From Clostridia bacterium (GTDB lineage: Bacteria; Bacillota; Clostridia; Christensenellales; Aristaeellaceae), in the NCBI GenBank assembly GCA_017936375.1, contig JAGBFR010000020.1:104244-168243 (forward strand): a DNA stretch of 64,000 bases. Direction: 5' to 3'. Shown here piece after piece: positions 1-64,000 of the stretch. The number at the start of each line of letters is the position of its first letter. The first letter of the stretch is position 1. A program made the position numbers and the translations under genes. Under the pieces are notes generated by a model, which worked only from the letters and a program-made list of their open reading frames with translations, ran no database searches and was not told the DNA's origin.

Positions 1-564
1 ACGGATGTGATTGCCGCGTGGACGGCGTATGGCAAGGTGGACGGCTTGTTCTGGATGACGGTCAGCGCATTCGGCGTGGCGATCACGACCTTCGCCGGGC
101 AGAACTTTGGCGCGGGAAGAATTGACCGTATGAAAAAGAGCATCCGCGTGTGCTTTGGCATGTGTGCCGGCACGACGATTGTGATGAGCACGGTTCTGCT
201 GCTCTTTGGCAGAAATCTGCTGGGCATGTTCACCGATGATGCGCACGTGCTTGACACGGGCTATTCGATCATAAGGCTGATCGTGCCGACATACATCACG
301 TATATTTCCATTGAGATCCTCTCGGGCGCGGTGCGCGGCACGGGCGATTCCCTGATTCCGACCATCCTGACGCTCACGGGCGTATGTCTGATCCGCGTGT
401 TCTGGGTGGGCGTGCTGCTCCCGATGAACAGAAGCCTGCCGATGCTCCTGATGAGCTATCCGGTCACATGGACGATTACCTCGGCGATGTTCATCATTTA
501 TTATCTGCGCGGCAACTGGCTGCGCCGCAGAATGGCCCTCTCCGGCGTGAATGCCGAGGGCTGA
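1..564 (+). CDS. MATE family multidrug exporter, C-terminal part (partial)
   Basis: The reading frame is open from the first base, so the gene begins before the window; about 187 C-terminal residues are seen. The segment has several hydrophobic helices and the MATE-like stretch 'ITTFAGQNFGAGR' followed by a basic loop, as in the second half of polyspecific MATE/NorM exporters. Members exchange Na+ or H+ for cationic drugs or metabolites across the inner membrane. A second full MATE gene lies at 55563-56996. The substrate cannot be told from sequence. The next gene, comEC, starts 36 bases downstream on the same strand. Confidence 0.85.
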   Translation, partial: TDVIAAWTAYGKVDGLFWMTVSAFGVAITTFAGQNFGAGRIDRMKKSIRVCFGMCAGTTIVMSTVLLLFGRNLLGMFTDDAHVLDTGYSIIRLIVPTYITYISIEILSGAVRGTGDSLIPTILTLTGVCLIRVFWVGVLLPMNRSLPMLLMSYPVTWTITSAMFIIYYLRGNWLRRRMALSGVNAEG

Positions 565-600
565 TCCGATAAACGATTTACGAAAGATGAGTGTGGCAGC

Positions 601-2895
601 ATGAACGATGTAGAAAACAGGCTGTTTCTGCTGCCTGTTCGCCGCAGGCTGGCCATTCTGGTCGGCTCTTGGCTCAGCGGAATCTATGCCGCGCAGGTTT
701 TCTCTGCTCCGGCTGCTGCCGCGGCGCTGTTTTGCGCGCTCTTTCTGTCCGCCGCGTGGTATCTGCGCAGGCGCAGGAGGAGCGCGCTTCTCTTTTTCTC
801 TCTGTCCGTGCTGCTGGCCGGCAATGCGTATGCCGGCTGCCTGCTTGCCATCCGAGATGAGCCGACGCCGCCGCAGACGCAGATGAGCGGCGTGGTCTGC
901 GCGATTGAGTCTGATTTCCGCGTGACGCTGCGGAATGTACGGACAGTGGGCTGCAGCGCGCCTGCGCGGCGGGTCATGGTGACGCTGATGCTTGAAAAAG
1001 AGGAGGCGCGGGAACCGGTGCGCGTGGGTCAGGTTGTCAGCGGAACAGGCAGGCTGTTTGCTCCGGATGAACCGCGCAATCCGGGCGGAATCGACTGGCG
1101 GATCCGCGCGCTTGGAAAGGGATACGAGCTTTCGGGCTATATCCTTCCGGGATGGACGGCGGAGGGCGATGCGGTCTTTTCGGTCACGGAGGCTTTCAGG
1201 CAGCTCAGGCTGCATCTGATGGCGGTAATCGAACGGACATTCGGGGATCAGGCTTCGCTCTTTCAGGGCGTGATGCTCGGCGGCCGTGACGTCATGGAGC
1301 AGGAACTCGTCACTGCGATGCAGATGACCGGTACTGTCCATATCCTCACGGTATCCGGCCTGCATATGAGCATGATTGCTGCGGTGGTTGCGTTCCTGCT
1401 GCGTCCGTTTCCGCTGGGGCGATACCTGAATCTGCTGATCCAGACGGCGCTGCTCATCTTCTTTGTTCTGCTTACGGGCGGGGCGGCGGGCACACAGCGT
1501 GCGATGGTCATGGCGACGCTGCGTGCGCTGGCAGCCTGCAGGGGCAGGCGATATGAGCCGGTGACCGCGCTGTGCACAGCGGCGCTGATCATGACGGTTA
1601 TCAATCCGCTGATCGCCCTGAACGTATCATTCCAGTTTTCGTTCTTTGTCGTCTTTGGCATCCAGATGATCGGCAAGAATGCTGACGCCTGGCTGCGCCG
1701 TCATGCGTATGATCATGCGGCGATCTATGGCGCGCTGCGCTCTGGAATGATGGCGTTGGCGGCGCAGCTTGCGGCAATTCCGATGAATCTGCTGCTCTAC
1801 GGATATGTGCCGCTCCTGTCCCTGCCGATGAATCTTGTCTGCAGCGCGCTGCTTCCCATCGTGATGATCGGCGGCTGGGCGTGCACGCTGGCGGAGTGTC
1901 TGCTGCCCGGCTGGGGCATATGGGCAGCGGCGCTGCCGAGGGCTGCGGCAGGTTTGTTTGAGACCGTCAGCCTGTATGCGGGTTCGCTGGAAGGCGCAAT
2001 CCTCCGGCTGCCTGCGCCGTATGCTTTCACGATGATTCCTGTGATCGCGCTGATGCTCTTTGCCAGCGCGCGCATCCGCTACGGAGGTCGCAGGAGAATG
2101 GCGGCGCTGGCCGCTGCGGTTGTCATTGCGATGCTGTATCTTCCGCGCTTTTCTCCGGCGGCGCGCTATGTTCAGGTGGATGTTGGGCAGGGCGACGGCG
2201 CAATTCTGCGCAGCGGGCGCCGCGCGGTGCTCATTGATATCGGACCGGAGGACAGCTATGACGTACTGCGCTATCTGCGGCATGAAGGGCTGCTGGTTGA
2301 CGCAGTGATCCTCTCTCATCTTGACAGGGATCATGCCGGCGCGCTTGAATCGCTGCTGAATGCCGAAGTGGATGTCCCGTGCATTGTGCTGGGTGAGCGC
2401 GCAGCGATGCAGGGGGAGGATTCGCCCGTGCTGGAGGTGATCGATCAAGCCGAAGGGAATGGTGTGCCGATTTACTGTGTTTCCTCCGGCGAGGCCATCT
2501 GTCTTCCATGGATGACGGCGGACGTCTATATCGCCGGGGAGGAGCATCCGGGCAGCAACGAGCAGTCGATGCTTTTGCGTATTCTGATCGCCGGGCGGAG
2601 CATCCTGACGGCAGGCGATCTGCCGATAGAATGTGAGCCGATCGTCGTGCCGGACTGTGATGTGCTCAAGGTCGCCCATCATGGCAGCCGCTATGCGACC
2701 AGCCCGGCTTTCCTCTCCATGGCAAAGCCGGAGATTGCGCTGATCAGCGTCGGCGCGGGCAATGGATACGGTCATCCGACGGATCGCGTGCTTCATGATC
2801 TTGACAAAGCGGGCGCAGCGGTCTATCGGACGGATCAATCCGGCTGCATCACCATCTGGCTGGAAGATGGGCTCCGTGTGGAGACGTTTGAGTGA
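601..2895 (+). CDS. comEC: ComEC/Rec2 DNA-uptake channel protein
   Basis: 764 residues, the usual ComEC size. The order is an N-terminal membrane pair and DUF4131-like soluble part (about 1-200), a multi-helix Competence domain (about 215-500) containing 'TVSGLHMSMIAAVVAF', and a C-terminal metallo-beta-lactamase-like domain (about 520-764) with 'VDVGQGDGAIL', 'LSHLDRDHAGAL', 'VAHHGSRYATS' and 'GYGHP'. ComEC forms the inner-membrane pore for single-stranded DNA in natural transformation, and the C-terminal domain is proposed to be a nuclease. No comEA or comEB is present nearby, and many Clostridia keep comEC without proven competence. The ATG at 601 has only a weak upstream ribosome site (GTGTGGCAGC). 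Confidence 0.93.
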   Translation: MNDVENRLFLLPVRRRLAILVGSWLSGIYAAQVFSAPAAAAALFCALFLSAAWYLRRRRRSALLFFSLSVLLAGNAYAGCLLAIRDEPTPPQTQMSGVVCAIESDFRVTLRNVRTVGCSAPARRVMVTLMLEKEEAREPVRVGQVVSGTGRLFAPDEPRNPGGIDWRIRALGKGYELSGYILPGWTAEGDAVFSVTEAFRQLRLHLMAVIERTFGDQASLFQGVMLGGRDVMEQELVTAMQMTGTVHILTVSGLHMSMIAAVVAFLLRPFPLGRYLNLLIQTALLIFFVLLTGGAAGTQRAMVMATLRALAACRGRRYEPVTALCTAALIMTVINPLIALNVSFQFSFFVVFGIQMIGKNADAWLRRHAYDHAAIYGALRSGMMALAAQLAAIPMNLLLYGYVPLLSLPMNLVCSALLPIVMIGGWACTLAECLLPGWGIWAAALPRAAAGLFETVSLYAGSLEGAILRLPAPYAFTMIPVIALMLFASARIRYGGRRRMAALAAAVVIAMLYLPRFSPAARYVQVDVGQGDGAILRSGRRAVLIDIGPEDSYDVLRYLRHEGLLVDAVILSHLDRDHAGALESLLNAEVDVPCIVLGERAAMQGEDSPVLEVIDQAEGNGVPIYCVSSGEAICLPWMTADVYIAGEEHPGSNEQSMLLRILIAGRSILTAGDLPIECEPIVVPDCDVLKVAHHGSRYATSPAFLSMAKPEIALISVGAGNGYGHPTDRVLHDLDKAGAAVYRTDQSGCITIWLEDGLRVETFE

Positions 2896-2955
2896 TATTC
2901 CATGTATGCAGACGCATATGCTGTCACAGAGAATCGAGTGACGGGAGGCGTGTCC

Positions 2956-3741
2956 ATGCATGAGCGCACAGGCGGAGAGGGGATAAAGCGTACTGCTTTC
3001 TGCCGGATTCCCATTGCGCAGATCTGCGGCGGATATCTGCAGACAGAGCAGGGGGATTCGCTGGCTGTGCTGGCGGATTCGATTGCCCGGCGTGGTCTCC
3101 TTCAACCGGTCGTCGTGAGGAGGACGGCGCATGGCTATGCGCTTATTTGCGGGGCGCGCAGGATGGCAGCATGCCGCATGCTGGGCATGGAGGAGATCGA
3201 CGCCGCTTTGATTGATGCAGATGACGAGAGCGCGCTGCTCTGCCGATTGGAGGAGCATCATGCGTCGCGGCGGCCGCATTTTCTATCCGAGGCGCATGAA
3301 ATTGCGGCGCGAGGCGGAATGGCGCTGGCGGAGAGGAGCGCGCTGGGGAGAGGATTCTTTGAGGATCGAATCCGCGCGCTGGCACTTGGGCCGCAGGCGA
3401 GGCGCATTGCTGCGTCGGAGAGGCTGAGTATTGAGCAGTGTGCGCCGCTGCATGCGATCCAGAATCACGCGCTGCAGGAAGAGGCGGCGCTGCTGATCGC
3501 GCAGAGGGAACTGACGCCGGGCCAGGCGTGGCGGCTTGTCTGCGGTCGGCCGGTCGGACTGCAGAGGATGGCAGCCGGCGAGGATGCAGGCAGGAGAAGA
3601 CGGGCTGACGTCGAAATGCATAACGGAAACGACAAGAATGCTGCGGGCAGTGCTGCGCCGCAGAGCGGAAGAAAGCGACGGAGAAGGGCGCAGGGAGGAC
3701 AGCGTGAACAGGGAAGCATACATGAGGATGGCGATTGCTGA
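2956..3741 (+). CDS. ParB/Spo0J-like N-terminal domain protein, orphan
   Basis: The start is placed at ATG 2956 because GGGAGG lies 7 bases upstream; GTG 2950 is an alternative. The product is 261 residues. Residues about 15-100 resemble the ParB nuclease-like/CTPase fold: 'ADSIARRGLLQPVVVRR' followed by 'ICGARRMAACRMLGM', which matches the ParB 'GERRxxAA' box loosely. The middle looks like a degenerate helix-turn-helix region. The last ~60 residues are basic and of low complexity. No parA lies next to it, so this is not a standard partition operon; a Noc-like or diverged Spo0J paralogue is possible. The 3' end overlaps tadA by 38 bases in another frame. Confidence 0.7.
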   Translation: MHERTGGEGIKRTAFCRIPIAQICGGYLQTEQGDSLAVLADSIARRGLLQPVVVRRTAHGYALICGARRMAACRMLGMEEIDAALIDADDESALLCRLEEHHASRRPHFLSEAHEIAARGGMALAERSALGRGFFEDRIRALALGPQARRIAASERLSIEQCAPLHAIQNHALQEEAALLIAQRELTPGQAWRLVCGRPVGLQRMAAGEDAGRRRRADVEMHNGNDKNAAGSAAPQSGRKRRRRAQGGQREQGSIHEDGDC

Positions 3742-4177
3742 GGCGGAGCGGGCGCAGCAGGCGGGGGACGTCCCGGTTGGCGCCATTGTTGTCTGCGGGG
3801 GCGAGGTGATCGCGCAGGCCGGCAATGAGCGGGAACAGACGGGCGACCCGACGGCCCATGCGGAGATGCTGGCGCTGCGCCGCGCGGCAAAGCGGCTGGG
3901 CCGCCGCAGGCTCGATGGCTGCACGCTCTATGTGACGCTGGAGCCCTGCCCGATGTGCGCCGGGGCGATTGTGATGTCCGGCGTGGATGCGGTGTACTAC
4001 GGCGCGTACGACAGCCGATGCGGCTGTGCGGGCAGCCGCTATGCGCTCACGGAAGACGCGGCGTTTGGCGGCGCTGTGCCTGCGCATGGCGGACTGCTGG
4101 AGGCGGAGTGCGCCTCTCGGCTTGATGCATTTTTCGGCGCACGGCGGGAGAGGGGCGAACGCTCTGCTGAAAGGTAA
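3704..4177 (+). CDS. tadA: tRNA-specific adenosine deaminase TadA
   Basis: 157 residues from GTG 3704, chosen because GGGAGG sits 5 bases upstream and the N-terminus 'VNREAYMRMAIAEA' fits TadA. The CDA fold is complete: zinc ligand and catalytic Glu in 'HAEM' (His52, Glu54) and 'PCPMC' (Cys82, Cys85). TadA deaminates A34 to inosine in tRNA-Arg(ACG), an essential decoding step. The gene starts inside the parB-like gene, so the two are probably translationally coupled, and a rho-independent terminator follows at once. Confidence 0.95.
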   Translation: MNREAYMRMAIAEAERAQQAGDVPVGAIVVCGGEVIAQAGNEREQTGDPTAHAEMLALRRAAKRLGRRRLDGCTLYVTLEPCPMCAGAIVMSGVDAVYYGAYDSRCGCAGSRYALTEDAAFGGAVPAHGGLLEAECASRLDAFFGARRERGERSAER

Positions 4178-4192
4178 AACATGCGATACTTG

Positions 4193-4215
4193 GGAGCGCG
4201 GCGCGCTCCTTTTTT
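4193..4215 (+). terminator. Rho-independent terminator after tadA
   Basis: GGAGCGC and GCGCTCC form a 7-bp stem around a GGC loop, followed by six T residues. It closes the comEC-parB-tadA unit. Confidence 0.85.
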
Positions 4216-4270
4216 GCTGTTGCGAGAGGGAGAAGGCAGAGACTTCCTGATGGTTTTCGGGGATTGTGTC

Positions 4271-4300
4271 TTGACAAGGGATGGATGACAACTGTATAGT
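4271..4300 (+). promoter_or_regulatory. Sigma-A-type promoter of lysA
   Basis: TTGACA at 4271-4276 and TATAGT at 4295-4300 with an 18-base spacer. The untranslated leader of about 85 bases contains a GC-rich inverted repeat around 4365-4380. It is too short for, and lacks the features of, a lysine riboswitch. Confidence 0.7.
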
Positions 4301-4393
4301 TGTATGCATAACGCAGCGGGGGGACCATAGAAGGTCTGCGCGGCGACCAACAGACAAAGGAATCCGCCCGGCCGGCGGAATGAGGTGGCACTC

Positions 4394-5656
4394 ATGAGTG
4401 AAAAGAAACCGTTTATCACCCTCGAACAGGCGAAGGCGATCAAGGCGGAGTACCCGACTCCGTTCCATATTTACGACGAGGCGGGCATCCGCCGCACGGC
4501 GCGCGCGCTGAATAAGGCGTTCGCGTGGAATAAGGGCTTCCGCGAGTATTTTGCGGTGAAGGCGACGCCGAATCCGGCTATCCTGCAGATCCTTCGAGAG
4601 GAAGGCTGCGGCGTGGACTGCTCCTCCGAGACGGAGCTGATGCTCAGCAAGGCCTGCGGCTTTGCGGGCGAGGAGATTATGTATTCCTCCAACAACACGC
4701 CCGGCCATGAGTATGCGCGTGCGCATGCGCAGGGCGCGATCATCAATCTCGACGATTACACGCTCATCGAGACGATGGAGCAGGCCATCGGCGTGCCGGA
4801 GGTCATCAGCTGCCGCTACAATCCGGGCGGAGAATTCTCCATTGGCAACAGGATCATGGATCAGCCCAAGGACGCCAAATACGGCATGACCCGCGCGCAG
4901 CTGACTGAGGCTTACAGAGAGCTGATGAGCAAGGGTGCAAAGCACTTCGGCCTGCATGCGTTCCTCGCCTCCAATACGCTGACCAACGCGTATTATCCCA
5001 CGCTGGCCAAGATCCTCTTTGAGACGGCGGTGGAGCTGCACAGGGAGACCGGCGCGCATATTGCGTTCATCAATCTCTCCGGCGGCGTCGGCGTGCCGTA
5101 TCGCCCGGAGGATGCGGAAAATGACATTGCCGCCATCGGCGAGGGCGTGCGCAGGGCTTACGAAGAGGTTCTCGTCCCGGCGGGCATGGGCGATGTGCGC
5201 ATCTGCACGGAGCTTGGCCGTTTTGTGCTCGCGCCCAACGGCGCTGTCGTGACCGAGGCGATCCATGAAAAGCACACCTACAAGGAGTATATCGGCGTGG
5301 ACGCCTGCGCCTGCAATCTGATGCGCCCGGCGATGTACGGCGCGTATCACCACATCACCGTCCTCGGCAAGGAGAACGCCCCGGCGGATCATGTGTATGA
5401 TATCGTGGGCAGCCTGTGTGAGAACAATGATAAGTTCGCCATCGACCGCAGGCTCCCGCAGATCGACCGCGGCGATATTCTCTATATCCACGATACGGGC
5501 GCGCACGGCTTCTCCATGGGCTATAACTACAACGGCAAGCTGCGCAGCGCTGAGATTCTTTTGCAGGAGGATGGCGGCGTGCGCCTGATCCGCCGAGCAG
5601 AAACGCCTGCGGATTACTTTGCGACCTTTGATTTTATGAATCTTCAGATGGACTGA
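4394..5656 (+). CDS. lysA: Diaminopimelate decarboxylase (PLP, fold III)
   Basis: 420 residues from ATG 4394, which has GAGGTGG 5 bases upstream. The PLP-binding lysine is in 'EYFAVKATPNP' (Lys56). The fold-III barrel continues with 'GCGVDCSSETEL', 'FINLSGGVGVPY' and the C-terminal 'HDTGAHGFSMGYNYNG'. The enzyme decarboxylates meso-diaminopimelate to lysine. The sequence belongs to the decarboxylase family that includes several diamino acid substrates, so specificity rests on family resemblance. dapA and asd lie far away at 32.5-34.7 kb on the other strand. The gene has its own promoter and terminator, so it is probably monocistronic. Confidence 0.85.
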   Translation: MSEKKPFITLEQAKAIKAEYPTPFHIYDEAGIRRTARALNKAFAWNKGFREYFAVKATPNPAILQILREEGCGVDCSSETELMLSKACGFAGEEIMYSSNNTPGHEYARAHAQGAIINLDDYTLIETMEQAIGVPEVISCRYNPGGEFSIGNRIMDQPKDAKYGMTRAQLTEAYRELMSKGAKHFGLHAFLASNTLTNAYYPTLAKILFETAVELHRETGAHIAFINLSGGVGVPYRPEDAENDIAAIGEGVRRAYEEVLVPAGMGDVRICTELGRFVLAPNGAVVTEAIHEKHTYKEYIGVDACACNLMRPAMYGAYHHITVLGKENAPADHVYDIVGSLCENNDKFAIDRRLPQIDRGDILYIHDTGAHGFSMGYNYNGKLRSAEILLQEDGGVRLIRRAETPADYFATFDFMNLQMD

Positions 5657-5697
5657 TGAGGGTTTGAGACGGCTGCTGAAGACGGAAGGATATAAAG

Positions 5698-5727
5698 ACA
5701 GCGGCAGGCCGTGAGGCTTGCCGCTGT
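5698..5727. terminator. Bidirectional terminator between lysA and the serine hydrolase gene
   Basis: ACAGCGGCAGGCC and GGCTTGCCGCTGT pair over 13 bp, with one G-U pair and a GTGA loop. T-rich sequence to the right and A-rich sequence to the left suit both converging genes. Confidence 0.8.
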
Positions 5728-5731
5728 TTGC

Positions 5732-6985
5732 TTAGATCCAGCCGAGCTCACGCATTCTGTCCCGGATGGGCGCATGAAGCCGCTCGTCCTTGAAATAGAC
5801 ATAGCGTGCGGATGAGGGAACAAGCCGGCCATCCGGCCATGCGACGTTTCCCGTCCCGTTTGGCGCGAGGCCGTAGTCGGTAAGAGAGCCGCCCTGAGGC
5901 GGCGCGATGTTTGAGACGCGCCCATGGCAGCGATTGCCGAGGAAGAGGACGAACGCATTGCGCACGGGGTCGATCGACAGGTGATTGCCGGTGAAGCCGC
6001 TCAGACCAAGGGCCAAGTGGCTCATCCACTCGGGCACCTCGCTCAGGTGCTGGTTGGGATGCTTGGAAAAGCACTGGAAGCCGAGATACTGGCGATGCGT
6101 GCCGTCCCCGTGGTCAAGGCCCGTTCTGTCCCGGCCGATCTCCATCAGGAGATCGAGCGGAAGGAGCTCGCCGCCAAGCAGCGCCTGCGCGAGGCGGATC
6201 ATATCGCCGCGTGTGGAGAAGACGCCCGCATGCCCGCAGAGATCGCGCCCGCCCTGAGAGAGCAGCAGCGCCTTCGGGTCGTGCGGGAGGCCGGGCAGTA
6301 CGTCTGTGCGCAGGATGTACCGTTCGCCGGCGATGCGGTGCTCGAAATTATAGCAGACGCAGCGGCGGGCAGCATCCTGCGGGACGGAGGCATAGGTATC
6401 GCCAAGACCAGCGGGGCGCAGAATCATGGTTTCAAGCGCCTGCGCGAGGGGCATGCCGCTCTTCGCCTCGATGACATACTTGAGCACCATGGCGTTGATG
6501 TCCGAATAGATGCGGATCGGCGGCAGCGGCGCGGGGTGCACGAGGAAAAGCCGGTTGAGCCCTTCATCCCGATCAGGCGCATCGTCGATACGCCCGGGCG
6601 TCTGCAGGCAGGCGCGGAAGCAGAGCACATCGAAAACCGTCGTATTCCGCAGGTGGATAAAGCGGGGAACGATTTCGCCGACGTATTCATTCAGATCAAG
6701 CGCGCCGCGATGGACGAGCTGCAGGATCAGGATGGAGGTAAAGAGCTTGCTCAACGAGGCAAGGTCGAAGATGCTGTCCTCTGTGAGCGGCTTTTCGTTC
6801 GGGACGAATTCATTGCCTGCCAGCGCGATTTCCTGCGCGCGGCCCGTGAGCACAGCCTCTGACTGGCTGGCGGTGCCATAGGCGATGCTGACGCCGGTGA
6901 GCATCTTTGATTCCTCGCAGAGGAAATGCATGCCGTTCCAAAGTGTCTGCTGAGGGGAACGGCCGGAAGTTACGGAATGAGACAT
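5732..6985 (-). CDS. Serine hydrolase of the beta-lactamase/class C penicillin-binding protein family
   Basis: 417 residues from ATG at 6985 (minus strand), preceded by GGAGGT with 5-base spacing. The nucleophile motif SxxK appears as 'LASLSKLFT' near residue 75, and a YSD-like 'IYSDINAMV' follows, typical of beta-lactamase-fold esterases and D-aminopeptidases such as EstB. There is no signal peptide, so it is probably cytoplasmic. The reaction is unknown; an esterase or peptide amidase is most likely. It is transcribed divergently from the M20 peptidase gene with only 52 bases between the starts. Confidence 0.8.
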   Translation of the reverse strand: MSHSVTSGRSPQQTLWNGMHFLCEESKMLTGVSIAYGTASQSEAVLTGRAQEIALAGNEFVPNEKPLTEDSIFDLASLSKLFTSILILQLVHRGALDLNEYVGEIVPRFIHLRNTTVFDVLCFRACLQTPGRIDDAPDRDEGLNRLFLVHPAPLPPIRIYSDINAMVLKYVIEAKSGMPLAQALETMILRPAGLGDTYASVPQDAARRCVCYNFEHRIAGERYILRTDVLPGLPHDPKALLLSQGGRDLCGHAGVFSTRGDMIRLAQALLGGELLPLDLLMEIGRDRTGLDHGDGTHRQYLGFQCFSKHPNQHLSEVPEWMSHLALGLSGFTGNHLSIDPVRNAFVLFLGNRCHGRVSNIAPPQGGSLTDYGLAPNGTGNVAWPDGRLVPSSARYVYFKDERLHAPIRDRMRELGWI

Positions 6986-7037
6986 ATGGGACCTCCGTAT
7001 GACCAGAGAGATACAGGTGAAGAAAGAGGGAGATTTG

Positions 7038-8195
7038 ATGATCTTTGCAAACAGACCGGTCAGACTGAATGAAAGGGAAGAAAGGGCGGTCGCCTCCATG
7101 CAGCCGGAGACGATTGAACTGCTGAAAGCGCTCTGCGCCATTCCTGCGCCGAGCCATCACGAGGAACGCCGTGCGGCGTTCATCCGCGAATGGTTTGTCC
7201 AAAATGGCATGGACGCCGTCATCGACGATGCGAAGAATGTGCTCTGTCCGATCGGACTGGACGAGCATGAAGAGATGGTCGTCATCATGGCGCATACGGA
7301 CACGGTCTTTCCGGATCTGGAGCCGATGCCCATGCGCGAGGAGGGCGGCAGGCTGTATTGCCCGGGCGTGGGCGACGATACGGCGAACGTGGCGGCGCTG
7401 ATGATGCTCGCGCGCTACCTGAAGGCGGAAAAGCCCGGCTGCGGCGTACTGTTTGTGGCCAATTCCTGCGAAGAGGGACTTGGCAACCTCAAGGGCTGTA
7501 AGGCCATTATGCATGCGTTTTCCGGGCGCGTCAAGGCCTTTATCTCTCTGGATTGTGGGTTGGATGGCGTCTGCGCCCGCGCGGTGGGCTCCTCCCGCTA
7601 CAGAATCACCGCCTCAACACAGGGCGGGCATAGCTTCTCCGACTTTGGACGGCGCAATGCGATTGAGGTGCTTGCCAAGCTGATTACTGAGCTGTATCAG
7701 CAGACCGTGCCGCAGAATGGCGCCAGCCGGACGACCTTCAACGTCGGCATGATCGAGGGCGGCACGTCGGTCAATACCATTGCGCAGAAGGCTGCGATGC
7801 TCTATGAATACCGCTCTGATGACGCTGACTGTCTTCAGGTGATGGAGCAGCAGATGCGCGGCGTCCTTGATTCGTTCAGGAGCGATGATGCGCAGATCAG
7901 CGTCGAACTGCTGGGCACGCGTCCGTGCGCCCGCGACGTGGATGCGGATGATCAGGCCGCGCTGGAGGCGATCGCGCAGGATGCGCTGCATACCTATACG
8001 GGCAGCCGCCCCGGCATCTTCAGCGGCTCGACGGACTGCAATATCCCGCTGTCCCTCGGCATTCCCTCCGTGTGCTTCGGCGTATACCGCGGCGAGGGCG
8101 AGCATACCAGAGAAGAATGGATTGAGCTGGCCTCGATGGAGACGGGCATGAAGGCGGTGCTGAGCATGCTGCGCTGCTGGTTCCGCGAGGAATGA
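7038..8195 (+). CDS. M20 family metallopeptidase
   Basis: 385 residues from ATG 7038, chosen because GAGGGAGA lies about 6 bases upstream; ATG 6999 is a longer alternative without a good site. The di-zinc centre is visible: 'MAHTDTV' (His86, Asp88), 'GVGDDTAN' (Asp113/114) and the catalytic Glu pair in 'NSCEEGLGNL' (145-146). The 'GGHSFSDFGRRNAI' segment marks the dimerisation (lid) domain. The family hydrolyses di- or tripeptides and related amides in the cytoplasm; it resembles PepT/ArgE-type members. It ends by overlapping the start of ogt (ATGA), so the two are co-translated. Confidence 0.85.
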   Translation: MIFANRPVRLNEREERAVASMQPETIELLKALCAIPAPSHHEERRAAFIREWFVQNGMDAVIDDAKNVLCPIGLDEHEEMVVIMAHTDTVFPDLEPMPMREEGGRLYCPGVGDDTANVAALMMLARYLKAEKPGCGVLFVANSCEEGLGNLKGCKAIMHAFSGRVKAFISLDCGLDGVCARAVGSSRYRITASTQGGHSFSDFGRRNAIEVLAKLITELYQQTVPQNGASRTTFNVGMIEGGTSVNTIAQKAAMLYEYRSDDADCLQVMEQQMRGVLDSFRSDDAQISVELLGTRPCARDVDADDQAALEAIAQDALHTYTGSRPGIFSGSTDCNIPLSLGIPSVCFGVYRGEGEHTREEWIELASMETGMKAVLSMLRCWFREE

Positions 8196-8668
8196 GCATG
8201 GCGATTTCTTCAAGGAGACTGGATACGCCGCTGGGCGCGTTGTATCTGGCGGCATGCGAGGAGGGTGTCTGCGCCCTGCGGCGATGGCGAGCGGATGACA
8301 GGGAGGAAGTCCGCGGCCATGCTGCGCTGCTGGATGAAGCGACGGCGCAGATCGACGCTTATCTGCACGGCAGACGGGAAGCCTTTGATCTGCCGCTTTC
8401 GCTGTGCGGAACGGCATTTGAGCGCGAGGTATGGACGGCGCTGAGACAGGTACCCTATGGAAAGACGGAGAGCTATGCCGGGATCGCCGCGCGCATTGGC
8501 CGTGAGCGGGCATGCCGCGCGGTTGGCCGCGCCTGCGGCCGCAATCCGGTGCTGATCCTCGTTCCCTGCCATCGGATCGTCGCCTCCTCCGGCGCGCTGA
8601 CGGGCTTTGCAGCAGGGCTGGAGATGAAGCGAGCGCTGCTTAAACTGGAGCAGAACGGGTTGAAGTGA
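8192..8668 (+). CDS. ogt: Methylated-DNA-protein-cysteine S-methyltransferase
   Basis: 158 residues. The active site 'LVPCHRIV' (Cys126) and the helix-turn-helix-like 'VPYGKTESYAGIAARIG' are intact. The N-terminal ribonuclease-H-like domain is short, as in Ogt. It repairs O6-methylguanine by transferring the methyl group irreversibly to Cys126. The start ATG overlaps the stop of the M20 peptidase; ATG 8198 is also possible. A strong terminator follows. Confidence 0.92.
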   Translation: MSMAISSRRLDTPLGALYLAACEEGVCALRRWRADDREEVRGHAALLDEATAQIDAYLHGRREAFDLPLSLCGTAFEREVWTALRQVPYGKTESYAGIAARIGRERACRAVGRACGRNPVLILVPCHRIVASSGALTGFAAGLEMKRALLKLEQNGLK

Positions 8669-8672
8669 AAAT

Positions 8673-8705
8673 AAAAGGGATGCAGCGTCAATCTGCATCC
8701 CTTTT
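8673..8705. terminator. Bidirectional terminator after ogt
   Basis: AAAAGGGATGCAG and CTGCATCCCTTTT form a perfect 13-bp stem with a 7-base loop. The A and T ends let it serve both the ogt unit and the converging minus-strand gene. Confidence 0.9.
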
Positions 8706-8715
8706 GCGTATTCGT

Positions 8716-10713
8716 TTAGTCGGTGAGGTAGGTGTAGCGCGCGGTGAGGCGCGGCATGCTGTTGTACAGGCCATAGGCCTCGCCGTAGATCCTGTACCGG
8801 GTACCGACCTCCCATGTTGTCTTCGAACTGTTTTCAAGCATGACGAGCTTTTCAAACGAGTCGTCGCCGATGTTCATGATCGCCATCTGCGGCGCGCTGC
8901 TGATGATGCGCTGGATGGTGCCGGTCGCGACATAGATCGTGCCTTTTCGGATGGAGATGTAGTTGATCAGGTCGGTGTACTGGGAATCGAGATCCCATGC
9001 CTTGCGGGTATAGACGTCGGCATTGGGCATGTAGTAGACGGTGTGGGTGATCACGGAATCCTTCTTCCCATCGATCGAGGAGCGGATGACCACATCATTG
9101 TTGCCCAGCTGGGAGAAGAGCGGGATGAAGCTGAATGCGCCGGTCTCAAAATCCTGCTCAAGATTTCTGTGCGGGAAGTCGACGGTGATCGTCGCGCCGG
9201 GGAGGGTGGTGCCGCTGATCGTGGGGATCTGCATCTTCTGCTTTTCCTCCGTGGTGGCGTTCGCGTACTGCTCCTCGGTGACGGGTTCATAGTTCCATTC
9301 GACGAGGACCGTCGCAGCGAGCTCAAGAGGGATCTCCTGAGCGGCGCGGTGGAGCGTGACCTCCATCTTGTTTTCACGGCAATATTTGCTCTTGACGGAG
9401 ATGGAGATCGTGTTGTCGCCCACGGGGAGGACCTGCACGTTCTTGGAGACGTTGCCGGTCTCGCGGATGAGTGTGGAGACGTTCGTGCCGTCGATGATGA
9501 CGGTGGAACCGAGCTCCACATTGATGCGCACCTCATAAATCGACACGCCGACCTCGGCGTAGACCGTGCCGGGGTTGAGCAGATAGATCGGGGAGAGCGG
9601 CACGTCAATCGTGTACTGAATCGGCTCGAGCGCGTACTGCTCGCCCTCCTGCGTCGGGCGGATGAACGGGGTGATCGTCACGTCCATGGTGTCCGTCTCC
9701 ACGGGCGTGGCATAGGTGGAGGATTCGGTGTCATACCACATGTAGTCGGGTATGGTGACGGAGACCTTGCCGTCCGCGATGACATAGGAGGACTGCATCT
9801 CCTCAAAGTAGATGGTGGAGTTTTCTTTGCCGTAGATGGTGATGGTATGCGCAGGGTGTCCATCGACGGTGGTGGCGGTGAGCTCAACCGTCGTCTCGTC
9901 GTCCGCCCGCATCTGAAGCCCCTGACGGATGACGAACTCGCGGGCGATGAATACGCCGCCCACGCCGACCGCGGCGCAGAGGATCAGCACCACGGCGACA
10001 GAGGTCAGCACACGCCAGAAGGTGTTCTTTTTCTTCTTCGTATTGCTGAAGCTCTCGCTGATGTCCTCCCGCACGGCGCGCGTCTGCATGCGGCGGGGGA
10101 AGTACTCGCTGTCCGTCAGCGCGCCCTGATCGCCGCTTTCCGGGGTGTATCCGTCGTAGTAGTAGGGCGCGTCCTTGTCGTCGTCTGTGAAGGCAAGGGG
10201 CGTCTCATACTCGGGATTGCCCATGTAGCCGCGCTCGTTTTCCTGTTCATAGCGCGTTTCGCCGGCTTCGTTCCCGCGGACATACTGCTCCTGACGCTGC
10301 TGCTGGCGCTTGCGGATGACCGCCTGATCGCCCTCTACGTCGGCGCCATAGGCGTCCTGCACGGGGCGGATGATCTCCGCCTCGCGGATGGAGCGGCGGA
10401 CGCGGCGGGCCTGTTCTTTCATCTGCTCCTTGCGTGCCTCGCCGCGCAGGCGGCGCTCCTCAAGCTCCTCCAGCTCGTCGCGCAGCTGCGCGCGGTTGAC
10501 GGCCTCGGGGTCGTAGAGCCCGTCTTCCTCCTCGATGCGGATATTCTTCTCGCCGGGCTCAAACTGGATGACCTGAAGCGCCGGCTTCTTTTTGTGCATG
10601 GCCTCTTCCCATGAAGCTGTCTTTTGTTCGTTGTTTTCTTCGAGCGGCTCGCCGCAGCGGACGCAGCGGGGGATAAAAGCCTGATTCCAGGCGCCGCAAT
10701 GGGGACATTTCAT
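8716..10713 (-). CDS. Zinc-ribbon, single-pass membrane protein with large extracytoplasmic beta region
   Basis: 665 residues from ATG at 10713 (GGAGGT 7 bases upstream). The N-terminus is a CxxC-CxxC zinc ribbon (Cys3, 6, 17, 20), followed by a charged, coiled-coil-like stretch (about 60-160), a Tyr/Asp-rich linker, a basic stop (KKKK) and one membrane helix at about 231-255. The remaining ~400 residues have beta-rich, Ig/PEGA-like character ('GSTVIIDGTNVS', 'PVGDNTISISVKSKY'), which points to an extracytoplasmic sensor or wall-associated part. No enzyme motif is seen and the function is unknown. The protein at 41750-43708 has the same plan (zinc ribbon, helix, beta domains). Confidence 0.75.
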   Translation of the reverse strand: MKCPHCGAWNQAFIPRCVRCGEPLEENNEQKTASWEEAMHKKKPALQVIQFEPGEKNIRIEEEDGLYDPEAVNRAQLRDELEELEERRLRGEARKEQMKEQARRVRRSIREAEIIRPVQDAYGADVEGDQAVIRKRQQQRQEQYVRGNEAGETRYEQENERGYMGNPEYETPLAFTDDDKDAPYYYDGYTPESGDQGALTDSEYFPRRMQTRAVREDISESFSNTKKKKNTFWRVLTSVAVVLILCAAVGVGGVFIAREFVIRQGLQMRADDETTVELTATTVDGHPAHTITIYGKENSTIYFEEMQSSYVIADGKVSVTIPDYMWYDTESSTYATPVETDTMDVTITPFIRPTQEGEQYALEPIQYTIDVPLSPIYLLNPGTVYAEVGVSIYEVRINVELGSTVIIDGTNVSTLIRETGNVSKNVQVLPVGDNTISISVKSKYCRENKMEVTLHRAAQEIPLELAATVLVEWNYEPVTEEQYANATTEEKQKMQIPTISGTTLPGATITVDFPHRNLEQDFETGAFSFIPLFSQLGNNDVVIRSSIDGKKDSVITHTVYYMPNADVYTRKAWDLDSQYTDLINYISIRKGTIYVATGTIQRIISSAPQMAIMNIGDDSFEKLVMLENSSKTTWEVGTRYRIYGEAYGLYNSMPRLTARYTYLTD

Positions 10714-10887
10714 GTAGGAAACCTCCGAATGATGAAATGAAAAGAGTGTAAACAATATTATATTCTCCCTGCGCGGTCAAAACCCCTTTTTTCACCTGCA
10801 AAAACAAAAGAAGGCCGAATCAGGAGGAAGGAAGACGGAATCGGGCGGAAATTTGGATGAAATCCATGAAGTCAGTCAAGAAAGAAC

Positions 10888-10917
10888 TTGTTCTTTACAG
10901 GCGGGAGGTGGTATAAT
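10888..10917 (+). promoter_or_regulatory. Putative promoter for the gene at 10952
   Basis: TTGTTC at 10888-10893, 18-base spacer, and a consensus TATAAT at 10912-10917. The -35 element is weak. Confidence 0.55.
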
Positions 10918-10951
10918 AAAACAACACTATGCTTACTTGGAGGATTCTGTT

Positions 10952-11485
10952 ATGCTGGATAATTATAAGGAGGACATCGTCAGCAGGCGCAGCTCTGTTC
11001 TGGCGAATATCCTTTATGCGCTTTGCTGGGTGCTGATCGTGGTCAACGGCCTGTACGCGTTCCTGATGCTGCAGGTGATCATGTATCAGTTTGATCTGAT
11101 CTCTCTGGTGATGCTCGTTGCCTCTGCCGCCATTGCGGTGCTGCTGTTCTTCTACAAGGACAACTTTAAGCTCGAGTACGAGTATACCTTCACCAACGGT
11201 ACGCTGGACTTTGCCAAGGTGCTGCGCAGCGCCAAGCGCAAGGAGCTGGGCAGCATGAATGTGGCGAACGTCTCTGCCTGCGGCCATGTCGCGCATGAGA
11301 GCTTCCATCGCTTCCTTTCCAAGGGCGATGTGGAGAAGAAGAACTGGTTCCTCAACCGTGACGGCAACCTCTTCTACTTCTATTATGTGAAGAACGATAA
11401 GAAGCACATGATCATCATTGAGCCCAGCGAGGAGATGGTGTCCATGATCCGCAATTACGTTCAGGTGGGCGTCTATCAGGGATAA
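10952..11485 (+). CDS. Small membrane protein of unknown function
   Basis: 177 residues from ATG 10952 (GGAGGA 7 bases upstream). Two adjacent hydrophobic helices lie at about 18-38 and 46-66, followed by a soluble domain of about 110 residues with alternating beta-like and charged segments ('YEYTFTNGTLDFAKVL', 'NLFYFYYVKNDKKHMIIIEP'). The architecture resembles small PH-like membrane-anchored proteins seen in Clostridia, but I cannot assign a named family with confidence. It has its own promoter and terminator. Confidence 0.7.
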   Translation: MLDNYKEDIVSRRSSVLANILYALCWVLIVVNGLYAFLMLQVIMYQFDLISLVMLVASAAIAVLLFFYKDNFKLEYEYTFTNGTLDFAKVLRSAKRKELGSMNVANVSACGHVAHESFHRFLSKGDVEKKNWFLNRDGNLFYFYYVKNDKKHMIIIEPSEEMVSMIRNYVQVGVYQG

Positions 11486-11502
11486 CACGCGCTGTCATCC
11501 TG

Positions 11503-11536
11503 TCTCCAGCATGGCGATGCCGTACTGGAGATTTTC
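11503..11536 (+). terminator. Terminator after the small membrane protein gene
   Basis: TCTCCAG and CTGGAGA pair around an inner GGC-GAT-GCC mini-stem, followed by TTTTC. Confidence 0.65.
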
Positions 11537-11583
11537 TATGTCCGCCGCCTGTCAGGGCTTCGGGCAATAAGGAGAATTGAGCA

Positions 11584-12738
11584 ATGATCTATCTTGACAA
11601 CAGCGCGACCACGCGTCCGTTTGACAGCGTGATCGACAGCATGAGCCTCTGCATGAGGGAAAACTACTACAATGCATCGGCGGCCTATAAGCCTGCGCTT
11701 GATGTGGAGCGGGCGATGAATGCCTGCCGTCAGGCGATCATCACGCAGGCGGGCGCGAAGCGGGAGGACGAGGTCATCTTCACCGCCGGCGGCACGGAGA
11801 GCGATAATCTCGCGATCCTCGGCGCGGCAGCGACGATGCGAACGAGCGCAAACTTCCTCGTCAGCTCGATCGAGCATCCCGCCGTCGCGGAGACGATGGC
11901 GCGCGTGGAGAGGATGGGCTTTGAGGTCCGTCTGATGCCGATCAATGCGCGCGGCATGATCGATCTTGACGCGTGTGAAAAGCTCATGGACGAATACACG
12001 GCCTTCGTCAGCTGCATGCAGGTGAGCAACGAGACCGGTGCGATTCAGCCCGTGGCGCAGCTTTCAGCGATGGCGCGGGCAAAGAATAAGAACGTGCTGG
12101 TGCATGTGGACGGCGTGCAGGGCTTCATGCGCGTGCCGATGAATATGAGCCGGATGGGCGTGGATCTCTATGCCGTCAGCGGCCATAAGATCCACGGTCC
12201 CAAGGGCGTCGGCGCGCTGGTCGTGCGCAAGGGCGTCAGGCTTGTGCCGCAGATGATCGGCGGCGGGCAGGAGCGGAATCTGCGCTCCGGCACGTATAAC
12301 ACGCCGGCGATCCTCGGTCTTCATAAGGCTGTAGAGGAGATGGCGGCGCGGCAGGACCGTGCGCAGCAGCTCCTCGCGCTCAAGCAGCGCCTTTGGGCAA
12401 AGCTCAGCGTGCTGGACGGCGTGCGCGTCAACGGGCCTGCGCCGGATGAGGCGGACAGCGCGCCGCACATCCTGAGCGTATCCTTTGACGGCGTGCGCGG
12501 CGAGGTGATGCGCAATGCGCTGGAGGGCGAGTGGATTCTCGTATCCACCGGCTCCGCCTGCTCCTCGCATAAGCAGAAGGTCAGCGCGTCCCTGCGCGCG
12601 ATGGGCCTGACCGACACGCAGGCAGACGGCACCATCCGCATCAGCCTCGGCCTGATGAATACCGAAGAAGAGATGGATGCGGCAGCGGAGAAGATGGAAA
12701 AGCTCTTTATGCTGCTCAGACAATACAGGAGGAGATAA
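11584..12738 (+). CDS. Cysteine desulfurase (NifS/IscS class)
   Basis: 384 residues, full length. PLP-binding lysine in 'SGHKIHGPKG' (Lys202); 'HVDGVQ' holds the PLP-contacting Asp; the persulfide cysteine is in 'STGSACSSHK' (Cys326) with the short class-I-like loop. It removes sulfur from cysteine as a persulfide. thiI starts only 3 bases downstream, so this copy most likely acts as the NifZ/IscS-type partner that feeds ThiI for tRNA 4-thiouridine, as in Bacillus. Ribosome site AAGGAG is 9 bases before the ATG. Confidence 0.92.
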   Translation: MIYLDNSATTRPFDSVIDSMSLCMRENYYNASAAYKPALDVERAMNACRQAIITQAGAKREDEVIFTAGGTESDNLAILGAAATMRTSANFLVSSIEHPAVAETMARVERMGFEVRLMPINARGMIDLDACEKLMDEYTAFVSCMQVSNETGAIQPVAQLSAMARAKNKNVLVHVDGVQGFMRVPMNMSRMGVDLYAVSGHKIHGPKGVGALVVRKGVRLVPQMIGGGQERNLRSGTYNTPAILGLHKAVEEMAARQDRAQQLLALKQRLWAKLSVLDGVRVNGPAPDEADSAPHILSVSFDGVRGEVMRNALEGEWILVSTGSACSSHKQKVSASLRAMGLTDTQADGTIRISLGLMNTEEEMDAAAEKMEKLFMLLRQYRRR

Positions 12739-12741
12739 ACC

Positions 12742-13890
12742 ATGAGACAGATTCTGCTTGTCCGCTTTGGCGAGGTGTTCCTCAAGGGACAGAACCGCCC
12801 GTTTTTCATGCGCAAGCTGATTGACCATATCCGCTTTGCCATCCGCGAGGTCGGCGGCAATGTCTGGCTGAGCGAAGGGCGCATCTATGTGTCCGATTTC
12901 AGCGATCTGGACGAGTGCATCCGCCGCGTGACGAAGGTGTTCGGCGTGCATTCCGTCAGCCCAGCGATTGAGATGCCCAAGGATGACTTTGAGGCCATCT
13001 GCGCACAGGCGGCGGAGATGATGCGTCCGCTCTCCGGCACGTTCAAGGTGCTCGCTCGCCGCTCCGATAAGCGTTATCCGATGGATTCTCCGGCGATCAT
13101 GCGCGAGGCGGGCGGATACATCCTTGAGCATGTGCCGCATCTGAGCGTCGACGTCAATCATCCGGATCATGAGATGATGATTGAGATCCGCGATCATGCG
13201 TATCTCTCCGTCGAGCGCATTCCTGCTGTCTGCGGCATGCCGATGGGCACCAACGGCAAGGCCTGCCTGCTGCTCTCCGGCGGCATCGACAGCCCGGTTG
13301 CCGGCTTCATGATCGCCAAGCGCGGCGTGGAGCTCTGCTGCGTGCATTACCATTCCTTCCCGTACACCAGTGAGCGCGCGAAGGAGAAGGTGCTCGAGCT
13401 CGCGCGCCTTGTCAGCGAATACTGCGGAAGGATGCGCGTGCATGTCGTGCCGTTCACCGAGATTCAGCTGCAGATCCACGAGAAGTGCCCGGAGAATTTC
13501 ACCACGCTGATCATGCGCCGCTATATGATGCGTATTGCACAGATCATCGCTGAGCGAGAGGGCGCGCAGGCGCTGATCACCGGCGAATCCGTCGGCCAGG
13601 TGGCGAGCCAGACGATGGAGGCGCTGGGCTGCACGGACGAGGTGGTCTCCATGCCCGTCTTCCGTCCCTGCATCGGCATGGATAAGAGCGAGATTATCGA
13701 GCGCGCCGAGCAGATCGGCACGTTTGAGACGTCGTCCCTCCCGTATGAGGATTGCTGCACGGTCTTCACCCCGAAGCACCCGGCCACGCATCCGCGCAAG
13801 GAGCTGATCCGCAAGGCGGAGAAGGCGCTGGACAGCGAGGCGCTGATCGCCGCGGCGCTGGAGGGCGTCGAAGTGATCGAGGTCGGATGA
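12742..13890 (+). CDS. thiI: tRNA 4-thiouridine synthase ThiI
   Basis: 382 residues: N-terminal ferredoxin-like region, THUMP domain (about 60-165) and PP-loop ATPase domain with 'LLLSGGIDSPVAG' (about 177-190). There is no C-terminal rhodanese domain, as is usual in Gram-positive ThiI, so persulfide transfer must use a cysteine of the PP-loop domain. It adenylates and thiolates U8 of tRNA. It is co-transcribed with its sulfur donor upstream and is followed by a terminator. Confidence 0.94.
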   Translation: MRQILLVRFGEVFLKGQNRPFFMRKLIDHIRFAIREVGGNVWLSEGRIYVSDFSDLDECIRRVTKVFGVHSVSPAIEMPKDDFEAICAQAAEMMRPLSGTFKVLARRSDKRYPMDSPAIMREAGGYILEHVPHLSVDVNHPDHEMMIEIRDHAYLSVERIPAVCGMPMGTNGKACLLLSGGIDSPVAGFMIAKRGVELCCVHYHSFPYTSERAKEKVLELARLVSEYCGRMRVHVVPFTEIQLQIHEKCPENFTTLIMRRYMMRIAQIIAEREGAQALITGESVGQVASQTMEALGCTDEVVSMPVFRPCIGMDKSEIIERAEQIGTFETSSLPYEDCCTVFTPKHPATHPRKELIRKAEKALDSEALIAAALEGVEVIEVG

Positions 13891-13957
13891 CGGGAGCGGC
13901 CTGAACCTGAATACAGCCTGAACATGGGCTAAAATAATGTGAACCATCATAAGATGA

Positions 13958-13985
13958 ACGCAGAGCGCGATGCTCTGCGTTTTTC
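13958..13985 (+). terminator. Terminator after thiI
   Basis: ACGCAGAGC and GCTCTGCGT form a 9-bp stem with a 5-base loop, followed by a T-rich run. Confidence 0.88.
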
Positions 13986-14018
13986 TTTTGCTTGAGGGGA
14001 CAGGAGCGGGATTCTGAC

Positions 14019-14900
14019 ATGCCATGGAGAGCAGATCTTGACGACAGGCTGCCGTCGGAGATACGGGCTGCGCTGGCCGCCCTGAATCAGAAAACGGCGG
14101 ACGATGTGCGGGAGATCCGTTTCAGAACAGGCTGCCGTCCGGAGGTCTGCACGGGCGCAGGAGGGGGGACACTGCCCGTTCTTATCGGGCGGGCAGAGAT
14201 GGACGAACTGATGGCCGCGCTGTGCGGCTGCTCGATGTATGCCTGCGAGCAGAGCATGGCGAGGGGATATCTCCCGCTGCCGGGGGGACATCGGGCGGGC
14301 ATGTGCGGCCGGCTTGAGAGAGGGCCGGATGGGACGGCGCGTATGAGCGGCGTGACGTCCGTCTGCATCAGAATTGCCCGCTATGTGCAAGGCGCGAGCC
14401 AGCCTGTCCGGCAGCATCTGATTGATGGGGCGGGCAGGCCGCGCAGCGTGCTGGTTCTCGGGCCGCCGGGCTGCGGGAAGACGACCCTCCTGCGGGACGC
14501 CGCTGTCTACCTGTCCGACGAGGCGGGACTGCAGGTTTCTGTCGCGGATGAGCGGGAGGAGCTCTTTTTGAGCGGAGCACAGCGCGCATATGGGAAACGG
14601 TTGGATGTCATAATCGGCGGGGATAAGGCGGAAATGATCGGCCTGCTTCTGCGCAGCATGGCGCCTCAGGTGATCGTCTGTGACGAGATTGGCGGATGGG
14701 GTGACGCCAAAGCCATCCTTGACGCAGCGCGCTGCGGCGCAGCAGTGCTGGCAAGCGCGCATGCAGATGGGATTGAAGCGATGGCGGGAAGACCGGTATT
14801 GGCGGAGCTTGGTGCGGCAGGGAGTTTTGAGCGGTATATCGTATTGGGGGCTGCGCATGAGATCACAGCTGTTTACGATCGTGAGCGTAGGCGGCTGTGA
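14019..14900 (+). CDS. spoIIIAA: Stage III sporulation ATPase SpoIIIAA
   Basis: 293 residues from ATG 14019; TTG 13992 is a longer alternative. Walker A 'GPPGCGKTTLL' lies near residue 150 and a Walker-B-like 'VIVCDEIGG' follows, as in secretion-type ATPases. In Bacillus the protein energises the SpoIIIA-SpoIIQ channel between mother cell and forespore. It is the first of eight consecutive spoIIIA genes. The operon is normally under sigma-E; I could not pick out a convincing sigma-E promoter in the 13.9-14.0 kb gap. Confidence 0.93.
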   Translation: MPWRADLDDRLPSEIRAALAALNQKTADDVREIRFRTGCRPEVCTGAGGGTLPVLIGRAEMDELMAALCGCSMYACEQSMARGYLPLPGGHRAGMCGRLERGPDGTARMSGVTSVCIRIARYVQGASQPVRQHLIDGAGRPRSVLVLGPPGCGKTTLLRDAAVYLSDEAGLQVSVADEREELFLSGAQRAYGKRLDVIIGGDKAEMIGLLLRSMAPQVIVCDEIGGWGDAKAILDAARCGAAVLASAHADGIEAMAGRPVLAELGAAGSFERYIVLGAAHEITAVYDRERRRL

Positions 14901-14936
14901 CGGATGAATACAGGAATATGGATGGAGGAATTTCAG

Positions 14937-15461
14937 ATGGGGTCTGACGCGGCATTCAGCGTGACGATGTGTATCTGCGCGGCGGCGGTGCTGCTGGCGG
15001 ATGGCGAACGGCAGCGTGCATCCTATGTGCGCGCGATGAGAAGGTGTTTGATGAGGATGAACGACGTCATCCGCTATGAGCGGCCGCCGCTTGCGCAGCT
15101 GCTCAGACGGATTGATCTGAAAGGAACAAGGCAGGATCGGGAACTGACGCGGATGCTTCATGCCTGCGCGGACAGGCTGGAACACTGCGCAAATCCTCAG
15201 CTGCTGAATCTCTTCGCGGGGGAGAGCGCGCGAAGGAGCACATATGGCGTGCTGAGCGGAGAAGACCGGGAGGCGTTCGAGGGAATTCTGGCAGAGCTTG
15301 GCCGATGCGGGCTTGCAGAGCAGCTGCGGCTGATTGGCGAGGCGGATGAAAGGCTCCGTGCCCGGGAGGAGATCCTGAATCATGAATCCCGGCAGCGGGC
15401 GCGTTTGATCCGTACGCTGGGCTTTGCGAGCGGGGCGGCGGTGTTCCTGATACTGATCTGA
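14937..15461 (+). CDS. spoIIIAB: Stage III sporulation protein SpoIIIAB
   Basis: 174 residues from ATG 14937, selected because GGAGGA is 7 bases upstream; ATG 14904 would add 11 residues without a good site. One hydrophobic helix lies near each end and the soluble middle is alpha-helical and charged, like GspF-type secretion proteins. The usual length is about 170 residues. It is thought to anchor the SpoIIIAA ATPase to the channel. Confidence 0.88.
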   Translation: MGSDAAFSVTMCICAAAVLLADGERQRASYVRAMRRCLMRMNDVIRYERPPLAQLLRRIDLKGTRQDRELTRMLHACADRLEHCANPQLLNLFAGESARRSTYGVLSGEDREAFEGILAELGRCGLAEQLRLIGEADERLRAREEILNHESRQRARLIRTLGFASGAAVFLILI

Positions 15462-15474
15462 GGGGGATGAAGGC

Positions 15475-15672
15475 ATGAATATCGATCTGCTGTTTCAGAT
15501 TGCGGGCGTTGGGATTCTCGTCTTTGCCGTCAATCAGGTCCTTCAGAAGGCGGGGCGGGAGGATATCGCCATTCTGGCCTCGGTTGCGGGACTGGCTGTG
15601 GTGCTGTTTATGGTGGTGGATCTGATTGCGCAGCTGCTCAACAGTGTGAAGAGCATATTCGGGCTGTATTGA
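15475..15672 (+). CDS. spoIIIAC: Stage III sporulation protein SpoIIIAC
   Basis: 65 residues with two membrane helices, starting 'MNIDLLFQIAGVGILVF'. 'VNQVLQKAGREDIA' between the helices is the family hallmark. Length is typical. It is a small membrane subunit of the SpoIIIA complex, placed between AB and AD as in other spore formers. Confidence 0.93.
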   Translation: MNIDLLFQIAGVGILVFAVNQVLQKAGREDIAILASVAGLAVVLFMVVDLIAQLLNSVKSIFGLY

Positions 15673-15702
15673 TGGATTGTGCAGCTGAAGGGAGGGCGGA
15701 GA

Positions 15703-16092
15703 ATGGAATGGACAAGGCTGCTTGGGCTATGTGTGCTGGCCGCGGCGCTGACGATGATCCTGCGGCAGATGAATGCGCCGGTCGCAGCACTGCTTGCGGC
15801 GGCGTTCGGTGTGATGGCGCTGTTCTCGGTTCTGCCGCAGATCGGGCGCTATGCGCAGGAGATCCGCAGCCTGCTGCAGAGGATCGGGCTGGAGGAGACG
15901 TACTACAGGATCATCCTCAAGGTGATGGGGATCGCGCTGATCACCCAGATCACAGCAGGCATATGCACGGATATGGGCGCTTCCTCGGCCGCGAAGCACG
16001 CGGAGATGTGCGGGCGGCTTGCGCTGATGGGCGTCGCCGTGCCTGTATTTGTGCAGCTGACAGAGATGGCCGTCGGCGTGCTTTCGCCATAA
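15703..16092 (+). CDS. spoIIIAD: Stage III sporulation protein SpoIIIAD
   Basis: 129 residues from ATG 15703, with GGAGGGCGGA just upstream. Several membrane helices and the family-like 'YYRIILKVMGIALITQITAGICTDMG' region are present. It is a membrane subunit of the feeding-tube complex. Its TAA stop (16090-16092) lies where the spoIIIAE signal peptide reading frame begins. Confidence 0.9.
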   Translation: MEWTRLLGLCVLAAALTMILRQMNAPVAALLAAAFGVMALFSVLPQIGRYAQEIRSLLQRIGLEETYYRIILKVMGIALITQITAGICTDMGASSAAKHAEMCGRLALMGVAVPVFVQLTEMAVGVLSP

Positions 16093-16112
16093 TTGCCGCG
16101 GCGCTGCTCCTG

Positions 16113-17249
16113 ATGGCGCCAGAGCCTGCGTATGCGCATGGCGATCAGGCATACGAAGAACGGGCGTATGCACAAGAGGAGATCCTGCGGGGTACGGGAA
16201 AGGTGATTGCCGGGCTCGACCTGCCAGGCGACGATATCTCCATTGATATGCGCTGGCTTGGCGGAGAAGGCGAGGCGGGGATTGCCGAGGCGCTGGAGAC
16301 GATCAGCGCCGGTGGTGCTGTTTCTCCGCAGGCTATCCTTGAAGCTGCGCTGAATGGCTTTGCGCAGGGATTGCTGGCGTGCGGGAAGCTGATGGTCTCA
16401 ATCATGACGCCGGTGCTTCTCGTGTGCATGTGCATGCATCTGACGGGCGGCGGGGAGGCGGGGCTTTCGCGGCCTGTCTGCACGATGCTGACGCTGATCC
16501 CGCTGCTCCTGCTTTCTATCCGGGAGCTGGATCATACGAGGGCGACGATACTGGATATGACCGGAAAGATGGAGAACATGCTGCCCGTGCTGCTGACGCT
16601 GCTCACGGCGCTTGGCGGCAACGCCTCGTCGGCGTTCCTTCATCCGGTGGTGGTTACGGCGTCCGGCAGTATGGTGTTTCTGACAAGGGAAGTGATTCTG
16701 CGGCTGGTGATGTGCACCTGCGCGGTCACGGCGGTCAATCATCTCTCGGACAGGGCGCATCTGACGCGGATGGCCCAGCTGCTGCGCAGCGTGGTCTGCT
16801 GGTTGCTGGGCGTCAGCTTTACTGTGTTTATCGGGGCTATGTCTCTTCAGGGGGTGTGCAGCGCTTCTGCGGATGGAATTGTGATCCGGGCGGCGAAGTA
16901 TGCCGTGGACAATTTCGTGCCGGTGGTCGGCGGAATGTTTTCCGATACGATGGACACGCTGGTGGGCTGTACGCTGATTGTCAAAAATGCGCTTGGCGTG
17001 ACCTGCGTGCTCGTGCTCTGCGGCGCGCTGATGGGGCCGCTGATGGGCACGTTGTCCTCCGTGTTTGCGCTTAAGCTGTGTGCGGCGCTGCTTGAGCCCG
17101 TGGCAGGTGGGGAGGTTATCGGCGCGATTTCGGATTTTACGAGGATACTCGTTCTGTTTCTGATCACCATGTTGTGCGTGGGGACGATGTATTTTCTGCT
17201 CATTGTGCAGATGCTGCTGGTCGGAAATCTGACGGTGATGCTCAGATAG
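16113..17249 (+). CDS. spoIIIAE: Stage III sporulation protein SpoIIIAE
   Basis: 378 residues if started at ATG 16113. The frame upstream encodes 'AFAIIAAALLLMAPEPAYAHG', a good signal peptide, but there is no ATG, GTG or TTG in frame to start it; only ATA 16089, ATT 16092 and CTG 16104/16110 are available. ATG 16113 would cut the signal peptide to about six residues. The body has the expected conserved helices ('GLLACGKLMVSIMTPVLLV', 'SFTVFIGAMSLQGV', 'GGEVIGAISDFTRI'). It is the largest membrane subunit of the SpoIIIA channel. The true start is likely non-canonical and coupled to the spoIIIAD stop; a sequence error is the other option. Confidence 0.85.
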   Translation: MAPEPAYAHGDQAYEERAYAQEEILRGTGKVIAGLDLPGDDISIDMRWLGGEGEAGIAEALETISAGGAVSPQAILEAALNGFAQGLLACGKLMVSIMTPVLLVCMCMHLTGGGEAGLSRPVCTMLTLIPLLLLSIRELDHTRATILDMTGKMENMLPVLLTLLTALGGNASSAFLHPVVVTASGSMVFLTREVILRLVMCTCAVTAVNHLSDRAHLTRMAQLLRSVVCWLLGVSFTVFIGAMSLQGVCSASADGIVIRAAKYAVDNFVPVVGGMFSDTMDTLVGCTLIVKNALGVTCVLVLCGALMGPLMGTLSSVFALKLCAALLEPVAGGEVIGAISDFTRILVLFLITMLCVGTMYFLLIVQMLLVGNLTVMLR

Positions 17250-17259
17250 GGGTGCGCGG

Positions 17260-17469
17260 ATGGTGACGATGATAAGCAGGCTCTGCGGTCTTTGCGCGAT
17301 GAGCGCGATGCTGGAAATGCTGCTTTTCCGAGAGGAAAGAGGCTCGATGGTGAGGATGGTTTGCGGGCTGCTGATGCTGCATATGACGCTCTCGGATGGG
17401 CGGGAAATGGTGATGCAGATGATTCGGGCTGAGGGACTTGATGAGATATTCCGCATACTGATCGGATAG
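17260..17469 (+). CDS. spoIIIAF: Short SpoIIIAF-like protein
   Basis: Only 69 residues, against about 200 in Bacillus. It has hydrophobic segments at about 3-22 and 30-42 and then a short amphipathic tail, so it corresponds to the membrane anchor of SpoIIIAF without the soluble ring-forming domain. The assignment rests mainly on position between AE and AG. TAGGGG is 7 bases before the ATG. No frameshifted remainder of the missing domain is seen before the next gene 11 bases downstream. Confidence 0.6.
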   Translation: MVTMISRLCGLCAMSAMLEMLLFREERGSMVRMVCGLLMLHMTLSDGREMVMQMIRAEGLDEIFRILIG

Positions 17470-17480
17470 GGGGATGGGTT

Positions 17481-17855
17481 ATGATCAAGCGGCTTATGGC
17501 GATGATCACGCCGCAGGCGCTGATCCTTCTTGCGCTGCTGCTCCTGATTCCGACAGCATTACGGTCTCAAACGACAAAACAGACTGAGAGTCTAGAACAA
17601 AGACTGGAGAAAACGCTCTCCAGGATCGAGGGGGCGGGGCGTGTCAGTGTCGTGATTGCTCTGCGAAGCGCTGAGAAGGAGACGCCTTCGCTGCTGATGA
17701 AGGAGAATGGCGCATCCGCCGGGAGCATTCCGTGCGGCGCAGCGGTGGTGGCGCAGGGGGCTGACGACCCGATTGTCCATATGCAGCTGACACAGGCTGT
17801 CTGCGCGGTGCTTGGTCTGCCGGCGTCTGCGGTCAGCGTGTCGGATGGAATGTGA
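17481..17855 (+). CDS. spoIIIAG: Short SpoIIIAG-like protein
   Basis: 124 residues, shorter than the ~200-230 of Bacillus SpoIIIAG. One N-terminal membrane helix (about 11-28) is followed by a 'SLEQRLEKTLSRIEGAGRV' segment and a compact C-terminal domain, which matches the start of the SpoIIIAG ring-building motif. In Bacillus, AG forms a large ring in the intermembrane space. The long beta-barrel insert appears to be absent here. The next gene begins 29 bases downstream. Confidence 0.7.
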   Translation: MIKRLMAMITPQALILLALLLLIPTALRSQTTKQTESLEQRLEKTLSRIEGAGRVSVVIALRSAEKETPSLLMKENGASAGSIPCGAAVVAQGADDPIVHMQLTQAVCAVLGLPASAVSVSDGM

Positions 17856-17884
17856 GATTTGCTTTGTCAGAAGGAGGATATGTG

Positions 17885-18409
17885 ATGGGCGATAAAACCC
17901 GGCGTAAGCATGCGGGGCGAGTGGCGATAAGCATTTTGCTTCTGACCATGATGGCGGCCTGCAGCTATCTTGGGGCGGGCGCGCAGGGAGGAGAAGAGCG
18001 GGTCAGCCTGCCTGTAACCCTGATTTCTGATTCGGGGGAAACTGATGGCGCGCTTTTGCCGGGACAAGGCGGAATGAGCGGCGTGCAGCACAGACTCAGC
18101 GCACAGCGCCAGGAAGAAATCAAGCTGCTTGAACAGGCGGTCGCCGGGGCGGATGCGCAGACGGCAGCCTATGCGGCCGGGCAGCAGGCGCAGATCGCCA
18201 TGAGGATGGAAAGCGAGGCGCTTGCCGGCGCGGTTCTTGAAGCGATGGGAGAGACGGAATATGCCGTATGCTGCGGCGCGGGAATCCTGACGCTCTTTCT
18301 GCCCGAGGGGACAAATGCGGACAATGTCAGCCTGATCAGCACGGTGTCCGATCAAACGGGAATTGAAGCGGAGAGCATAAAAATCATTCTCGTAAAAAAT
18401 GAAACATAA
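17885..18409 (+). CDS. spoIIIAH: Stage III sporulation protein SpoIIIAH
   Basis: 174 residues from ATG 17885 (AAGGAGG 8-9 bases upstream). An N-terminal membrane helix (about 12-32) is followed by a coiled-coil-rich linker and a YscJ/FliF-like domain at the C-terminus ('LAGAVLEAMGETEYAVCC', 'NVSLISTVSDQTGIEAESIKI'). In Bacillus it pairs with forespore SpoIIQ to bridge the two membranes. A lipobox-like 'MMAACS' also occurs at the end of the helix. It is the last gene of the operon. Confidence 0.88.
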   Translation: MGDKTRRKHAGRVAISILLLTMMAACSYLGAGAQGGEERVSLPVTLISDSGETDGALLPGQGGMSGVQHRLSAQRQEEIKLLEQAVAGADAQTAAYAAGQQAQIAMRMESEALAGAVLEAMGETEYAVCCGAGILTLFLPEGTNADNVSLISTVSDQTGIEAESIKIILVKNET

Positions 18410-18411
18410 GA

Positions 18412-18440
18412 TTGTGCGGATGACAAAAATCTGATATACT
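18412..18440 (+). promoter_or_regulatory. Promoter of the asp23-amaP unit
   Basis: TTGTGC at 18412-18417, 17-base spacer, and TATACT at 18435-18440, 30 bases before the asp23 start. Confidence 0.6.
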
Positions 18441-18470
18441 AATGAGTATCCATAGGGAGGTGTAGTTGAA

Positions 18471-19052
18471 ATGAATGAAAATGTGAGCATCGATATGGAA
18501 AAGGCCCAGGAAAACGGTCAGATCACATATGCTAATGAGGTTATTTCCACCATCGTGAGCGTTGCTACGACGGAGGTTGAGGGGATCTCCGGCATCGCCG
18601 GGACGAGCTCTCTGACCGGCCTGCTTGCCAAGGGCAAGACCCCGCGCGGCGTGCGCGTGGATATGAACGGCAATAATGTCAGCGTCGACGTGAGCGTGAC
18701 GGTGGATTATGGCATGCCGATTCAGAAGGTTGGCCGCAATGCGCAGGAGAATATCCGCAAATCGATCGAGTCCATGACGGGCATGCATGTCGAGCGTGTG
18801 GATCTTCATGTCGTCGGCGTGAGCTTCGAAAAGGAGAATCAGGAGATGCAGCAGAGCCAGAAGCTTGCTGAGATTTCCTTCGAAGAGGAGCATCCGGCCA
18901 TCGAGGAAACCGCGAAGGCCGAGCCGCAGGAAGCCCCTGCGCAGGAGGCTGCCGAGGAAGAGATCGAGAATGCGCCTGTTGTGCTCGTCGAAGAGACGGA
19001 AGATGCGGACGAAGAAAAGACGGACGAGCAGGAAGAAACCCCTGCCGAATAA
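18471..19052 (+). CDS. Asp23/Gls24 family envelope stress protein
   Basis: 193 residues. The Asp23 domain covers about 15-120 ('GQITYANEVISTIVSVATTEVEGI', written in the family as the opening strand-helix). It is followed by an acidic Ala/Glu/Pro-rich tail of about 60 residues. Asp23 proteins polymerise at the membrane and need the AmaP anchor, which is the next gene. AGGGAGGTG precedes the ATG. The cluster asp23-amaP-DUF2273 upstream of nusB is common in Clostridia (yqhY-type). Confidence 0.88.
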   Translation: MNENVSIDMEKAQENGQITYANEVISTIVSVATTEVEGISGIAGTSSLTGLLAKGKTPRGVRVDMNGNNVSVDVSVTVDYGMPIQKVGRNAQENIRKSIESMTGMHVERVDLHVVGVSFEKENQEMQQSQKLAEISFEEEHPAIEETAKAEPQEAPAQEAAEEEIENAPVVLVEETEDADEEKTDEQEETPAE

Positions 19053-19076
19053 TAGCGACCGGAGAGGAGATACATT

Positions 19077-19886
19077 ATGAAGCATCCCGTGAAGGATAGG
19101 ATCCTGATTCTGCTGCTTGCGCTGGTTGCGCTGTTTGGCACCGTGGGCGCCGTCGCCCTGGCGATGGGCAAGGTGACGCTGGATCCCGTGATTCAGCTGA
19201 TGGTCAAGGTTTCGCTGATGAGCCCGAAGGTCAAGATTGCCCTGGTTGTGGCTGCCGTGCTGCTGGCGCTGCTTGCGCTTGCGCTGATCGGCATGATTCT
19301 GCCCGCGAAGAAGAAGCGCTCCAGCAATTTTGCGATCCAGCAGAACGAAAATGGCATGGTCCGCATCTCCCTGAAGGCGCTTGATACGCTCGTGCAGAAG
19401 TGCCTGGACAAGCATGCGGAGCTGAAGGTTGTTACCTCCACGCTCTTCAGCGACGAGGAGAGTGTGCGCGTGGATGTTCATATTGCCCTCCAGTCCGATA
19501 TCAGCATGCCGCTGGCCATTTCTGCCCTGCAGAAGCAGATCAAGAAGTACCTTGAGGCCTGCTCCGGCGTGGTGGTCAAGGAGGTCCGCATTTTCGTTGA
19601 CAGCACGCTGCCGGCGAATGAAGACACTGCGAAGTCTCCGTATGCGATCCCGGCCTCTCTGCTTGGCATGGAGCAGGAATCCCTGCCTGCCGCGGAGGAG
19701 AAGGAAGAGATGATTCTCGAGGTCGAGGAGAAGACCGTCGAGGAGCCCGTGCAGGAAAAGGCTGCTGAAGAAGCGCCTGCTGAGGAAGCGCCTGTGCAGG
19801 AGGCTGCGGAGGAAGCGCCCGTCGAGCAGGAGCAGGCTGCCGCGGCCGAGGATGAGCCGATCTTCTCGGACGCCATGGACGCGTAA
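19077..19886 (+). CDS. amaP: AmaP-like membrane anchor for Asp23
   Basis: 269 residues. Two N-terminal helices (about 8-28 and 52-74) form a hairpin, then a soluble Asp23-like region ('ISLKALDTLVQKCLDKHAEL', 'LPLAISALQKQIKKYLEA'-type pattern) and an acidic tail with near-repeats of EEAPAEEAPVQEAAEEAPVE. The tail resembles that of the preceding Asp23 protein. AmaP anchors Asp23 to the membrane in Staphylococcus. It is co-transcribed with its neighbours. Confidence 0.82.
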   Translation: MKHPVKDRILILLLALVALFGTVGAVALAMGKVTLDPVIQLMVKVSLMSPKVKIALVVAAVLLALLALALIGMILPAKKKRSSNFAIQQNENGMVRISLKALDTLVQKCLDKHAELKVVTSTLFSDEESVRVDVHIALQSDISMPLAISALQKQIKKYLEACSGVVVKEVRIFVDSTLPANEDTAKSPYAIPASLLGMEQESLPAAEEKEEMILEVEEKTVEEPVQEKAAEEAPAEEAPVQEAAEEAPVEQEQAAAAEDEPIFSDAMDA

Positions 19887-19905
19887 TCCCGCGAGGTGAA
19901 CAGAT

Positions 19906-20148
19906 ATGATGGACCTGAGATCCTTCTTTGACCAGATGTTTACGCCGGGTACGGTTCCGTGCGCCATCTTCGGCGCGGTTGCGGGCCTTCTCATTGCGAT
20001 TCTCTGTCTGCTTGTCGGCGTCGGAAAGACGCTGATCATCGCAGCATTCTGCATTGCCGGCGCGTTTATCGGCGGCTGCAGGGATAAGAAAGCGGTTCTT
20101 GACAAGATCCGCCATTTCTTCAGCGACGACGGCGGCACGGAGGAGTAA
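19906..20148 (+). CDS. DUF2273-like small membrane protein
   Basis: 80 residues with two close membrane helices (about 17-38 and 42-58) and a charged C-terminus. Its position after amaP and its size match the DUF2273 proteins that accompany Asp23/AmaP. GAGGTG lies upstream. The molecular role is not known. Confidence 0.75.
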   Translation: MMDLRSFFDQMFTPGTVPCAIFGAVAGLLIAILCLLVGVGKTLIIAAFCIAGAFIGGCRDKKAVLDKIRHFFSDDGGTEE

Positions 20149-20203
20149 AATCTTCCCCGCTTGATTCAGAAGATACGAATTCATTGAACGGAGCATAAAA
20201 CCA

Positions 20204-20608
20204 ATGGCACGTCCTATTGCGCGCGAGGCTGCGATGCAGCTCGTGTTTGAACAGTTGTTTGGCGGCGACGGCGAGGCGAAAACGCTCGTCGATCTGATCG
20301 ACTATGTGCCCAGCGAGGCGGATAAGGCGTATATCGAATCCGTTGTCGCCGGCGTCCATGAGCATGCCGCTGAAATCGATCAGGAGATTGCTTCCTGCCT
20401 TCGTGGATGGACGCTGGCGCGTCTTTCCCGTGTCGATTTGTCCATCCTTCGTCTCTCCGTGTATGAGATGAAGTACGGCGGAATGCCGGTCGCGGTCTCG
20501 ATTAACGAGGCTGTCGAACTGACCCGCAAGTATTCCGCTGAAGAGTCCTGCCCGTTTGTCAACGGCGTGCTGGGCACAATCAGCAGAAGGATGGCGGCGA
20601 AGGAATGA
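20204..20608 (+). CDS. nusB: Transcription antitermination factor NusB
   Basis: 134 residues, all-helical NusB fold starting 'ARPIAREAAMQLVFEQLF' and containing 'RVDLSILRLSVYEMKYG' and 'SINEAVELTRKYS', the family signatures. NusB with NusE binds boxA RNA and supports rRNA antitermination; an rRNA operon starts at the right end of the window. The stop overlaps the next start by 4 bases. Confidence 0.94.
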   Translation: MARPIAREAAMQLVFEQLFGGDGEAKTLVDLIDYVPSEADKAYIESVVAGVHEHAAEIDQEIASCLRGWTLARLSRVDLSILRLSVYEMKYGGMPVAVSINEAVELTRKYSAEESCPFVNGVLGTISRRMAAKE

Positions 20609-21573
20609 GAGCTGTGCTTGGCATTGATACCAGCTGCTACACGACTTCTGCAGCGCTGGTATCGCTTGAGGGAGAATTGATTGCGTCCTGCCGCCGCCTT
20701 CTCGTCGTTGAGGAGGGGGCGCGCGGACTCCAGCAGTCGCAGGGGCTCTTTCAGCATGTCAAGAATCTGCCGGAAATGATCGCAGGTGTGATGGACGAGG
20801 CGCAGGGCGCGCAGATCTGTGCGGTATGCGCGAGCGTTCGTCCCCGTCCTGCGGAAGAATCCTATATGCCCGTCTTCCGTGCGGGTGAAAGTCAGGCGCG
20901 CGCAGCGGCAGCATTGTTGCGCGTGCCTTTTTATCCATCCAGCCATCAGGAGGGGCATGTGCGCGCGGCGATGGTCGACTCGGGAATCAATCCTGAAAGC
21001 CCATTTCTTGCGCTGCATCTTTCCGGCGGGACAACGGAGATTCTTCTTTGCGATCACGGCAGACTGACGCTGCTGGGGGGCAGCCTTGACCTGCATGCGG
21101 GGCAGCTGGTGGACAGGACCGGCGTGCGCATGGGCTTGGGCTTTCCGGCCGGGCCGGCTCTAGAGCGTCTTGCCATGCAGGGCGCTGAGAAAGGGCTTGT
21201 GCAGGGGTTGATCGGCGTGTCGGTCAAGGGCGTCAGCTGCAACATGGCCGGCGCTGAGAATAAGACTGCAAACTGGCTCGAAATGGGCGAGATGCCCCGT
21301 GAGCAGATTGCAGCAGAGGTGTTTGATTTTCTCAGCCGTTCGATTATCCGGATGATTGAGAATGCATGCGAAACAACGGGCTGCCGTCAGGCGCTGCTGG
21401 CTGGGGGCGTCGCCTCCTCTGTGCTGCTCAGGCAGATGCTGCTGGAGCGGGCAAGGAAGCGCAGGCTGCGCTGCCGGCTGCACTTTGCCCGGCCGGAGCT
21501 ATCCGGTGATAATGCGGTTGGCGTTGCGCTGCTTGGCGCACGGAGGGCCGCTCAGGAGCAGGCGAAGGGATGA
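20605..21573 (+). CDS. TsaD/Kae1-like (Gcp) protein, paralogue
   Basis: 322 residues of the ASKHA fold. The metal-binding HxEGH-type motif is '[10 protein letters not shown]' near residue 112, the phosphate loop is '[10 protein letters not shown]', and the C-terminal '[13 protein letters not shown]' and '[13 protein letters not shown]' match the family. It is related to TsaD, the tRNA N6-threonylcarbamoyladenosine transferase, but is diverged and lacks neighbours tsaB or tsaE. It is therefore probably the clostridial paralogue often named peptidase M22-like rather than the main TsaD. Its substrate is unknown. Confidence 0.8.
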
Positions 21574-21601
21574 ATCCTTTGCCTTGGATAAGGAGGATAT
21601 T

Positions 21602-22447
21602 ATGGCTGCGGTAATGATTGACGGCCGCGCGGTTGCGGCGAAATGGAAAGAAGAGATCGCCGGGCAGACGCGCGAGATGATCGAAAGAGGCGTGACGCCG
21701 CATCTGGCAGTCGTACTCGTGGGCGAGAATGCGGCCAGTCAGGTTTACGTCCGCAATAAGGAAAATGCCTGCAGGAAGGCGGGCATGGGATCGACGGTGA
21801 TCCGGCTTGAGGAGGACTGCAGCCAGCAGGCGCTTGAAGAGGTCGTAAAAGGGCTCAATCAGGATCCTGCTGTGCATGGTATTCTGGTACAGCTGCCGCT
21901 GCCCGCCCATCTTGACGAAGCTGCCGTGCTGCGCCTGATAGATCCGGATAAGGATGTGGATGGTTTCCATGCGATGAACTCCGGCCGGCTGATGAATGGA
22001 CAGAAGGGTTTTGTGCCCTGCACGCCGCTGGGCGTGATGAAGCTGCTGGAGGCGTATGATATTCCTGTCAGAGGGAAGCATGCCGTAGTGATCGGCCGCA
22101 GCAATATTGTCGGCAAGCCGATGGCCATGCTGCTGCTGGCGGCGGATGCGACGGTGACGGTCTGCCATTCCCGTACGCAGAATCTGAGCGAGATTGTCCG
22201 TCAGGCGGATATTGTGGTGGCTGCCGTCGGCAGGGCTGGCTTTGTCACCAAGGATATGATCAAGCCGGGCGCTGTGGTGATCGATGTGGGTATCAACCGC
22301 GTCGATGGGGCGATTGTTGGAGATGTTGATCCTGAAGTGGCGCAGAAGGCTGGATATCTGACGCCCGTTCCCGGCGGAGTGGGGCAGATGACGATCGCCA
22401 TGCTGCTGCACAATACACTGGAAGCGGTCAGGCTTCATGGCTGGTAA
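21602..22447 (+). CDS. folD: Bifunctional methylenetetrahydrofolate dehydrogenase/cyclohydrolase
   Basis: 281 residues from ATG 21602 (AAGGAGG 8 bases upstream). '[13 protein letters not shown]' holds the catalytic Tyr49 and Lys53; '[11 protein letters not shown]' and '[13 protein letters not shown]' line the folate site; '[13 protein letters not shown]' is the NADP loop; '[11 protein letters not shown]' ends the family signature. It interconverts 5,10-methylene- and 10-formyl-THF. It overlaps xseA by 11 bases. Confidence 0.95.
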
Positions 22448-23666
22448 GCTGACGCTGAGCGTTTCGCAGCTCAACGAATATGTCCGGCGGATGTTTCAGC
22501 TCGATCCGATGCTTACGCGGGTCGACCTGAAGGGAGAAATCAGCAATCTGAAGTTTCACCAGTCCGGCATGCTCTTCTTTACGCTCAAGGATGATGGCGC
22601 CGCCATCGACTGCGCCATGTCGGAGAGCGACGTCTTCCGGCTGCAGGTTGAGCCGTTTGAGGGCATGCGTGCGGTGGTTACGGGCAGCGTCAGCCTCTAT
22701 ACGCGTACGGGCAGATATCAGTTCTACGCGTCGTCAGTCCGGGCGGATGGTGTTGGCGCGCTCTACGAGCAGCTTCTTGCGCTGAAATCGAAACTTTCGG
22801 GCGAGGGTCTGTTTGCGCAGGAGAGAAAGAGACCGATTCCCTGTTTTCAGGATACAATCGGCGTCGTCTCTTCACCGACGGGCGCTGTGATCCATGATAT
22901 ATGCAATGTGGCGTACCGGCGCGATCCGCAGGCGCGTATTCTGCTGTGCCCGGCAAGGGTGCAGGGCGTAGGCGCGGCGGAGGAAATCGTTCGCGCCATT
23001 GAGATGCTTGAAAAAATGGACAGCGTCAGCGTGATCATCGTTGCAAGAGGCGGCGGCTCGATGGAGGATTTATGGGTTTTCAACAGCGAGCCGGTTGTGC
23101 GCGCGATTTCCCGGTGTTCAAAGCCTGTCATTTCGGCGATTGGACACGAGACGGATGTCACGCTTTCTGATCTTGCGGCGGATTTAAGGGCGCCGACGCC
23201 ATCGGCTGCGGCAGAGTGCGCTGTTCCTGTCAGAAAGGAAATGGAGAAGGAGCTCCGTGCGCTGCGCGAACAGCTTGACCGCAGCGCTGCGGATATGCTT
23301 CTCTCTGCAGAGGTTAATCTGAAGGTGCTTACCGCGCGTCTTGATGCGTTGAATCCGCAGATGGGGCTGATTCGCGGGCGAGAAAGGCTCGATGAGGCCA
23401 AACGCCGCCTGCGTGAGACAATGCTGCGCAGACTTGACGAGATCGGAAATGACCTCCGTCAGAAGGAGAATGCACTTAGCCTGCTCAGCCCGTATGCTGT
23501 GCTCTTGCGGGGATATGCGATTGTCATGAAAAATGGCTGTGCGCAGACAGGCGCGAAAGGGCTCTGCGAGGGCGATGAGCTGGAAATCCGGTTTGCGGAC
23601 GGCAATGTAAAGAGCAGGGTCATCGGCGGGACCGAGGAACCTGACAGACGGGAGGAAAAGCCATGA
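22437..23666 (+). CDS. xseA: Exodeoxyribonuclease VII large subunit
   Basis: 409 residues. N-terminal OB fold ('[20 protein letters not shown]') and the XseA core with '[11 protein letters not shown]', '[11 protein letters not shown]' and 'GHETDVTL' are present, then a coiled-coil region. With XseB it degrades single-stranded DNA to short oligonucleotides. It starts inside folD and its stop overlaps the xseB start (ATGA), giving a tightly coupled folD-xseA-xseB-ispA run. Confidence 0.95.
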
Positions 23667-23917
23667 CCCAGAGCACGGCCAGAAGAAAGAAGAAGCTCTC
23701 ATTCGAAGAGGGCATGGAGCAGCTCGAGGCGCTTACGCAGCGTCTTGGAAATGGCGGGCTCTCTGTGGATGAGTCGATGAAGCTGTATGAAGAAGGCGTT
23801 GCGCTGAGCAGACAGCTCGAGCAGATTCTTGCGGAACATCGGAAAAAGCTGGAAATGATCGATCCCGAAACCGGTGAGATTACATCTTTTGAGGAGAACG
23901 AAAATGAATTATCCTGA
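23663..23917 (+). CDS. xseB: Exodeoxyribonuclease VII small subunit
   Basis: 84 residues with 'LSFEEGMEQLEALTQRLGNG' and 'LSVDESMKLYEEGVAL', the XseB helical-hairpin signature. Several copies wrap the XseA coiled coil. It overlaps both xseA (4 bases) and ispA (14 bases). Confidence 0.95.
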   Translation: MTQSTARRKKKLSFEEGMEQLEALTQRLGNGGLSVDESMKLYEEGVALSRQLEQILAEHRKKLEMIDPETGEITSFEENENELS

Positions 23918-24818
23918 GCAATACAGCCTGTATGTAGATTTGGTTGAAAAGACGCTTGAGCGCCTGCTGCCGGAGCAGGAGGATCTCTGCCCGAAGGAGA
24001 CTGGCGTGATTCCTGCTCATCTTTGTGAGAGCATGCGCTACAGTCTGCTCGCGGGCGGCAAGCGTGTGCGTCCTGTGCTGCTGCTGGCGGCGTGCGATAT
24101 GCTTGCCGGCAGCACGGAGCAGGGCGAGGTCAGCGCAGCGGCGCTGGAGATGATTCATACCTATTCGCTGATTCATGACGACCTACCGGGCATGGACGAT
24201 GACGATTATCGCCGGGGCAGACTGACCAATCACAAGGTCTACGGTGTGGGTCATGCCATTCTGGCGGGCGACGGTCTGCTCAATTATGCGTATGAATGCA
24301 TGTTGGCCGACGCGCTGCGCTGGAAGGATAATCTTGAGAATCATGTAAAGGCTGCTCAGGCGATTGCCAACAGGAGCGGCGTGGCCGGCATGATTGCGGG
24401 CCAGAGCCTGGATCTGCTCAGCGAACATATGGAACCGGATGCGCAGCGCCTTGGCTACATCCATATGCACAAGACGGCGGATCTGCTCACGGCGCCTCTG
24501 ATCGCCGCCGCGTATCTCTGCGGTGCGGATGAGGAGAAGATGCAGGCGCTTTCGCGCTTTGGCGCATGCGTGGGTCTCGCCTTCCAGATTGACGACGATC
24601 TGCTGGATATTGAGGGCGATGCGGCGCAGCTTGGAAAACAGACCGGTATGGACGCACAGCGGGGCAAGATGACATGGCCGTCGCTGGTTGGCGTCGATGC
24701 GGCAAAGGCGCGCTCCCGCGAGCTTTGGGATGAGGCGCTTGCAGCGCTTGATGTGTTCGGTGATGCCGCGTGGTTCATGCGCGGCTTTGCGCAGCAGCTG
24801 CGTGAGCGCAAGAAATAA
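23904..24818 (+). CDS. ispA: Polyprenyl (farnesyl/geranyl) diphosphate synthase
   Basis: 304 residues from ATG 23904. First aspartate-rich motif 'HDDLPGMDDDD' (about 91-101) and second 'QIDDDLLDIEGD' (about 227-238) bind Mg-diphosphate; 'GGKRVRPVLL' binds isopentenyl diphosphate. It condenses IPP with allylic diphosphates to farnesyl or geranylgeranyl diphosphate. It forms one isoprenoid unit with dxs at 26627, with a PAP2-like gene and the OLE RNA between them. Confidence 0.93.
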   Translation: MNYPEQYSLYVDLVEKTLERLLPEQEDLCPKETGVIPAHLCESMRYSLLAGGKRVRPVLLLAACDMLAGSTEQGEVSAAALEMIHTYSLIHDDLPGMDDDDYRRGRLTNHKVYGVGHAILAGDGLLNYAYECMLADALRWKDNLENHVKAAQAIANRSGVAGMIAGQSLDLLSEHMEPDAQRLGYIHMHKTADLLTAPLIAAAYLCGADEEKMQALSRFGACVGLAFQIDDDLLDIEGDAAQLGKQTGMDAQRGKMTWPSLVGVDAAKARSRELWDEALAALDVFGDAAWFMRGFAQQLRERKK

Positions 24819-24839
24819 TGCATGTATGGAGGAATGTGC

Positions 24840-25286
24840 ATGAGCATATTGCTTGACATTTTCAGCAATCGGGCGATTCTCGCTGCAGCGGCGGCGTGGG
24901 CGACTGCACAGATTCTGAAGGTGATCCTGACGCTGATCGTCAGCAGAAAGATCGATTACAGCCGTATGGTGGGCTCCGGCGGCATGCCGAGCTCCCATTC
25001 GGCGATGGTCTGCGCGCTGGTGACAGCGATCGGCTTCAGGGAGGGATTCACGTCCTCCATCTTTGCGCTGGCGCTCGGCTTTGCCTGCGTGGTGATGTAT
25101 GATGCGGCGGGCGTGCGCCGCTCGACGGGCAAGAATGCAGCCGTGATCAATCATCTGCTGGACGGTCTTGTCGGCAATGGCTTCGTCTTTGACGAAGAGC
25201 GCCTGCAGGAGCTTGTCGGCCATACCCCTGTCCAGGTCTGCGCCGGCGCGCTGCTGGGCATTCTGATCGGTACGCTGATCGGGTGA
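24840..25286 (+). CDS. Divergent PAP2-family (DUF212, YuiD-like) membrane protein
   Basis: 148 residues from ATG 24840 (GGAGGA 6 bases upstream). Four or so hydrophobic segments and the motifs 'SGGMPSSHSAMVCAL' and 'YDAAGVRRSTGKNAAVIN' match DUF212, a diverged acid-phosphatase/lipid-phosphatase fold. A role on polyprenyl or phosphatidyl phosphates would suit the neighbouring isoprenoid genes, but this is inference. The OLE RNA promoter lies in the 70 bases after its stop. Confidence 0.85.
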   Translation: MSILLDIFSNRAILAAAAAWATAQILKVILTLIVSRKIDYSRMVGSGGMPSSHSAMVCALVTAIGFREGFTSSIFALALGFACVVMYDAAGVRRSTGKNAAVINHLLDGLVGNGFVFDEERLQELVGHTPVQVCAGALLGILIGTLIG

Positions 25287-25323
25287 TCGGCTGACCAGTT
25301 TGGGCTTCTTCACAAGGGAACAC

Positions 25324-25352
25324 TTGCGGGAGCTTGACAGCTGTGGTATAAT
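25324..25352 (+). promoter_or_regulatory. Promoter of the OLE RNA
   Basis: TTGCGG at 25324-25329, 17-base spacer, and a consensus TATAAT at 25347-25352. A TTGACA at 25334 is too close to this -10 to be its -35. Transcription should start near 25359. Confidence 0.65.
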
Positions 25353-25358
25353 CGTCAT

Positions 25359-25960
25359 CAGGTGGTGCAGTATTCTAGTCAGCAGAGTTTCTTCTGAAGA
25401 CGGGGCTAAAAATCCGTTAAAGGGCATATCGATGAAGTTCCTGGCAGCGGCTGCTGACGCCCAGTCGGGGGTCGTTGCTGGGAGTAAGAATTATGGGCGG
25501 CCGTCAATGGCATGATGGAGTTCGACCCATTTTTCGTGGAGGCATGACGGTCTTCCGTCATGAAAACCTGCATGGTGGTACAAAGTCTGCCTGCAGTGTA
25601 GCCTGCCTTGAGTGGTTGTGGCGGATCATGGAACAACGCGCGGTGACCAAAAGCGAAGGAAACCGCGGCGATCGCTGTGTGAAACCAGGGCTGCAAAAGA
25701 GGCTAGGAAGTTACCGACGCTGCCGAGGAAAGCTCCTAGACTGTCGATGAGGATATAGCAGAGATTACAGTGTGGACTCAGTGGTAATTCGGTCACGCGT
25801 GCGGAAACGGCGCGAAGCATGCTTTCAAGGGAAACCGCTCCTATGGCGACAGGGAGTAGCATGCGGGGAAATCCTACCGAACCTATGCCGCAAGGTTTAT
25901 TTGTTATATCACCACCTATCTTTTGACAATCTGCCCACGCTGTTTACGTGGGCTTTTTTC
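25359..25960 (+). ncRNA. ole: OLE RNA (ornate, large, extremophilic)
   Basis: A ~600-base stretch without a credible gene, bounded by a promoter and a strong terminator. It has strong internal structure: a perfect 8-bp hairpin CATGACGG-TCTT-CCGTCATG at 25543-25562, and a 7-bp pair GCATGCT (25817-25823) with AGCATGC (25858-25864) enclosing a CTCC/GGAG helix. Size and context match the known OLE RNA, which in Bacillus halodurans and many Clostridia lies between ispA and dxs next to the gene for its protein partner OapA. OLE forms a membrane ribonucleoprotein linked to ethanol, cold and Mg2+ tolerance. Identification is by synteny, size and structure; I could not align it to the covariance model. 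The ends are estimated. Confidence 0.85.
25933..25959 (+). terminator. Terminator of the OLE RNA
   Basis: GCCCACG and CGTGGGC form a 7-bp stem with a 7-base loop, followed by six T residues. It sits only 18 bases before the oapA start, so oapA needs read-through or a processed longer transcript. Confidence 0.88.
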
Positions 25961-25977
25961 AAATTGGAGTGTAATCT

Positions 25978-26598
25978 GTGAGTAAAAAGGAAAAATCAAA
26001 GCACAGTCAACAGCGATGGGTGCTGACGGTAGTGATGCTGTCCTTTGTGCTGTCCATCGTGATGTCGTTTGTGACAAGCATGTTCGTGGAATCGGCCGGC
26101 CTCTTTGTCGCGCTGATGGCGTTGATTGTGCTGGTTCTTCTTGGTATCATCACCGACGTGATCGGTACGGCCGTCACCTCTGCCGATGAGCAGCCGTTTA
26201 TTGCGATGGCCTCCAAGAGAATCCCGGGCGCAAAGCAGGCGCTCAGGCTCATCCGCATGGCGGAGAAGGTTTCCAGCCTGCTCAATGACGTCGTGGGCGA
26301 TATTGTCGGCATCATTTCGGGCTCCGCGGGCGCGGTTATCGCCGCTTCGCTGGCTGCGCTTGGTCTTCGCGCGGCGCTGGCGTCCATGCTGACGACGGCG
26401 TTCACCTCTGCCTTTATGATCGGCGGCAAGGCGTATGGCAAGGGCATTGCCATCAAGTACAGCTCCCGCATTGTGCTGACTGTGGGCAGGATCATGGCGG
26501 TCTTTGATCGCAAGAAGCGCGGCAGGAAAAAGCCTGCAAAGGCGGAAAAGGCTGCGTCAAAGAGCGCAGAAAGAAAGAATGGAAGAGAGAAAGCGTAA
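25978..26598 (+). CDS. oapA: OLE-associated membrane protein OapA
   Basis: 206 residues from GTG 25978 with GGAG 8 bases upstream. Hydrophobic helices lie at about 14-35, 42-64 and 104-148, with a Lys/Arg-rich C-terminal tail (about 178-206). 'DVIGTAVTSADEQPFIAMASKRIPGAKQAL' recalls the DUF21/CNNM membrane domain, which is the known relationship of OapA. In Bacillus halodurans OapA binds OLE RNA with 2:1 stoichiometry and holds it at the membrane; the basic tail is a plausible RNA contact. Position directly after the ole terminator and before dxs supports the call. Confidence 0.85.
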   Translation: MSKKEKSKHSQQRWVLTVVMLSFVLSIVMSFVTSMFVESAGLFVALMALIVLVLLGIITDVIGTAVTSADEQPFIAMASKRIPGAKQALRLIRMAEKVSSLLNDVVGDIVGIISGSAGAVIAASLAALGLRAALASMLTTAFTSAFMIGGKAYGKGIAIKYSSRIVLTVGRIMAVFDRKKRGRKKPAKAEKAASKSAERKNGREKA

Positions 26599-26626
26599 AG
26601 TGCTGAACCATAAGGAGGTAATTCTC

Positions 26627-28504
26627 GTGTCCCGACTTTCCGGGATCAGAGGACCTGCCGACGTCAAGAAGCTGACGACGGAGGAATGCGGCGAACTGGC
26701 CAAAGAGATCCGTCAGACGATCATTGACACCGTATCCCGGCAGGGCGGCCATCTTGCATCGAATCTGGGCGACGTGGAGCTGACGATTGCGCTTCATCGC
26801 GTATTCGACAGTCCGAAGGACAAGCTCATCTTCGATGTGGGACACCAGATCTATACCCATAAGCTCCTCACCGGACGGCAGGAGTTGTTTTCCACGCTCA
26901 GATCCTATCAGGGCATGAGCGGCTTTCCGTGCAGGGCGGAGAGCGAACATGATCACTTTGATACAGGTCATTCGTCCACGGCGATCTCGATGGCGCTGGG
27001 CCTTGCCCGCGCGCGGGATCTTCAGGGAGAGGACTATTATGTCGTGGCCGTCGTGGGCGACGGCGCGCTGACCGGCGGCATGTGCTATGAGGCGATGAAC
27101 GACGCCGGAAGCGGTCAGGGACGGCTGATCGTGATCCTCAACGACAATGAGATGTCGATCTCCAAAAACGTCGGCGCGCTGTCCAATTACTTCAAGCATC
27201 TTCGCGCCAGCGCGTCCTGGTACGGGAATAAAAAGCGCATCCGCAGGGATCTGGAGAGGATTCCGCTGATCGGCAAGCCCGCTGCAAGACTGATCGAGAA
27301 GATGAAGGACATGGTCAAGTCCGTCGTGACGGATGGTGCGATGTTCGAGGCGCTTGGCTTCAGGTATCTTGGGCCGTTCGACGGTCACAACATCGAGGAG
27401 CTGACCCATGTGCTGGAGGAGGCCAAGAAGGTCACAGATATGCCGCTTCTGATCCATGTGATCACGAAGAAGGGGCATGGCTATGACCTCGCCGAGCGCC
27501 AGCCGGAGAAATTCCACGGCGTCGCGCCCTTCCGCGTGGAGAATGGCCTCAAACGCAACCAGTCCGGCAAGGAGAGTGCAGCGCAGGCTGCGGGCAAGGA
27601 GCTCGTTGCCATGGCGGCGGAGGATCCGCGAATTGTCGCCGTGACCGCTGCGATGACGGGAGGCACAGGCCTCACGGATTTTGCGTCCTTCTACCCGGAC
27701 CGCTTCTTTGACGTCGGCATTGCCGAGCAGCATGCCGTGAGCATGGCGGCGGGAATGGCCCGGGCGGGTATGAAGCCGTATTTTGCGGTCTATGCGACCT
27801 TCCTGCAGCGCGCATATGACCAGATCGTGCACGACGTCTGTCTGCAGAATCTGCCGGTGTGCATCCTTTCGGATCATGCGGGCCTTGTGGGCGACGATGG
27901 AAAGACGCATCATGGCGTGCTGGGCGTGCCGATGCTGCTGAGCATTCCGAATCTGACGCTGCTCGTCCCCAGGGATGTACAGCAGATCCGCTCCGCGGTG
28001 CGCGCCTCTGCGTCCGTCGATGGGCCGTGCGTGCTGCAGTATCCCAAGGATGGGATTGAGCCGTATGTGCCGCAGGAGCAGCAGACTGAATTTGTCGTCG
28101 GCCGCTGGCAGCAGCTGGCCGAAGGCGGAGACTGCTCGCTTCTTGCCTATGGAAGGATGACGAAGCATGCCCTGGAGGCGGCTGCCATCTTACGAGAAAA
28201 GGGGATCGGCGCCGAGGTGATCGACTGTTCGTCCCTGCGGCCGATGGATGAGGCCTGCCTTGAACGCTTGTTTGCAGAGGGAAGGAAGCTCATCGTCATC
28301 GAAGAAGGCGAGATGATCGGCGGTTTCGGCGCGGAGATCGCGCGTCTATGCGCCCAGAGAAGGGCTGCGCAGCCGCTTTGCATCATGGGAACGCCGAACA
28401 GATTCATCACACACGGCTCAGTCAGCCAGCTCCTTGAGGAGTGCGGACTGATGCCGGAGCAGATTGCCGCGCGCGTCGAGACGGCGCTGGCTGGCAATGT
28501 CTGA
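26627..28504 (+). CDS. dxs: 1-deoxy-D-xylulose-5-phosphate synthase
   Basis: 625 residues from GTG 26627, chosen because AAGGAGG is 8 bases upstream; the longer frame from 26504 would overlap oapA. Thiamine-diphosphate motif 'VGDGALTGGMCYEAMNDAG', 'GHQIYTHKLLTGR' near the N-terminus and transketolase-like 'VGIAEQHAVSMAAGMA' are present. It makes DXP from pyruvate and glyceraldehyde 3-phosphate, the first step of the MEP isoprenoid pathway. It heads the run dxs-tlyA-nadK-argR-recN. Confidence 0.95.
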   Translation: MSRLSGIRGPADVKKLTTEECGELAKEIRQTIIDTVSRQGGHLASNLGDVELTIALHRVFDSPKDKLIFDVGHQIYTHKLLTGRQELFSTLRSYQGMSGFPCRAESEHDHFDTGHSSTAISMALGLARARDLQGEDYYVVAVVGDGALTGGMCYEAMNDAGSGQGRLIVILNDNEMSISKNVGALSNYFKHLRASASWYGNKKRIRRDLERIPLIGKPAARLIEKMKDMVKSVVTDGAMFEALGFRYLGPFDGHNIEELTHVLEEAKKVTDMPLLIHVITKKGHGYDLAERQPEKFHGVAPFRVENGLKRNQSGKESAAQAAGKELVAMAAEDPRIVAVTAAMTGGTGLTDFASFYPDRFFDVGIAEQHAVSMAAGMARAGMKPYFAVYATFLQRAYDQIVHDVCLQNLPVCILSDHAGLVGDDGKTHHGVLGVPMLLSIPNLTLLVPRDVQQIRSAVRASASVDGPCVLQYPKDGIEPYVPQEQQTEFVVGRWQQLAEGGDCSLLAYGRMTKHALEAAAILREKGIGAEVIDCSSLRPMDEACLERLFAEGRKLIVIEEGEMIGGFGAEIARLCAQRRAAQPLCIMGTPNRFITHGSVSQLLEECGLMPEQIAARVETALAGNV

Positions 28505-28519
28505 TCACAGGAGAGCATC

Positions 28520-29338
28520 ATGGCAGAAAAGAAGAGAGCCGATGTGGCGCTTGTGGAGCGCGGCCTTGCCGCCAGCAGGGAGAAGGCGCAGGCGCTTGTC
28601 ATGGCGGGCGTCGTCTACATCGGGGAGAATAAGGTAACCAAGGCGTCTGCGCCCGTGATGGATACGGACGAACTGATCGTCCGCCAGAGCGGCACAGGTT
28701 ACGTCAGCCGCGGCGCGCTGAAGCTGGAAAAGGGGCTCAAGGTCTTTGACGTCGATCCCAAGGGGATTGTGGCGATGGATCTGGGCGCGTCGACCGGCGG
28801 CTTTACGGATGTGCTGCTGCAGAATGGCGCAGCGCATGTCTATTCGATTGATGTGGGCTATGGTCAGCTTGACTGGAAGCTGCGCAACGATCCGCGCGTA
28901 ACCGTGATGGAGCGGACGAATGCCCGCTATCTGGAGGCGAAGGATCTTCCGCTGCGCCCGACGCTGGGCGTGATGGACGTTTCGTTCATATCGATCACGA
29001 AGATCCTGCCGGCAGCTGCCGCGATCATGGGCGAGGAAGGCGCTTTTATCTCTCTGATCAAGCCGCAGTTTGAGGCTGGCCGCGACCGCGTGGGCAAGAA
29101 GGGCGTCGTGCGCGACGCTGCGGTCCACGAGGACGTGGTCAATGAGATCCTAGCCTTTATCGAGACGGAAATGGGCTGGCGCGCGCAGGCGCTGTCCTTT
29201 TCGCCCATCAAGGGGCCGGAGGGGAATATTGAATTCCTCGTTCATATTCTGCCTGCCTCCCGTGCGACGCATCATGTGACGCGCGAGGAAGTGGCGCAGG
29301 TCGTCCGTCAGGCGCATGAGAGCCTGCACGAGGCATAA
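28520..29338 (+). CDS. tlyA: TlyA family rRNA methyltransferase
   Basis: 272 residues: N-terminal S4 RNA-binding domain (about 5-62, 'RADVALVERGLAASREKAQ') and an FtsJ-like SAM methyltransferase with 'AMDLGASTGGFTDVLLQNGA' and 'DVSFISITKILPA'. TlyA 2'-O-methylates rRNA in mycobacteria; 'hemolysin' names for the family are historical. Its place between dxs and nadK is conserved in Clostridia and Bacilli. Confidence 0.92.
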   Translation: MAEKKRADVALVERGLAASREKAQALVMAGVVYIGENKVTKASAPVMDTDELIVRQSGTGYVSRGALKLEKGLKVFDVDPKGIVAMDLGASTGGFTDVLLQNGAAHVYSIDVGYGQLDWKLRNDPRVTVMERTNARYLEAKDLPLRPTLGVMDVSFISITKILPAAAAIMGEEGAFISLIKPQFEAGRDRVGKKGVVRDAAVHEDVVNEILAFIETEMGWRAQALSFSPIKGPEGNIEFLVHILPASRATHHVTREEVAQVVRQAHESLHEA

Positions 29339-29364
29339 CGAGATAAGAAAACGGAGGTGGGTGC

Positions 29365-30246
29365 ATGATCCGAAGCGCCATGTTCTATCTGAATAAGAAC
29401 AAAGCGGCGATTTTTGAGACGGCGCTGCGCTGTGTGCGGCTGTGCCGGGAAAAGGGGATTGAGCCCATCTTCTTTGAGGAGGACAGGGAGGATATCGGGC
29501 GTCATCTGCCGGAGCTTGCCGGCAGCCGGTTCCTGCAGCAGCCCGATCATGCGCAGGTGGATGTGATGTTCGTCTTTGGCGGCGACGGCACGATGCTGCG
29601 GGCGCTGGATCTGTATCTGAATGCGGGCATCCCCATGCTTGGCATCAATCTGGGGCGACTCGGCTTTTTGCTTGAGACGGAAGCGGACGAGCTTTCTGAA
29701 GCGCTGGACAGACTTCTTTCTGGCGACTATGAGGTTGAGCGCAGGATGATGCTTCAGGTGGAGGCGCAGTGCGGCGGGCAGATTATCCGCGCCTATGCGA
29801 CCAATGAAGTCTGCATTTCGCGCGGCATGTCCCAGCGGATGATTGCGGTGGACGCCTATGCAGGAAAGGTTCTGGTGGATCACTATATCGCAGACGGTCT
29901 TGTCCTTGCCAGTCCGACGGGCTCCACAGCGTATTCGCTTTCTGCGGGCGGCCCGATCGTCTGCCCGGGCGTATCCTGCTTTATCCTCACGCCGGTCTGC
30001 CCGCATACCATACAGAACAGGCCGATTGTGCTGCCGCCCGACGAGCGTGTGACGCTGCGGGTGGACATGAAGGAGATGCGTGAGGGCATTCAGCTGTCGA
30101 TTGATGGTCAGGCTGTCTGCGGCATGAGGAATCACGATCAGGTCGTGGTGTGCCGGGCGCCCCATGATGCGCTGCTGATCAGATTCCCCAAGGAGAGAAA
30201 TTTCTTTGCCCTGCTGAAGGATAAGCTTTCGCAGTGGAGCTTGTGA
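29365..30246 (+). CDS. nadK: NAD kinase
   Basis: 293 residues. 'FVFGGDGTMLRAL' (GGDGT at 72-76) is the catalytic loop; 'NLGRLGFL', 'ATNEVCISRG' and 'DGLVLASPTGSTAYSLSAGG' complete the signature. It phosphorylates NAD to NADP. GGAGGTG precedes the ATG. Confidence 0.95.
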   Translation: MIRSAMFYLNKNKAAIFETALRCVRLCREKGIEPIFFEEDREDIGRHLPELAGSRFLQQPDHAQVDVMFVFGGDGTMLRALDLYLNAGIPMLGINLGRLGFLLETEADELSEALDRLLSGDYEVERRMMLQVEAQCGGQIIRAYATNEVCISRGMSQRMIAVDAYAGKVLVDHYIADGLVLASPTGSTAYSLSAGGPIVCPGVSCFILTPVCPHTIQNRPIVLPPDERVTLRVDMKEMREGIQLSIDGQAVCGMRNHDQVVVCRAPHDALLIRFPKERNFFALLKDKLSQWSL

Positions 30247-30262
30247 GAGAAGGAGGCGGACG

Positions 30263-30712
30263 ATGAAATCCAGACGACAGGCGCTGATCCGAGAGATCGT
30301 GGAGGCGCAGAATATTCAGACTCAGGAGGAGCTTGCGCAGGCGCTGAGCGCGCGCGGCATGCTCGTCACGCAGGCGACGGTGTCCAGGGACATCAAGGAG
30401 ATGCATCTGCTCAAGGTGCTCGCCGAGGATGGCAGCTATCGCTATGCGACGATGGACAAAGAGGAGCAGGGGACGAATGACCGCCTGATCCGCATGCTGT
30501 CCGATTCCGTGCTGGACGTTGCCAGTGCGAATAATCTGATCGTCATCAGGACGCTGCCCGGCAGCGCGCACGTCGCCGGCGAGGCGGTGGACAGCCTGCG
30601 CTGGCCGGAGGTGCTGGGTACGATCGCAGGTGACAATACCATCCTTGTCATTGTGCGCTCCAATGATGAGGTGGACACGGTGATCCGCCGATTCAACAGC
30701 ATCACAAGGTAA
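30263..30712 (+). CDS. argR: Arginine repressor ArgR/AhrC
   Basis: 149 residues. N-terminal winged helix 'IQTQEELAQALSARGMLVTQATVSRDI' and a C-terminal hexamerisation/arginine-binding domain with 'VLGTIAGDNTILVI' are seen. It regulates arginine genes by binding ARG boxes with arginine. No arginine genes lie in the window; the position before recN is the conserved Firmicutes arrangement. Confidence 0.95.
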   Translation: MKSRRQALIREIVEAQNIQTQEELAQALSARGMLVTQATVSRDIKEMHLLKVLAEDGSYRYATMDKEEQGTNDRLIRMLSDSVLDVASANNLIVIRTLPGSAHVAGEAVDSLRWPEVLGTIAGDNTILVIVRSNDEVDTVIRRFNSITR

Positions 30713-30745
30713 CGATGTGTAAACGCGACACGCAGGAGGAAGGAC

Positions 30746-32485
30746 ATGCTGCTTCAGCTGAGTATTCATCATCTGGCGCTGATTGACAAGATGACGCTTG
30801 ATTTTGCGCCGGGCATGAATGTCATGACGGGCGAGACAGGCGCGGGCAAATCCATCGTCGTGGATGCGGTAAATCTGGTGCTGGGCGAGCGGGCGGACAG
30901 GGATCTGATCGCCAGCGGCAGCCAGAAGGCGCGCGTGGAGGCGGTGTTTGACATCGCAGACAATGAGAAGGTGCGCGCAATGCTGGAGGAGATGGAGCTC
31001 TCCGGCGATGAGGATACGGTGAGCATTTCCCGTGAGCTGACGAGTGCAGGCAAAAACATCTGCCGCCTCAACGGCGTGATTATTCCTCTGCAGACGCTGC
31101 GTCAGGTTTCCGCGCAGCTATTGGATATCCATGGCCAGCATGAGCATCAGCTGCTGCTGGACAGCAAAAACCACATCGCCTATCTGGATGAATATGCGGC
31201 TGATGAGATCGCGCCGCTGCTGGCGGAGAATGAACGGCTGTATCAGATCTGGCGTCAGGCGGGGCAGAAGCTTGCCCGGCTGCGCAGGAGCGTCTCGGAG
31301 CGCGCTCAGCGGATTGATATGCTGACCTTCCAGCTCGATGAGCTGCGCGCGGCGCATCTCGTCGAGGATGAAGAGGATGAGCTGGAGCGGCAGAAGGTCT
31401 TCTACCGGAATGCGGGGAAGATCATGAGCGCCTTTGACGAGGCCTGCGGTCTGCTCAGCGACGGCGTGGACGGCGCGTCCTCCGCTGCGGAATTGCTGCG
31501 CGAGGGAGTCGATGCGCTGGCGCCGATTGCCTCGCTGAATGAGGAATACGAGGCGATCTATGCCCGTCTGGACGGGCTCTGCTATGAGGTGGAGGATGCG
31601 GCAAGGGAGCTGTCCATCCTGCGGAGCGAGATGGACTATGACGAGCAGGAGGCCGAACAGGTTGAAAGCAGGCTGGATCTGCTCAAGCGGCTTAACCGCA
31701 AATACGGCGCGACGACGCGCGAGATGATCCGCTATCGCGACAGGATTGAACGTGAACTTGGCGAGCTGGAGGATTCTGACGAGGCTATGGAGCGCCTTGA
31801 AAAGGAGTACCGCCAGAGCATGAAGGCGCTCGATGCGGCGGCAAAGAAGCTGACCGCCGCGCGTCTTGAGGCCGCAAAGCGATTTGAGGCGAGCGTCGAG
31901 GAGCAGCTGCACGATCTTGGCATGAAGAATGCGCGCCTGTCGATGGCCTTTGCGCCCCTCGGCGAAGGGGAGAAGATCGTCGAGCGCTTCAGCGCGCAGG
32001 GCGTGGACAGGATTGAAATGATGTTCTGCGCCAATCTAGGGCAGCCGCTCAAGCCGCTGGCGCGCGTCGCCTCCGGCGGCGAGCTCTCGCGCATCATGCT
32101 GGCGCTCAAGAATCTCTCGGCGCAGAAGCCGGGTATTCCGCGAAGCATGGTCTTTGATGAGATCGATACCGGCATCAGCGGGCGGATGGCGCAGGTTGTG
32201 GCGGAGAAGATGTCGCAGATCGGCGATCATCATCAGGTCATCTGCGTAACGCATCTGCCTCAGATTGCAGCGATGGCTGACGAGCAGTTCCTCGTGCGCA
32301 AGCAGGATATGGGCGGCGTGACCAAGACGGAGGTCATCCATCTCACGATGGAGAGCCGCGCGCAGGAGATCGCCCGTATGGTTGGCGGCGCGGAGCAGAG
32401 CGAGAGCAGCGTGCGGCATGCGTGCATTATGCTCAGCGAGGCGCAGGAGCGCAAGCGCGCGCTGCGTGCGGCTTACCATCAGTAA
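30746..32485 (+). CDS. recN: DNA repair ATPase RecN
   Basis: 579 residues, SMC-like. Walker A 'MTGETGAGKSIVV' (about 28-38), a long coiled-coil middle (about 160-380), signature 'VASGGELSRIMLALK' and Walker B 'MVFDEIDTGISG'. RecN acts early in double-strand break repair. It ends the ole-dxs-recN block with a strong terminator. Confidence 0.95.
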   Translation: MLLQLSIHHLALIDKMTLDFAPGMNVMTGETGAGKSIVVDAVNLVLGERADRDLIASGSQKARVEAVFDIADNEKVRAMLEEMELSGDEDTVSISRELTSAGKNICRLNGVIIPLQTLRQVSAQLLDIHGQHEHQLLLDSKNHIAYLDEYAADEIAPLLAENERLYQIWRQAGQKLARLRRSVSERAQRIDMLTFQLDELRAAHLVEDEEDELERQKVFYRNAGKIMSAFDEACGLLSDGVDGASSAAELLREGVDALAPIASLNEEYEAIYARLDGLCYEVEDAARELSILRSEMDYDEQEAEQVESRLDLLKRLNRKYGATTREMIRYRDRIERELGELEDSDEAMERLEKEYRQSMKALDAAAKKLTAARLEAAKRFEASVEEQLHDLGMKNARLSMAFAPLGEGEKIVERFSAQGVDRIEMMFCANLGQPLKPLARVASGGELSRIMLALKNLSAQKPGIPRSMVFDEIDTGISGRMAQVVAEKMSQIGDHHQVICVTHLPQIAAMADEQFLVRKQDMGGVTKTEVIHLTMESRAQEIARMVGGAEQSESSVRHACIMLSEAQERKRALRAAYHQ

Positions 32486-32496
32486 AGAAACATAGA

Positions 32497-32530
32497 TGAA
32501 GGCAGCAGGATTCTGCTGCCTTCATTTTTT
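32497..32530 (+). terminator. Terminator after recN
   Basis: TGAAGGCAGCAG and CTGCTGCCTTCA form a perfect 12-bp stem with loop GATT, followed by six T residues. Confidence 0.95.
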
Positions 32531-32536
32531 GATTTG

Positions 32537-33445
32537 TCAGATGCGTGTATGCCTGCTATGCGCGGCTGCGTCCACAAGGCGCAGGAGCACGCTTCGGTGC
32601 GGTTCCTCCATCGGCGTGAGGGGAAGGCGCAGGACGTCCTCGATCAGCCCGATGTGCGCAAGCGCAGCCTTGATGGGAATGGGATTGACCTGAAGAAAGA
32701 GCGCGCGGATAAGCGGAAGCAGCTGCGCCTGCAGCGCGCGCGCAGTGGGGAGGTCGCCTCCGATGCAGGCGGCCGCCAGCTTTACGACCTCATGCGGGAG
32801 CAGATTGGACAGTACGCTGATCACGCCGCATGCGCCCATCGCCATCATTGAAAGCATCTGATCGTCATTGCCGCAGTAGACGGCTGTACGTCCCTGTGCG
32901 GACAGGATCAGATCGGCCATTGCTGCAGCGTCACTTCCCGCTTCCTTGACGCCGACAAAGAGCGGATGACCGCACAGCGCATCGATCGCGGCGGGAGAGA
33001 CGGCCATTCCGGTGCGGGAGGGCACGCTGTAGGCGATCAGGGGAAGCGCGCTGCTGTCCATGATGGCGGTGTAATGGCGGATCAGCCCATTTTGCGTACA
33101 TTTGTTGTAGTAGGGCGTGACGCTCAGCTGCGCTGCGGCGCCCAGTGCGGCGGCCTGTTTTGCATACTCGACAGCTTTTTGTGTGTTGTTTGCGCCTGTG
33201 CCGACGATAATGGGTATATGGCCTGCGGCGGAAATACCCTCCGAGATGACGCTTTCGCGCTCCTCCATGCTGAGCGTACAGGGCTCGCCTGTTGTCCCAA
33301 GCAGCACGATGGCGCTGACGCCTGCCTTGCGCTGGCGGTCAATCAGACGACGCAGAGCAGGCAGATCGATGCTGCCATCCGGAAGGAATGGGGTAACCAG
33401 CGCGGTGATGCAGCCGGTGAATAGCGGGGTAAAGATCGTTGACAC
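32537..33445 (-). CDS. dapA: 4-hydroxy-tetrahydrodipicolinate synthase
   Basis: 302 residues from GTG at 33445, preceded by GGAGGAG. 'LLGTTGEPCTLS', 'VTPYYNKCTQNGL', 'IAYSVPSRTGM' (the Tyr of the triad region) and the Schiff-base lysine in 'VGVKEAGSD' mark a DHDPS. It condenses pyruvate with aspartate semialdehyde. The upstream gene on this strand is asd, which makes that semialdehyde. A strong terminator separates the two genes, so dapA may also have its own promoter. Confidence 0.9.
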   Translation of the reverse strand: MSTIFTPLFTGCITALVTPFLPDGSIDLPALRRLIDRQRKAGVSAIVLLGTTGEPCTLSMEERESVISEGISAAGHIPIIVGTGANNTQKAVEYAKQAAALGAAAQLSVTPYYNKCTQNGLIRHYTAIMDSSALPLIAYSVPSRTGMAVSPAAIDALCGHPLFVGVKEAGSDAAAMADLILSAQGRTAVYCGNDDQMLSMMAMGACGVISVLSNLLPHEVVKLAAACIGGDLPTARALQAQLLPLIRALFLQVNPIPIKAALAHIGLIEDVLRLPLTPMEEPHRSVLLRLVDAAAHSRHTRI

Positions 33446-33504
33446 ACAGACTCCTCCAGTCGGATATGTCCATGGACGCCTCAGATGTCCGGAATAAAAG
33501 AAAT

Positions 33505-33549
33505 AGAAAACGCCTGATGAAACAAGCGATCACAGTGTTTCATCAGGCG
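33505..33549 (-). terminator. Terminator after asd
   Basis: A perfect 13-bp stem (CGCCTGATGAAAC with GTTTCATCAGGCG) with a 13-base loop, followed on the minus strand by TTTTCT. It lies between asd and dapA. Confidence 0.85.
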
Positions 33550-33580
33550 GGTCTGCCTATGCGGTTTGATATTCAGACGA

Positions 33581-34666
33581 TTACTTCTTGGGGATATAGC
33601 CCTGTGCGCAGAGCAGCTCGGCGATCAGCACAGCGCCGCCGGCAGCGCCGCGCAGCGTATTGTGAGAGAGGCCGACAAAGCGCCAGTCAAACAGGGAATC
33701 GCCGCGCAGGCGGCCCATGGAGACGCCCATGCCGCGCTCGAAATCGCGGTCCAGGCGGGTCTGCGGGCGGTTATCCTCTTCGCAGTACTGGATGAAGGGA
33801 TGCGGCGCGCTGGGCAGATTGAGCTTCTGCGGGAGGCCTTCGAAGGTGCGCCAGCGCTCGATGATCTCTTCTTTCGTGGCGGGCTTGTCAAAGCTCGCCC
33901 AGCAGGCGGCCATATGGCCGTCGGCGACGGCAACGCGGATGCAGTGCGCGCTGATGATCGGCGCAGCAGCCGGGACGATCACGCCGCCCTCGACCTTGCC
34001 CCAGATCTTGAGGGGCTCCTTCTCGCTCTTCTCTTCCTCGCCGCCGATGTAGGGGATGACGTTGTCGATCATCTCCGGCCAACGGTCGAAGGTCTTGCCC
34101 GCGCCGGAGATCGCCTGATAGGTAGAGACGACGATGCGGGAGGGGCAGAGGTCACGCAGCGCGGTCAGCGCCGGGACATAGGACTGAATGGAGCAGTTGG
34201 GCTTGACGGTGACGAAGCCGGTCTTTGTGCCAAGGCGCTTGCGCTGATACTCGATGACGTCGGCGTGCTCCGGGTTGATCTCCGGCACGATCATCGGCAC
34301 ATCGGGCGTGCCGCGGTGCGCAGAGTTGTTGGAGACGACCGGGGTCTCGGTCTTTGCATAGGCGTCCTCGAGCGCGCGGATCTCGTCCTTCTTCATGTCG
34401 ACCGCGCAGAAGACAAAGTCGACAAGGCTGGTCACGGCCTCGACGTCAGAGGCGTCGAGCACGGTCATGCCCTTGACATTGGCGGGAATCGGCCAGGAAA
34501 AAGCCCAGCGGCCGGCGACGGCCTCTTCATAGGTCTTGCCGGCGCTGCGCGCAGAAGCGGCAAGCGCCGCAATTTCAAACCACGGATGCTCGCAGAGCAG
34601 GGAAACGAAGCGCTGGCCAACCATGCCGGTAGCGCCAACGATCGCAACGCGCCATTTACGGTCCAT
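33581..34666 (-). CDS. asd: Aspartate-semialdehyde dehydrogenase
   Basis: 361 residues from ATG 34666, 9 bases after GAAAGG; ATG 34675 adds three residues but touches the ribosome site. 'VAIVGATGMVGQRF' is the NADP loop and the nucleophile is in 'VKPNCSIQSYV'. The overall pattern, with 'GGEEEKSEKEPLKIWG', resembles the archaeal/fungal-type subgroup found in many Clostridia. It reduces aspartyl phosphate for lysine, threonine and diaminopimelate synthesis. Confidence 0.92.
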   Translation of the reverse strand: MDRKWRVAIVGATGMVGQRFVSLLCEHPWFEIAALAASARSAGKTYEEAVAGRWAFSWPIPANVKGMTVLDASDVEAVTSLVDFVFCAVDMKKDEIRALEDAYAKTETPVVSNNSAHRGTPDVPMIVPEINPEHADVIEYQRKRLGTKTGFVTVKPNCSIQSYVPALTALRDLCPSRIVVSTYQAISGAGKTFDRWPEMIDNVIPYIGGEEEKSEKEPLKIWGKVEGGVIVPAAAPIISAHCIRVAVADGHMAACWASFDKPATKEEIIERWRTFEGLPQKLNLPSAPHPFIQYCEEDNRPQTRLDRDFERGMGVSMGRLRGDSLFDWRFVGLSHNTLRGAAGGAVLIAELLCAQGYIPKK

Positions 34667-34722
34667 TGTAGTCATCCTTTCAGCGTCTGATTCAGCGAGG
34701 TAAAGTGTAAAAGAATGCGTTC

Positions 34723-34751
34723 ATCATATCACCATGAAAGACATCTGTCAA
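34723..34751 (-). promoter_or_regulatory. Promoter of asd
   Basis: On the minus strand, consensus TTGACA (34751-34746), 17-base spacer, TATGAT (34728-34723). The leader is about 45 bases. The rest of the 313-base gap to 34988 holds an imperfect inverted repeat (CCACCGGAG near 34782 with CTCCGGCGG near 34817), with no gene seen. Confidence 0.75.
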
Positions 34752-34988
34752 CACGACAGAAGAGAGTTTGTGAAACCTGACCACCGGAGAGACTGACCTC
34801 TCTGATAAAAAATACGCTCCGGCGGGAAGAATTGTGCACCCTGACTTTTCATTTCGGCCTGCTTGTGATAAAATAAATACTGATTGGCTGTACCTATATG
34901 GCGGCGTCTGCTGGGCAGCGCGTGCAGCCGGCGCCGTTGATTCGGCGCCATGAAACTGCCGTCGGGCAGAAAGAGAGGAAGCTTTACC

Positions 34989-36143
34989 GTGGACTTCATG
35001 GAGATTGAAAAGCGGACTGCAGCGTATATCGACGATCTGCGCAGGCACAGGCGCGCGCTGCACAGGATTCCGGAGCTGGGCGATCAGGAATTCAAGACGC
35101 ACGATTATATCATGGCGCAGCTGGAGGCGCTTGAGCCTGACGACCTTCGCACATTTGTCGGCACGGGTGTTCGTGCTGTGTTCAAGGGCAATGGTACGGG
35201 CCGCGTTGTGGCCTTCCGTTCGGATATTGACGCGCTTCCCGTACAGGAGGAGACGGGGCGGCCGTTCGCCTCGGAGCATCCGGGGAAGATGCATGCCTGC
35301 GGTCATGACGGGCATATGGCGAACCTCCTGACATTTGCGCATTATGTGAGTGACCACAGGGCGGAACTCAAGGACGATATCGTGCTCATCTTCCAGCCGT
35401 CCGAGGAGACGACCGGCGGCGCGAAGCGAATGATCGACGAGGGCGCACTGGAAAACCCGCATGTCGACGTCATCTACGGCATGCACGTCATGCCCGACAT
35501 CCCGAAGGGAAAGATTGCCGTCTGCCCGGGTCCGCTTATGGCGCAGACCTGTGAGATGGACTTCGTCATCCACGGCAGGAGCGCGCACGGCGCGACGCCG
35601 CATCTTGGCACGGACGCCGTCTCCGCGATGGCGCATCTGCTTACGCTCATGCAGACGACCGTGGCCCGCTGTGTGGATCCCTGCCAGCAGGCGCTGATCA
35701 CCATCGGCAAGGTCCGCGCGGGCGAACAGCGCAATATCCTCGCCTCGACAGCGCAGATGGAGGGCATTGTCCGCACGTTCTCCAATAGCGTGTATGAAGC
35801 GCTGGAGGAGCGGATCCGCGCGGATATCGCTGCGGTGGATACGGCCTTTGGCACGCAGACGGATTTCATCAAGCGCGTGTATTATCCCTGTGTGGAGAAT
35901 GACCCGGCGGAGACCGCGCGCGTGATGAGCCTGCTTGGCGATCGCTGTATGCAGGCGAAGCCGAAGATGACGGCTGAGGACTTTTCCTATTATCAGCTGA
36001 GCGTTCCGGGCGTATTCGTATTCTGCGGATGCATGGATGAAAAGCACACGAGTCCGCTGCATGCGTGCACGTTTGATTTTGAAGAAGAAGCGCTGCTGCC
36101 GGGTCTGGCTCTCTTTGCCGGGCTGGTTGCATACGAGGATTAA
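34989..36143 (+). CDS. M20D amidohydrolase (N-acyl amino acid or N-acetyl-diaminopimelate type)
   Basis: 384 residues from GTG 34989, with GAGAGG 10 bases upstream; ATG 34998 is 19 bases from it. Metal ligands are seen in 'KMHACGHDGHMANLL', 'QPSEETTGGAKRMI' and 'YGMHVMPDIPKG'; 'HGATPHLGTDAV' belongs to the lid domain. The M20D family hydrolyses N-acyl amino acids, IAA conjugates or N-acetyl-L,L-diaminopimelate. Being divergent from asd-dapA makes the last option attractive, but no acetyltransferase dapH is in view. No signal peptide is present. Confidence 0.8.
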   Translation: MDFMEIEKRTAAYIDDLRRHRRALHRIPELGDQEFKTHDYIMAQLEALEPDDLRTFVGTGVRAVFKGNGTGRVVAFRSDIDALPVQEETGRPFASEHPGKMHACGHDGHMANLLTFAHYVSDHRAELKDDIVLIFQPSEETTGGAKRMIDEGALENPHVDVIYGMHVMPDIPKGKIAVCPGPLMAQTCEMDFVIHGRSAHGATPHLGTDAVSAMAHLLTLMQTTVARCVDPCQQALITIGKVRAGEQRNILASTAQMEGIVRTFSNSVYEALEERIRADIAAVDTAFGTQTDFIKRVYYPCVENDPAETARVMSLLGDRCMQAKPKMTAEDFSYYQLSVPGVFVFCGCMDEKHTSPLHACTFDFEEEALLPGLALFAGLVAYED

Positions 36144-36158
36144 CAGGAGGATATCGAC

Positions 36159-37133
36159 ATGGGATTCTTTGACAGACTGTATTATGGCAAGGCGGGCAAG
36201 CGCGATTACAGCGAGATGGATATGCCCAAGAACCGCGTTTCGCTTTTTTTCCTGGTGCTCAAGGATCATCTGTTTGACCTGATTAAAGTCAATCTGCTCC
36301 AGCTGGTGTTCTGGATTCCCTTCATCATCTGGACGTATCTCAATCTCATGGCCATCCAGTCTCTGGATATCGCTGCTGTGATGGGAACGGAGAACGGCGC
36401 GGCTGTGCTGCTGAGCGAGATTGCTTCCTTTGTGGTCATGTGGCTGATCGGCCTTGTGCCCTGCATCGCGATCACCGGCCCGTCTTCTGCCGGCGCGGCG
36501 TATATCATGCGCAACTGGGCGCGCGACCAGCACGCCTTCCTGTTCTCTGATTTTAAGGACGCTTTCAAGGGCAACTGGAAGCAGGCGCTCGGCGTCTCCG
36601 TGCTGACGTCCTTTGCGCCGCTGCTCACATACACAGCTGTCGCTTACTATGGTCAGCTCGCCAATTCCAACCTGGCGATGATGCTCCCGCTGGTCCTTGT
36701 TGTGGCTGTGATGATGGTCTGGACGCTGATGCTTCCGCTGCTTTATCCGATGATGATCGGCTATGAGCTGACGTTCCGCAATCTGATCAAGAATGCGCTG
36801 CTGATGGCGGTGGCCTGCCTGCCGAAGATGGTCCTTTCCAGGATCATTACCTTCATCCCGCTGGCGATTCTGTTTGTCTTTGGCGTGTATTACGGCTATG
36901 GCATTGTGATCGTCATCATGGTGCTGTATTATCTGCTCTTCGGCTTTGCCTTCTCAAAGCTGGTCTATGCTTCCTTTGCCAACGGCGTGTTTGACAAGTA
37001 TCTCAATCCGCACATCGAGGGCGCGCAGGTCGGCATGGGTCTGCGCCCGGACGACGCGGAGCTCTACGATGATCTGGACGACGATGAGGACGAAGAGGAC
37101 GAGGAGCAGGAAGATGAGAACGACGAGGAGTAA
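36159..37133 (+). CDS. DUF624/YesL-like membrane protein
   Basis: 324 residues with about six membrane helices in pairs (about 36-60, 85-108, 140-165, 172-200, 215-240, 244-268). An N-terminal cytoplasmic segment 'MGFFDRLYYGKAGKRDYSE' and the post-helix 'GPSSAGAAYIMRNWARDQHAFLFSDF' match YesL-type proteins. The C-terminus is a strongly acidic Asp/Glu tail of about 35 residues. Function unknown; YesL genes often accompany sugar transport, which is not the case here. It lies 15 bases after the M20D gene with AGGAGG, so the two are probably co-transcribed. Confidence 0.75.
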   Translation: MGFFDRLYYGKAGKRDYSEMDMPKNRVSLFFLVLKDHLFDLIKVNLLQLVFWIPFIIWTYLNLMAIQSLDIAAVMGTENGAAVLLSEIASFVVMWLIGLVPCIAITGPSSAGAAYIMRNWARDQHAFLFSDFKDAFKGNWKQALGVSVLTSFAPLLTYTAVAYYGQLANSNLAMMLPLVLVVAVMMVWTLMLPLLYPMMIGYELTFRNLIKNALLMAVACLPKMVLSRIITFIPLAILFVFGVYYGYGIVIVIMVLYYLLFGFAFSKLVYASFANGVFDKYLNPHIEGAQVGMGLRPDDAELYDDLDDDEDEEDEEQEDENDEE

Positions 37134-37172
37134 TCCTCCGTCCCATCTGCAGGCTTCTTTGTGACATGAAAG

Positions 37173-37205
37173 CCTCCCGGGCAGGGAAATATGATGCCCG
37201 GGAGG
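37173..37205 (+). promoter_or_regulatory. Perfect hairpin that encloses the ribosome site of the SASP gene
   Basis: CCTCCCGGGCA (37173-37183) and TGCCCGGGAGG (37195-37205) pair over 11 bp with an 11-base loop. The right arm includes the GGGAGG ribosome site of the gene at 37213. No T-run follows, so it is not a standard terminator. Confidence 0.7.
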
Positions 37206-37212
37206 TGATGCA

Positions 37213-37395
37213 ATGAAGGATATCATAAGGGGCGGCTTTGCCAGACCGACAGCGCAGGAGCGCCGTAAGTACCGCGCCGCGCAGGCGGCCGGGCTGCTTG
37301 AGCGCGTGCTGGAGGTTGGCTGGGCCGGTCTTTCTGCGAAAGAGAGCGGAAAGATCGGCGGCATTCTCGCCCATCTGGATCTCGATGAGGGCTGA
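37213..37395 (+). CDS. Small acid-soluble spore protein, alpha/beta type (divergent)
   Basis: 60 residues. The core 'YRAAQAAGLLERVLEVGWAGL' continues into 'SAKESGKIGGILAHL', which matches the clostridial SASP pattern (A-x-E-x-G-hydrophobic, 'VGW-GL-A-E-G-IGG'). These proteins coat spore DNA in the forespore. It fits the spoIIIA operon in the same window. The ribosome site is inside a hairpin. No clear sigma-G promoter was recognised. Confidence 0.7.
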   Translation: MKDIIRGGFARPTAQERRKYRAAQAAGLLERVLEVGWAGLSAKESGKIGGILAHLDLDEG

Positions 37396-37396
37396 C

Positions 37397-38149
37397 ATGT
37401 ACGATGATTTTGCCGGCGTGTATGACGCGCTGATGGATGATTACGATTATGACGCATGGAGCGCGCACTATCTTTCTCTGATGCGGGATGCGCAGGGGAA
37501 GCTGCCCGTGCGCGCTGTGGAGTGCGCCTGCGGCACGGGCAGCCTGACCGTCCGCCTTGCGCAGGCGGGCGTGAAGATGACCGGCGCGGATCTCTCCGCC
37601 TCAATGCTCCGCAGGGCGGAGGAAAAGGCGAGAAAATGGGGCGTTGAGGCTGCGTTCATCCGTCAGGACATGAGAAAGCTCGCGCTGACCAGGCGCGTCG
37701 GCGCCGTGCTGGCGACGTGCGACGGCGTCAATTATCTGACCGGAGAGAGCGATGTCCGCGCATTCTTCCGTGCGGCCTATGAGGCGCTGCTCCCCGGCGG
37801 CAGGCTGTGCTTTGACTGCTCGAGTCGGCATAAGCTGGAGGATGTGATGGGCGATTCTTTCTTCGGCGAGGAGAGGGACGGCATGGCCGTTCTCTGGAAG
37901 AATCAGCTGAACAGGGAAAGCCATGTGCTGACGATGGACGTCACGTTCTTCGTGCGCGAGGAGGACGGACGCTACCGCCGCTTCCGCGAGGAGCACAGGC
38001 AGCGCGCCCACAGCGAGCAGGAGATCCGCCTCTGGCTTGAGCAGGCGGGATTTGAGTCGATCTGCGCGTACGGCGGCATGCGCATGGATGCGCCGACGGA
38101 AGAGGATATCAGAATTCACTATACGGCTTTGAAGCCCGCGGGAAGATAA
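37397..38149 (+). CDS. Class I SAM-dependent methyltransferase
   Basis: 250 residues from ATG 37397, which follows the SASP stop by one base. Motif I is 'AVECACGTGSLTVRLAQAG', motif II 'MTGADLSASMLRRAEEKA', post-II 'QDMRKLAL' and 'NYLTGESDVRAFFRAAYEALLPGG'. The N-terminus 'MYDDFAGVYDALMDDYDYDAWSAHY' is typical of YqeM-like methyltransferases of Firmicutes. The substrate is unknown. Confidence 0.85.
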   Translation: MYDDFAGVYDALMDDYDYDAWSAHYLSLMRDAQGKLPVRAVECACGTGSLTVRLAQAGVKMTGADLSASMLRRAEEKARKWGVEAAFIRQDMRKLALTRRVGAVLATCDGVNYLTGESDVRAFFRAAYEALLPGGRLCFDCSSRHKLEDVMGDSFFGEERDGMAVLWKNQLNRESHVLTMDVTFFVREEDGRYRRFREEHRQRAHSEQEIRLWLEQAGFESICAYGGMRMDAPTEEDIRIHYTALKPAGR

Positions 38150-38182
38150 GCGGGCATTCATTCGTCTAAAGGAGAGAACAAT

Positions 38183-39082
38183 ATGGAACAGAAGAAATCG
38201 AGGCTGCTGCGTCTGACGCTCATGGGCGGTCAGGCGCGCGTATTCCTCTGTGATACGACGCTGATGGCGCAGCAGGCGCGCGATATTCACAACGCGAGCA
38301 ACACCTGCAGCGCGGCGCTGGGCCGCATGATCGCAGCGGCGTCCATCATGGGCGCGAATCTCAAGAGCGATGGAGACCGCATTACGGCGACCATCAACGG
38401 CGGCGGTCCGGCAGGCCCGCTCTGTGCCGTTGCCGGCCCGGACGGCAGGGTCAAGGTGACGATCGAGCACCCGGAGGTGGAGCTCGCCCTCAAGCCGAAC
38501 GGTAAACTGGACGTCGGCGGCGCCATCGGCAAGGATGGACAGCTGACCATCATGCGCTCTTTCGGCTTTGGCGAGCCGTATGTCGGCCGCGTCGGTCTGG
38601 TCTCCGGCGAGATTGCCGAGGATTTTGCGATGTACTATCTGGAGTCCGAGCAGACGCCGTCTCTCTGCGCGCTCGGCACGATGGTCGCCGAGGAGATCGT
38701 CTCCGCCGGCGGCATTCTGATTCAGGCGATGCCGGGCTGCTCGGAGGAGCTGCTTGACGCGCTGGAGCTGCGCTCGGAGCTCTTCTCCGCCATGTCCCAG
38801 CTGCTGCGGGATATGACGCTGGAGGAGATTGTTTCCGGCTGCTTCCGCGGCCTTGAGCCGGAGATCCTTGAGGAAATCCCGCTGCAGCTTGTGTGCGACT
38901 GCTCGCGCGAATACATTGAGCGCGTCCTTCTCTCCATGGGCGAGGAGGAGATCCGCGATATGATCCGCACGCAGAACGGATGCGAGGTCAGCTGTCATTT
39001 CTGCCGCCGCCATTACGCCTTTACGGGCGATGAGCTCAGCGCGCTGATTGACGAGGCCTCCGCTGAGGATGACGAGGAATAA
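38183..39082 (+). CDS. hslO: Redox-regulated chaperone Hsp33
   Basis: 299 residues. The N-terminal Hsp33 domain ('NASNTCSAALGRMIAAASIMGA', shown in part) is followed by the C-terminal zinc centre with Cys238-x-Cys240 and Cys271-x-x-Cys274, all four ligands present. Oxidation releases zinc and activates the holdase. GGAGAG precedes the ATG. Confidence 0.95.
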   Translation: MEQKKSRLLRLTLMGGQARVFLCDTTLMAQQARDIHNASNTCSAALGRMIAAASIMGANLKSDGDRITATINGGGPAGPLCAVAGPDGRVKVTIEHPEVELALKPNGKLDVGGAIGKDGQLTIMRSFGFGEPYVGRVGLVSGEIAEDFAMYYLESEQTPSLCALGTMVAEEIVSAGGILIQAMPGCSEELLDALELRSELFSAMSQLLRDMTLEEIVSGCFRGLEPEILEEIPLQLVCDCSREYIERVLLSMGEEEIRDMIRTQNGCEVSCHFCRRHYAFTGDELSALIDEASAEDDEE

Positions 39083-39106
39083 ATCCAATTATGCCGGAGG
39101 TGGCCG

Positions 39107-40813
39107 ATGAGCAAGATTGTCCCGCTCAGCAGCACATGCGAATACCTGGTCAGCCGGGCGGCAAGCCACAGGCGCGCCGGAAGATATGACGAGGCAATGG
39201 CGCTGCTCACGCGCGCAAAAGAGACTTACGGCTCCACGGATGACATTGAATTTGAAGCTGCCCAGACCTATGAAGCCATGGACTGCGAAGAGGAAGCGGC
39301 GAGATGCTATCTGCGCATCGTCCGCATGGGCGGAAAATATCTTTCACAGGCGCTCTTCCAACTGGCGCTCTCCAGCGCACAGCAGGGAGAGATCCCGCGC
39401 GCCGTGTCGTATTTTGAGCGCTTCATGGCGACGGACAAGAGCGGCATACAGGAAGAGTACGTGAATCTCCTGGGCGAGCAGCTGCGTGCGCAGGAGGAGA
39501 GGCCGTCTCCCGCCACGCGCAGGCAGCGCGCCCGCAGATTGGAGCGGCGTGCTTCTGCGCGGCTTCAGGAGGGCAAGGCCGCTGCTGCAAAGCGAACCAT
39601 GGAGCATGCCCTGAAGCTTCGCGAGCGCGCGCAGGGGCATACGCTGCTTGCCTGCTGCTGCCTCGTATTGGGAAAGACGGAGGAGGCAGTCCGCCATGCG
39701 GAGCGCGGGCATCAGATGGCGAAGGGGCGCATCCAGACGCTCTGCATTCTGGCGGACGCCTACGCCTGCGCCGGAATGGAGAAGAAGGCACGACGGGCGA
39801 TCTCGCTGGCTGCCGTCCGCGCGAAGGAGACAGAGGATCTCTTCAGCGCGGCGATTGAGGCGGCAAAGCATGGGATGGATGAACTCGTCCTGCAGCTGAC
39901 GCATCGCGTGATGAAGCGCGAGCCTTTCCACACGAAGGCGATGATGATCCGCGCGGCGGCGCTGCTGCGGCGAGGAAGCGTACAGGAAGCCAATCGGCTG
40001 TATGGCAGGCTCTGCGGCCTGCTGCCGGAGAGCATGACCTGCGAGGCGTATTTCCGCATGACGCAAAGCGGCATGATGGAGGACGATGCGCCGGCAGGAC
40101 TTGGGCTTGAGGTGACGCCCGGTGCGGCGGGTGAGCGGCTTGGGCAGATGATTGCCGCGCTGGCAGAGGATGAGCTGATCCTCATGTCGGATCCACGGAG
40201 GCTGCAGCCGCTGTGCAGGATCGCTGCGTGGGCAATGCGCTCGCAGTATTCCGGGCAGGACGGCGCGCTGATGGCGATTCTGCTGATGAACAGCATCAAT
40301 CATCCGTGTGCGCAGGAAGTGCTTCTGGATGCGCTGACAGATCCGCAGCTGACGGACAGCCTGAAGATGGCGATCCTGCAGGTGATGACGGGAACCCGGG
40401 GTATACAGCCCTATTATGCGGACATCGGGGGGCGTCTTGTTCGCCTTGCCGCAGGGGCAAGTGCGCAGCGGGCGAGGGCAGAGGCCGGCCAGAGCGTCGT
40501 GCAGGCGGCGGCAGACAGGCTGATGAATCGTTTCCCCGATGCGCCCGCCATTATGCTGCCGATGTGGGTGGCATATCTGGACGTCTTTGGCGTGCCGAAG
40601 CGGCAGGAAATGCAGGCCTGTACGGCTGCTTTGGAGCTTTTATACCATGAGGCGGCGGGACACAGGACGGATGCTGAGAAAATCGCCGGGCATGCAGGCG
40701 TTTCGCTGCGCGCATGCAGGTATTATGCCGGCAGAATCAGACGGGCTGCCGCCCTCCGCGAGGCGCGCGCAGGCGGCAATGCGCCTGAACAAGATGAGAA
40801 AGAATCCCCGTAA
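39107..40813 (+). CDS. TPR-repeat protein of unknown function
   Basis: 568 residues, alpha-helical. TPR-like units occur at about 12-45 ('AASHRRAGRYDEAMALLTRA'), 48-80, 83-110, 150-215 and 275-300. There is no signal peptide or membrane helix, so it is cytoplasmic. The C-terminal ~100 residues are basic. It starts a run of three genes (to 43708) without recognisable enzymes. A scaffold or co-chaperone-like role next to hslO is possible but not supported by any motif. Confidence 0.7.
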   Translation: MSKIVPLSSTCEYLVSRAASHRRAGRYDEAMALLTRAKETYGSTDDIEFEAAQTYEAMDCEEEAARCYLRIVRMGGKYLSQALFQLALSSAQQGEIPRAVSYFERFMATDKSGIQEEYVNLLGEQLRAQEERPSPATRRQRARRLERRASARLQEGKAAAAKRTMEHALKLRERAQGHTLLACCCLVLGKTEEAVRHAERGHQMAKGRIQTLCILADAYACAGMEKKARRAISLAAVRAKETEDLFSAAIEAAKHGMDELVLQLTHRVMKREPFHTKAMMIRAAALLRRGSVQEANRLYGRLCGLLPESMTCEAYFRMTQSGMMEDDAPAGLGLEVTPGAAGERLGQMIAALAEDELILMSDPRRLQPLCRIAAWAMRSQYSGQDGALMAILLMNSINHPCAQEVLLDALTDPQLTDSLKMAILQVMTGTRGIQPYYADIGGRLVRLAAGASAQRARAEAGQSVVQAAADRLMNRFPDAPAIMLPMWVAYLDVFGVPKRQEMQACTAALELLYHEAAGHRTDAEKIAGHAGVSLRACRYYAGRIRRAAALREARAGGNAPEQDEKESP

Positions 40814-40849
40814 GGGGCCGGATATACGGAAACGAGGAGGAGAATCCAA

Positions 40850-41677
40850 ATGAACTGCATTGATTTTGACAAGAAGTTTGAGCAGTATATGACCCAGTGG
40901 GTCAAGAAGAACAGCGCGAAGTACAAGAACAACATGGATGTGATCGAGTCCATGATGCCCGACGTCTATATGGAATTCCTTGAGAAGCCGGCGACGTGGC
41001 TGGGCGGAAAGGCGCCTGCGGCCTACTTTGGTCAGTACGACGATGCGCAGATGCTGGTCAAGTGGATGTGCGAATACATCAAGACCGGCGTGCCCGTGCC
41101 GGATCTGCTGCTGGAGCGCATTTCTGAGCTGGGCAGCGCTGCGGAAGACGGCCTTCTTGCCGTGCTTGGCGACGCCTCCTGCAATGAAGAGATGCAGATG
41201 ACGGCGATGTCTCTGCTGCGCGAGATGGAGAGCACGAAGCCGATGCAGATGTATATCGATTTCATCAGCCGTCTTGACGAGGCGGATGAGAAGGGCGACA
41301 TGTGCGCGGAATCCCTCGTGTCCATGGGCAGCGAGGCTGTCGCGCCGATTCTGGCTGCGCTGGACGGCGCAAGCGATGCGGCGCGCGATATCTTTGCAGA
41401 TATTCTGAGCAATTATCCGGGCGAGGAGCAGGCATTTGAGCTGCTGATGGAGCGCTTTGCCCATACGCAGGAAAAGCGCGCACTCTTTGCTTCCTATCTG
41501 GCGAAGTTCGGCGACGACCGTGCGCTGCCCGCGCTGTATGAGGCGGCGAATGACAATGAGATCAACTATCTTGACTATGTCGAGGTGGTCAACGCCATCG
41601 ACGCGCTGGGCGGCGACCGCCCGCCGGAGCGCGAGTTCGCCGGCGATCCGTATTACGAGTCCCTCAAGCGCGTCTGA
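40850..41677 (+). CDS. HEAT-like repeat protein of unknown function
   Basis: 275 residues, acidic, without signal peptide or membrane helix. From about 85 onward helical pairs repeat every 30-40 residues ('RISELGSAAEDGLLAVLGDA', 'SLVSMGSEAVAPILAALDGA', 'YLAKFGDDRALPALYEAA'), as in HEAT or PBS-lyase repeats. GAGGAGGAG precedes the ATG. Probably a protein-interaction module; partners unknown. Confidence 0.7.
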   Translation: MNCIDFDKKFEQYMTQWVKKNSAKYKNNMDVIESMMPDVYMEFLEKPATWLGGKAPAAYFGQYDDAQMLVKWMCEYIKTGVPVPDLLLERISELGSAAEDGLLAVLGDASCNEEMQMTAMSLLREMESTKPMQMYIDFISRLDEADEKGDMCAESLVSMGSEAVAPILAALDGASDAARDIFADILSNYPGEEQAFELLMERFAHTQEKRALFASYLAKFGDDRALPALYEAANDNEINYLDYVEVVNAIDALGGDRPPEREFAGDPYYESLKRV

Positions 41678-41749
41678 TACGCCTGGGGCGCTCCGTTATG
41701 TTTGACTTCATATGTGCCAACGACATATCTGTGAGGAGGAAATGCCATC

Positions 41750-43708
41750 GTGTTGTGCCCGAACTGCGGAAGAGAGCTTTCAGATCAGACGCGCGTTTGT
41801 CCGGGATGCAACGCTGTGCAGCGTGTATTCAGGCGCAGGCATGCGGATGTGGATCTGAACGATACTGCGGATGATGCGCGCGTTGAGCGCAGGGTAGCGC
41901 CCGAAAGGGATGAGATCAGACACAGAGCCGGGCAGAGCGTGATGGACGCAAGAGACACGGAGCCGGATGAAAACCGACCGAGGGCACGCCATATTCCTGA
42001 GGATCTGGATTCTGCCAGCCGCGTACCGCTTGGCCTGCACAGGCAGGCGCAGCGTGAGCGTGCGCAGGTGCGCCATGTGCGCAGGGCGCCCAATCATATC
42101 CGCAGGAAGATCGATGGCAAGCCCGCGATGACCCATCCGCCGATCTATCCCAAAAGCCGGAAGCGGCTGCGCAATGCGATCCTGTGTATTCTGTTTCTGA
42201 CGATCTTTGTCTGTTCCATTGGCGGCTACATGCTCTACGGCACGGAAAATGGTCAGAAGCTGATGGCGCAGTGGGGCTGGGAATCGGCGAGGACGGACGC
42301 CTATGTCACCCTTGGCAGAGAGCTCATTGAGCAGGCGTATTTTACCCGCTCTCTTGAGCCGCTGCAGGTGGCGATTGAGCGCGAGCCGGAGAATGTCGAT
42401 GCGCTGCTGCTGATCGCACAGGCCTACAGCGAACTGGATCGAACGGACGAGGCGGTTGTGATCTATGAATCGCTGATCTCCGACATCGCGCCGGAGCATC
42501 CGAGCGCCTACCGCAACCTGATCAAGATCTATCAGCAGCGCGGGTACAACGCCGAGGCGCTTGCGCTGATGAAGATGGCCAGCGAGAATGCGACCAGCAC
42601 GCAGGAATTCAACGTCATGCTGCGCGAGTTTACGCCGGATTCCCCGACATTCTCCAAGACCGAGGGCCGCTACAACTATGCCATCGACGTGACCATCTCC
42701 ATCCCGGAAGGACAGACCGTCTACTATACCACGGATGGAACGGACCCGTCCGAGTCCGGCCTTGTCTATAAGAAGGGGACGCAGATCCATATTCCCGAGG
42801 GCAAGATGACGCTCAAAGCCATCGGCTTTACGGAGAATGGTACGCCCAGCGAGCAGGTCACGGCGAATTACACGATCATCATTCCCACGCCTGCTGCGCC
42901 GAAGGCGAACTATGCTTCCGGCAAGTATAAGAATGCGCCGAAGGTTTCCCTGCGCGCGGGCGATGATGAGAAGGATGAGTTTGCCTCGCCGATTGTCGCA
43001 TTCTATTATACGCTGGACGGCAGGCAGGCGACTGTGGACTCCACGCCCTATACCGGACCGATCCAGATCCCCATCGGCGACAGCGAGCTGCGGGCGATTG
43101 CCGTGGCGGAGAATGGCAAGGTCAGCTATGAGATGCGCGTGACCTATTCCGTTCAGGGCAATCTCAAGAACATGTTCCGTTCGCAGGATACCTTCAAGAA
43201 CATGGAGCTCTACAAGACGGGCTATAACACCTTCACCAAGAACTGGGGCGCGCCAAACAGCTACGAGCTGCTGCCCGAGGAGGAATGGTACAGCCCGGAG
43301 ATGGAGAGCTATGAGGCGACGTACAGCTGGGGGACGGCGCGTTTCCTCATCAAGAAGGTTGGCGGCTCGCCCGTGCTCTATGCGCTGGATACGACCAACA
43401 ACAGGATGACCGCGCCGCGATCGACGAAGGTCGGCATGGACGGCGATGACGTCATGGCGAAATACCGCGATCTTGGTCATCCGGAGCTGGATGAATTCGG
43501 TAACCGCCTTCTGTATAACTGGGATTCTGCCGGTTATCAGTTCGGCACATACCGGCATGAGCCCAATGGACAGTATGCGATCCATTATTACTATCCGATC
43601 GGCGATGATAAGAGCATCTTTGTGGAGCTGAGCTATTATCTGGACAGCGAGCAGAAGGTGGAGCGCATCGTCTGGCAGCGCTATCTGTCCGAGGTTACGA
43701 CGCCGTGA
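41750..43708 (+). CDS. Zinc-ribbon, single-pass membrane protein with TPR and chitobiase-like domains
   Basis: 652 residues from GTG 41750. Order: zinc ribbon CxxC-CxxC (Cys3, 6, 17, 20), basic linker, membrane helix at about 141-162, TPR-like region (about 175-265), then two copies of the chitobiase/beta-hexosaminidase C-terminal-like module ('VYYTTDGTDPSESG', 'AFYYTLDGRQATVDSTPYTG'), then a ~170-residue C-terminal domain. The part after the helix should be outside the cell. Function unknown. The gene at 8716-10713 shares the ribbon-helix-beta plan. Confidence 0.8.
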   Translation: MLCPNCGRELSDQTRVCPGCNAVQRVFRRRHADVDLNDTADDARVERRVAPERDEIRHRAGQSVMDARDTEPDENRPRARHIPEDLDSASRVPLGLHRQAQRERAQVRHVRRAPNHIRRKIDGKPAMTHPPIYPKSRKRLRNAILCILFLTIFVCSIGGYMLYGTENGQKLMAQWGWESARTDAYVTLGRELIEQAYFTRSLEPLQVAIEREPENVDALLLIAQAYSELDRTDEAVVIYESLISDIAPEHPSAYRNLIKIYQQRGYNAEALALMKMASENATSTQEFNVMLREFTPDSPTFSKTEGRYNYAIDVTISIPEGQTVYYTTDGTDPSESGLVYKKGTQIHIPEGKMTLKAIGFTENGTPSEQVTANYTIIIPTPAAPKANYASGKYKNAPKVSLRAGDDEKDEFASPIVAFYYTLDGRQATVDSTPYTGPIQIPIGDSELRAIAVAENGKVSYEMRVTYSVQGNLKNMFRSQDTFKNMELYKTGYNTFTKNWGAPNSYELLPEEEWYSPEMESYEATYSWGTARFLIKKVGGSPVLYALDTTNNRMTAPRSTKVGMDGDDVMAKYRDLGHPELDEFGNRLLYNWDSAGYQFGTYRHEPNGQYAIHYYYPIGDDKSIFVELSYYLDSEQKVERIVWQRYLSEVTTP

Positions 43709-43729
43709 GCCGCTATGAGGCGGATGGGC

Positions 43730-43758
43730 TTGACAAAATGGGCATAAACCCCTATAAT
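43730..43758 (+). promoter_or_regulatory. Promoter of the metG T-box transcript
   Basis: Consensus TTGACA at 43730-43735, 17-base spacer, consensus TATAAT at 43753-43758. Confidence 0.9.
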
Positions 43759-43765
43759 AAATCGG

Positions 43766-43997
43766 TATATTGACTGCGATGAAGAAGAGAGCAGCTCGGT
43801 AGCACACCCAAAGAGAGCCGGGGCAGGTGAAAGCCGGCGGTGATGCGGCAGCTGGTATGGCTTTGGAGCATCCGCGATGAATCAAGCGCGGCGGCAGCCT
43901 CCGATACAGGGCGATGAGGCGGGCGGAGTGTTTCTGTCCGCGAATAAGGGTGGTACCACGATTGATCGTCCCTCGCAGCAGCGAGGGACGTTTTTTT
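43766..43997 (+). promoter_or_regulatory. T-box riboswitch (tRNA-Met) upstream of metG
   Basis: The T-box core 'AAGGGTGGTACCACG' (43946-43960) is intact, with the UGGU that pairs to an NCCA end bearing discriminator A. The Stem I region lies at about 43775-43890. A terminator follows: CGTCCCTCGC and GCGAGGGACG (43967-43990) with loop AGCA and seven T residues. Uncharged tRNA-Met should block the terminator and switch on metG. Confidence 0.93.
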
Positions 43998-44013
43998 GAA
44001 GGAGAGGAAATCA

Positions 44014-45993
44014 ATGAGCAAACCGACGTTCTACATCACCACGCCGATCTATTATCCCAGCGATAATCTGCACATCGGCCACAGCTACTGCTCCACGGCG
44101 GCCGACACGATGGCGCGCTTCAAGAAGCAGACCGGCTACGACGTCTTCTTCCTGACCGGCACGGATGAGCACGGCCAGAAGATCGAGCGCAAGGCGTATG
44201 ACGCCGGCGTCACCCCGCAGGCGTACGTCGATCACATCGTCGACGGCATCAAGAAGCTCTGGAAGCTCATGGACGTGGAATATGATGATTTCATCCGCAC
44301 GACGGATGAGCGCCATGTCAAGTCCGTGCAGAAGATCTTCAAGAAGCTGCACGATCAGGGCGATATCTACAAGAGCGAATACGAGGGCTGGTACTGCACG
44401 CCCTGCGAGTCCTTCTGGACGGAGCTGCAGCTCAAGGAAGGCTGCTGCCCGGACTGCGGCCGTCCGGTGGAAAAGACCAAGGAAGAGAGCTATTTCTTCA
44501 AGCTCTCCAAGTATCAGGATTGGCTGATCGACTACATCAAGACCCATCCGGACTTCATCCAGCCGCCGTCCCGCACCGCGGAAATGCTCAATAACTTCCT
44601 GATCCCGGGCCTGCAGGATCTTTGCGTTTCCCGCACGTCCCTCAAGTGGGGCATCCCGGTGGACTTTGATCCCAAGCACACCGTCTACGTCTGGGTCGAT
44701 GCGCTGACCAACTACATCAACGCCCTGGGCTATGGCTCTGAGGATGATACCCTCTATCAGAAGTACTGGCCGGCGGATATCCACCTTGTCGGCAAGGAGA
44801 TTGTCCGCTTCCATACCATCATCTGGCCGATCATGCTGCATGCGCTCGGTCTGCCGCTGCCCAAGCAGGTCTTCGGTCACGGCTGGCTGGTCATGGGCGG
44901 CGGCAAGATGAGCAAGTCCAAGGGCAATGTCGTCGATCCGGTGAAGCTCTGCGAGCGCTATTCCTCCGATGCTGTGCGTTACTTCCTCATGCGCGAGATG
45001 CCGTTTGGCTCTGACGGTGAGTTCAGCAACGAGGCGATGATCAACCGCATCAACTCCGACCTTGCCAATGACCTGGGCAACCTCGTCAGCCGCAGCGTTG
45101 CGATGATCGAGAAGTACTTTGGCGGCGTCGTTCCGGCTCCGGCGGAGTACAATGACCTTGATAAGGAGCTGATCGAGCAGGCGCAGACCCTCTGGCAGAA
45201 GGTCGAGAAGAGCATGAATGATCTGCAGTTCTCCGGCGCGCTGACCGAGATCTGGAGGCTGATCGGCAAGTGCAACAAGTATATCGACCTGAACACCCCG
45301 TGGGTGCTGGCGAAGGATGAGGCGCAGAAACCGCGTCTTGGCACGGTCATGTATGTCCTGCTTGAGTGTGCCCGCATTGTGGCGGTGCTCATTGCGCCGA
45401 CCATGCCGCGTACGCCGGAGCGCATCTTCGCGCAGATCGGCGTGACCGATGCAGAACTCAAGGTGTGGGATTCCGTCAAGACCTTCGGCGGCGTGAAGCC
45501 GGGCAGCATCGTCAAGAAGGGCGAGGCGCTCTTCCCGCGCATCGATGTAGCGAAGGAGCTGGAACTGCTGGAGGCTGAGCGTCAGGCGGCGATCGCTGCT
45601 GCGGCGAAGAAGGAAGAACTCGCTGCGCCTGCGGACGAGGAGAAGACCGTCTTCACGCAGAAGGATCTGTGCCAGTTTGACGACTTTGAGAAGATTCAGC
45701 TCGTCGTGGCGAAGGTGCTCAAGTGTGAGAAGGTTCCCAAGGCGGATAAGCTGCTCATGTCCACGCTGAAGGTTGGCGACACGGAGCGCATCGTCGTCTC
45801 CGGCATTGCCAAGTTCTACACGCCTGAAGAGATGGTCGGCAAGAAGGTCGTCCTGCTGGCGAATCTCGCCCCGCGCAAGATCCGCGGCATCGAGTCCCAT
45901 GGCATGCTGCTGTGCGCCGCCAATGCGGACGACAGCAAGCTGAGCCTGCTGACGGTCGATTCCGACATGGAAGACGGCTGCGAGATCGGCTGA
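44014..45993 (+). CDS. metG: Methionyl-tRNA synthetase
   Basis: 659 residues from ATG 44014 with AAGGAGAGG upstream. 'HIGH' at 20-23, zinc knuckle Cys128/131 and Cys145/148, and 'KMSKSKGN' near 297 mark a class I MetRS. A C-terminal Trbp111-like tRNA-binding domain covers about 550-659 ('FEKIQLVVAKVLKCEKVPKA'). It is regulated by the T-box just upstream. tatD starts two bases after the stop. Confidence 0.96.
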   Translation: MSKPTFYITTPIYYPSDNLHIGHSYCSTAADTMARFKKQTGYDVFFLTGTDEHGQKIERKAYDAGVTPQAYVDHIVDGIKKLWKLMDVEYDDFIRTTDERHVKSVQKIFKKLHDQGDIYKSEYEGWYCTPCESFWTELQLKEGCCPDCGRPVEKTKEESYFFKLSKYQDWLIDYIKTHPDFIQPPSRTAEMLNNFLIPGLQDLCVSRTSLKWGIPVDFDPKHTVYVWVDALTNYINALGYGSEDDTLYQKYWPADIHLVGKEIVRFHTIIWPIMLHALGLPLPKQVFGHGWLVMGGGKMSKSKGNVVDPVKLCERYSSDAVRYFLMREMPFGSDGEFSNEAMINRINSDLANDLGNLVSRSVAMIEKYFGGVVPAPAEYNDLDKELIEQAQTLWQKVEKSMNDLQFSGALTEIWRLIGKCNKYIDLNTPWVLAKDEAQKPRLGTVMYVLLECARIVAVLIAPTMPRTPERIFAQIGVTDAELKVWDSVKTFGGVKPGSIVKKGEALFPRIDVAKELELLEAERQAAIAAAAKKEELAAPADEEKTVFTQKDLCQFDDFEKIQLVVAKVLKCEKVPKADKLLMSTLKVGDTERIVVSGIAKFYTPEEMVGKKVVLLANLAPRKIRGIESHGMLLCAANADDSKLSLLTVDSDMEDGCEIG

Positions 45994-45994
45994 T

Positions 45995-46804
45995 ATGAGC
46001 AAGCATAAAGAGATCCCGCCGATCCCTGTGCTTGACGGCCTGTTTGACACGCATTCCCATCCAACGGATCATCGGTTTGAGTCCGACAGGGAGGAGATGC
46101 TTGCGCGCATGCGGGAGCGGAATATGCTCACCGTATGCGTCGGTGCGGACATGGCCTCCAGCGCAGAGAGCGTAGCGATGGCCAAGGAGTATCCGTTCAT
46201 CTATGCGTCCGTCGGCGTACATCCGCACGACGCCAAGGAGTTCACCGAGGCGGATGTGCCGGTGCTGACCCGATGGCTGACGGAGGAAGAGAAGGTCGTT
46301 GCTCTGGGCGAGATCGGTCTGGATTACTATTACGATCTCTCTCCGAGAGACGTGCAGAAGGACGTCTTTGCCCGCCAGCTTGATCTGGCCTATGAGCTTG
46401 ACAAGCCTGTGATTCTCCATATCCGGGATGCACATGGCGATGTCATCGACATCCTGCGCGCACATAAAAGCAGACTGCCCAAGTGCGTCGTCCACTGCTG
46501 CTCTGCCAGCTGGGAGAGCGCAAAGGTCTATCTCGGTCTGGACTGCATGATCTCCTTTGCAGGCCCTGTAACGCTGGCACGATCGGTCAATCTGCATGAG
46601 GTGGCGCGCAATATGCCGCTGGATCGGCTGATGATTGAGACGGACAGCCCGTATCTTGCGCCGGAGCCTGTCCGCGGCAGGCGCAATGAGCCGGCGAATG
46701 TGGGATACATCTGCCAGTTTATCGCTCAGCTTCGCGGGATGGATCCGCAGGAAATGTGCGATCTGACGAGGGAGAACGGCAAGCGCTTCTACAGAATCAA
46801 ATAA
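45995..46804 (+). CDS. tatD: TatD family metal-dependent deoxyribonuclease
   Basis: 269 residues. 'LFDTHSHPTDHRF' (metal HxH), 'ALGEIGLDYYYDL', 'PVILHIRDAHGDV', 'VVHCCSAS' and 'LMIETDSPYLAPEP' are the TatD signatures. The family has 3'-5' exonuclease activity. metG-tatD is a conserved Firmicutes pair, here nearly overlapping. Confidence 0.93.
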   Translation: MSKHKEIPPIPVLDGLFDTHSHPTDHRFESDREEMLARMRERNMLTVCVGADMASSAESVAMAKEYPFIYASVGVHPHDAKEFTEADVPVLTRWLTEEEKVVALGEIGLDYYYDLSPRDVQKDVFARQLDLAYELDKPVILHIRDAHGDVIDILRAHKSRLPKCVVHCCSASWESAKVYLGLDCMISFAGPVTLARSVNLHEVARNMPLDRLMIETDSPYLAPEPVRGRRNEPANVGYICQFIAQLRGMDPQEMCDLTRENGKRFYRIK

Positions 46805-46806
46805 CC

Positions 46807-46843
46807 AAAGCCGCCGCGGGGAGGATGCTCTGCGGCGGCTTTT
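46807..46843 (+). terminator. Terminator after tatD
   Basis: AAGCCGCCGC and GCGGCGGCTT form a 10-bp stem with a 14-base loop, followed by a short T run. Confidence 0.85.
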
Positions 46844-46867
46844 GCCCTGTAAAGAGGAGAGTGAGGT

Positions 46868-47653
46868 ATGAACAGCAGCGATCGCGTCAGGACGCAGTAC
46901 GAAACGGACAGGAATCTGGCTGTCAGAATCCGATTTCAGCAGACATACAGCGTGAATAAGCAGGGATTTTCCGCCTTCATTGAGTCGCATTACGATTTAG
47001 AAGAGGGCATGAGGATTCTTGAGCTTGGCTGCGGCAATGGAAGCAGCTGGCCCGAGTTGAAGAAAAGGCTGCCGGACGGCTGCTCGGTGATCCTCTCTGA
47101 CTTCTCAGCGGGGATGCTTGACGCTGCGAAGGCGCGCGTAGGCGATCATCCGCAGATTGCCTATCAGGTCATCGACGCTATGGATATCCCGTTTGAGGAC
47201 AATTCCATGGACGTTGTGATCGCCAATATGATGCTCTATCATGTGCCGGATCTGGGGCGTGTGCTTAGCGAGATCAGCCGCGTGCTGCGTCCCGGCGGCA
47301 TATTCTATTGCGCAACATACGGAGAAAACGGCATCATGAGCTGGCTGAACGGTATCTTAAGCGGCTATATGCCGCCGATTGCCATGAATACTGCATTCAC
47401 ACTGCAGAATGGATTGGCGGCCTTGGAGCGCTGTTTTGAGCGCGTGGAGAGGGCGGACTATCCTGACTCCTTCCGGATTACGGACAGCGGAGATCTGGCG
47501 GATTATGTGCTTTCGCTGACGTCCATGGCGGATTTCAATGCGCTGAGCAGAGAAGAGCTGATCGGGCTATTTGACAGCCAGATGACGGATGGAGCGATCT
47601 GCATCCCGAAGGAGTACGGCCTGTTCATCTGCAGGAAGAAGAGGAGTGGCTGA
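46868..47653 (+). CDS. Class I SAM-dependent methyltransferase (UbiE-like)
   Basis: 261 residues. Motif I 'ILELGCGNGSSWPELKKRL', motif II 'VILSDFSAGMLDAAKARVG', post-I 'AMDIPFEDNSMDVVIANMMLYHVPDL' (in part) and 'ISRVLRPGGIFYC' are clear. Small-molecule methyltransferase; the substrate is unknown. The start has AGAGGAGAGTGAGG upstream. It overlaps the next gene by one base. Confidence 0.85.
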   Translation: MNSSDRVRTQYETDRNLAVRIRFQQTYSVNKQGFSAFIESHYDLEEGMRILELGCGNGSSWPELKKRLPDGCSVILSDFSAGMLDAAKARVGDHPQIAYQVIDAMDIPFEDNSMDVVIANMMLYHVPDLGRVLSEISRVLRPGGIFYCATYGENGIMSWLNGILSGYMPPIAMNTAFTLQNGLAALERCFERVERADYPDSFRITDSGDLADYVLSLTSMADFNALSREELIGLFDSQMTDGAICIPKEYGLFICRKKRSG

Positions 47654-48153
47654 TGGAGATCATGGAATGCTGTGCCGGGCTGCGCATCAAGCGGATGGAT
47701 GAGGCGGACGCGGAGGCGATCCTTGCGCTGTACAGGTCCAATCCGCAGTATTTTGCCGCCATGAACAGCGATGCGGAGATCGAAGGCGTGCGCAGCGATC
47801 TGGTCGCGCTGCCTGATGGAAAGGGGCCGGAGGATAAACATTACTTGGGCCTGTATGATGGCGACCGGCTTGCCGCTGTGATCGATCTGATCGAGCGGTA
47901 TCCAGATGCTCAGACGATATTCATTGGCCTCTTCATGGTGGATGCAGCATGGCAAGGACAGGAGCTTGGCAGCCGGATTGTTCGCGAATGCCTGCGATGC
48001 TTTGCCCACGCCGGGTATGCACGCGTTCGCCTTGGCTATGTGGAGGGGAACGCGCAGAGCGAGGCATTCTGGAAGAAGAATGGATTTACACCGACAGGCG
48101 TGCGCAGCGAGAGAGAGGGGTATACCGTCATCCTTGCACAGCGCGAGTTCTGA
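47653..48153 (+). CDS. GNAT family N-acetyltransferase
   Basis: 166 residues. The acetyl-CoA loop is 'AWQGQELGSRIVRECLRCF' (Q-x-x-G-x-G/S type) and 'GNAQSEAFWKKNGF' is the usual motif B. The substrate is unknown. It is coupled to the methyltransferase by TGATG overlap. Confidence 0.88.
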   Translation: MEIMECCAGLRIKRMDEADAEAILALYRSNPQYFAAMNSDAEIEGVRSDLVALPDGKGPEDKHYLGLYDGDRLAAVIDLIERYPDAQTIFIGLFMVDAAWQGQELGSRIVRECLRCFAHAGYARVRLGYVEGNAQSEAFWKKNGFTPTGVRSEREGYTVILAQREF

Positions 48154-48169
48154 ATACTCTGAATAGGAA

Positions 48170-48197
48170 AGAGCCTTCCGAAAAGACGGAAGGCTCT
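48170..48197. terminator. Bidirectional terminator between the GNAT gene and mntP
   Basis: AGAGCCTTCCG and CGGAAGGCTCT form an 11-bp stem with a 6-base loop; A-rich on the left and T-rich on the right. Confidence 0.85.
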
Positions 48198-48212
48198 GTT
48201 TATGTGGAAGGA

Positions 48213-48773
48213 TCAGCCAAGCAGATGCTCGAGGAGGATCTTTGCGCCCATGACGATCAGCACGACGCCGCCGAAGAACTGCGCCCTGGCCTGATACTTG
48301 CTGCCGAAGATGCTGCCGATCTTGACGCCGATCACGCAGCAGGCAAAGGTCACGATGCCGATAAAGGACACGGCGGGCACGATCTGCACGCGCAGGAAGG
48401 CAAAGGAAATGCCGACCGCCAGCGCGTCGATGCTCGTGGCGATGGCGAGAGGAATCATGGCGCGGACGGAGAAGTCGTCGTTCGCCTCGCAGTCGGCGCA
48501 GGTCTCGCGGGATTCCTTGATCATATTCGCGCCGATGAAGGCGAGCAGCACAAAGGCGATATAGGGCGCGACGGCGGTGACCAGATGCTCAAAGCGGGAG
48601 CCGAGCAGATAGCCGATCAGCGGCATCAGGCCCTGAAAGGCGCCGAAATACAGGCCGCAGATGAGCATATGACGCAGGCCGCATTTCTTGACGGACAGGC
48701 CCTTGCAGATGGAGACGGCAAAGGCGTCCATCGAAAGGCCGACAGCGATGGCAAACAGTTCCCAAAGACTCAT
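48213..48773 (-). CDS. mntP: Manganese efflux pump MntP
   Basis: 186 residues with six helices. Two inverted repeats carry the acidic motifs 'VGLSMDAFAVSICKGL' and 'ATSIDALAVGISFAFL', the hallmark of MntP. It exports Mn2+. A Mn2+-sensing riboswitch lies directly upstream, which supports both calls. Confidence 0.94.
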   Translation of the reverse strand: MSLWELFAIAVGLSMDAFAVSICKGLSVKKCGLRHMLICGLYFGAFQGLMPLIGYLLGSRFEHLVTAVAPYIAFVLLAFIGANMIKESRETCADCEANDDFSVRAMIPLAIATSIDALAVGISFAFLRVQIVPAVSFIGIVTFACCVIGVKIGSIFGSKYQARAQFFGGVVLIVMGAKILLEHLLG

Positions 48774-48811
48774 GGCAAATTCCTCCCAGAATCGTGTATG
48801 CGGCAGAAAAG

Positions 48812-48951
48812 AAAAAAGACCAATCTGCCGCTGCTGCGGTGCAGATTAGTCTCGTCATTTGGAATAAAGCCAGAGGCAGACGCCCCAGTATGTTGACCTT
48901 ATTACATCGAAGCGGATGGCCCATGCCCCGACGCCGACTACTCCCTAATTC
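48812..48951 (-). promoter_or_regulatory. yybP-ykoY manganese riboswitch with terminator
   Basis: Read on the minus strand, the leader shows the motif parts 'GGGAGTAG', 'GGTCAACATACTGGGGC' and 'GACGAGAC'. The last part runs into a terminator (AGACTAATCTGC pairing with GCAGATTGGTCT) followed by six T residues (48817-48812). Known yybP-ykoY aptamers bind Mn2+ and relieve termination, commonly before mntP. Confidence 0.88.
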
Positions 48952-48957
48952 CCGGAT

Positions 48958-48986
48958 ATTATACAGGATATTAACAGGGAAGTCAA
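48958..48986 (-). promoter_or_regulatory. Promoter of the mntP riboswitch transcript
   Basis: On the minus strand TTGACT (48986-48981), 17-base spacer, TATAAT (48963-48958). Confidence 0.85.
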
Positions 48987-48990
48987 GCGA

Positions 48991-49890
48991 TTATTCGGCG
49001 GGCTGCTCGATGTAATCGACCACCCAGATCCTGCCGTCGGTGCGCATGCGCGTCGTGCCCTGATAGGCGATGAGGTAGGGCATTCCGATCTGCTCAAGGT
49101 GCTTCTTGGTCTCCTTCATGATGTTCGCTGCGCCGGTTGCGATGGTCAGCTCCGGGGCGACGGCCTCACGGAATTCGATCATCATCGGCGCATGGCCGTG
49201 ATGGGGATACTTGAGGATGTCGGCCTTGAGGATTTCAGCGGGAAGGGTTTCGGCGAAATACTTCTGCGAGCGGCTCTCGTTATCGCCGGGCATCAGGAAG
49301 ATTCGGTCGCCGTAGGTGATGCGCAGCATGGCGGAGCGATCATTGAGCGGCCAGGATTTGTTGACGCTGCGCTGGAAGATCTCGATGGAAACCTCGCCGT
49401 TGCTGCCAAGGCTGAGACGATCGCCGTCGCCGACAACCTCGACCGGCACGCCGCTGTCTTCCATCTGACCGACGATCTTGCGCATACGCCAGTCGTAGTC
49501 AGCGGGGAAGGTGATCAGGAATTTCCCGAAGGGCGCGTATTCGTTGATGATCGGGAAGCCCATGATGTGATCGCGATGCGGATGGGAATTATACGCGATG
49601 TCAAAATGATCAATCCCCATCAGCTCGATGGCTATGCGGATACGCTCGTGCATGTCCTCGCTCTCCGTGGAGGAATCGACGAGCATCGTCTCCTCGCCGA
49701 AGCGGATGATGGCGCAGTCGGAGGAGAATATGCGGGGGAAGACGATCTCCAGCAGCGTGGCGTCGGGGTCAAAGGTGTATTGCGCATCCGGCTGCTCGAT
49801 CAGATTGATGACGGAGCCCTGCGCAATCGCGGAGAGGGGAAGGGCGAGGAGCAGCAGGAAAAGCGCCAGCAGGCGGTAGTTTTTCAGCAT
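48991..49890 (-). CDS. Secreted metallo-beta-lactamase-fold hydrolase, ComEC-domain-like
   Basis: 299 residues. A signal peptide (about 1-24, 'LLALFLLLLALPLSAIAQG') is followed by an MBL fold with 'NSHPHRDHIMGFP' (His103, His105, Asp107, His108), 'LMPGDNES' and 'KYPHHGHA'. It resembles the ComEC C-terminal domain family of extracellular MBL hydrolases. It may act on nucleotides or phosphodiesters outside the cell, which would suit the adjacent nucleoside transporter; that link is inference. The ribosome site is weak (GAGAAAGAG). Confidence 0.82.
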   Translation of the reverse strand: MLKNYRLLALFLLLLALPLSAIAQGSVINLIEQPDAQYTFDPDATLLEIVFPRIFSSDCAIIRFGEETMLVDSSTESEDMHERIRIAIELMGIDHFDIAYNSHPHRDHIMGFPIINEYAPFGKFLITFPADYDWRMRKIVGQMEDSGVPVEVVGDGDRLSLGSNGEVSIEIFQRSVNKSWPLNDRSAMLRITYGDRIFLMPGDNESRSQKYFAETLPAEILKADILKYPHHGHAPMMIEFREAVAPELTIATGAANIMKETKKHLEQIGMPYLIAYQGTTRMRTDGRIWVVDYIEQPAE

Positions 49891-49949
49891 ATTCAGTTCT
49901 CTTTCTCTCGTAATTCAGGAAGTCTTGTGAAGAAGAAGAGGGGGAGCGA

Positions 49950-50942
49950 TTAACGCTCCTCCCTGAAATAGGCAAGACCGAGGCTTGCGGGCGGCTGATT
50001 CTCACGCTTCTTGCGAAGGGAGGTGATGATCAGCACGGCGATGGTGACTACATAGGGAACCATCTGAATGAGATCTGTCACATAGCCCGGCACACTGAAG
50101 CCCATCAGCGTCGGAAGGAACTGATAGAGCCAATAGAGGATGCCGAAGAGATAGGAGCCCCAGATCGCGGAGAGAGGCTTCCACGTCGTGAAGATGACCA
50201 GCGCGACGGCCAGCCAGCCGAGCGCCTCAATCTGGCCCGTGGTCGCCCAGATGCCCTGATTGTAGTCGAGGACATAGTACAGGCCGCCGAGGCCGGAGAT
50301 ACCGGCGCCGATGCAGGTGGCGGCATACTTATAGCGGGTGACATTGATGCCGGAAGCGTCGGCGGTCGCCGGATTCTCGCCGACGGCGCGCAGGTTCAGT
50401 CCGGTACGCGTGCGGGTGAGGAAGATGTGAAGAATCACGGCGAGAACGATAGCCGCATAGACCATGAAGCCATAGCCGAAAATCAGCTGGCCGGGCACGC
50501 CCATAGCGGACAGGCCGGGGATCTTCGTCTGGAAGGTCTTATAGATCATCGTCTGCGTGGCGGTGCGGCCGTCAAGGATGTAGACGCCGAAGAAGTTCGC
50601 CACGCCCATGCCGAACGTCGTCAGCGCAAGGCCGGTAACGTTCTGATTGGCGCGAAGGGTGATGGTCAAGAAGCTGTAAATCATGCCGCCGATCACGGAG
50701 GCGGCAAAGGCGCAGCACAGCGCAAGCACAACCGTTACAAACGCGCTGGGATTGGCCGCGGTGTTCTCATACAGATAGGCGCTGGCAAAGCCGGCGAAGC
50801 CGCCAAGATACATGATGCCCGGCACGCCGAGGTTCAGATTGCCCGATTTCTGGGTGAGAGTCTCGCCCAGAGCGCCGTACATGATGATCGTGCCGAAGGG
50901 AATAGCGCGGAGAATCCATGCGATCAACGTATCCATCAGCAT
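49950..50942 (-). CDS. Nucleoside-type ABC transporter permease (BMP family, second permease)
   Basis: 330 residues with about nine helices and the family segment 'YGALGETLTQKSGNLNLGVPG' near residue 22, matching NupQ/YufQ-like permeases. It pairs with the permease upstream to form the membrane channel. It overlaps that gene by 7 bases. The stop lies in a GGAGCG/CGCTCC mini-hairpin (49943-49959) that could be a weak terminator. Confidence 0.88.
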   Translation of the reverse strand: MLMDTLIAWILRAIPFGTIIMYGALGETLTQKSGNLNLGVPGIMYLGGFAGFASAYLYENTAANPSAFVTVVLALCCAFAASVIGGMIYSFLTITLRANQNVTGLALTTFGMGVANFFGVYILDGRTATQTMIYKTFQTKIPGLSAMGVPGQLIFGYGFMVYAAIVLAVILHIFLTRTRTGLNLRAVGENPATADASGINVTRYKYAATCIGAGISGLGGLYYVLDYNQGIWATTGQIEALGWLAVALVIFTTWKPLSAIWGSYLFGILYWLYQFLPTLMGFSVPGYVTDLIQMVPYVVTIAVLIITSLRKKRENQPPASLGLAYFREER

Positions 50943-52039
50943 ACCTCCTTATGGCTGCCGCGAATGATCAGGCGGTAATTGATGAAGAACTCGCTGCCGA
51001 GAATGAAGAAGAGAATGATACCGGCGATGATATCGGAGGCGAAATCATTGAGCGCGTAGGCGGAGGCGATCTCCATTGCGCCCTTCTGCAGGAAGATCAG
51101 CAGGAAGGAGATCAGCGCCATGGTGAAGGTGTTGAACTTTGCCAGCCAGGCGACGATGATTGCGGTGAAGCCATTGCCTCCGGCTGTGCTGGTGGAGATC
51201 GTCTGGTCACGGCCGCCGACGATCAGGAAGCCGGTCAGGCCGCAGAGCGCGCCGGAGATAATCATGGTGCGGATGATGACGCGGCCGACATTGATGCCGG
51301 CGTAGCGGGCGGTGTTTTCGCTCTCGCCGACGACGGCGATCTCATAGCCCTGCTTGGAATAGCGCAGATAGCAATACATCAGCACGACGAGGAGGACGAC
51401 GACGATCAGATTGATGTTGTAGCGCTGGCCAAAGACCTGCGGGAACCATCCGGCCTTGCTCTTCATGTTGAGCTTGCCAAGGCCGGATGCCTGGCCGCGC
51501 CAGATATTGACGCAGCAGGCGACGATCTGAATCGCGACGTAATTCATCATCAGGGTGAAAAGCGTCTCGTTGGTGTTGAAGTGAGCCTTGAACCACGCAG
51601 GGATGAAGCCCCAGAGGGCGCCGGCCAGAACGCTGGCGGCGCACATGACGGTGTAGAGCAGCCAGTTGGGCAGCTTGCCGCCGTAGTAGACCATGACGGC
51701 GGCTGTCGCGAGCGCGCCGACGAGCACCTGTCCCTCAGCGCCCGTATTCCAGAAGCGCATCTTGAAAGCCGGGGCCAGCGCAATGCCGATCAGCAGCAGG
51801 CTGGCCAGATCGCGCAGCGCCCAGGAGAAGCGCATCGCGGTGGAGAAGGTGCCCTGGAACATCGTGGTGTAGACGGCGAGGGGGTTGAGGCCGGTGATGA
51901 AGAAGATGAAGAGCGCGTCGACAATCAGCGCCAGAAGAATGGCGGCGGCACGGACGACGATCTTCTGTTTCATGGAGGATTCGCTGCGCTTGACGACGCG
52001 CAGCAGCGGCTCATGAATCGCCTTATTCTGTTCGCTCAT
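50936..52039 (-). CDS. Nucleoside-type ABC transporter permease (BMP family, first permease)
   Basis: 367 residues from ATG 52039 (the frame is open further upstream but that part lies inside the ATPase gene). It has about ten helices and 'FWNTGAEGQVLVGALATAAVM', a NupP/YufP-like signature. It overlaps the ATPase by 4 bases and the next permease by 7. Confidence 0.88.
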   Translation of the reverse strand: MSEQNKAIHEPLLRVVKRSESSMKQKIVVRAAAILLALIVDALFIFFITGLNPLAVYTTMFQGTFSTAMRFSWALRDLASLLLIGIALAPAFKMRFWNTGAEGQVLVGALATAAVMVYYGGKLPNWLLYTVMCAASVLAGALWGFIPAWFKAHFNTNETLFTLMMNYVAIQIVACCVNIWRGQASGLGKLNMKSKAGWFPQVFGQRYNINLIVVVLLVVLMYCYLRYSKQGYEIAVVGESENTARYAGINVGRVIIRTMIISGALCGLTGFLIVGGRDQTISTSTAGGNGFTAIIVAWLAKFNTFTMALISFLLIFLQKGAMEIASAYALNDFASDIIAGIILFFILGSEFFINYRLIIRGSHKEVC

Positions 52040-53583
52040 CGGGCAGCGCCTCCTTTGTTTTCCTGAAGGGCGGTCATCAGCAGACCAAGCTCTTCCTTTG
52101 TGGTTGTCCGTCCGTCGACGATGCCGTTGTTGTGGCCGTCGCAGAGGACGAGAATGCGGTCGCACAGATCGACGAGTACGTCAAGATCCTCGCCGACATA
52201 GATGATGGCAACGCCCTTCTGCTTCTGCTCATTGAGCAGATGATAGATGGTGTAGCTGGTATTGATGTCCAGACCGCGCACGGCATAGGCCGTCATCAGC
52301 ACGGACGGCGCATCGGCGATCTCGCGGCCGACGAGCACCTTCTGCACATTGCCGCCGGAGAGGCGGGAGACAGGGGTATTGATCGAGGGCGTCACGACGC
52401 CGAGAGATTCCTTGATCTCTTCTGCCAGATGGCGGGGCGCCTTGCGGTCGGCAAAGATGGAATGACCGTTGCCGTAGCTCTTGAGCATCATGTTGTCCAC
52501 CATGCTCATCGAGCCGACAAGACCCATGCCGAGGCGATCTTCAGGAACGAAGGAGAGATGAACGCCCATATCTCGGATGCTCTTGGGCGTCTTGCCGATG
52601 AGCTGCTCGGCCGTGGAGTCGCGGTCGTCATCCGGGAAATAGACGACGCTGGAATCCGGGTCGACATTCTGCAGGCCGGCAATCGCCTCGAGCAGCTCCT
52701 TCTGACCGTTGCCGGAAATACCGGCGATGCCAAGAATCTCTCCGCTGAACGCCTCGAAGGAGATGTTGTTCAGCACGCGCACGCCCTCGGCGTTGGTTAC
52801 GCTGAGATTATGCACGCTCAGACGCAGATGACGGTTGACCGGCTCGGGACGCTCAATGTTGAGCTCGACCTTCTTGCCGACCATCAGCTCGGTCAGAGAG
52901 GCCTCCGTTGCCATATCGGTATCCACCGTGCCGGCATATTCGCCCTTGCGGAGGATGGAGACACGGTCAGAGATAGAGAGCACCTCATGGAGCTTATGGG
53001 TGATGATGATGATGGATTTGCCGTCGGCGCGCATATTGCGAAGAACGGCAAAGAGCTTATCCGTCTCCTGCGGGGTGAGAACGGCGGTCGGCTCGTCGAG
53101 GATGAGGATCTCAGCACCGCGGTAGAGCATCTTGACGATTTCGAGCGTCTGCTTCTGGCTGACGCTCATCTCATACACCTTCTGATCCAGATCGATGTCG
53201 AAGGCGTACTTGTCGCAGATGGCGCGCGCACGGGCCTTAATGGCCTTCAGATCGTACTTTTCGTGCTTATCCAGCACAAGTGCGATATTCTCGACGGCAG
53301 TAAAGACGTCGATGAGCTTAAAATGCTGATGAACCATACCGATTCCCAGCGCATAGGCGTCCTTCGGGCTGCGGATTTCGGCGGGCTTACCCTTTACGAA
53401 GATCTCGCCGCTGTCCGGATAATAGATGCCGGAAATCATATTCATCAGCGTTGTTTTGCCGCTTCCGTTCTCACCGAGAAGGGAGAGAATCTCTCCCTGA
53501 CGGACGGCAAGGGATACGTTGTGATTGGCGACGACACGACCAAATGTCTTAGTGATGTGCCGAAGTTCGATTGCGTATTCCAT
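52036..53583 (-). CDS. Nucleoside-type ABC transporter ATP-binding protein (two domains)
   Basis: 515 residues with two fused ATPase domains, as in NupO/YufO and sugar ABC proteins. The first has Walker A 'LLGENGSGKTTLMNM' and Walker B 'ILILDEPTAVLTPQE'; the second has 'ISGNGQKELLEAIAG' and the signature 'LSGGNVQKVLVGREI'. The second Walker B site reads 'VLMTAYAVRGLD', lacking the usual acidic residue, which is common in the degenerate second site of this family. It energises uptake with the two permeases. Confidence 0.92.
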   Translation of the reverse strand: MEYAIELRHITKTFGRVVANHNVSLAVRQGEILSLLGENGSGKTTLMNMISGIYYPDSGEIFVKGKPAEIRSPKDAYALGIGMVHQHFKLIDVFTAVENIALVLDKHEKYDLKAIKARARAICDKYAFDIDLDQKVYEMSVSQKQTLEIVKMLYRGAEILILDEPTAVLTPQETDKLFAVLRNMRADGKSIIIITHKLHEVLSISDRVSILRKGEYAGTVDTDMATEASLTELMVGKKVELNIERPEPVNRHLRLSVHNLSVTNAEGVRVLNNISFEAFSGEILGIAGISGNGQKELLEAIAGLQNVDPDSSVVYFPDDDRDSTAEQLIGKTPKSIRDMGVHLSFVPEDRLGMGLVGSMSMVDNMMLKSYGNGHSIFADRKAPRHLAEEIKESLGVVTPSINTPVSRLSGGNVQKVLVGREIADAPSVLMTAYAVRGLDINTSYTIYHLLNEQKQKGVAIIYVGEDLDVLVDLCDRILVLCDGHNNGIVDGRTTTKEELGLLMTALQENKGGAAR

Positions 53584-53614
53584 ATTCGCCGCATACTCCT
53601 TGTCGTAATGAACG

Positions 53615-53649
53615 GGGAAAAGGGAAGCGATGACAGCTTCCCTTTTCCC
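53615..53649 (-). promoter_or_regulatory. Intercistronic hairpin between the BMP gene and the ABC ATPase gene
   Basis: A perfect 14-bp stem (GGGAAAAGGGAAGC with GCTTCCCTTTTCCC) and 7-base loop. No T-run follows on the minus strand, so it is more likely a 3'-end stabiliser or partial attenuator that raises binding-protein mRNA over transporter mRNA. Confidence 0.65.
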
Positions 53650-53664
53650 GTGAATTGATAATGA

Positions 53665-54900
53665 TTACTTAACTTCGGTGATGCCGTCGATGCGCAGAGC
53701 GAAGTACGGAGCGCTGCGGAAGGAAGACTCCTCGAAGGCGCCGTCAACGATGGCCTCATAGGTCTCGCCGGCGTAGGCGACGGTCATGGTCGCCCAGTCC
53801 ATGATGGTCATATCGACCGGAGCGGAGGTGAGGGTCTCACCGCCGACGGTGAAGGTGCTCGCGTCGAAGACCTTGATGCTGCCGTCCTTGATGCCAGCGA
53901 TGACTTCCTCAACCTTTTCGGCGGTGCCGGCGGCGCAGGAATCGCTCAGCGCGGTGATCTTCACGGCGTCGGCCTCATAGCCCTTCGCCCAGTCAGCAGC
54001 GACAGCCTCGCCGTTCATCAGGGAGGTGAACAGCTCACCGTAGAACTTGGACCAGACGTTGGTCGGAGAGGTCAGGGCAGCGGTCGGGGCGGTCGGAATC
54101 ATGTCGATGTTGTAGCCGACGGAGTAGCAGAGGTTGCCGGCGTCGAGCAGCTTCTGGGTTGCGGCCGGAGCGCCGGTGGAGTCGGCGTGCTGGCCGATGA
54201 TGACGCAGCCCTTGGCGATGAGCGCCTCAGCAGCAGCGGCTTCCTTGTCGATATCGAACCAGGAGTTGGTGTAGTTGACTTCCATCACAACGTTCGGCAC
54301 GATGGAACGGAGGCCGAGGAAGAAGGAGGTGTAGCCGGAGACAACCTCGGCGTAGTCGAAAGCGCCGACGTAGCCGATCTTGACATTGCCGTCCGCGTCG
54401 AAGGAGTTGGGCTGCTTCTCCGGAGAGAGCTCGCCGGACTCGAGCAGCTCGGCAACCTTCATGCCGGCGACAACGCCGGAGACATAGCGAGCCTGGAAGA
54501 TCTTGGTGAAGGCGTTCTTGAAGTTGTCAAGGCCGGTCAGAGCGGCGAAGTCGCCGGTCATGGAGACGAAGGTCACGTCCGGATACTCCTCAGCGGCGAG
54601 GACCATGTAGGTCTGATGGCCGTAGGAGTTGGAGATGATCACGTTGCAGCCCTGGCCGATGCAGTCGAGCGCAGCATCGTAGCAGGTCTGATCCTCGGGG
54701 CACTTATACTTCCAGATGATGTTGTTCTCCGGAATGCCGAGCTCAGCGGCGGCATCCTTAACGCCATTGATGTGGGACAGGGTGTAACCCTCGGTCTCGT
54801 CGCCGACCAGAATGACGCCGATCTTCAGATCAGCAGCCAGCGCGGAGCAGGCAGCCAGGCAGAGCACGGCGGCCAGAATGAGAGCAAGCAGCTTCTTCAT
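53665..54900 (-). CDS. BMP family nucleoside-binding lipoprotein (ABC substrate-binding)
   Basis: 411 residues. The N-terminus 'MKKLLALILAAVLCLAACSA' carries a lipobox with Cys18. The Bmp/Med fold includes 'KIGVILVGDETEGYTLSHINGV', 'DVTFVSMTGDFAAL' and 'GCVIIGQHADSTGAPAA'. Homologues (BmpA, PnrA, Med) bind purine nucleosides. It is the first gene of the transporter operon and is followed by a stabilising hairpin. A strong GGAGGA precedes the ATG. Confidence 0.9.
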   Translation of the reverse strand: MKKLLALILAAVLCLAACSALAADLKIGVILVGDETEGYTLSHINGVKDAAAELGIPENNIIWKYKCPEDQTCYDAALDCIGQGCNVIISNSYGHQTYMVLAAEEYPDVTFVSMTGDFAALTGLDNFKNAFTKIFQARYVSGVVAGMKVAELLESGELSPEKQPNSFDADGNVKIGYVGAFDYAEVVSGYTSFFLGLRSIVPNVVMEVNYTNSWFDIDKEAAAAEALIAKGCVIIGQHADSTGAPAATQKLLDAGNLCYSVGYNIDMIPTAPTAALTSPTNVWSKFYGELFTSLMNGEAVAADWAKGYEADAVKITALSDSCAAGTAEKVEEVIAGIKDGSIKVFDASTFTVGGETLTSAPVDMTIMDWATMTVAYAGETYEAIVDGAFEESSFRSAPYFALRIDGITEVK

Positions 54901-54954
54901 AACGTTTTTCCTCCTGTATAATGGTTACATTAGAAAAAGAAAGTTGACGCGGTT

Positions 54955-54983
54955 ATCATACATCAACTTCTGTTTATTGTAAA
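54955..54983 (-). promoter_or_regulatory. Promoter of the BMP transporter operon
   Basis: On the minus strand TTTACA (54983-54978), 17-base spacer, TATGAT (54960-54955). The leader is about 50 bases and shows no purine riboswitch. Confidence 0.7.
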
Positions 54984-55058
54984 CCCCAAAATGGAAGATT
55001 TGGCGGAATTATTCGAACATTAATATAAATATATGCTCCGTTGTTCGTCATTTTGCCA

Positions 55059-55421
55059 TTAAGATACGATTTCCAGCCAGTATCCGTCGGGATCAGAGAT
55101 GAAATAGATCCCCATGGACGGGTTTTCATAGCAGATGCAGCCCATCTGCTCGTGCAGCGCATGCGCAGCCTCATAATCTTCTGCCCGGAAGGCGAGATGG
55201 AACTCGCACTCGCCAAGATTATACTTCTGAGGATGGTCACGCAGCCATGTGAGCTCAAGCTCAAAGCCGCCGTCCGGCGCGGCGAGATAGGCGAGGATGA
55301 AGGAGCCGTCGGCGGCTTCCTTCCGGCGGACTTCTTTAAGCCCCAGCGCTTTCTCGTAAAAGGAGAGGGAGGTCTGAAGGTCAGCGACATTGTAGTTTTC
55401 ATGGACCATTCTGAATGTCAT
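55059..55421 (-). CDS. VOC family (lactoylglutathione lyase-like) protein
   Basis: 120 residues with paired beta-alpha-beta-beta-beta units: 'VHENYNVADLQTSLSFYEKALGL' and 'YFISDPDGYWLEIV'. His7 and the two Glu positions (in 'FELELTW' and the terminal 'LEIV') look like metal ligands of glyoxalase I. It may detoxify methylglyoxal adducts; the exact substrate is not certain. Confidence 0.85.
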   Translation of the reverse strand: MTFRMVHENYNVADLQTSLSFYEKALGLKEVRRKEAADGSFILAYLAAPDGGFELELTWLRDHPQKYNLGECEFHLAFRAEDYEAAHALHEQMGCICYENPSMGIYFISDPDGYWLEIVS

Positions 55422-55474
55422 GCGGATGCTCCTTTCGCAGGCTGTCGGGGATGGGATGATTCACGATTACTTAC

Positions 55475-55526
55475 AGTATATCACAGCATTGCAGATGTTT
55501 ACAAACAGAAATAAATGTGCTATATT
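55475..55526. promoter_or_regulatory. Overlapping divergent promoters for the VOC and MATE genes
   Basis: Plus strand: TTTACA (55498-55503), 17 bases, TATATT (55521-55526), reading to the MATE gene. Minus strand: TTGTAA (55504-55499), 18 bases, TATACT (55480-55475), reading to the VOC gene. The two -35 elements share bases, so polymerase can probably use only one at a time. Confidence 0.6.
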
Positions 55527-55562
55527 GATGAGCGATATTCATTTGACTACGGAGGAATCTAT

Positions 55563-56996
55563 ATGCAGAAAACGCGTTCGCGCGGGACCTTCCTTTCCAA
55601 GCTGATCGGAGACCGCGCTTTCTATTCTGTCGTATTGTCGATCGTTATTCCGGTCATCATTCAGAATACGGTGACCAATGTGGTCAGCCTGCTTGACAAT
55701 GTCATGGTCGGCCGCGTGGGTACGCTGGAAATGTCCTCTGTGGCGATTGTCAATCAGCTTCTCTTCATATTTAATCTGTGCATCTTTGGCGGCCTTGCCG
55801 GCGCGGGCATCTTCGCCACGCAGTACGCCGGCGCAAAGGATAACGAAGGCGTGCGCCATTGCTTCCGTGTGAAGTGGATGATTGCTCTGGCAATGGTGGC
55901 TGTTGCGCTTGCGGTATTCCTGCTGATTCCTAAGCCCCTGATTTCCATCTATCTGGCCGAGGGGACCTCTGCACAGGAGGTCGAGGCGACGCTTTCTTTC
56001 AGCATGGAATACCTGATGATCATGCTCTGGGGTCTGCTGCCGTTCGCTGTGTCGCAGATTTATTCCAGCACGCTGCGCGAGGTGGGAGAAACAAAGCTGC
56101 CGATGCTTGCCGGCGTTGTGGCGATTCTGGTCAATCTCGTGTTCAATTATCTGCTGATCTTCGGCAAATTCGGATTCCCTGAGCTTGGTGTTGGCGGCGC
56201 TGCGATTGCAACGGTGCTCTCCCGTTATGTGGAGCTGGCGATCATCGTCGTCTACACCCATGTGCGCAAGGATCATTTCCTCTTTATCAACGGTGCGTAC
56301 CGCAGTCTCTACGTTCCCGGTCCGCTGATGGGCGACATCATGAAGAAGGGCATGCCGCTGCTGGTCAATGAGTTCTTCTGGTCCGCCGGTATGGCGATGC
56401 TGCTGCAGTGTTACTCCGTGCGTGGGCTTGACGTCGTGGCAGCGTGCAATATCGCTACCACGGTGAGCAATCTCTTCAAGGTCGTCTTCCTCTCCATGGG
56501 CAACGCCGTGGCGATCATGGTCGGCCAGGCGCTTGGCGCCAATGAAGTGGAACGAGCCAAGGATACGGCGTGGAAGCTGATGGCGCTCTCTGTGATGTGC
56601 AATGTTGTGATGGGCGTGATGATCCTTCTGCTTGCACCTGCGATTCCGCAGATTTACAATACCGAGCAGCATGTCCGCGATATCGCAACGGATCTGCTTG
56701 ATGTGATTGCCGTCATGATGCCGCTGTATGCCATTGCGCATTGCTGCTATTTCACGCTGCGCTCCGGCGGACGCACAATCATTACCTTCATCTTTGACAG
56801 CGGCTACACGTGGTGTATCTGCGTGCCCGGCGCGTATATTCTGGCCCATCTGACGCAGCTGCCGATCGTGCCGCTCTATTTCGGCGTACAGGCGCTTGAG
56901 CTGATCAAGGTCATCTTTGGCTTGATTCTGGTGAAGAATGGACTTTGGGTGCGCAATATCGTCGGCGGAGACAAAGATGCGGAGGCCGCATGCTGA
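55563..56996 (+). CDS. MATE family exporter
   Basis: 477 residues from ATG 55563 (GGAGGA 6 bases upstream). About 12 helices. 'PVIIQNTVTNVVSLLDNVMVG' at the start and 'ANEVERAKDTAWKL' at the centre are MATE-like. It exports cationic compounds using Na+ or H+. The next gene overlaps its last codons, so export and acetylation may act together. Confidence 0.9.
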   Translation: MQKTRSRGTFLSKLIGDRAFYSVVLSIVIPVIIQNTVTNVVSLLDNVMVGRVGTLEMSSVAIVNQLLFIFNLCIFGGLAGAGIFATQYAGAKDNEGVRHCFRVKWMIALAMVAVALAVFLLIPKPLISIYLAEGTSAQEVEATLSFSMEYLMIMLWGLLPFAVSQIYSSTLREVGETKLPMLAGVVAILVNLVFNYLLIFGKFGFPELGVGGAAIATVLSRYVELAIIVVYTHVRKDHFLFINGAYRSLYVPGPLMGDIMKKGMPLLVNEFFWSAGMAMLLQCYSVRGLDVVAACNIATTVSNLFKVVFLSMGNAVAIMVGQALGANEVERAKDTAWKLMALSVMCNVVMGVMILLLAPAIPQIYNTEQHVRDIATDLLDVIAVMMPLYAIAHCCYFTLRSGGRTIITFIFDSGYTWCICVPGAYILAHLTQLPIVPLYFGVQALELIKVIFGLILVKNGLWVRNIVGGDKDAEAAC

Positions 56997-57559
56997 CCCT
57001 GCGCCTGCTTGACGAGAAGGAAACGGCGCTGCTCTATGAGCAGCACATGCGCCGCGATTTCCCGCCAAGCGAGCTGAAGCATCTCTCGTCCATCACAGCG
57101 ATGCAGAGGCGCGGCTGCTATGACGTACTGGGCGCTTATGAGAGCAATAGGTTAATCGCCTATGCGCTTCTTTACAGGCCGGAGCAGGGCAGGATCCTGC
57201 TGCTTGATTATCTGGCCGTTCTGCCGGCATACAGGAATCGGGGCAACGGCCGCGCGCTGATGACTCTGCTGCGCAGTTATTATGCGGCTGCGGCGGATGT
57301 CCTGATGATCGAATGTGAACGGCCGAAGGCTGCGCCGGATGAGCAGGAGGCGCGGCTGCGCATCCGATTCTATGAGGGTGCAGGCGCGGTGTTGACGAAT
57401 GTGCGCATCTGGCTGTTTGAGGTGGAGTACAGCATTCTGGTGTTCCCCTGTGGTACCATGCCGGAGGGAGAGGACTGGGCGCAGAGGATGCTGAGCATCT
57501 ATCGTCAGATGCTCCCTCAGGAGCTTTACGAACGGAATGTCCGTCTGATCCGCGGATGA
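56990..57559 (+). CDS. GNAT family N-acetyltransferase
   Basis: 189 residues from ATG 56990, overlapping the MATE stop (ATGCTGA), with GGAGG 5 bases before. The acetyl-CoA loop is 'PAYRNRGNGRALMTLL' and the preceding strand 'ILLLDYLAVLP' is typical. The pairing with a MATE exporter suggests, but does not prove, detoxification of an amine. Its terminator is now split by an insertion sequence. Confidence 0.82.
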   Translation: MLTLRLLDEKETALLYEQHMRRDFPPSELKHLSSITAMQRRGCYDVLGAYESNRLIAYALLYRPEQGRILLLDYLAVLPAYRNRGNGRALMTLLRSYYAAAADVLMIECERPKAAPDEQEARLRIRFYEGAGAVLTNVRIWLFEVEYSILVFPCGTMPEGEDWAQRMLSIYRQMLPQELYERNVRLIRG

Positions 57560-57581
57560 ACTCTTATGAAATATGAATAGC

Positions 57582-57601
57582 AAAAAAGAGACTGTCGGTC
57601 G
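57582..57601 (+). repeat. Left half of a split terminator and left 10-bp target duplication
   Basis: AAAAAAGAGACTG (57582-57594) is the left arm of a terminator whose right arm is at 59231-59243. The 10-bp CTGTCGGTCG (57592-57601) is repeated directly at 59220-59229, flanking the insertion sequence. Confidence 0.9.
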
Positions 57602-57638
57602 CAATGTCATTAAGATAATGGCATGAACCAAGAAAAGA

Positions 57639-57679
57639 AGGACTGTAACGAGAAACAAAACTCGGTATAGTCCTTTTTT
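57639..57679 (+). terminator. Terminator-like hairpin at the left end of the IS
   Basis: AGGACTGTAACGAG and CTCGGTATAGTCCT pair with a few mismatches or G-U pairs, followed by six T residues. It would stop transcription entering the transposase from outside, a common protection in insertion sequences. Confidence 0.7.
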
Positions 57680-57763
57680 CTATACAATTTTGCAGAAACA
57701 CTTGACAAATCAGGAAAAAACGGTAGCGAAGCCTTCATTGCAAAAAGCAAGGAGGCAAGTTCA

Positions 57764-59077
57764 ATGAAAAACTACGCACAGCACGTTAAAGAAAAACTTC
57801 TGGTATCAATTCAATCATTAGTATCGCTTAAAGAGATGTTTGTCATGCATCGAGATAAAGATTTTACTCGTAATCGAAAGCTCTCATTTGAAACGCTTAT
57901 CAAGCAGATTCTTGAAATGGAAGGCAACACACTAGCGCATGAATTGAGGCATTATTTCTCGTTCTCTTTGAATATGCCTACTGTGTCAGCATTTGTCCAG
58001 CGCAGAGCCCTGATTTCGCCGGATGCTTTTCTCTATCTGTTTCACACTTTCAATTTTGCTATTCCTTTTGAAAATCTGTTTGAGGGATACAGACTTATTG
58101 CCTGCGATGGTACTGATCTGAACATCGCCAGAAATCCAGAAGATAAAGAAAACTACTTTCAATCCAATCCCGACGAGAAAGGGTTTAATTTGCTGCATCT
58201 GAATGCGTTGTATGATCTTTGCAGTAAAAGATATCTGGATACTCTGATTCAGCCGGGACATAAGGAGAATGAATTCCGCGCCATCTGCCAGATGGCAGAT
58301 AGATTTCCGTATTCTGGAAAAGCTATTTTTATCGCAGATCGGGGGTATGAAAGCTACAACGTATTTGCCCACATTGAGAGAAAGGGGGTAAACTACCTGA
58401 TTCGCGTAAAAGACAAGGACAGCAATGGTATTCTTGGTGCAATTCAATTCCCCGAAACAGACACCTTTGACGTTGACGTTCATAAGTGTCTGACCAGAAA
58501 ACAAACCAAAGAAGTAAAGGCACATCCTGAAAAGTATCATTTTCTTCCCAAGAATTCCACTTTTGATTTCCTTGATCTTCATACGAATCCGTTTTACAAT
58601 ATGGATTTTCGGGTTGTGCGTCTTAAAATCTCAGAGGATTTGTATGAGTGTATCATTACCAATCTGGACAGAAATACTTTTCCTCCAGAAAAAATCAAGG
58701 AGCTGTATCATATGCGCTGGGGTATTGAGACTTCTTTCCGCGATCTTAAACACACCATTGGCTTAAATCATTTCCATTCAAAAAAGGTGGAGTTCATTAA
58801 GCAGGAAATCTATGCAAGACTGGTTCTGTACAATTTCTGTGAGGCCATTACCTCTCACATTGTTGTTCAGAACAAACGGCGCAAACACACATATCAGCTC
58901 AATTTCTCGGCAGCTGTTGATATTTGCAGACAGTTCCTGCTGGATCGCTCAATGCTTTCTCCACCTGATGTTGAAGCTCTACTCCTTAAGTATATACAAC
59001 CTATTCGAAATGGACGACACGACCCTCGCAAAGTCAAGCCTCGTTCATTCGTCAGCTTCACTTACAGAGTAGCTTAA
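57764..59077 (+). CDS. IS4-family transposase
   Basis: 437 residues, DDE type. Catalytic residues: Asp115 in 'LIACDGTDLN', Asp192 in 'FIADRGYES', and Glu322 in the exact Y-(2)-R-(3)-E-(6)-K signature 'YHMRWGIETSFRDLK'. The gene is intact, with GGAGG about 10 bases before the ATG, so the element may be active. TTGACA at 57702 may belong to its promoter. Confidence 0.95.
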   Translation: MKNYAQHVKEKLLVSIQSLVSLKEMFVMHRDKDFTRNRKLSFETLIKQILEMEGNTLAHELRHYFSFSLNMPTVSAFVQRRALISPDAFLYLFHTFNFAIPFENLFEGYRLIACDGTDLNIARNPEDKENYFQSNPDEKGFNLLHLNALYDLCSKRYLDTLIQPGHKENEFRAICQMADRFPYSGKAIFIADRGYESYNVFAHIERKGVNYLIRVKDKDSNGILGAIQFPETDTFDVDVHKCLTRKQTKEVKAHPEKYHFLPKNSTFDFLDLHTNPFYNMDFRVVRLKISEDLYECIITNLDRNTFPPEKIKELYHMRWGIETSFRDLKHTIGLNHFHSKKVEFIKQEIYARLVLYNFCEAITSHIVVQNKRRKHTYQLNFSAAVDICRQFLLDRSMLSPPDVEALLLKYIQPIRNGRHDPRKVKPRSFVSFTYRVA

Positions 59078-59099
59078 CCTCCTTATCTTAATCCATTTT

Positions 59100-59123
59100 C
59101 AGGCAGATGTCCATCTGTCTTTT
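59100..59123 (+). terminator. Terminator after the transposase gene
   Basis: AGGCAGATG and CATCTGTCT pair with one G-U, followed by a T-rich run. A second, longer hairpin (AAAGAGAAGATGA with TCATCTTCTCTTT, 59137-59177) follows before the right IS end. Confidence 0.65.
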
Positions 59124-59219
59124 TGTCGTACATTAAAAAGAGAAGATGACTCTTTTTCGATAAATCATCTTCTCTTTACGCTATTTCTTTGGTGTCACTT
59201 GCTTAACTAAGTGACATTG

Positions 59220-59243
59220 CTGTCGGTCGGCAGTCTCTTTTTT
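59220..59243 (+). repeat. Right target duplication and right half of the split terminator
   Basis: The direct repeat CTGTCGGTCG lies at 59220-59229. CAGTCTCTTTTTT (59231-59243) is the exact complement of AAAAAAGAGACTG at 57582-57594. Confidence 0.9.
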
Positions 59244-59310
59244 GAGGTGTGCCCGCAGGACAATACCGGCGCGTGCTGAATATGCGGTGCTCAGACAGCG
59301 ATTTCAGACA

Positions 59311-59362
59311 AAAGACTCGCACAGTCAGGACACGAAAGTATCCTGGACCAGTGCGAGTCTTT
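59311..59362. repeat. Long imperfect hairpin upstream of the ygiQ stop
   Basis: AAAGACTCGCAC (59311-59322) and GTGCGAGTCTTT (59351-59362) form a 12-bp outer stem; CAGGA and TCCTG form an inner one. With A and T ends it could terminate in either direction, including transcripts of the minus-strand ygiQ-like gene. The rest of 59244-59454 shows no gene. Confidence 0.6.
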
Positions 59363-59454
59363 GTGTTCATGCGACTCAACCAATGCGTACCAAACAGTAA
59401 GCTATGGCGGCGTGAGAGCTCGGCTGTCAATTAATAAGCAGCTGCTTGCTCGGT

Positions 59455-61473
59455 TTATTTCTTTTTATTGGGCGCCTTTGCACGGGTAGGAGATGACGGT
59501 TTGCCGGTACGGGCAGCCTGTCCTTTGCTGGCAGGCTTTCCGGTTGGCTTTGTGCTGCTTCTTGCGGAAGCTGCCGCTTTGCCCTTTGCGGAGCGGGCGC
59601 GGCCTTCGCGCTGCTCCCTGCGCTCTTCGCGCGCCTTGCGCTCGCGCCGGATCTGAGCATATTCAGCTGCGGATTTGACGCCCTCCGGAGGAACAAGACA
59701 ATGCCTGTCTGTGCCGATCAGATCCTCACGGTGAGCAAGGCGCAGCGCCTCGCGCACCAGCGGGAAATTCTGCGGGCGCTTGAATTGCAGCAGTGCGCGC
59801 TGCATGGCCTTCTCCTGCGGTGTGCGCGGGATGTAGACGGACTTCCCTGTGCGCGGATCGATACCTGTATAGAACATACAGGTAGAGAGCGTGCCGGGGG
59901 TCGGGTAGAAATCCTGTACCTGCTCCGGCTGATGATTGATATCCCGCAGATACTCGGCCAGCTCGATGGCGGCGGAAAGATCGCTCCCCGGGTGGCTGGA
60001 AATCAGATAGGGGACCAGATACTGCTCTTTTCCAAGCTGCTTGTTGATGCGTGTGTATTTCTCGCAGAAGGCGTCGTAGACGTCGCGCCCGGGCTTGCCC
60101 ATGACGGCAAGAACCTTCGGGCTCACGTGTTCCGGCGCGACCTTCAGCTGACCGCTGACATGATGTTCGCAGAGCTCACGGAGGAAGGCGTCGGATGGAT
60201 CTGCCATAATGTAATCATAGCGCAGACCGGAGCGGACGAAAACCTTCTTGACCTTTGGCAGCGCGCGGATCTCGCGCAGCAGCTGGATGTAATCCGTATG
60301 ATCGACTTTAAGATTCGGGCAGGGCTTGGGGAATAGGCACTGCCGCGCGGCGCATGTCCCGTATTTCATCTGTTTTTCGCAGGAAGCGTGGCGGAAGTTG
60401 GCTGTGGGACCGCCGACGTCGTGGATGTATCCCTTGAAGGAGGGCATCTGCGTGATGGTTTTCGCTTCTTCGATGACGGATTCGTGGCTGCGCGTGGTGA
60501 CCATGCGCCCCTGAAGGAAGGTGATCGCACAGAAAGAGCAGGAACCGAAGCATCCGCGCGTATGGGCGATGGAGAACTGGACTTCCTCAATGGCAGGCAC
60601 GCCGCCCTGTGCATCGTAATCAGGATGCCATGTACGCTGGAAGGGGAGCTCGTAGGTTTTGTCGAGCTCTTCTCTGCTGAGCGGCATGTCGGGCAGGGTC
60701 TGGATGATGTAGCGGTCGCCGTGCTTCTGGCAGATGGCATGGCCGCGAACCGGATCATGCTCATTATACTGGACGAGAAATGCATCGGCATATTTCTTCT
60801 TGCTGGAGAGGCATGCTTCAAAGGAAGGAATCTCGATGCAGTTCTTTGGGGCGACGGCGGAGGCATAGCAGACGCCGCGCATTTTGGCGCATTCCCATGC
60901 GGGCGCGCCGCGGCTCATCCAGTCTGCTGTGACAAGAATCGAGCGCTCACCCATACCAAACATCAGCAGATCAGCGCCGCAATCCATCAGAACGCTGGGA
61001 CGGACGGCGTCGTCCCAGTAATCATAGTGAGCGAATCGGCGCAGAGAGGCTTCAACGCCGCCGACTGCAATCGGAATATCGCCATAAGCCTCGCGGATCA
61101 GGCGGCAATAGACGATCAGCGCGCGATCCGGCCTGCGCGAAGCTTTGCCGCCCGGGGTATAGACGTCCGAAGAGCGGCGTTTTTTTGCGGCAGTATAGTG
61201 GTTGACCATGCTGTCAATCACGCCGGATGAAACGAGAAAGCCGTAATTCGGCCTGCCAAAACGGGTGAAGTCATTTGCGTTGCGATAACCAGGCTGAGCG
61301 AGCACGGCCACACGATAGCCGGCAGCCTCAAGCGTACGGCAGATGACAGCTGCGCCAAAAGATGGATGATCGACATATGCGTCGCCGATCACATAGACAA
61401 AATCCGGCGCGTCCCAGCCGCGTTCGCGCATATCCTTCATTGTCGTCGGCGGAAATAAAAGGCGATCGGACAT
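59455..61473 (-). CDS. YgiQ family radical SAM protein (UPF0313)
   Basis: 672 residues from ATG 61473 (GAGGAGGGC upstream). The N-terminal domain is cobalamin-binding-like ('VIGDAYVDHPSFGAAVICRTLE', in part). The radical SAM cluster is 'RGCFGSCSFCAI' (Cys308, 312, 315). The last ~70 residues are a basic Ala/Lys/Arg-rich tail. Its substrate is unknown, as for the whole YgiQ family. Confidence 0.92.
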   Translation of the reverse strand: MSDRLLFPPTTMKDMRERGWDAPDFVYVIGDAYVDHPSFGAAVICRTLEAAGYRVAVLAQPGYRNANDFTRFGRPNYGFLVSSGVIDSMVNHYTAAKKRRSSDVYTPGGKASRRPDRALIVYCRLIREAYGDIPIAVGGVEASLRRFAHYDYWDDAVRPSVLMDCGADLLMFGMGERSILVTADWMSRGAPAWECAKMRGVCYASAVAPKNCIEIPSFEACLSSKKKYADAFLVQYNEHDPVRGHAICQKHGDRYIIQTLPDMPLSREELDKTYELPFQRTWHPDYDAQGGVPAIEEVQFSIAHTRGCFGSCSFCAITFLQGRMVTTRSHESVIEEAKTITQMPSFKGYIHDVGGPTANFRHASCEKQMKYGTCAARQCLFPKPCPNLKVDHTDYIQLLREIRALPKVKKVFVRSGLRYDYIMADPSDAFLRELCEHHVSGQLKVAPEHVSPKVLAVMGKPGRDVYDAFCEKYTRINKQLGKEQYLVPYLISSHPGSDLSAAIELAEYLRDINHQPEQVQDFYPTPGTLSTCMFYTGIDPRTGKSVYIPRTPQEKAMQRALLQFKRPQNFPLVREALRLAHREDLIGTDRHCLVPPEGVKSAAEYAQIRRERKAREERREQREGRARSAKGKAAASARSSTKPTGKPASKGQAARTGKPSSPTRAKAPNKKK

Positions 61474-61534
61474 GATGCCCTCCTCAATACATATCATTAC
61501 AGCTTAATATACCATATGGCAGCAAAAAAAGAAA

Positions 61535-61563
61535 GTGACATCCTTTGATGAATCGACTATAAT
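61535..61563 (+). promoter_or_regulatory. Promoter of the sugar isomerase-like gene
   Basis: GTGACA at 61535-61540, 17-base spacer, TATAAT at 61558-61563. Confidence 0.7.
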
Positions 61564-61591
61564 ATATGGAAACGGAAGCTGGAGGCGTCTG

Positions 61592-62401
61592 ATGAAGCTG
61601 GGTATATCGACTGCGGCGTTTTATGGCAGATGGGAAACAGAGGAGGCGGCACGCGTGATTGAGTCGCTTCCTGTGGACTGCGCCGAGGTTTTCCTTCAGT
61701 CTGCCGGAGAATATGAAAAGCCGTTTGCTCGCATGGTTAAAGAGAATCTCGGATGCATCCCCTGTACCAGCATGCATCCATCCGGGATCCTCTTTGAAAA
61801 TCAGATGTTTGGTCGCTCTGCAAGGCAGCGTCAGGAGGCCTATGATCTCTTTGAGCGTGCGCTGGATGCAGCGCAGATGCTCGGCGCGCAATGCTATGTC
61901 TATCATGGCAGGAATACGGCGCAGCTCAAACCGCTCCCTTTTCATCTTCAGGCCAATATTGACATGATTGGTCGTATGAATGAATTGGCCTCCAAGCGGG
62001 AGCTTGCTATCGCTTGGGAGAATGTGTTTTGGTGCCAGCTGACGACCTGCGAGCGGGTGATCGCGGTCCGTGAGGCTTGCCCGGAAGCACGTTTTACGCT
62101 GGATATTAAGCAGGCCATGCGAGCTGGTGAGGATCCGTGCGCCATGGCACAGGCGATGGGCGATGCGCTGCTCAACGTCCATGTCTGCGACTGGGATGGA
62201 CAGGGAAAGCTTTGTCTGCCGGGAGAGGGCGTGTTTGACTTTGACCGTTTTGCGGGCGTCCTGCATGATATGGGCTATGATAGGCCTGTGATTGTAGAGC
62301 CATATCTGGCGCTGATTGGCAGTGATGAAACGCTGCATGCATCTCTGGAGTATATGAAGCAGATACTTGATTCTGCTGATAGAGATTGTTTTTCTGATTG
62401 A
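61592..62401 (+). CDS. Sugar phosphate isomerase/epimerase-like TIM-barrel protein
   Basis: 269 residues from ATG 61592 (GGAGG 7 bases upstream). The AP-endonuclease-2 (xylose isomerase-like) barrel is seen from 'KLGISTAAFYGRWETEEAARVI' through 'QCYVYHGRN', 'IAWENVFW', 'FTLDIKQAM', 'NVHVCDWDG' and 'VIVEPYL'; His, Glu and Asp metal ligands lie in these strands. The substrate is unknown. Confidence 0.82.
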   Translation: MKLGISTAAFYGRWETEEAARVIESLPVDCAEVFLQSAGEYEKPFARMVKENLGCIPCTSMHPSGILFENQMFGRSARQRQEAYDLFERALDAAQMLGAQCYVYHGRNTAQLKPLPFHLQANIDMIGRMNELASKRELAIAWENVFWCQLTTCERVIAVREACPEARFTLDIKQAMRAGEDPCAMAQAMGDALLNVHVCDWDGQGKLCLPGEGVFDFDRFAGVLHDMGYDRPVIVEPYLALIGSDETLHASLEYMKQILDSADRDCFSD

Positions 62402-62409
62402 AAGTAAGG

Positions 62410-62443
62410 AATCCCCGCGGCCTGTGACGCTGCGGGGATTGTT
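62410..62443 (+). terminator. Terminator after the sugar isomerase-like gene
   Basis: AATCCCCGC and GCGGGGATT form a 9-bp stem, followed by GTTT. Confidence 0.75.
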
Positions 62444-62459
62444 TCTATATAAGAATAGC

Positions 62460-62885
62460 TCAATTGACTGCTGCGGACTGAATCGATGCACATTCCTTCA
62501 GCGTCATAAACGCCAAGGGCGGAAGGAGTGACAGATCAACCGGGGCATCGCTTGCGCCGGTGATGTCCGGAATATCCGTACAGACCCAGTTGGTCAGCGT
62601 GTTGGCGAGCGTGCAGCGTGCCTGTCTGAGGCGATAGCAAGTGCTTTCGTCAAATCCGTTATCGGGAAGCGAATCCTGAAGCATGGTGTCGATATTCATA
62701 TCCAGCGCATATCCAAGCCCGACGAGCGTCTGTATGCTCGCAATTCTCTCCGCACGTTCAATATGCCCGATATAGTTGGGAGAGAGGCCAACAAGCGAGG
62801 CGAGCTCTGCCTGTGTCATGCCAAGCGCCTTACGGCGGGCTCGAATTCTGGATCCCAAGCCTTTGAAATCTACACGAATGTCCAT
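62460..62885 (-). CDS. XRE-family helix-turn-helix regulator
   Basis: 141 residues from ATG 62885; AGGAG lies 9 bases upstream, whereas ATG 62894 would touch it. The HTH covers about 12-68 ('LGMTQAELASLVGLSPNYIGHIERAER', in part). The C-terminal ~70 residues have no known domain. Its targets are unknown. Confidence 0.85.
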   Translation of the reverse strand: MDIRVDFKGLGSRIRARRKALGMTQAELASLVGLSPNYIGHIERAERIASIQTLVGLGYALDMNIDTMLQDSLPDNGFDESTCYRLRQARCTLANTLTNWVCTDIPDITGASDAPVDLSLLPPLAFMTLKECASIQSAAVN

Positions 62886-63057
62886 CGGGTGCATCTCCTG
62901 TCTTCTGTGTGCTGTATGAATAATTCGGAATGAATGGGCAGAATCCTTTTTCGCCCAGTGAATCAAATACGTCCTATGGTATAGAAATGGGAAGGGGAGG
63001 GCATGAAAATGAAAATTTCTGAACAGAAAGAAAAGACTGGAACTTTGAAAAGAAATG

Positions 63058-63066
63058 TGATATACT
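63058..63066 (+). promoter_or_regulatory. Extended -10 promoter of the zinc-ribbon gene
   Basis: TGATATACT contains an extended -10 (TG-N-TATACT) that would offset a weak -35 (TGGAAC at 63038-63043). Between 62886 and here no gene is seen, only upstream sequence of the divergent XRE gene. Confidence 0.55.
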
Positions 63067-63072
63067 GAGCGA

Positions 63073-63204
63073 AGCCTAGACACCATGTGATCTCATCCCA
63101 ATAACAGCCTCCTTGGATTCGCCTTCGTGCCGCCAACAGGAAGTTCTGGCTTTGAGCCCCAATCGGTGAAGGTTAATCTACTTATTATTTAGGAGGATAC
63201 AGAT
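63073..63204 (+). promoter_or_regulatory. Unidentified ~130-base leader of the zinc-ribbon gene
   Basis: A long untranslated leader without a start codon-led reading frame of note. CCTCCT at 63108-63113 is complementary to the ribosome site AGGAGG at 63191-63196, so it could mask it. It matches no riboswitch class that I recognise. Confidence 0.45.
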
Positions 63205-63492
63205 ATGTATCAGGACGAGACCCTCGTTTGCCGTGACTGCGGCAAGGAATTCATCTTCAGCGCTTCTGAGCAGGCTTTCTACGCCGAGAAGGGCTTCCAG
63301 AACAAGCCGCGCCGCTGCCCGGACTGCCGCGCCGCTTTCCGTGCGCAGAATGGCACCGCCCGTCCGCAGCGCGAGATGTTCGACGCTGTCTGCGCTGAGT
63401 GCGGCAAGGCCACCAAGGTTCCGTTCCAGCCGCGTGGCGATAAGCCCGTCTACTGCCGCGACTGCTACTCTGCTCGTGCGCCGCGCTACTAA
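63205..63492 (+). CDS. Small double zinc-ribbon protein
   Basis: 95 residues with four CxxC knuckles: Cys9/12 with Cys38/41 and Cys63/66 with Cys84/87, so two zinc ribbons. The stretch between pairs includes 'KEFIFSASEQAFYAEKGFQNKPRRC'-type sequence (shown here only as a pattern F-x-F-S-A-x-E-Q-x-F-Y). Such proteins are common in Clostridia and their role is unknown; nucleic acid binding is likely. Codon use is strongly biased and the ribosome site AGGAGG is strong, which suggests high expression. Confidence 0.8.
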   Translation: MYQDETLVCRDCGKEFIFSASEQAFYAEKGFQNKPRRCPDCRAAFRAQNGTARPQREMFDAVCAECGKATKVPFQPRGDKPVYCRDCYSARAPRY

Positions 63493-63525
63493 TTCATAAG
63501 CGCATCGTCTGAATAAGACATACAG

Positions 63526-63553
63526 CCCCATCCGGTCATCCGGGTGGGGTTTT
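63526..63553 (+). terminator. Terminator after the zinc-ribbon gene
   Basis: CCCCATCCGG and CCGGGTGGGG form a 10-bp stem (one G-U) with loop TCAT, followed by TTTT. Confidence 0.85.
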
Positions 63554-63781
63554 GTCGTTTCCGGAAGCCTGGGGTTTCGCAGAAAACGAGAGAATATAAG
63601 AAATTTTCAGAAATTTTTCAATTCTGAATGTTCGTCTATTTTGCTCAGAAGGGAGCAAGGAAAAGGGGAAAGTTCGTGTTTTGATTTAATTCGACACCCC
63701 AAAAAGCTTGAAGGTACTTTTATTGTTCGGAATAACGAGAGATTGATAAAAAATAGGCTCGAAAAAAAGAAAAAATAGGTG

Positions 63782-63810
63782 TTGACAAAGGAAAAATGCT
63801 CATGTATAAT
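63782..63810 (+). promoter_or_regulatory. rRNA operon promoter
   Basis: Consensus TTGACA (63782-63787), 17-base spacer, consensus TATAAT (63805-63810). The stretch just upstream (about 63740-63780) is A-rich like an UP element. Sequence 63554-63740 is AT-rich with no gene seen. Confidence 0.92.
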
Positions 63811-63816
63811 GCGATC

Positions 63817-63966
63817 ATTCCGTTGCGAACGGAACTGATCCTTGAAAACGATACAGAATCAAGAAGAACGCGAAGCTATGATTTTCACGAGTCATAGCAA
63901 ACAAAGACAGTCAATTCGTAAATGAGTTTTGAGCTTGAAGTTAAGCTTCAGGTTTCATACAGGATT
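63817..63966 (+). promoter_or_regulatory. rRNA operon leader
   Basis: The transcript should begin near 63817 with a hairpin TTCCGTT-GCG-AACGGAA (63818-63834). 'CTTGAAAACGATACAG' resembles the conserved rRNA leader segment of Firmicutes near boxA. A second hairpin, GCTATGA with TCATAGC, spans 63875-63898. These could take part in antitermination and RNase III processing. Confidence 0.65.
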
Positions 63967-64000
63967 TAACACGAGAGTTTGATCCTGGCTCAGGACGAAC
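63967..64000 (+). rRNA. 16S rRNA, 5' end (partial)
   Basis: AGAGTTTGATCCTGGCTCAG begins at 63974 and corresponds to Escherichia coli position 8, which puts the mature 5' end near 63967. The gene runs off the right edge. Confidence 0.97.

Follow-up and report, generated by a model that had tools for sequence, protein, structure and literature searches.

Few bacterial noncoding RNAs are as large or as poorly understood as OLE RNA, whose biochemical function is not established. Hallmarks of the class include an OapB site in P12.2/P13, high abundance of the RNA at the membrane, and an OapA dimer that binds it. In cryo-EM models, the P4 loop is a dimer contact, the P5.1 loop kisses P6.1, and the P9 loop kisses its own copy (PMC12265935). 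A CCUCC sequence in P6, shown in Halalkalibacterium halodurans, is an anti-Shine-Dalgarno mimic and the bS21 site (PMC12054373). According to a further source, OLE RNAs of variants 1 and 2 are found in the TANB77 and RF39 clades, CNNM proteins are known distant relatives of the protein partner OapA, and the DxxxD motif is a signature of OapA that CNNM domains lack; OLE and MpfA are anticorrelated across Bacillota, and it is suggested that OLE may always be accompanied by OapA and OapA by OLE, with exceptions that may be misses (PMC11332333).

The locus described here adds another ole-oapA locus to this class. It lies in a 64-kb stretch of DNA that was analyzed as a whole (the window), from an assembly of 2.85 Mb that is 81% complete. 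The 14 nearest named loci by OapA homology (L037-L050; 67-83% identity) served as close relatives. Their metagenome labels include deer rectum, goat rectum, and buffalo cecum, and L050 is Candidatus Ventricola gallistercoris (NCBI places Ventricola in Clostridia); we infer that the host of the window is a gut bacterium. OLE was located just upstream of OapA in 18 of the 19 named loci fetched by OapA homology, with the RNA cut by the locus end in L041 and no OLE upstream in L053.

The OLE RNA and its transcription signals

The RNA and the signals around it comprise the following features.

25324..25329, + strand: -35-like hexamer TTGCGG, 17 nt before the -10 (read from the sequence and aligned with close relatives)
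25344..25352, + strand: extended -10 element TGGTATAAT (alignment with close relatives)
25346..25931, + strand: OLE RNA gene, as delimited by the Rfam match, which begins within the promoter
25406..25415, + strand: A-rich P4 loop CUAAAAAUCC (helix assigned by eye)
25459..25463, + strand: P5.1 loop GCCCA, putative kissing partner of P6.1 (assigned by eye)
25505..25514, + strand: P6.1 hairpin CAAUGGCAUG (assigned by eye)
25645..25659, + strand: P9 tip, with a self-complementary core of merely GC (assigned by eye)
25933..25959, + strand: intrinsic terminator GCCCACG-loop-CGTGGGC-TTTTTT between ole and oapA (scan and close-relative alignment)

The OLE model (RF01071; Rfam 15, cmscan) matched the forward strand of the window at 25346-25931 with 456.5 bits (E = 8.7e-131; gathering score 50) and aligned over all model positions (1-616 of 616). 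No other Rfam family reached its gathering score anywhere in the 64-kb window. The match was 586 nt long, with 46 intervening bases before the oapA start, and its score was just under those of the 13 untruncated close-relative loci (457.7 to 474.9 bits). The stretch folded at -218 kcal/mol, compared with a mean of -191.5 kcal/mol for 100 dinucleotide shuffles (z = -3.64), none of which folded as well. The earlier note had recognized a structured stretch without a credible gene, had read it together with the following gene as OLE RNA and OapA, and had named the OLE model on 25300-26000 as a first check. The full-model match bears out this reading for the RNA, whereas OapA is backed by co-occurrence, position, the DxxxD motif, and a weak resemblance to CNNM proteins; that the locus is OLE RNA with OapA is virtually certain.

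The sequence motifs of the dimer contact loops P4, P5.1, and P6.1 appeared intact, and the helix taken as P7 was a short hairpin. A candidate OapC k-turn may be present: an ATCGATGAAG strand was seen, but the joining region after P5 is one base short of the consensus. The palindrome of the P9 loop was 2 nt long (GC). Among 36 OLE RNAs compared (6 unparsed, a few genomes present twice), and counted with no shuffle control, P9 palindromes of at least 4 nt were found in 3 of 13 close relatives, and palindromes of 4 to 8 nt in all 16 parsed sequences outside that group. The letters of the latter varied (GGGCCC, GGATCC, GTGCAC, CCTAGG), as those of a self-kissing loop should. The P9 kissing contact may be weak across the whole close-relative group. 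The CCUCC mimic was absent from P6 of the window RNA and occurred in 4 of the 36 RNAs examined (a few genomes counted twice). Because P6 lacks CCUCC and the P9 loop is barely self-complementary, these two published contacts of the complex (the bS21 site and P9 kissing) may not hold in the species of the window; the former is a feature of H. halodurans and the latter of the published structures, and neither is a criterion of the Rfam family.

TATAAT was exact in the window and in all 13 untruncated close-relative loci, the -35-like hexamer was mostly TTGC in the close relatives without being invariant, and the other upstream DNA was poorly conserved. A consensus sigma-70 scan did not list the ole promoter and showed no excess (one site found, elsewhere; 1.0 expected), so the promoter call is based on conservation. 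The promoter proposed in the earlier note was thus upheld as a conserved -10 element but not as a textbook sigma-70 promoter. Because the first bases of the OLE match coincide with the -10, the start of the RNA was placed downstream, and transcription probably begins near 25358-25360. In the spacer, CTTGACA (25333-25339) was found in 13 of the 14 sequences (window plus close relatives), being absent in L048; it ends 7 nt ahead of the -10, too close for a -35, and is a possible regulator site.

The terminator that had been noted earlier was recovered by the scan at 25933-25959, although overall the scan gave no clear excess (3 found, 2.0 expected), and its stem GCCCACG/CGTGGGC recurred in all 13 untruncated close-relative loci. 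In L002 the stem was changed and still paired. In L042 (2691-2955), a 96-bp unit present in 2.8 tandem copies separated the OLE RNA from the terminator.

OapA, its neighbors, and the other partners

The genes around the RNA, and the parts of OapA discussed below, are as follows.

23874..24818, + strand: ispA-type polyprenyl synthetase gene, start not fixed (Pfam polyprenyl_synt)
24822..25286, + strand: DUF212 (divergent PAP2) gene upstream of ole (Pfam, E = 9.9e-50)
25978..26598, + strand: oapA, 206 aa, GTG start (reading frame, homology, DxxxD)
26194..26220, + strand: OapA residues 73-81 (PFIAMASKR), with P73, M77, and basic 80-81 typical of OLE-associated OapA
26287..26301, + strand: OapA DxxxD motif, residues 104-108 (DVVGD; D104-VVG-D108; alignments)
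26627..28504, + strand: dxs, start chosen by eye, longest frame from 26504 (Pfam)

The GTG-started protein with a basic tail was found as the earlier note had described it, its PAP2-like gene proved to be a member of the Divergent PAP2 family (DUF212), and Pfam confirmed dxs downstream. The polyprenyl synthetase gene upstream of DUF212 is presumably ispA.

Neither Pfam nor NCBIfam listed an OapA model for the 206-aa protein, so its identity was tested by other routes; nothing was above cut-off in Pfam, NCBIfam, or PDB sequence searches. The best Pfam match was CNNM (PF01595; 19.3 bits, E = 0.00096, under the cut-off of 28.4), and no CBS or CorC match was found in Pfam. As to the four transmembrane helices expected of an OapA, a mediocre AlphaFold2 model built from 19 sequences was all-helical (pLDDT 71, pTM 0.54). 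Its best Foldseek matches were CNNM/CorB structures (7m1t, probability 0.98, E = 0.13; 7m1u, probability 0.95, E = 0.16), and none reached E = 0.001; the predicted fold weakly resembles that of CNNM proteins. Both aspartates of DxxxD were invariant in all 87 aligned OapA rows.

The order ispA-DUF212-ole-oapA-dxs was also found in other families (L102 in f17, L104 in f2, and L107, L109, and L115 in f23). Because the gene order is common to other families, horizontal arrival of ole-oapA in the family is thought less likely than retention; the OapA tree does not decide between the two. In two OLE-less loci (L125, L127) from the GTDB genus of the OLE-bearing genome G025, dxs followed DUF212 after ~170 bp with no oapA match, and in L136 the gap was ~20 bp.

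The genome of the window contains an L7Ae-type protein gene, OapC (best PDB match YbxF, 1.7e-15), beside a gene recognized by eye as rpsL (L085). OapB was identified in relatives as a KOW protein adjoining infA, usually after a map-like gene (best PDB match OLE-associated protein B, 4.7e-8). It was missing from the 81%-complete assembly of the window (G000) and from G071. Since infA was missing in both as well, this absence is indistinguishable from an assembly gap.

OapB identity was compared in 17 genomes, with part of adk, infA, and rpsM as control proteins. Within the genus of the window, OapB was 92% identical between G032 and G096 at 88% control identity, whereas that of the OLE-less congener G116 (L072 vs. 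L070 and L071) reached 41% with control identity unchanged. Mean OapB identity inside the family was 0.64 in OLE-bearing pairs (6 pairs, control 0.78), 0.37 in mixed pairs (40 pairs, control 0.70), and 0.39 in OLE-less pairs (45 pairs, control 0.68). Pairs from different families showed a smaller gap: 0.43 in OLE-bearing pairs (15 pairs, control 0.65) and 0.37 in mixed pairs (30 pairs, control 0.63). These pairs lack independence, and the marked contrast inside the genus comes from the single genome G116, which is 89% complete and has a DUF212 gene without ispA and dxs around it. These comparisons suggest that OapB has strongly diverged in this one OLE-less congener.

Distribution of OLE, OapA, and CNNM/MpfA genes

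Of 120 genomes of the GTDB family of the window, 6 had OLE, and these were precisely the 6 with OapA. Among 200 genomes of the order, OLE was found in 100, an OapA homologue in 123, and both in 98 of the 125 genomes having either one. Two genomes had OLE only (G158 and G198, both f13); no OapA homologue was detected in them with the protein of the window as the query, and they may hold a divergent OapA that was missed. The remaining 25 had an OapA homologue only.

CNNM/MpfA genes were counted by the CNNM domain alone, not by the full MpfA architecture. In the family, the domain was above cut-off in 1 of 6 OLE-bearing and 105 of 114 OLE-less genomes (Fisher test, P = 5.9e-5, ignoring kinship), assuming that weak matches in G000, G007, G032, and G096, which are probably OapA itself, fall below the cut-off. 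Under the same assumption, a CNNM gene was found in none of the 4 sampled OLE-bearing genomes of the genus of the window (G096, G071, and G032 share this GTDB genus), and the OLE-less congener G116 has one (E = 8.5e-54). Across the order, CNNM matches with E below 1e-15 were found in 29 of 100 OLE-bearing genomes, 15 of the 25 with OapA only, and 68 of the 75 with neither. Strict exclusion was therefore rejected: 29 OLE-bearing genomes, including G025, carry both, so the replacement of one by the other is not strict. To the published anticorrelation, these data add the counts for the family and the contrast inside one genus.

In the 25 OapA-only genomes, a whole-genome rescan with a loose first look found no OLE at E up to 1, and a hidden OLE elsewhere in these genomes was rejected as an explanation, although such a rescan could miss a very divergent OLE and G215, G219, and G269 are 81 to 89% complete. 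The OapA loci of 21 of the 25 genomes were fetched (20, plus G303), and the 20 contained no OLE at E up to 0.01 in the Rfam search. Judged by eye, the OapA-like gene directly followed an ispA-like gene in f5 (10 genomes), f7 (2 genomes), and f24 (G249), and the next gene was dxs-like or tlyA-like. In f28 it was mostly beside a proS-like gene, and in L161 it followed xseA-xseB-like genes. Two f28 genomes (G169, G250) carried a second copy in addition to the OLE-side OapA. CNNM/MpfA was present in all 10 OapA-only genomes of f5 and in none of the 8 of f28; thus, exchange for MpfA is not the whole story. Comparative evidence from sequences suggests that OapA persists without OLE in lineages of the order. 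No description of such lineages was found in the accessible parts of PMC11332333, PMC12265935, PMC9723947, PMC12286853, PMC12054373, and PMC10898510.

For a comparison of residues, 80 OLE-side loci and the window were offered, and 64 OLE-associated rows remained after 17 duplicates or rows without a usable match were dropped; L053, with no OLE in its locus, was excluded. Of the 23 OLE-free rows, OLE-less genomes supplied 21, and the other 2 (L166, L167) are paralogues found in genomes with OLE. In a tree of these 87 proteins, some of them long-branched, the OLE-free label needed 4 changes (4-5 in bootstrap trees). Residues D60, D104, D108, K151, and K155 were present in all 64 OLE-associated and all 23 OLE-free rows. 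By contrast, P73 was found in 62 of 64 vs. 2 of 23, M77 in 63 of 64 vs. 1 of 23, a basic residue at 80 in 64 of 64 vs. 8 of 23, and a basic residue at 81 in 64 of 64 vs. 10 of 23. Smaller differences were A85 (55 of 64 vs. 6 of 23), S99 (53 of 64 vs. 3 of 23), and F176 (57 of 64 vs. 6 of 23). Because the rows are related, these counts overstate independence. The motif is stated by position, since the strict pattern PFx[AGS]M fits just 37 of the 64 OLE-associated rows. In f24, both proteins keep P73 and one also M77, as recent losses would. L144-L163, L166, L167, and L170 are OapA-like and OLE-free, with DxxxD kept and P73, M77, and the basic pair absent in most of them.

P73, M77, and the basic pair 80-81 are candidates for an OLE-reading face; general divergence of freed proteins could also have eroded such residues. 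We tentatively propose, at somewhat less than even odds, that OapA can live without OLE in lineages from which the RNA has disappeared or in which a duplicate of the protein has left it behind. The core would be kept and the face at P73, M77, and 80-81 mostly lost; OapA would read OLE through that face, and the RNA would serve a small CNNM-like cation transporter as its regulatory domain, removable or in some lineages exchanged for MpfA.

Proposed mechanism and comparison with known systems

By analogy with H. halodurans, we give a probability of about 0.93 to the reading as a whole: an ole-oapA locus whose RNA forms a membrane ribonucleoprotein with OapA, OapB, and OapC, most likely acting in ion handling under stress. 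Synthesis of the primary transcript of ~600 nt would start at a dedicated extended -10 promoter and end at a dedicated terminator. The RNA would then dimerise and dock on OapA, a small CNNM-like membrane protein, and with OapB and OapC would make up the particle, which most likely would adjust divalent-cation (Mg2+/Mn2+) handling under stress. Transcription, dimerisation, membrane docking, ion handling, and the stress role are all carried over from that species. The RNA would be the regulatory part, as the CBS and CorC domains are in MpfA; that it is the regulatory domain of a cation transporter has, in our estimation, an even chance.

The position of ole directly before oapA, and their joint presence in all 6 OLE-bearing genomes among the 120 of the family, would also fit a mere long cis-acting leader that controls oapA expression and has no role in trans. 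We consider this unlikely, because the RNA ends ahead of the oapA start at a terminator stem shared by the window and the 13 untruncated loci, and because the published RNA acts as part of a membrane particle (PMC12265935). Four genomes (G131, G138, G148, G179) have ole and oapA on different contigs, which also argues against a leader, although broken assemblies could explain it. A decayed relic without function is more improbable still. The 2-nt P9 palindrome and the rarity of OLE in the family (6 of 120) could be taken as decay, but the RNA matches the full model with a score near the range of its close relatives, and the -10, the terminator, and the OapA core residues are intact; since weak palindromes are common among close relatives, the P9 loop is no sign of decay in the window alone. 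Scarcely credible is that these bases belong to a different class of large RNA or to a split protein gene: there are overlapping open reading frames of 69 to 96 aa, and an opposite-strand frame of 414 aa covers the first 82 bases, but the longest frame on the oapA strand is 91 aa, and OLE, matched over its full model, is the sole Rfam family at gathering scores. The membrane ribonucleoprotein is thus preferred.

The main interest of the locus is the comparisons it allows. OLE presence, OLE absence, and MpfA-type genes are found together in a single family and, it appears, within one genus of it, which permits comparison of near relatives. Relatives that keep OapA without OLE can be used to probe the role of the RNA, and the residues missing from them would turn this into a residue-level test of what OLE does to OapA.

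Like the OLE locus of H. halodurans, that of the window matches the model over its full length and has an RNA of the same size, oapA immediately downstream, isoprenoid gene neighbors, the DxxxD motif, and the P4, P5.1, and P6.1 loop motifs. It differs in the terminator between ole and oapA, the short P7 hairpin, the weak P9 palindrome, and the lack of the CCUCC mimic in P6, and in its host lineage, which has gut metagenome-assembled genomes rather than extremophiles among its nearest named relatives. Variant 1 OLE RNAs have a shortened P7, as does the window; unlike variants 1 and 2, the RNA of the window keeps P8 and P9 and aligns to the whole model, and it is therefore nearer to the full-length type. 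The CNNM membrane domain of the MpfA (CNNM-CorC) transporters is weakly resembled by OapA of the window, whereas OapA has no CBS or CorC match, is under the Pfam CNNM cut-off, and has DxxxD; genomes of the family mostly carry either CNNM/MpfA or OLE-OapA.
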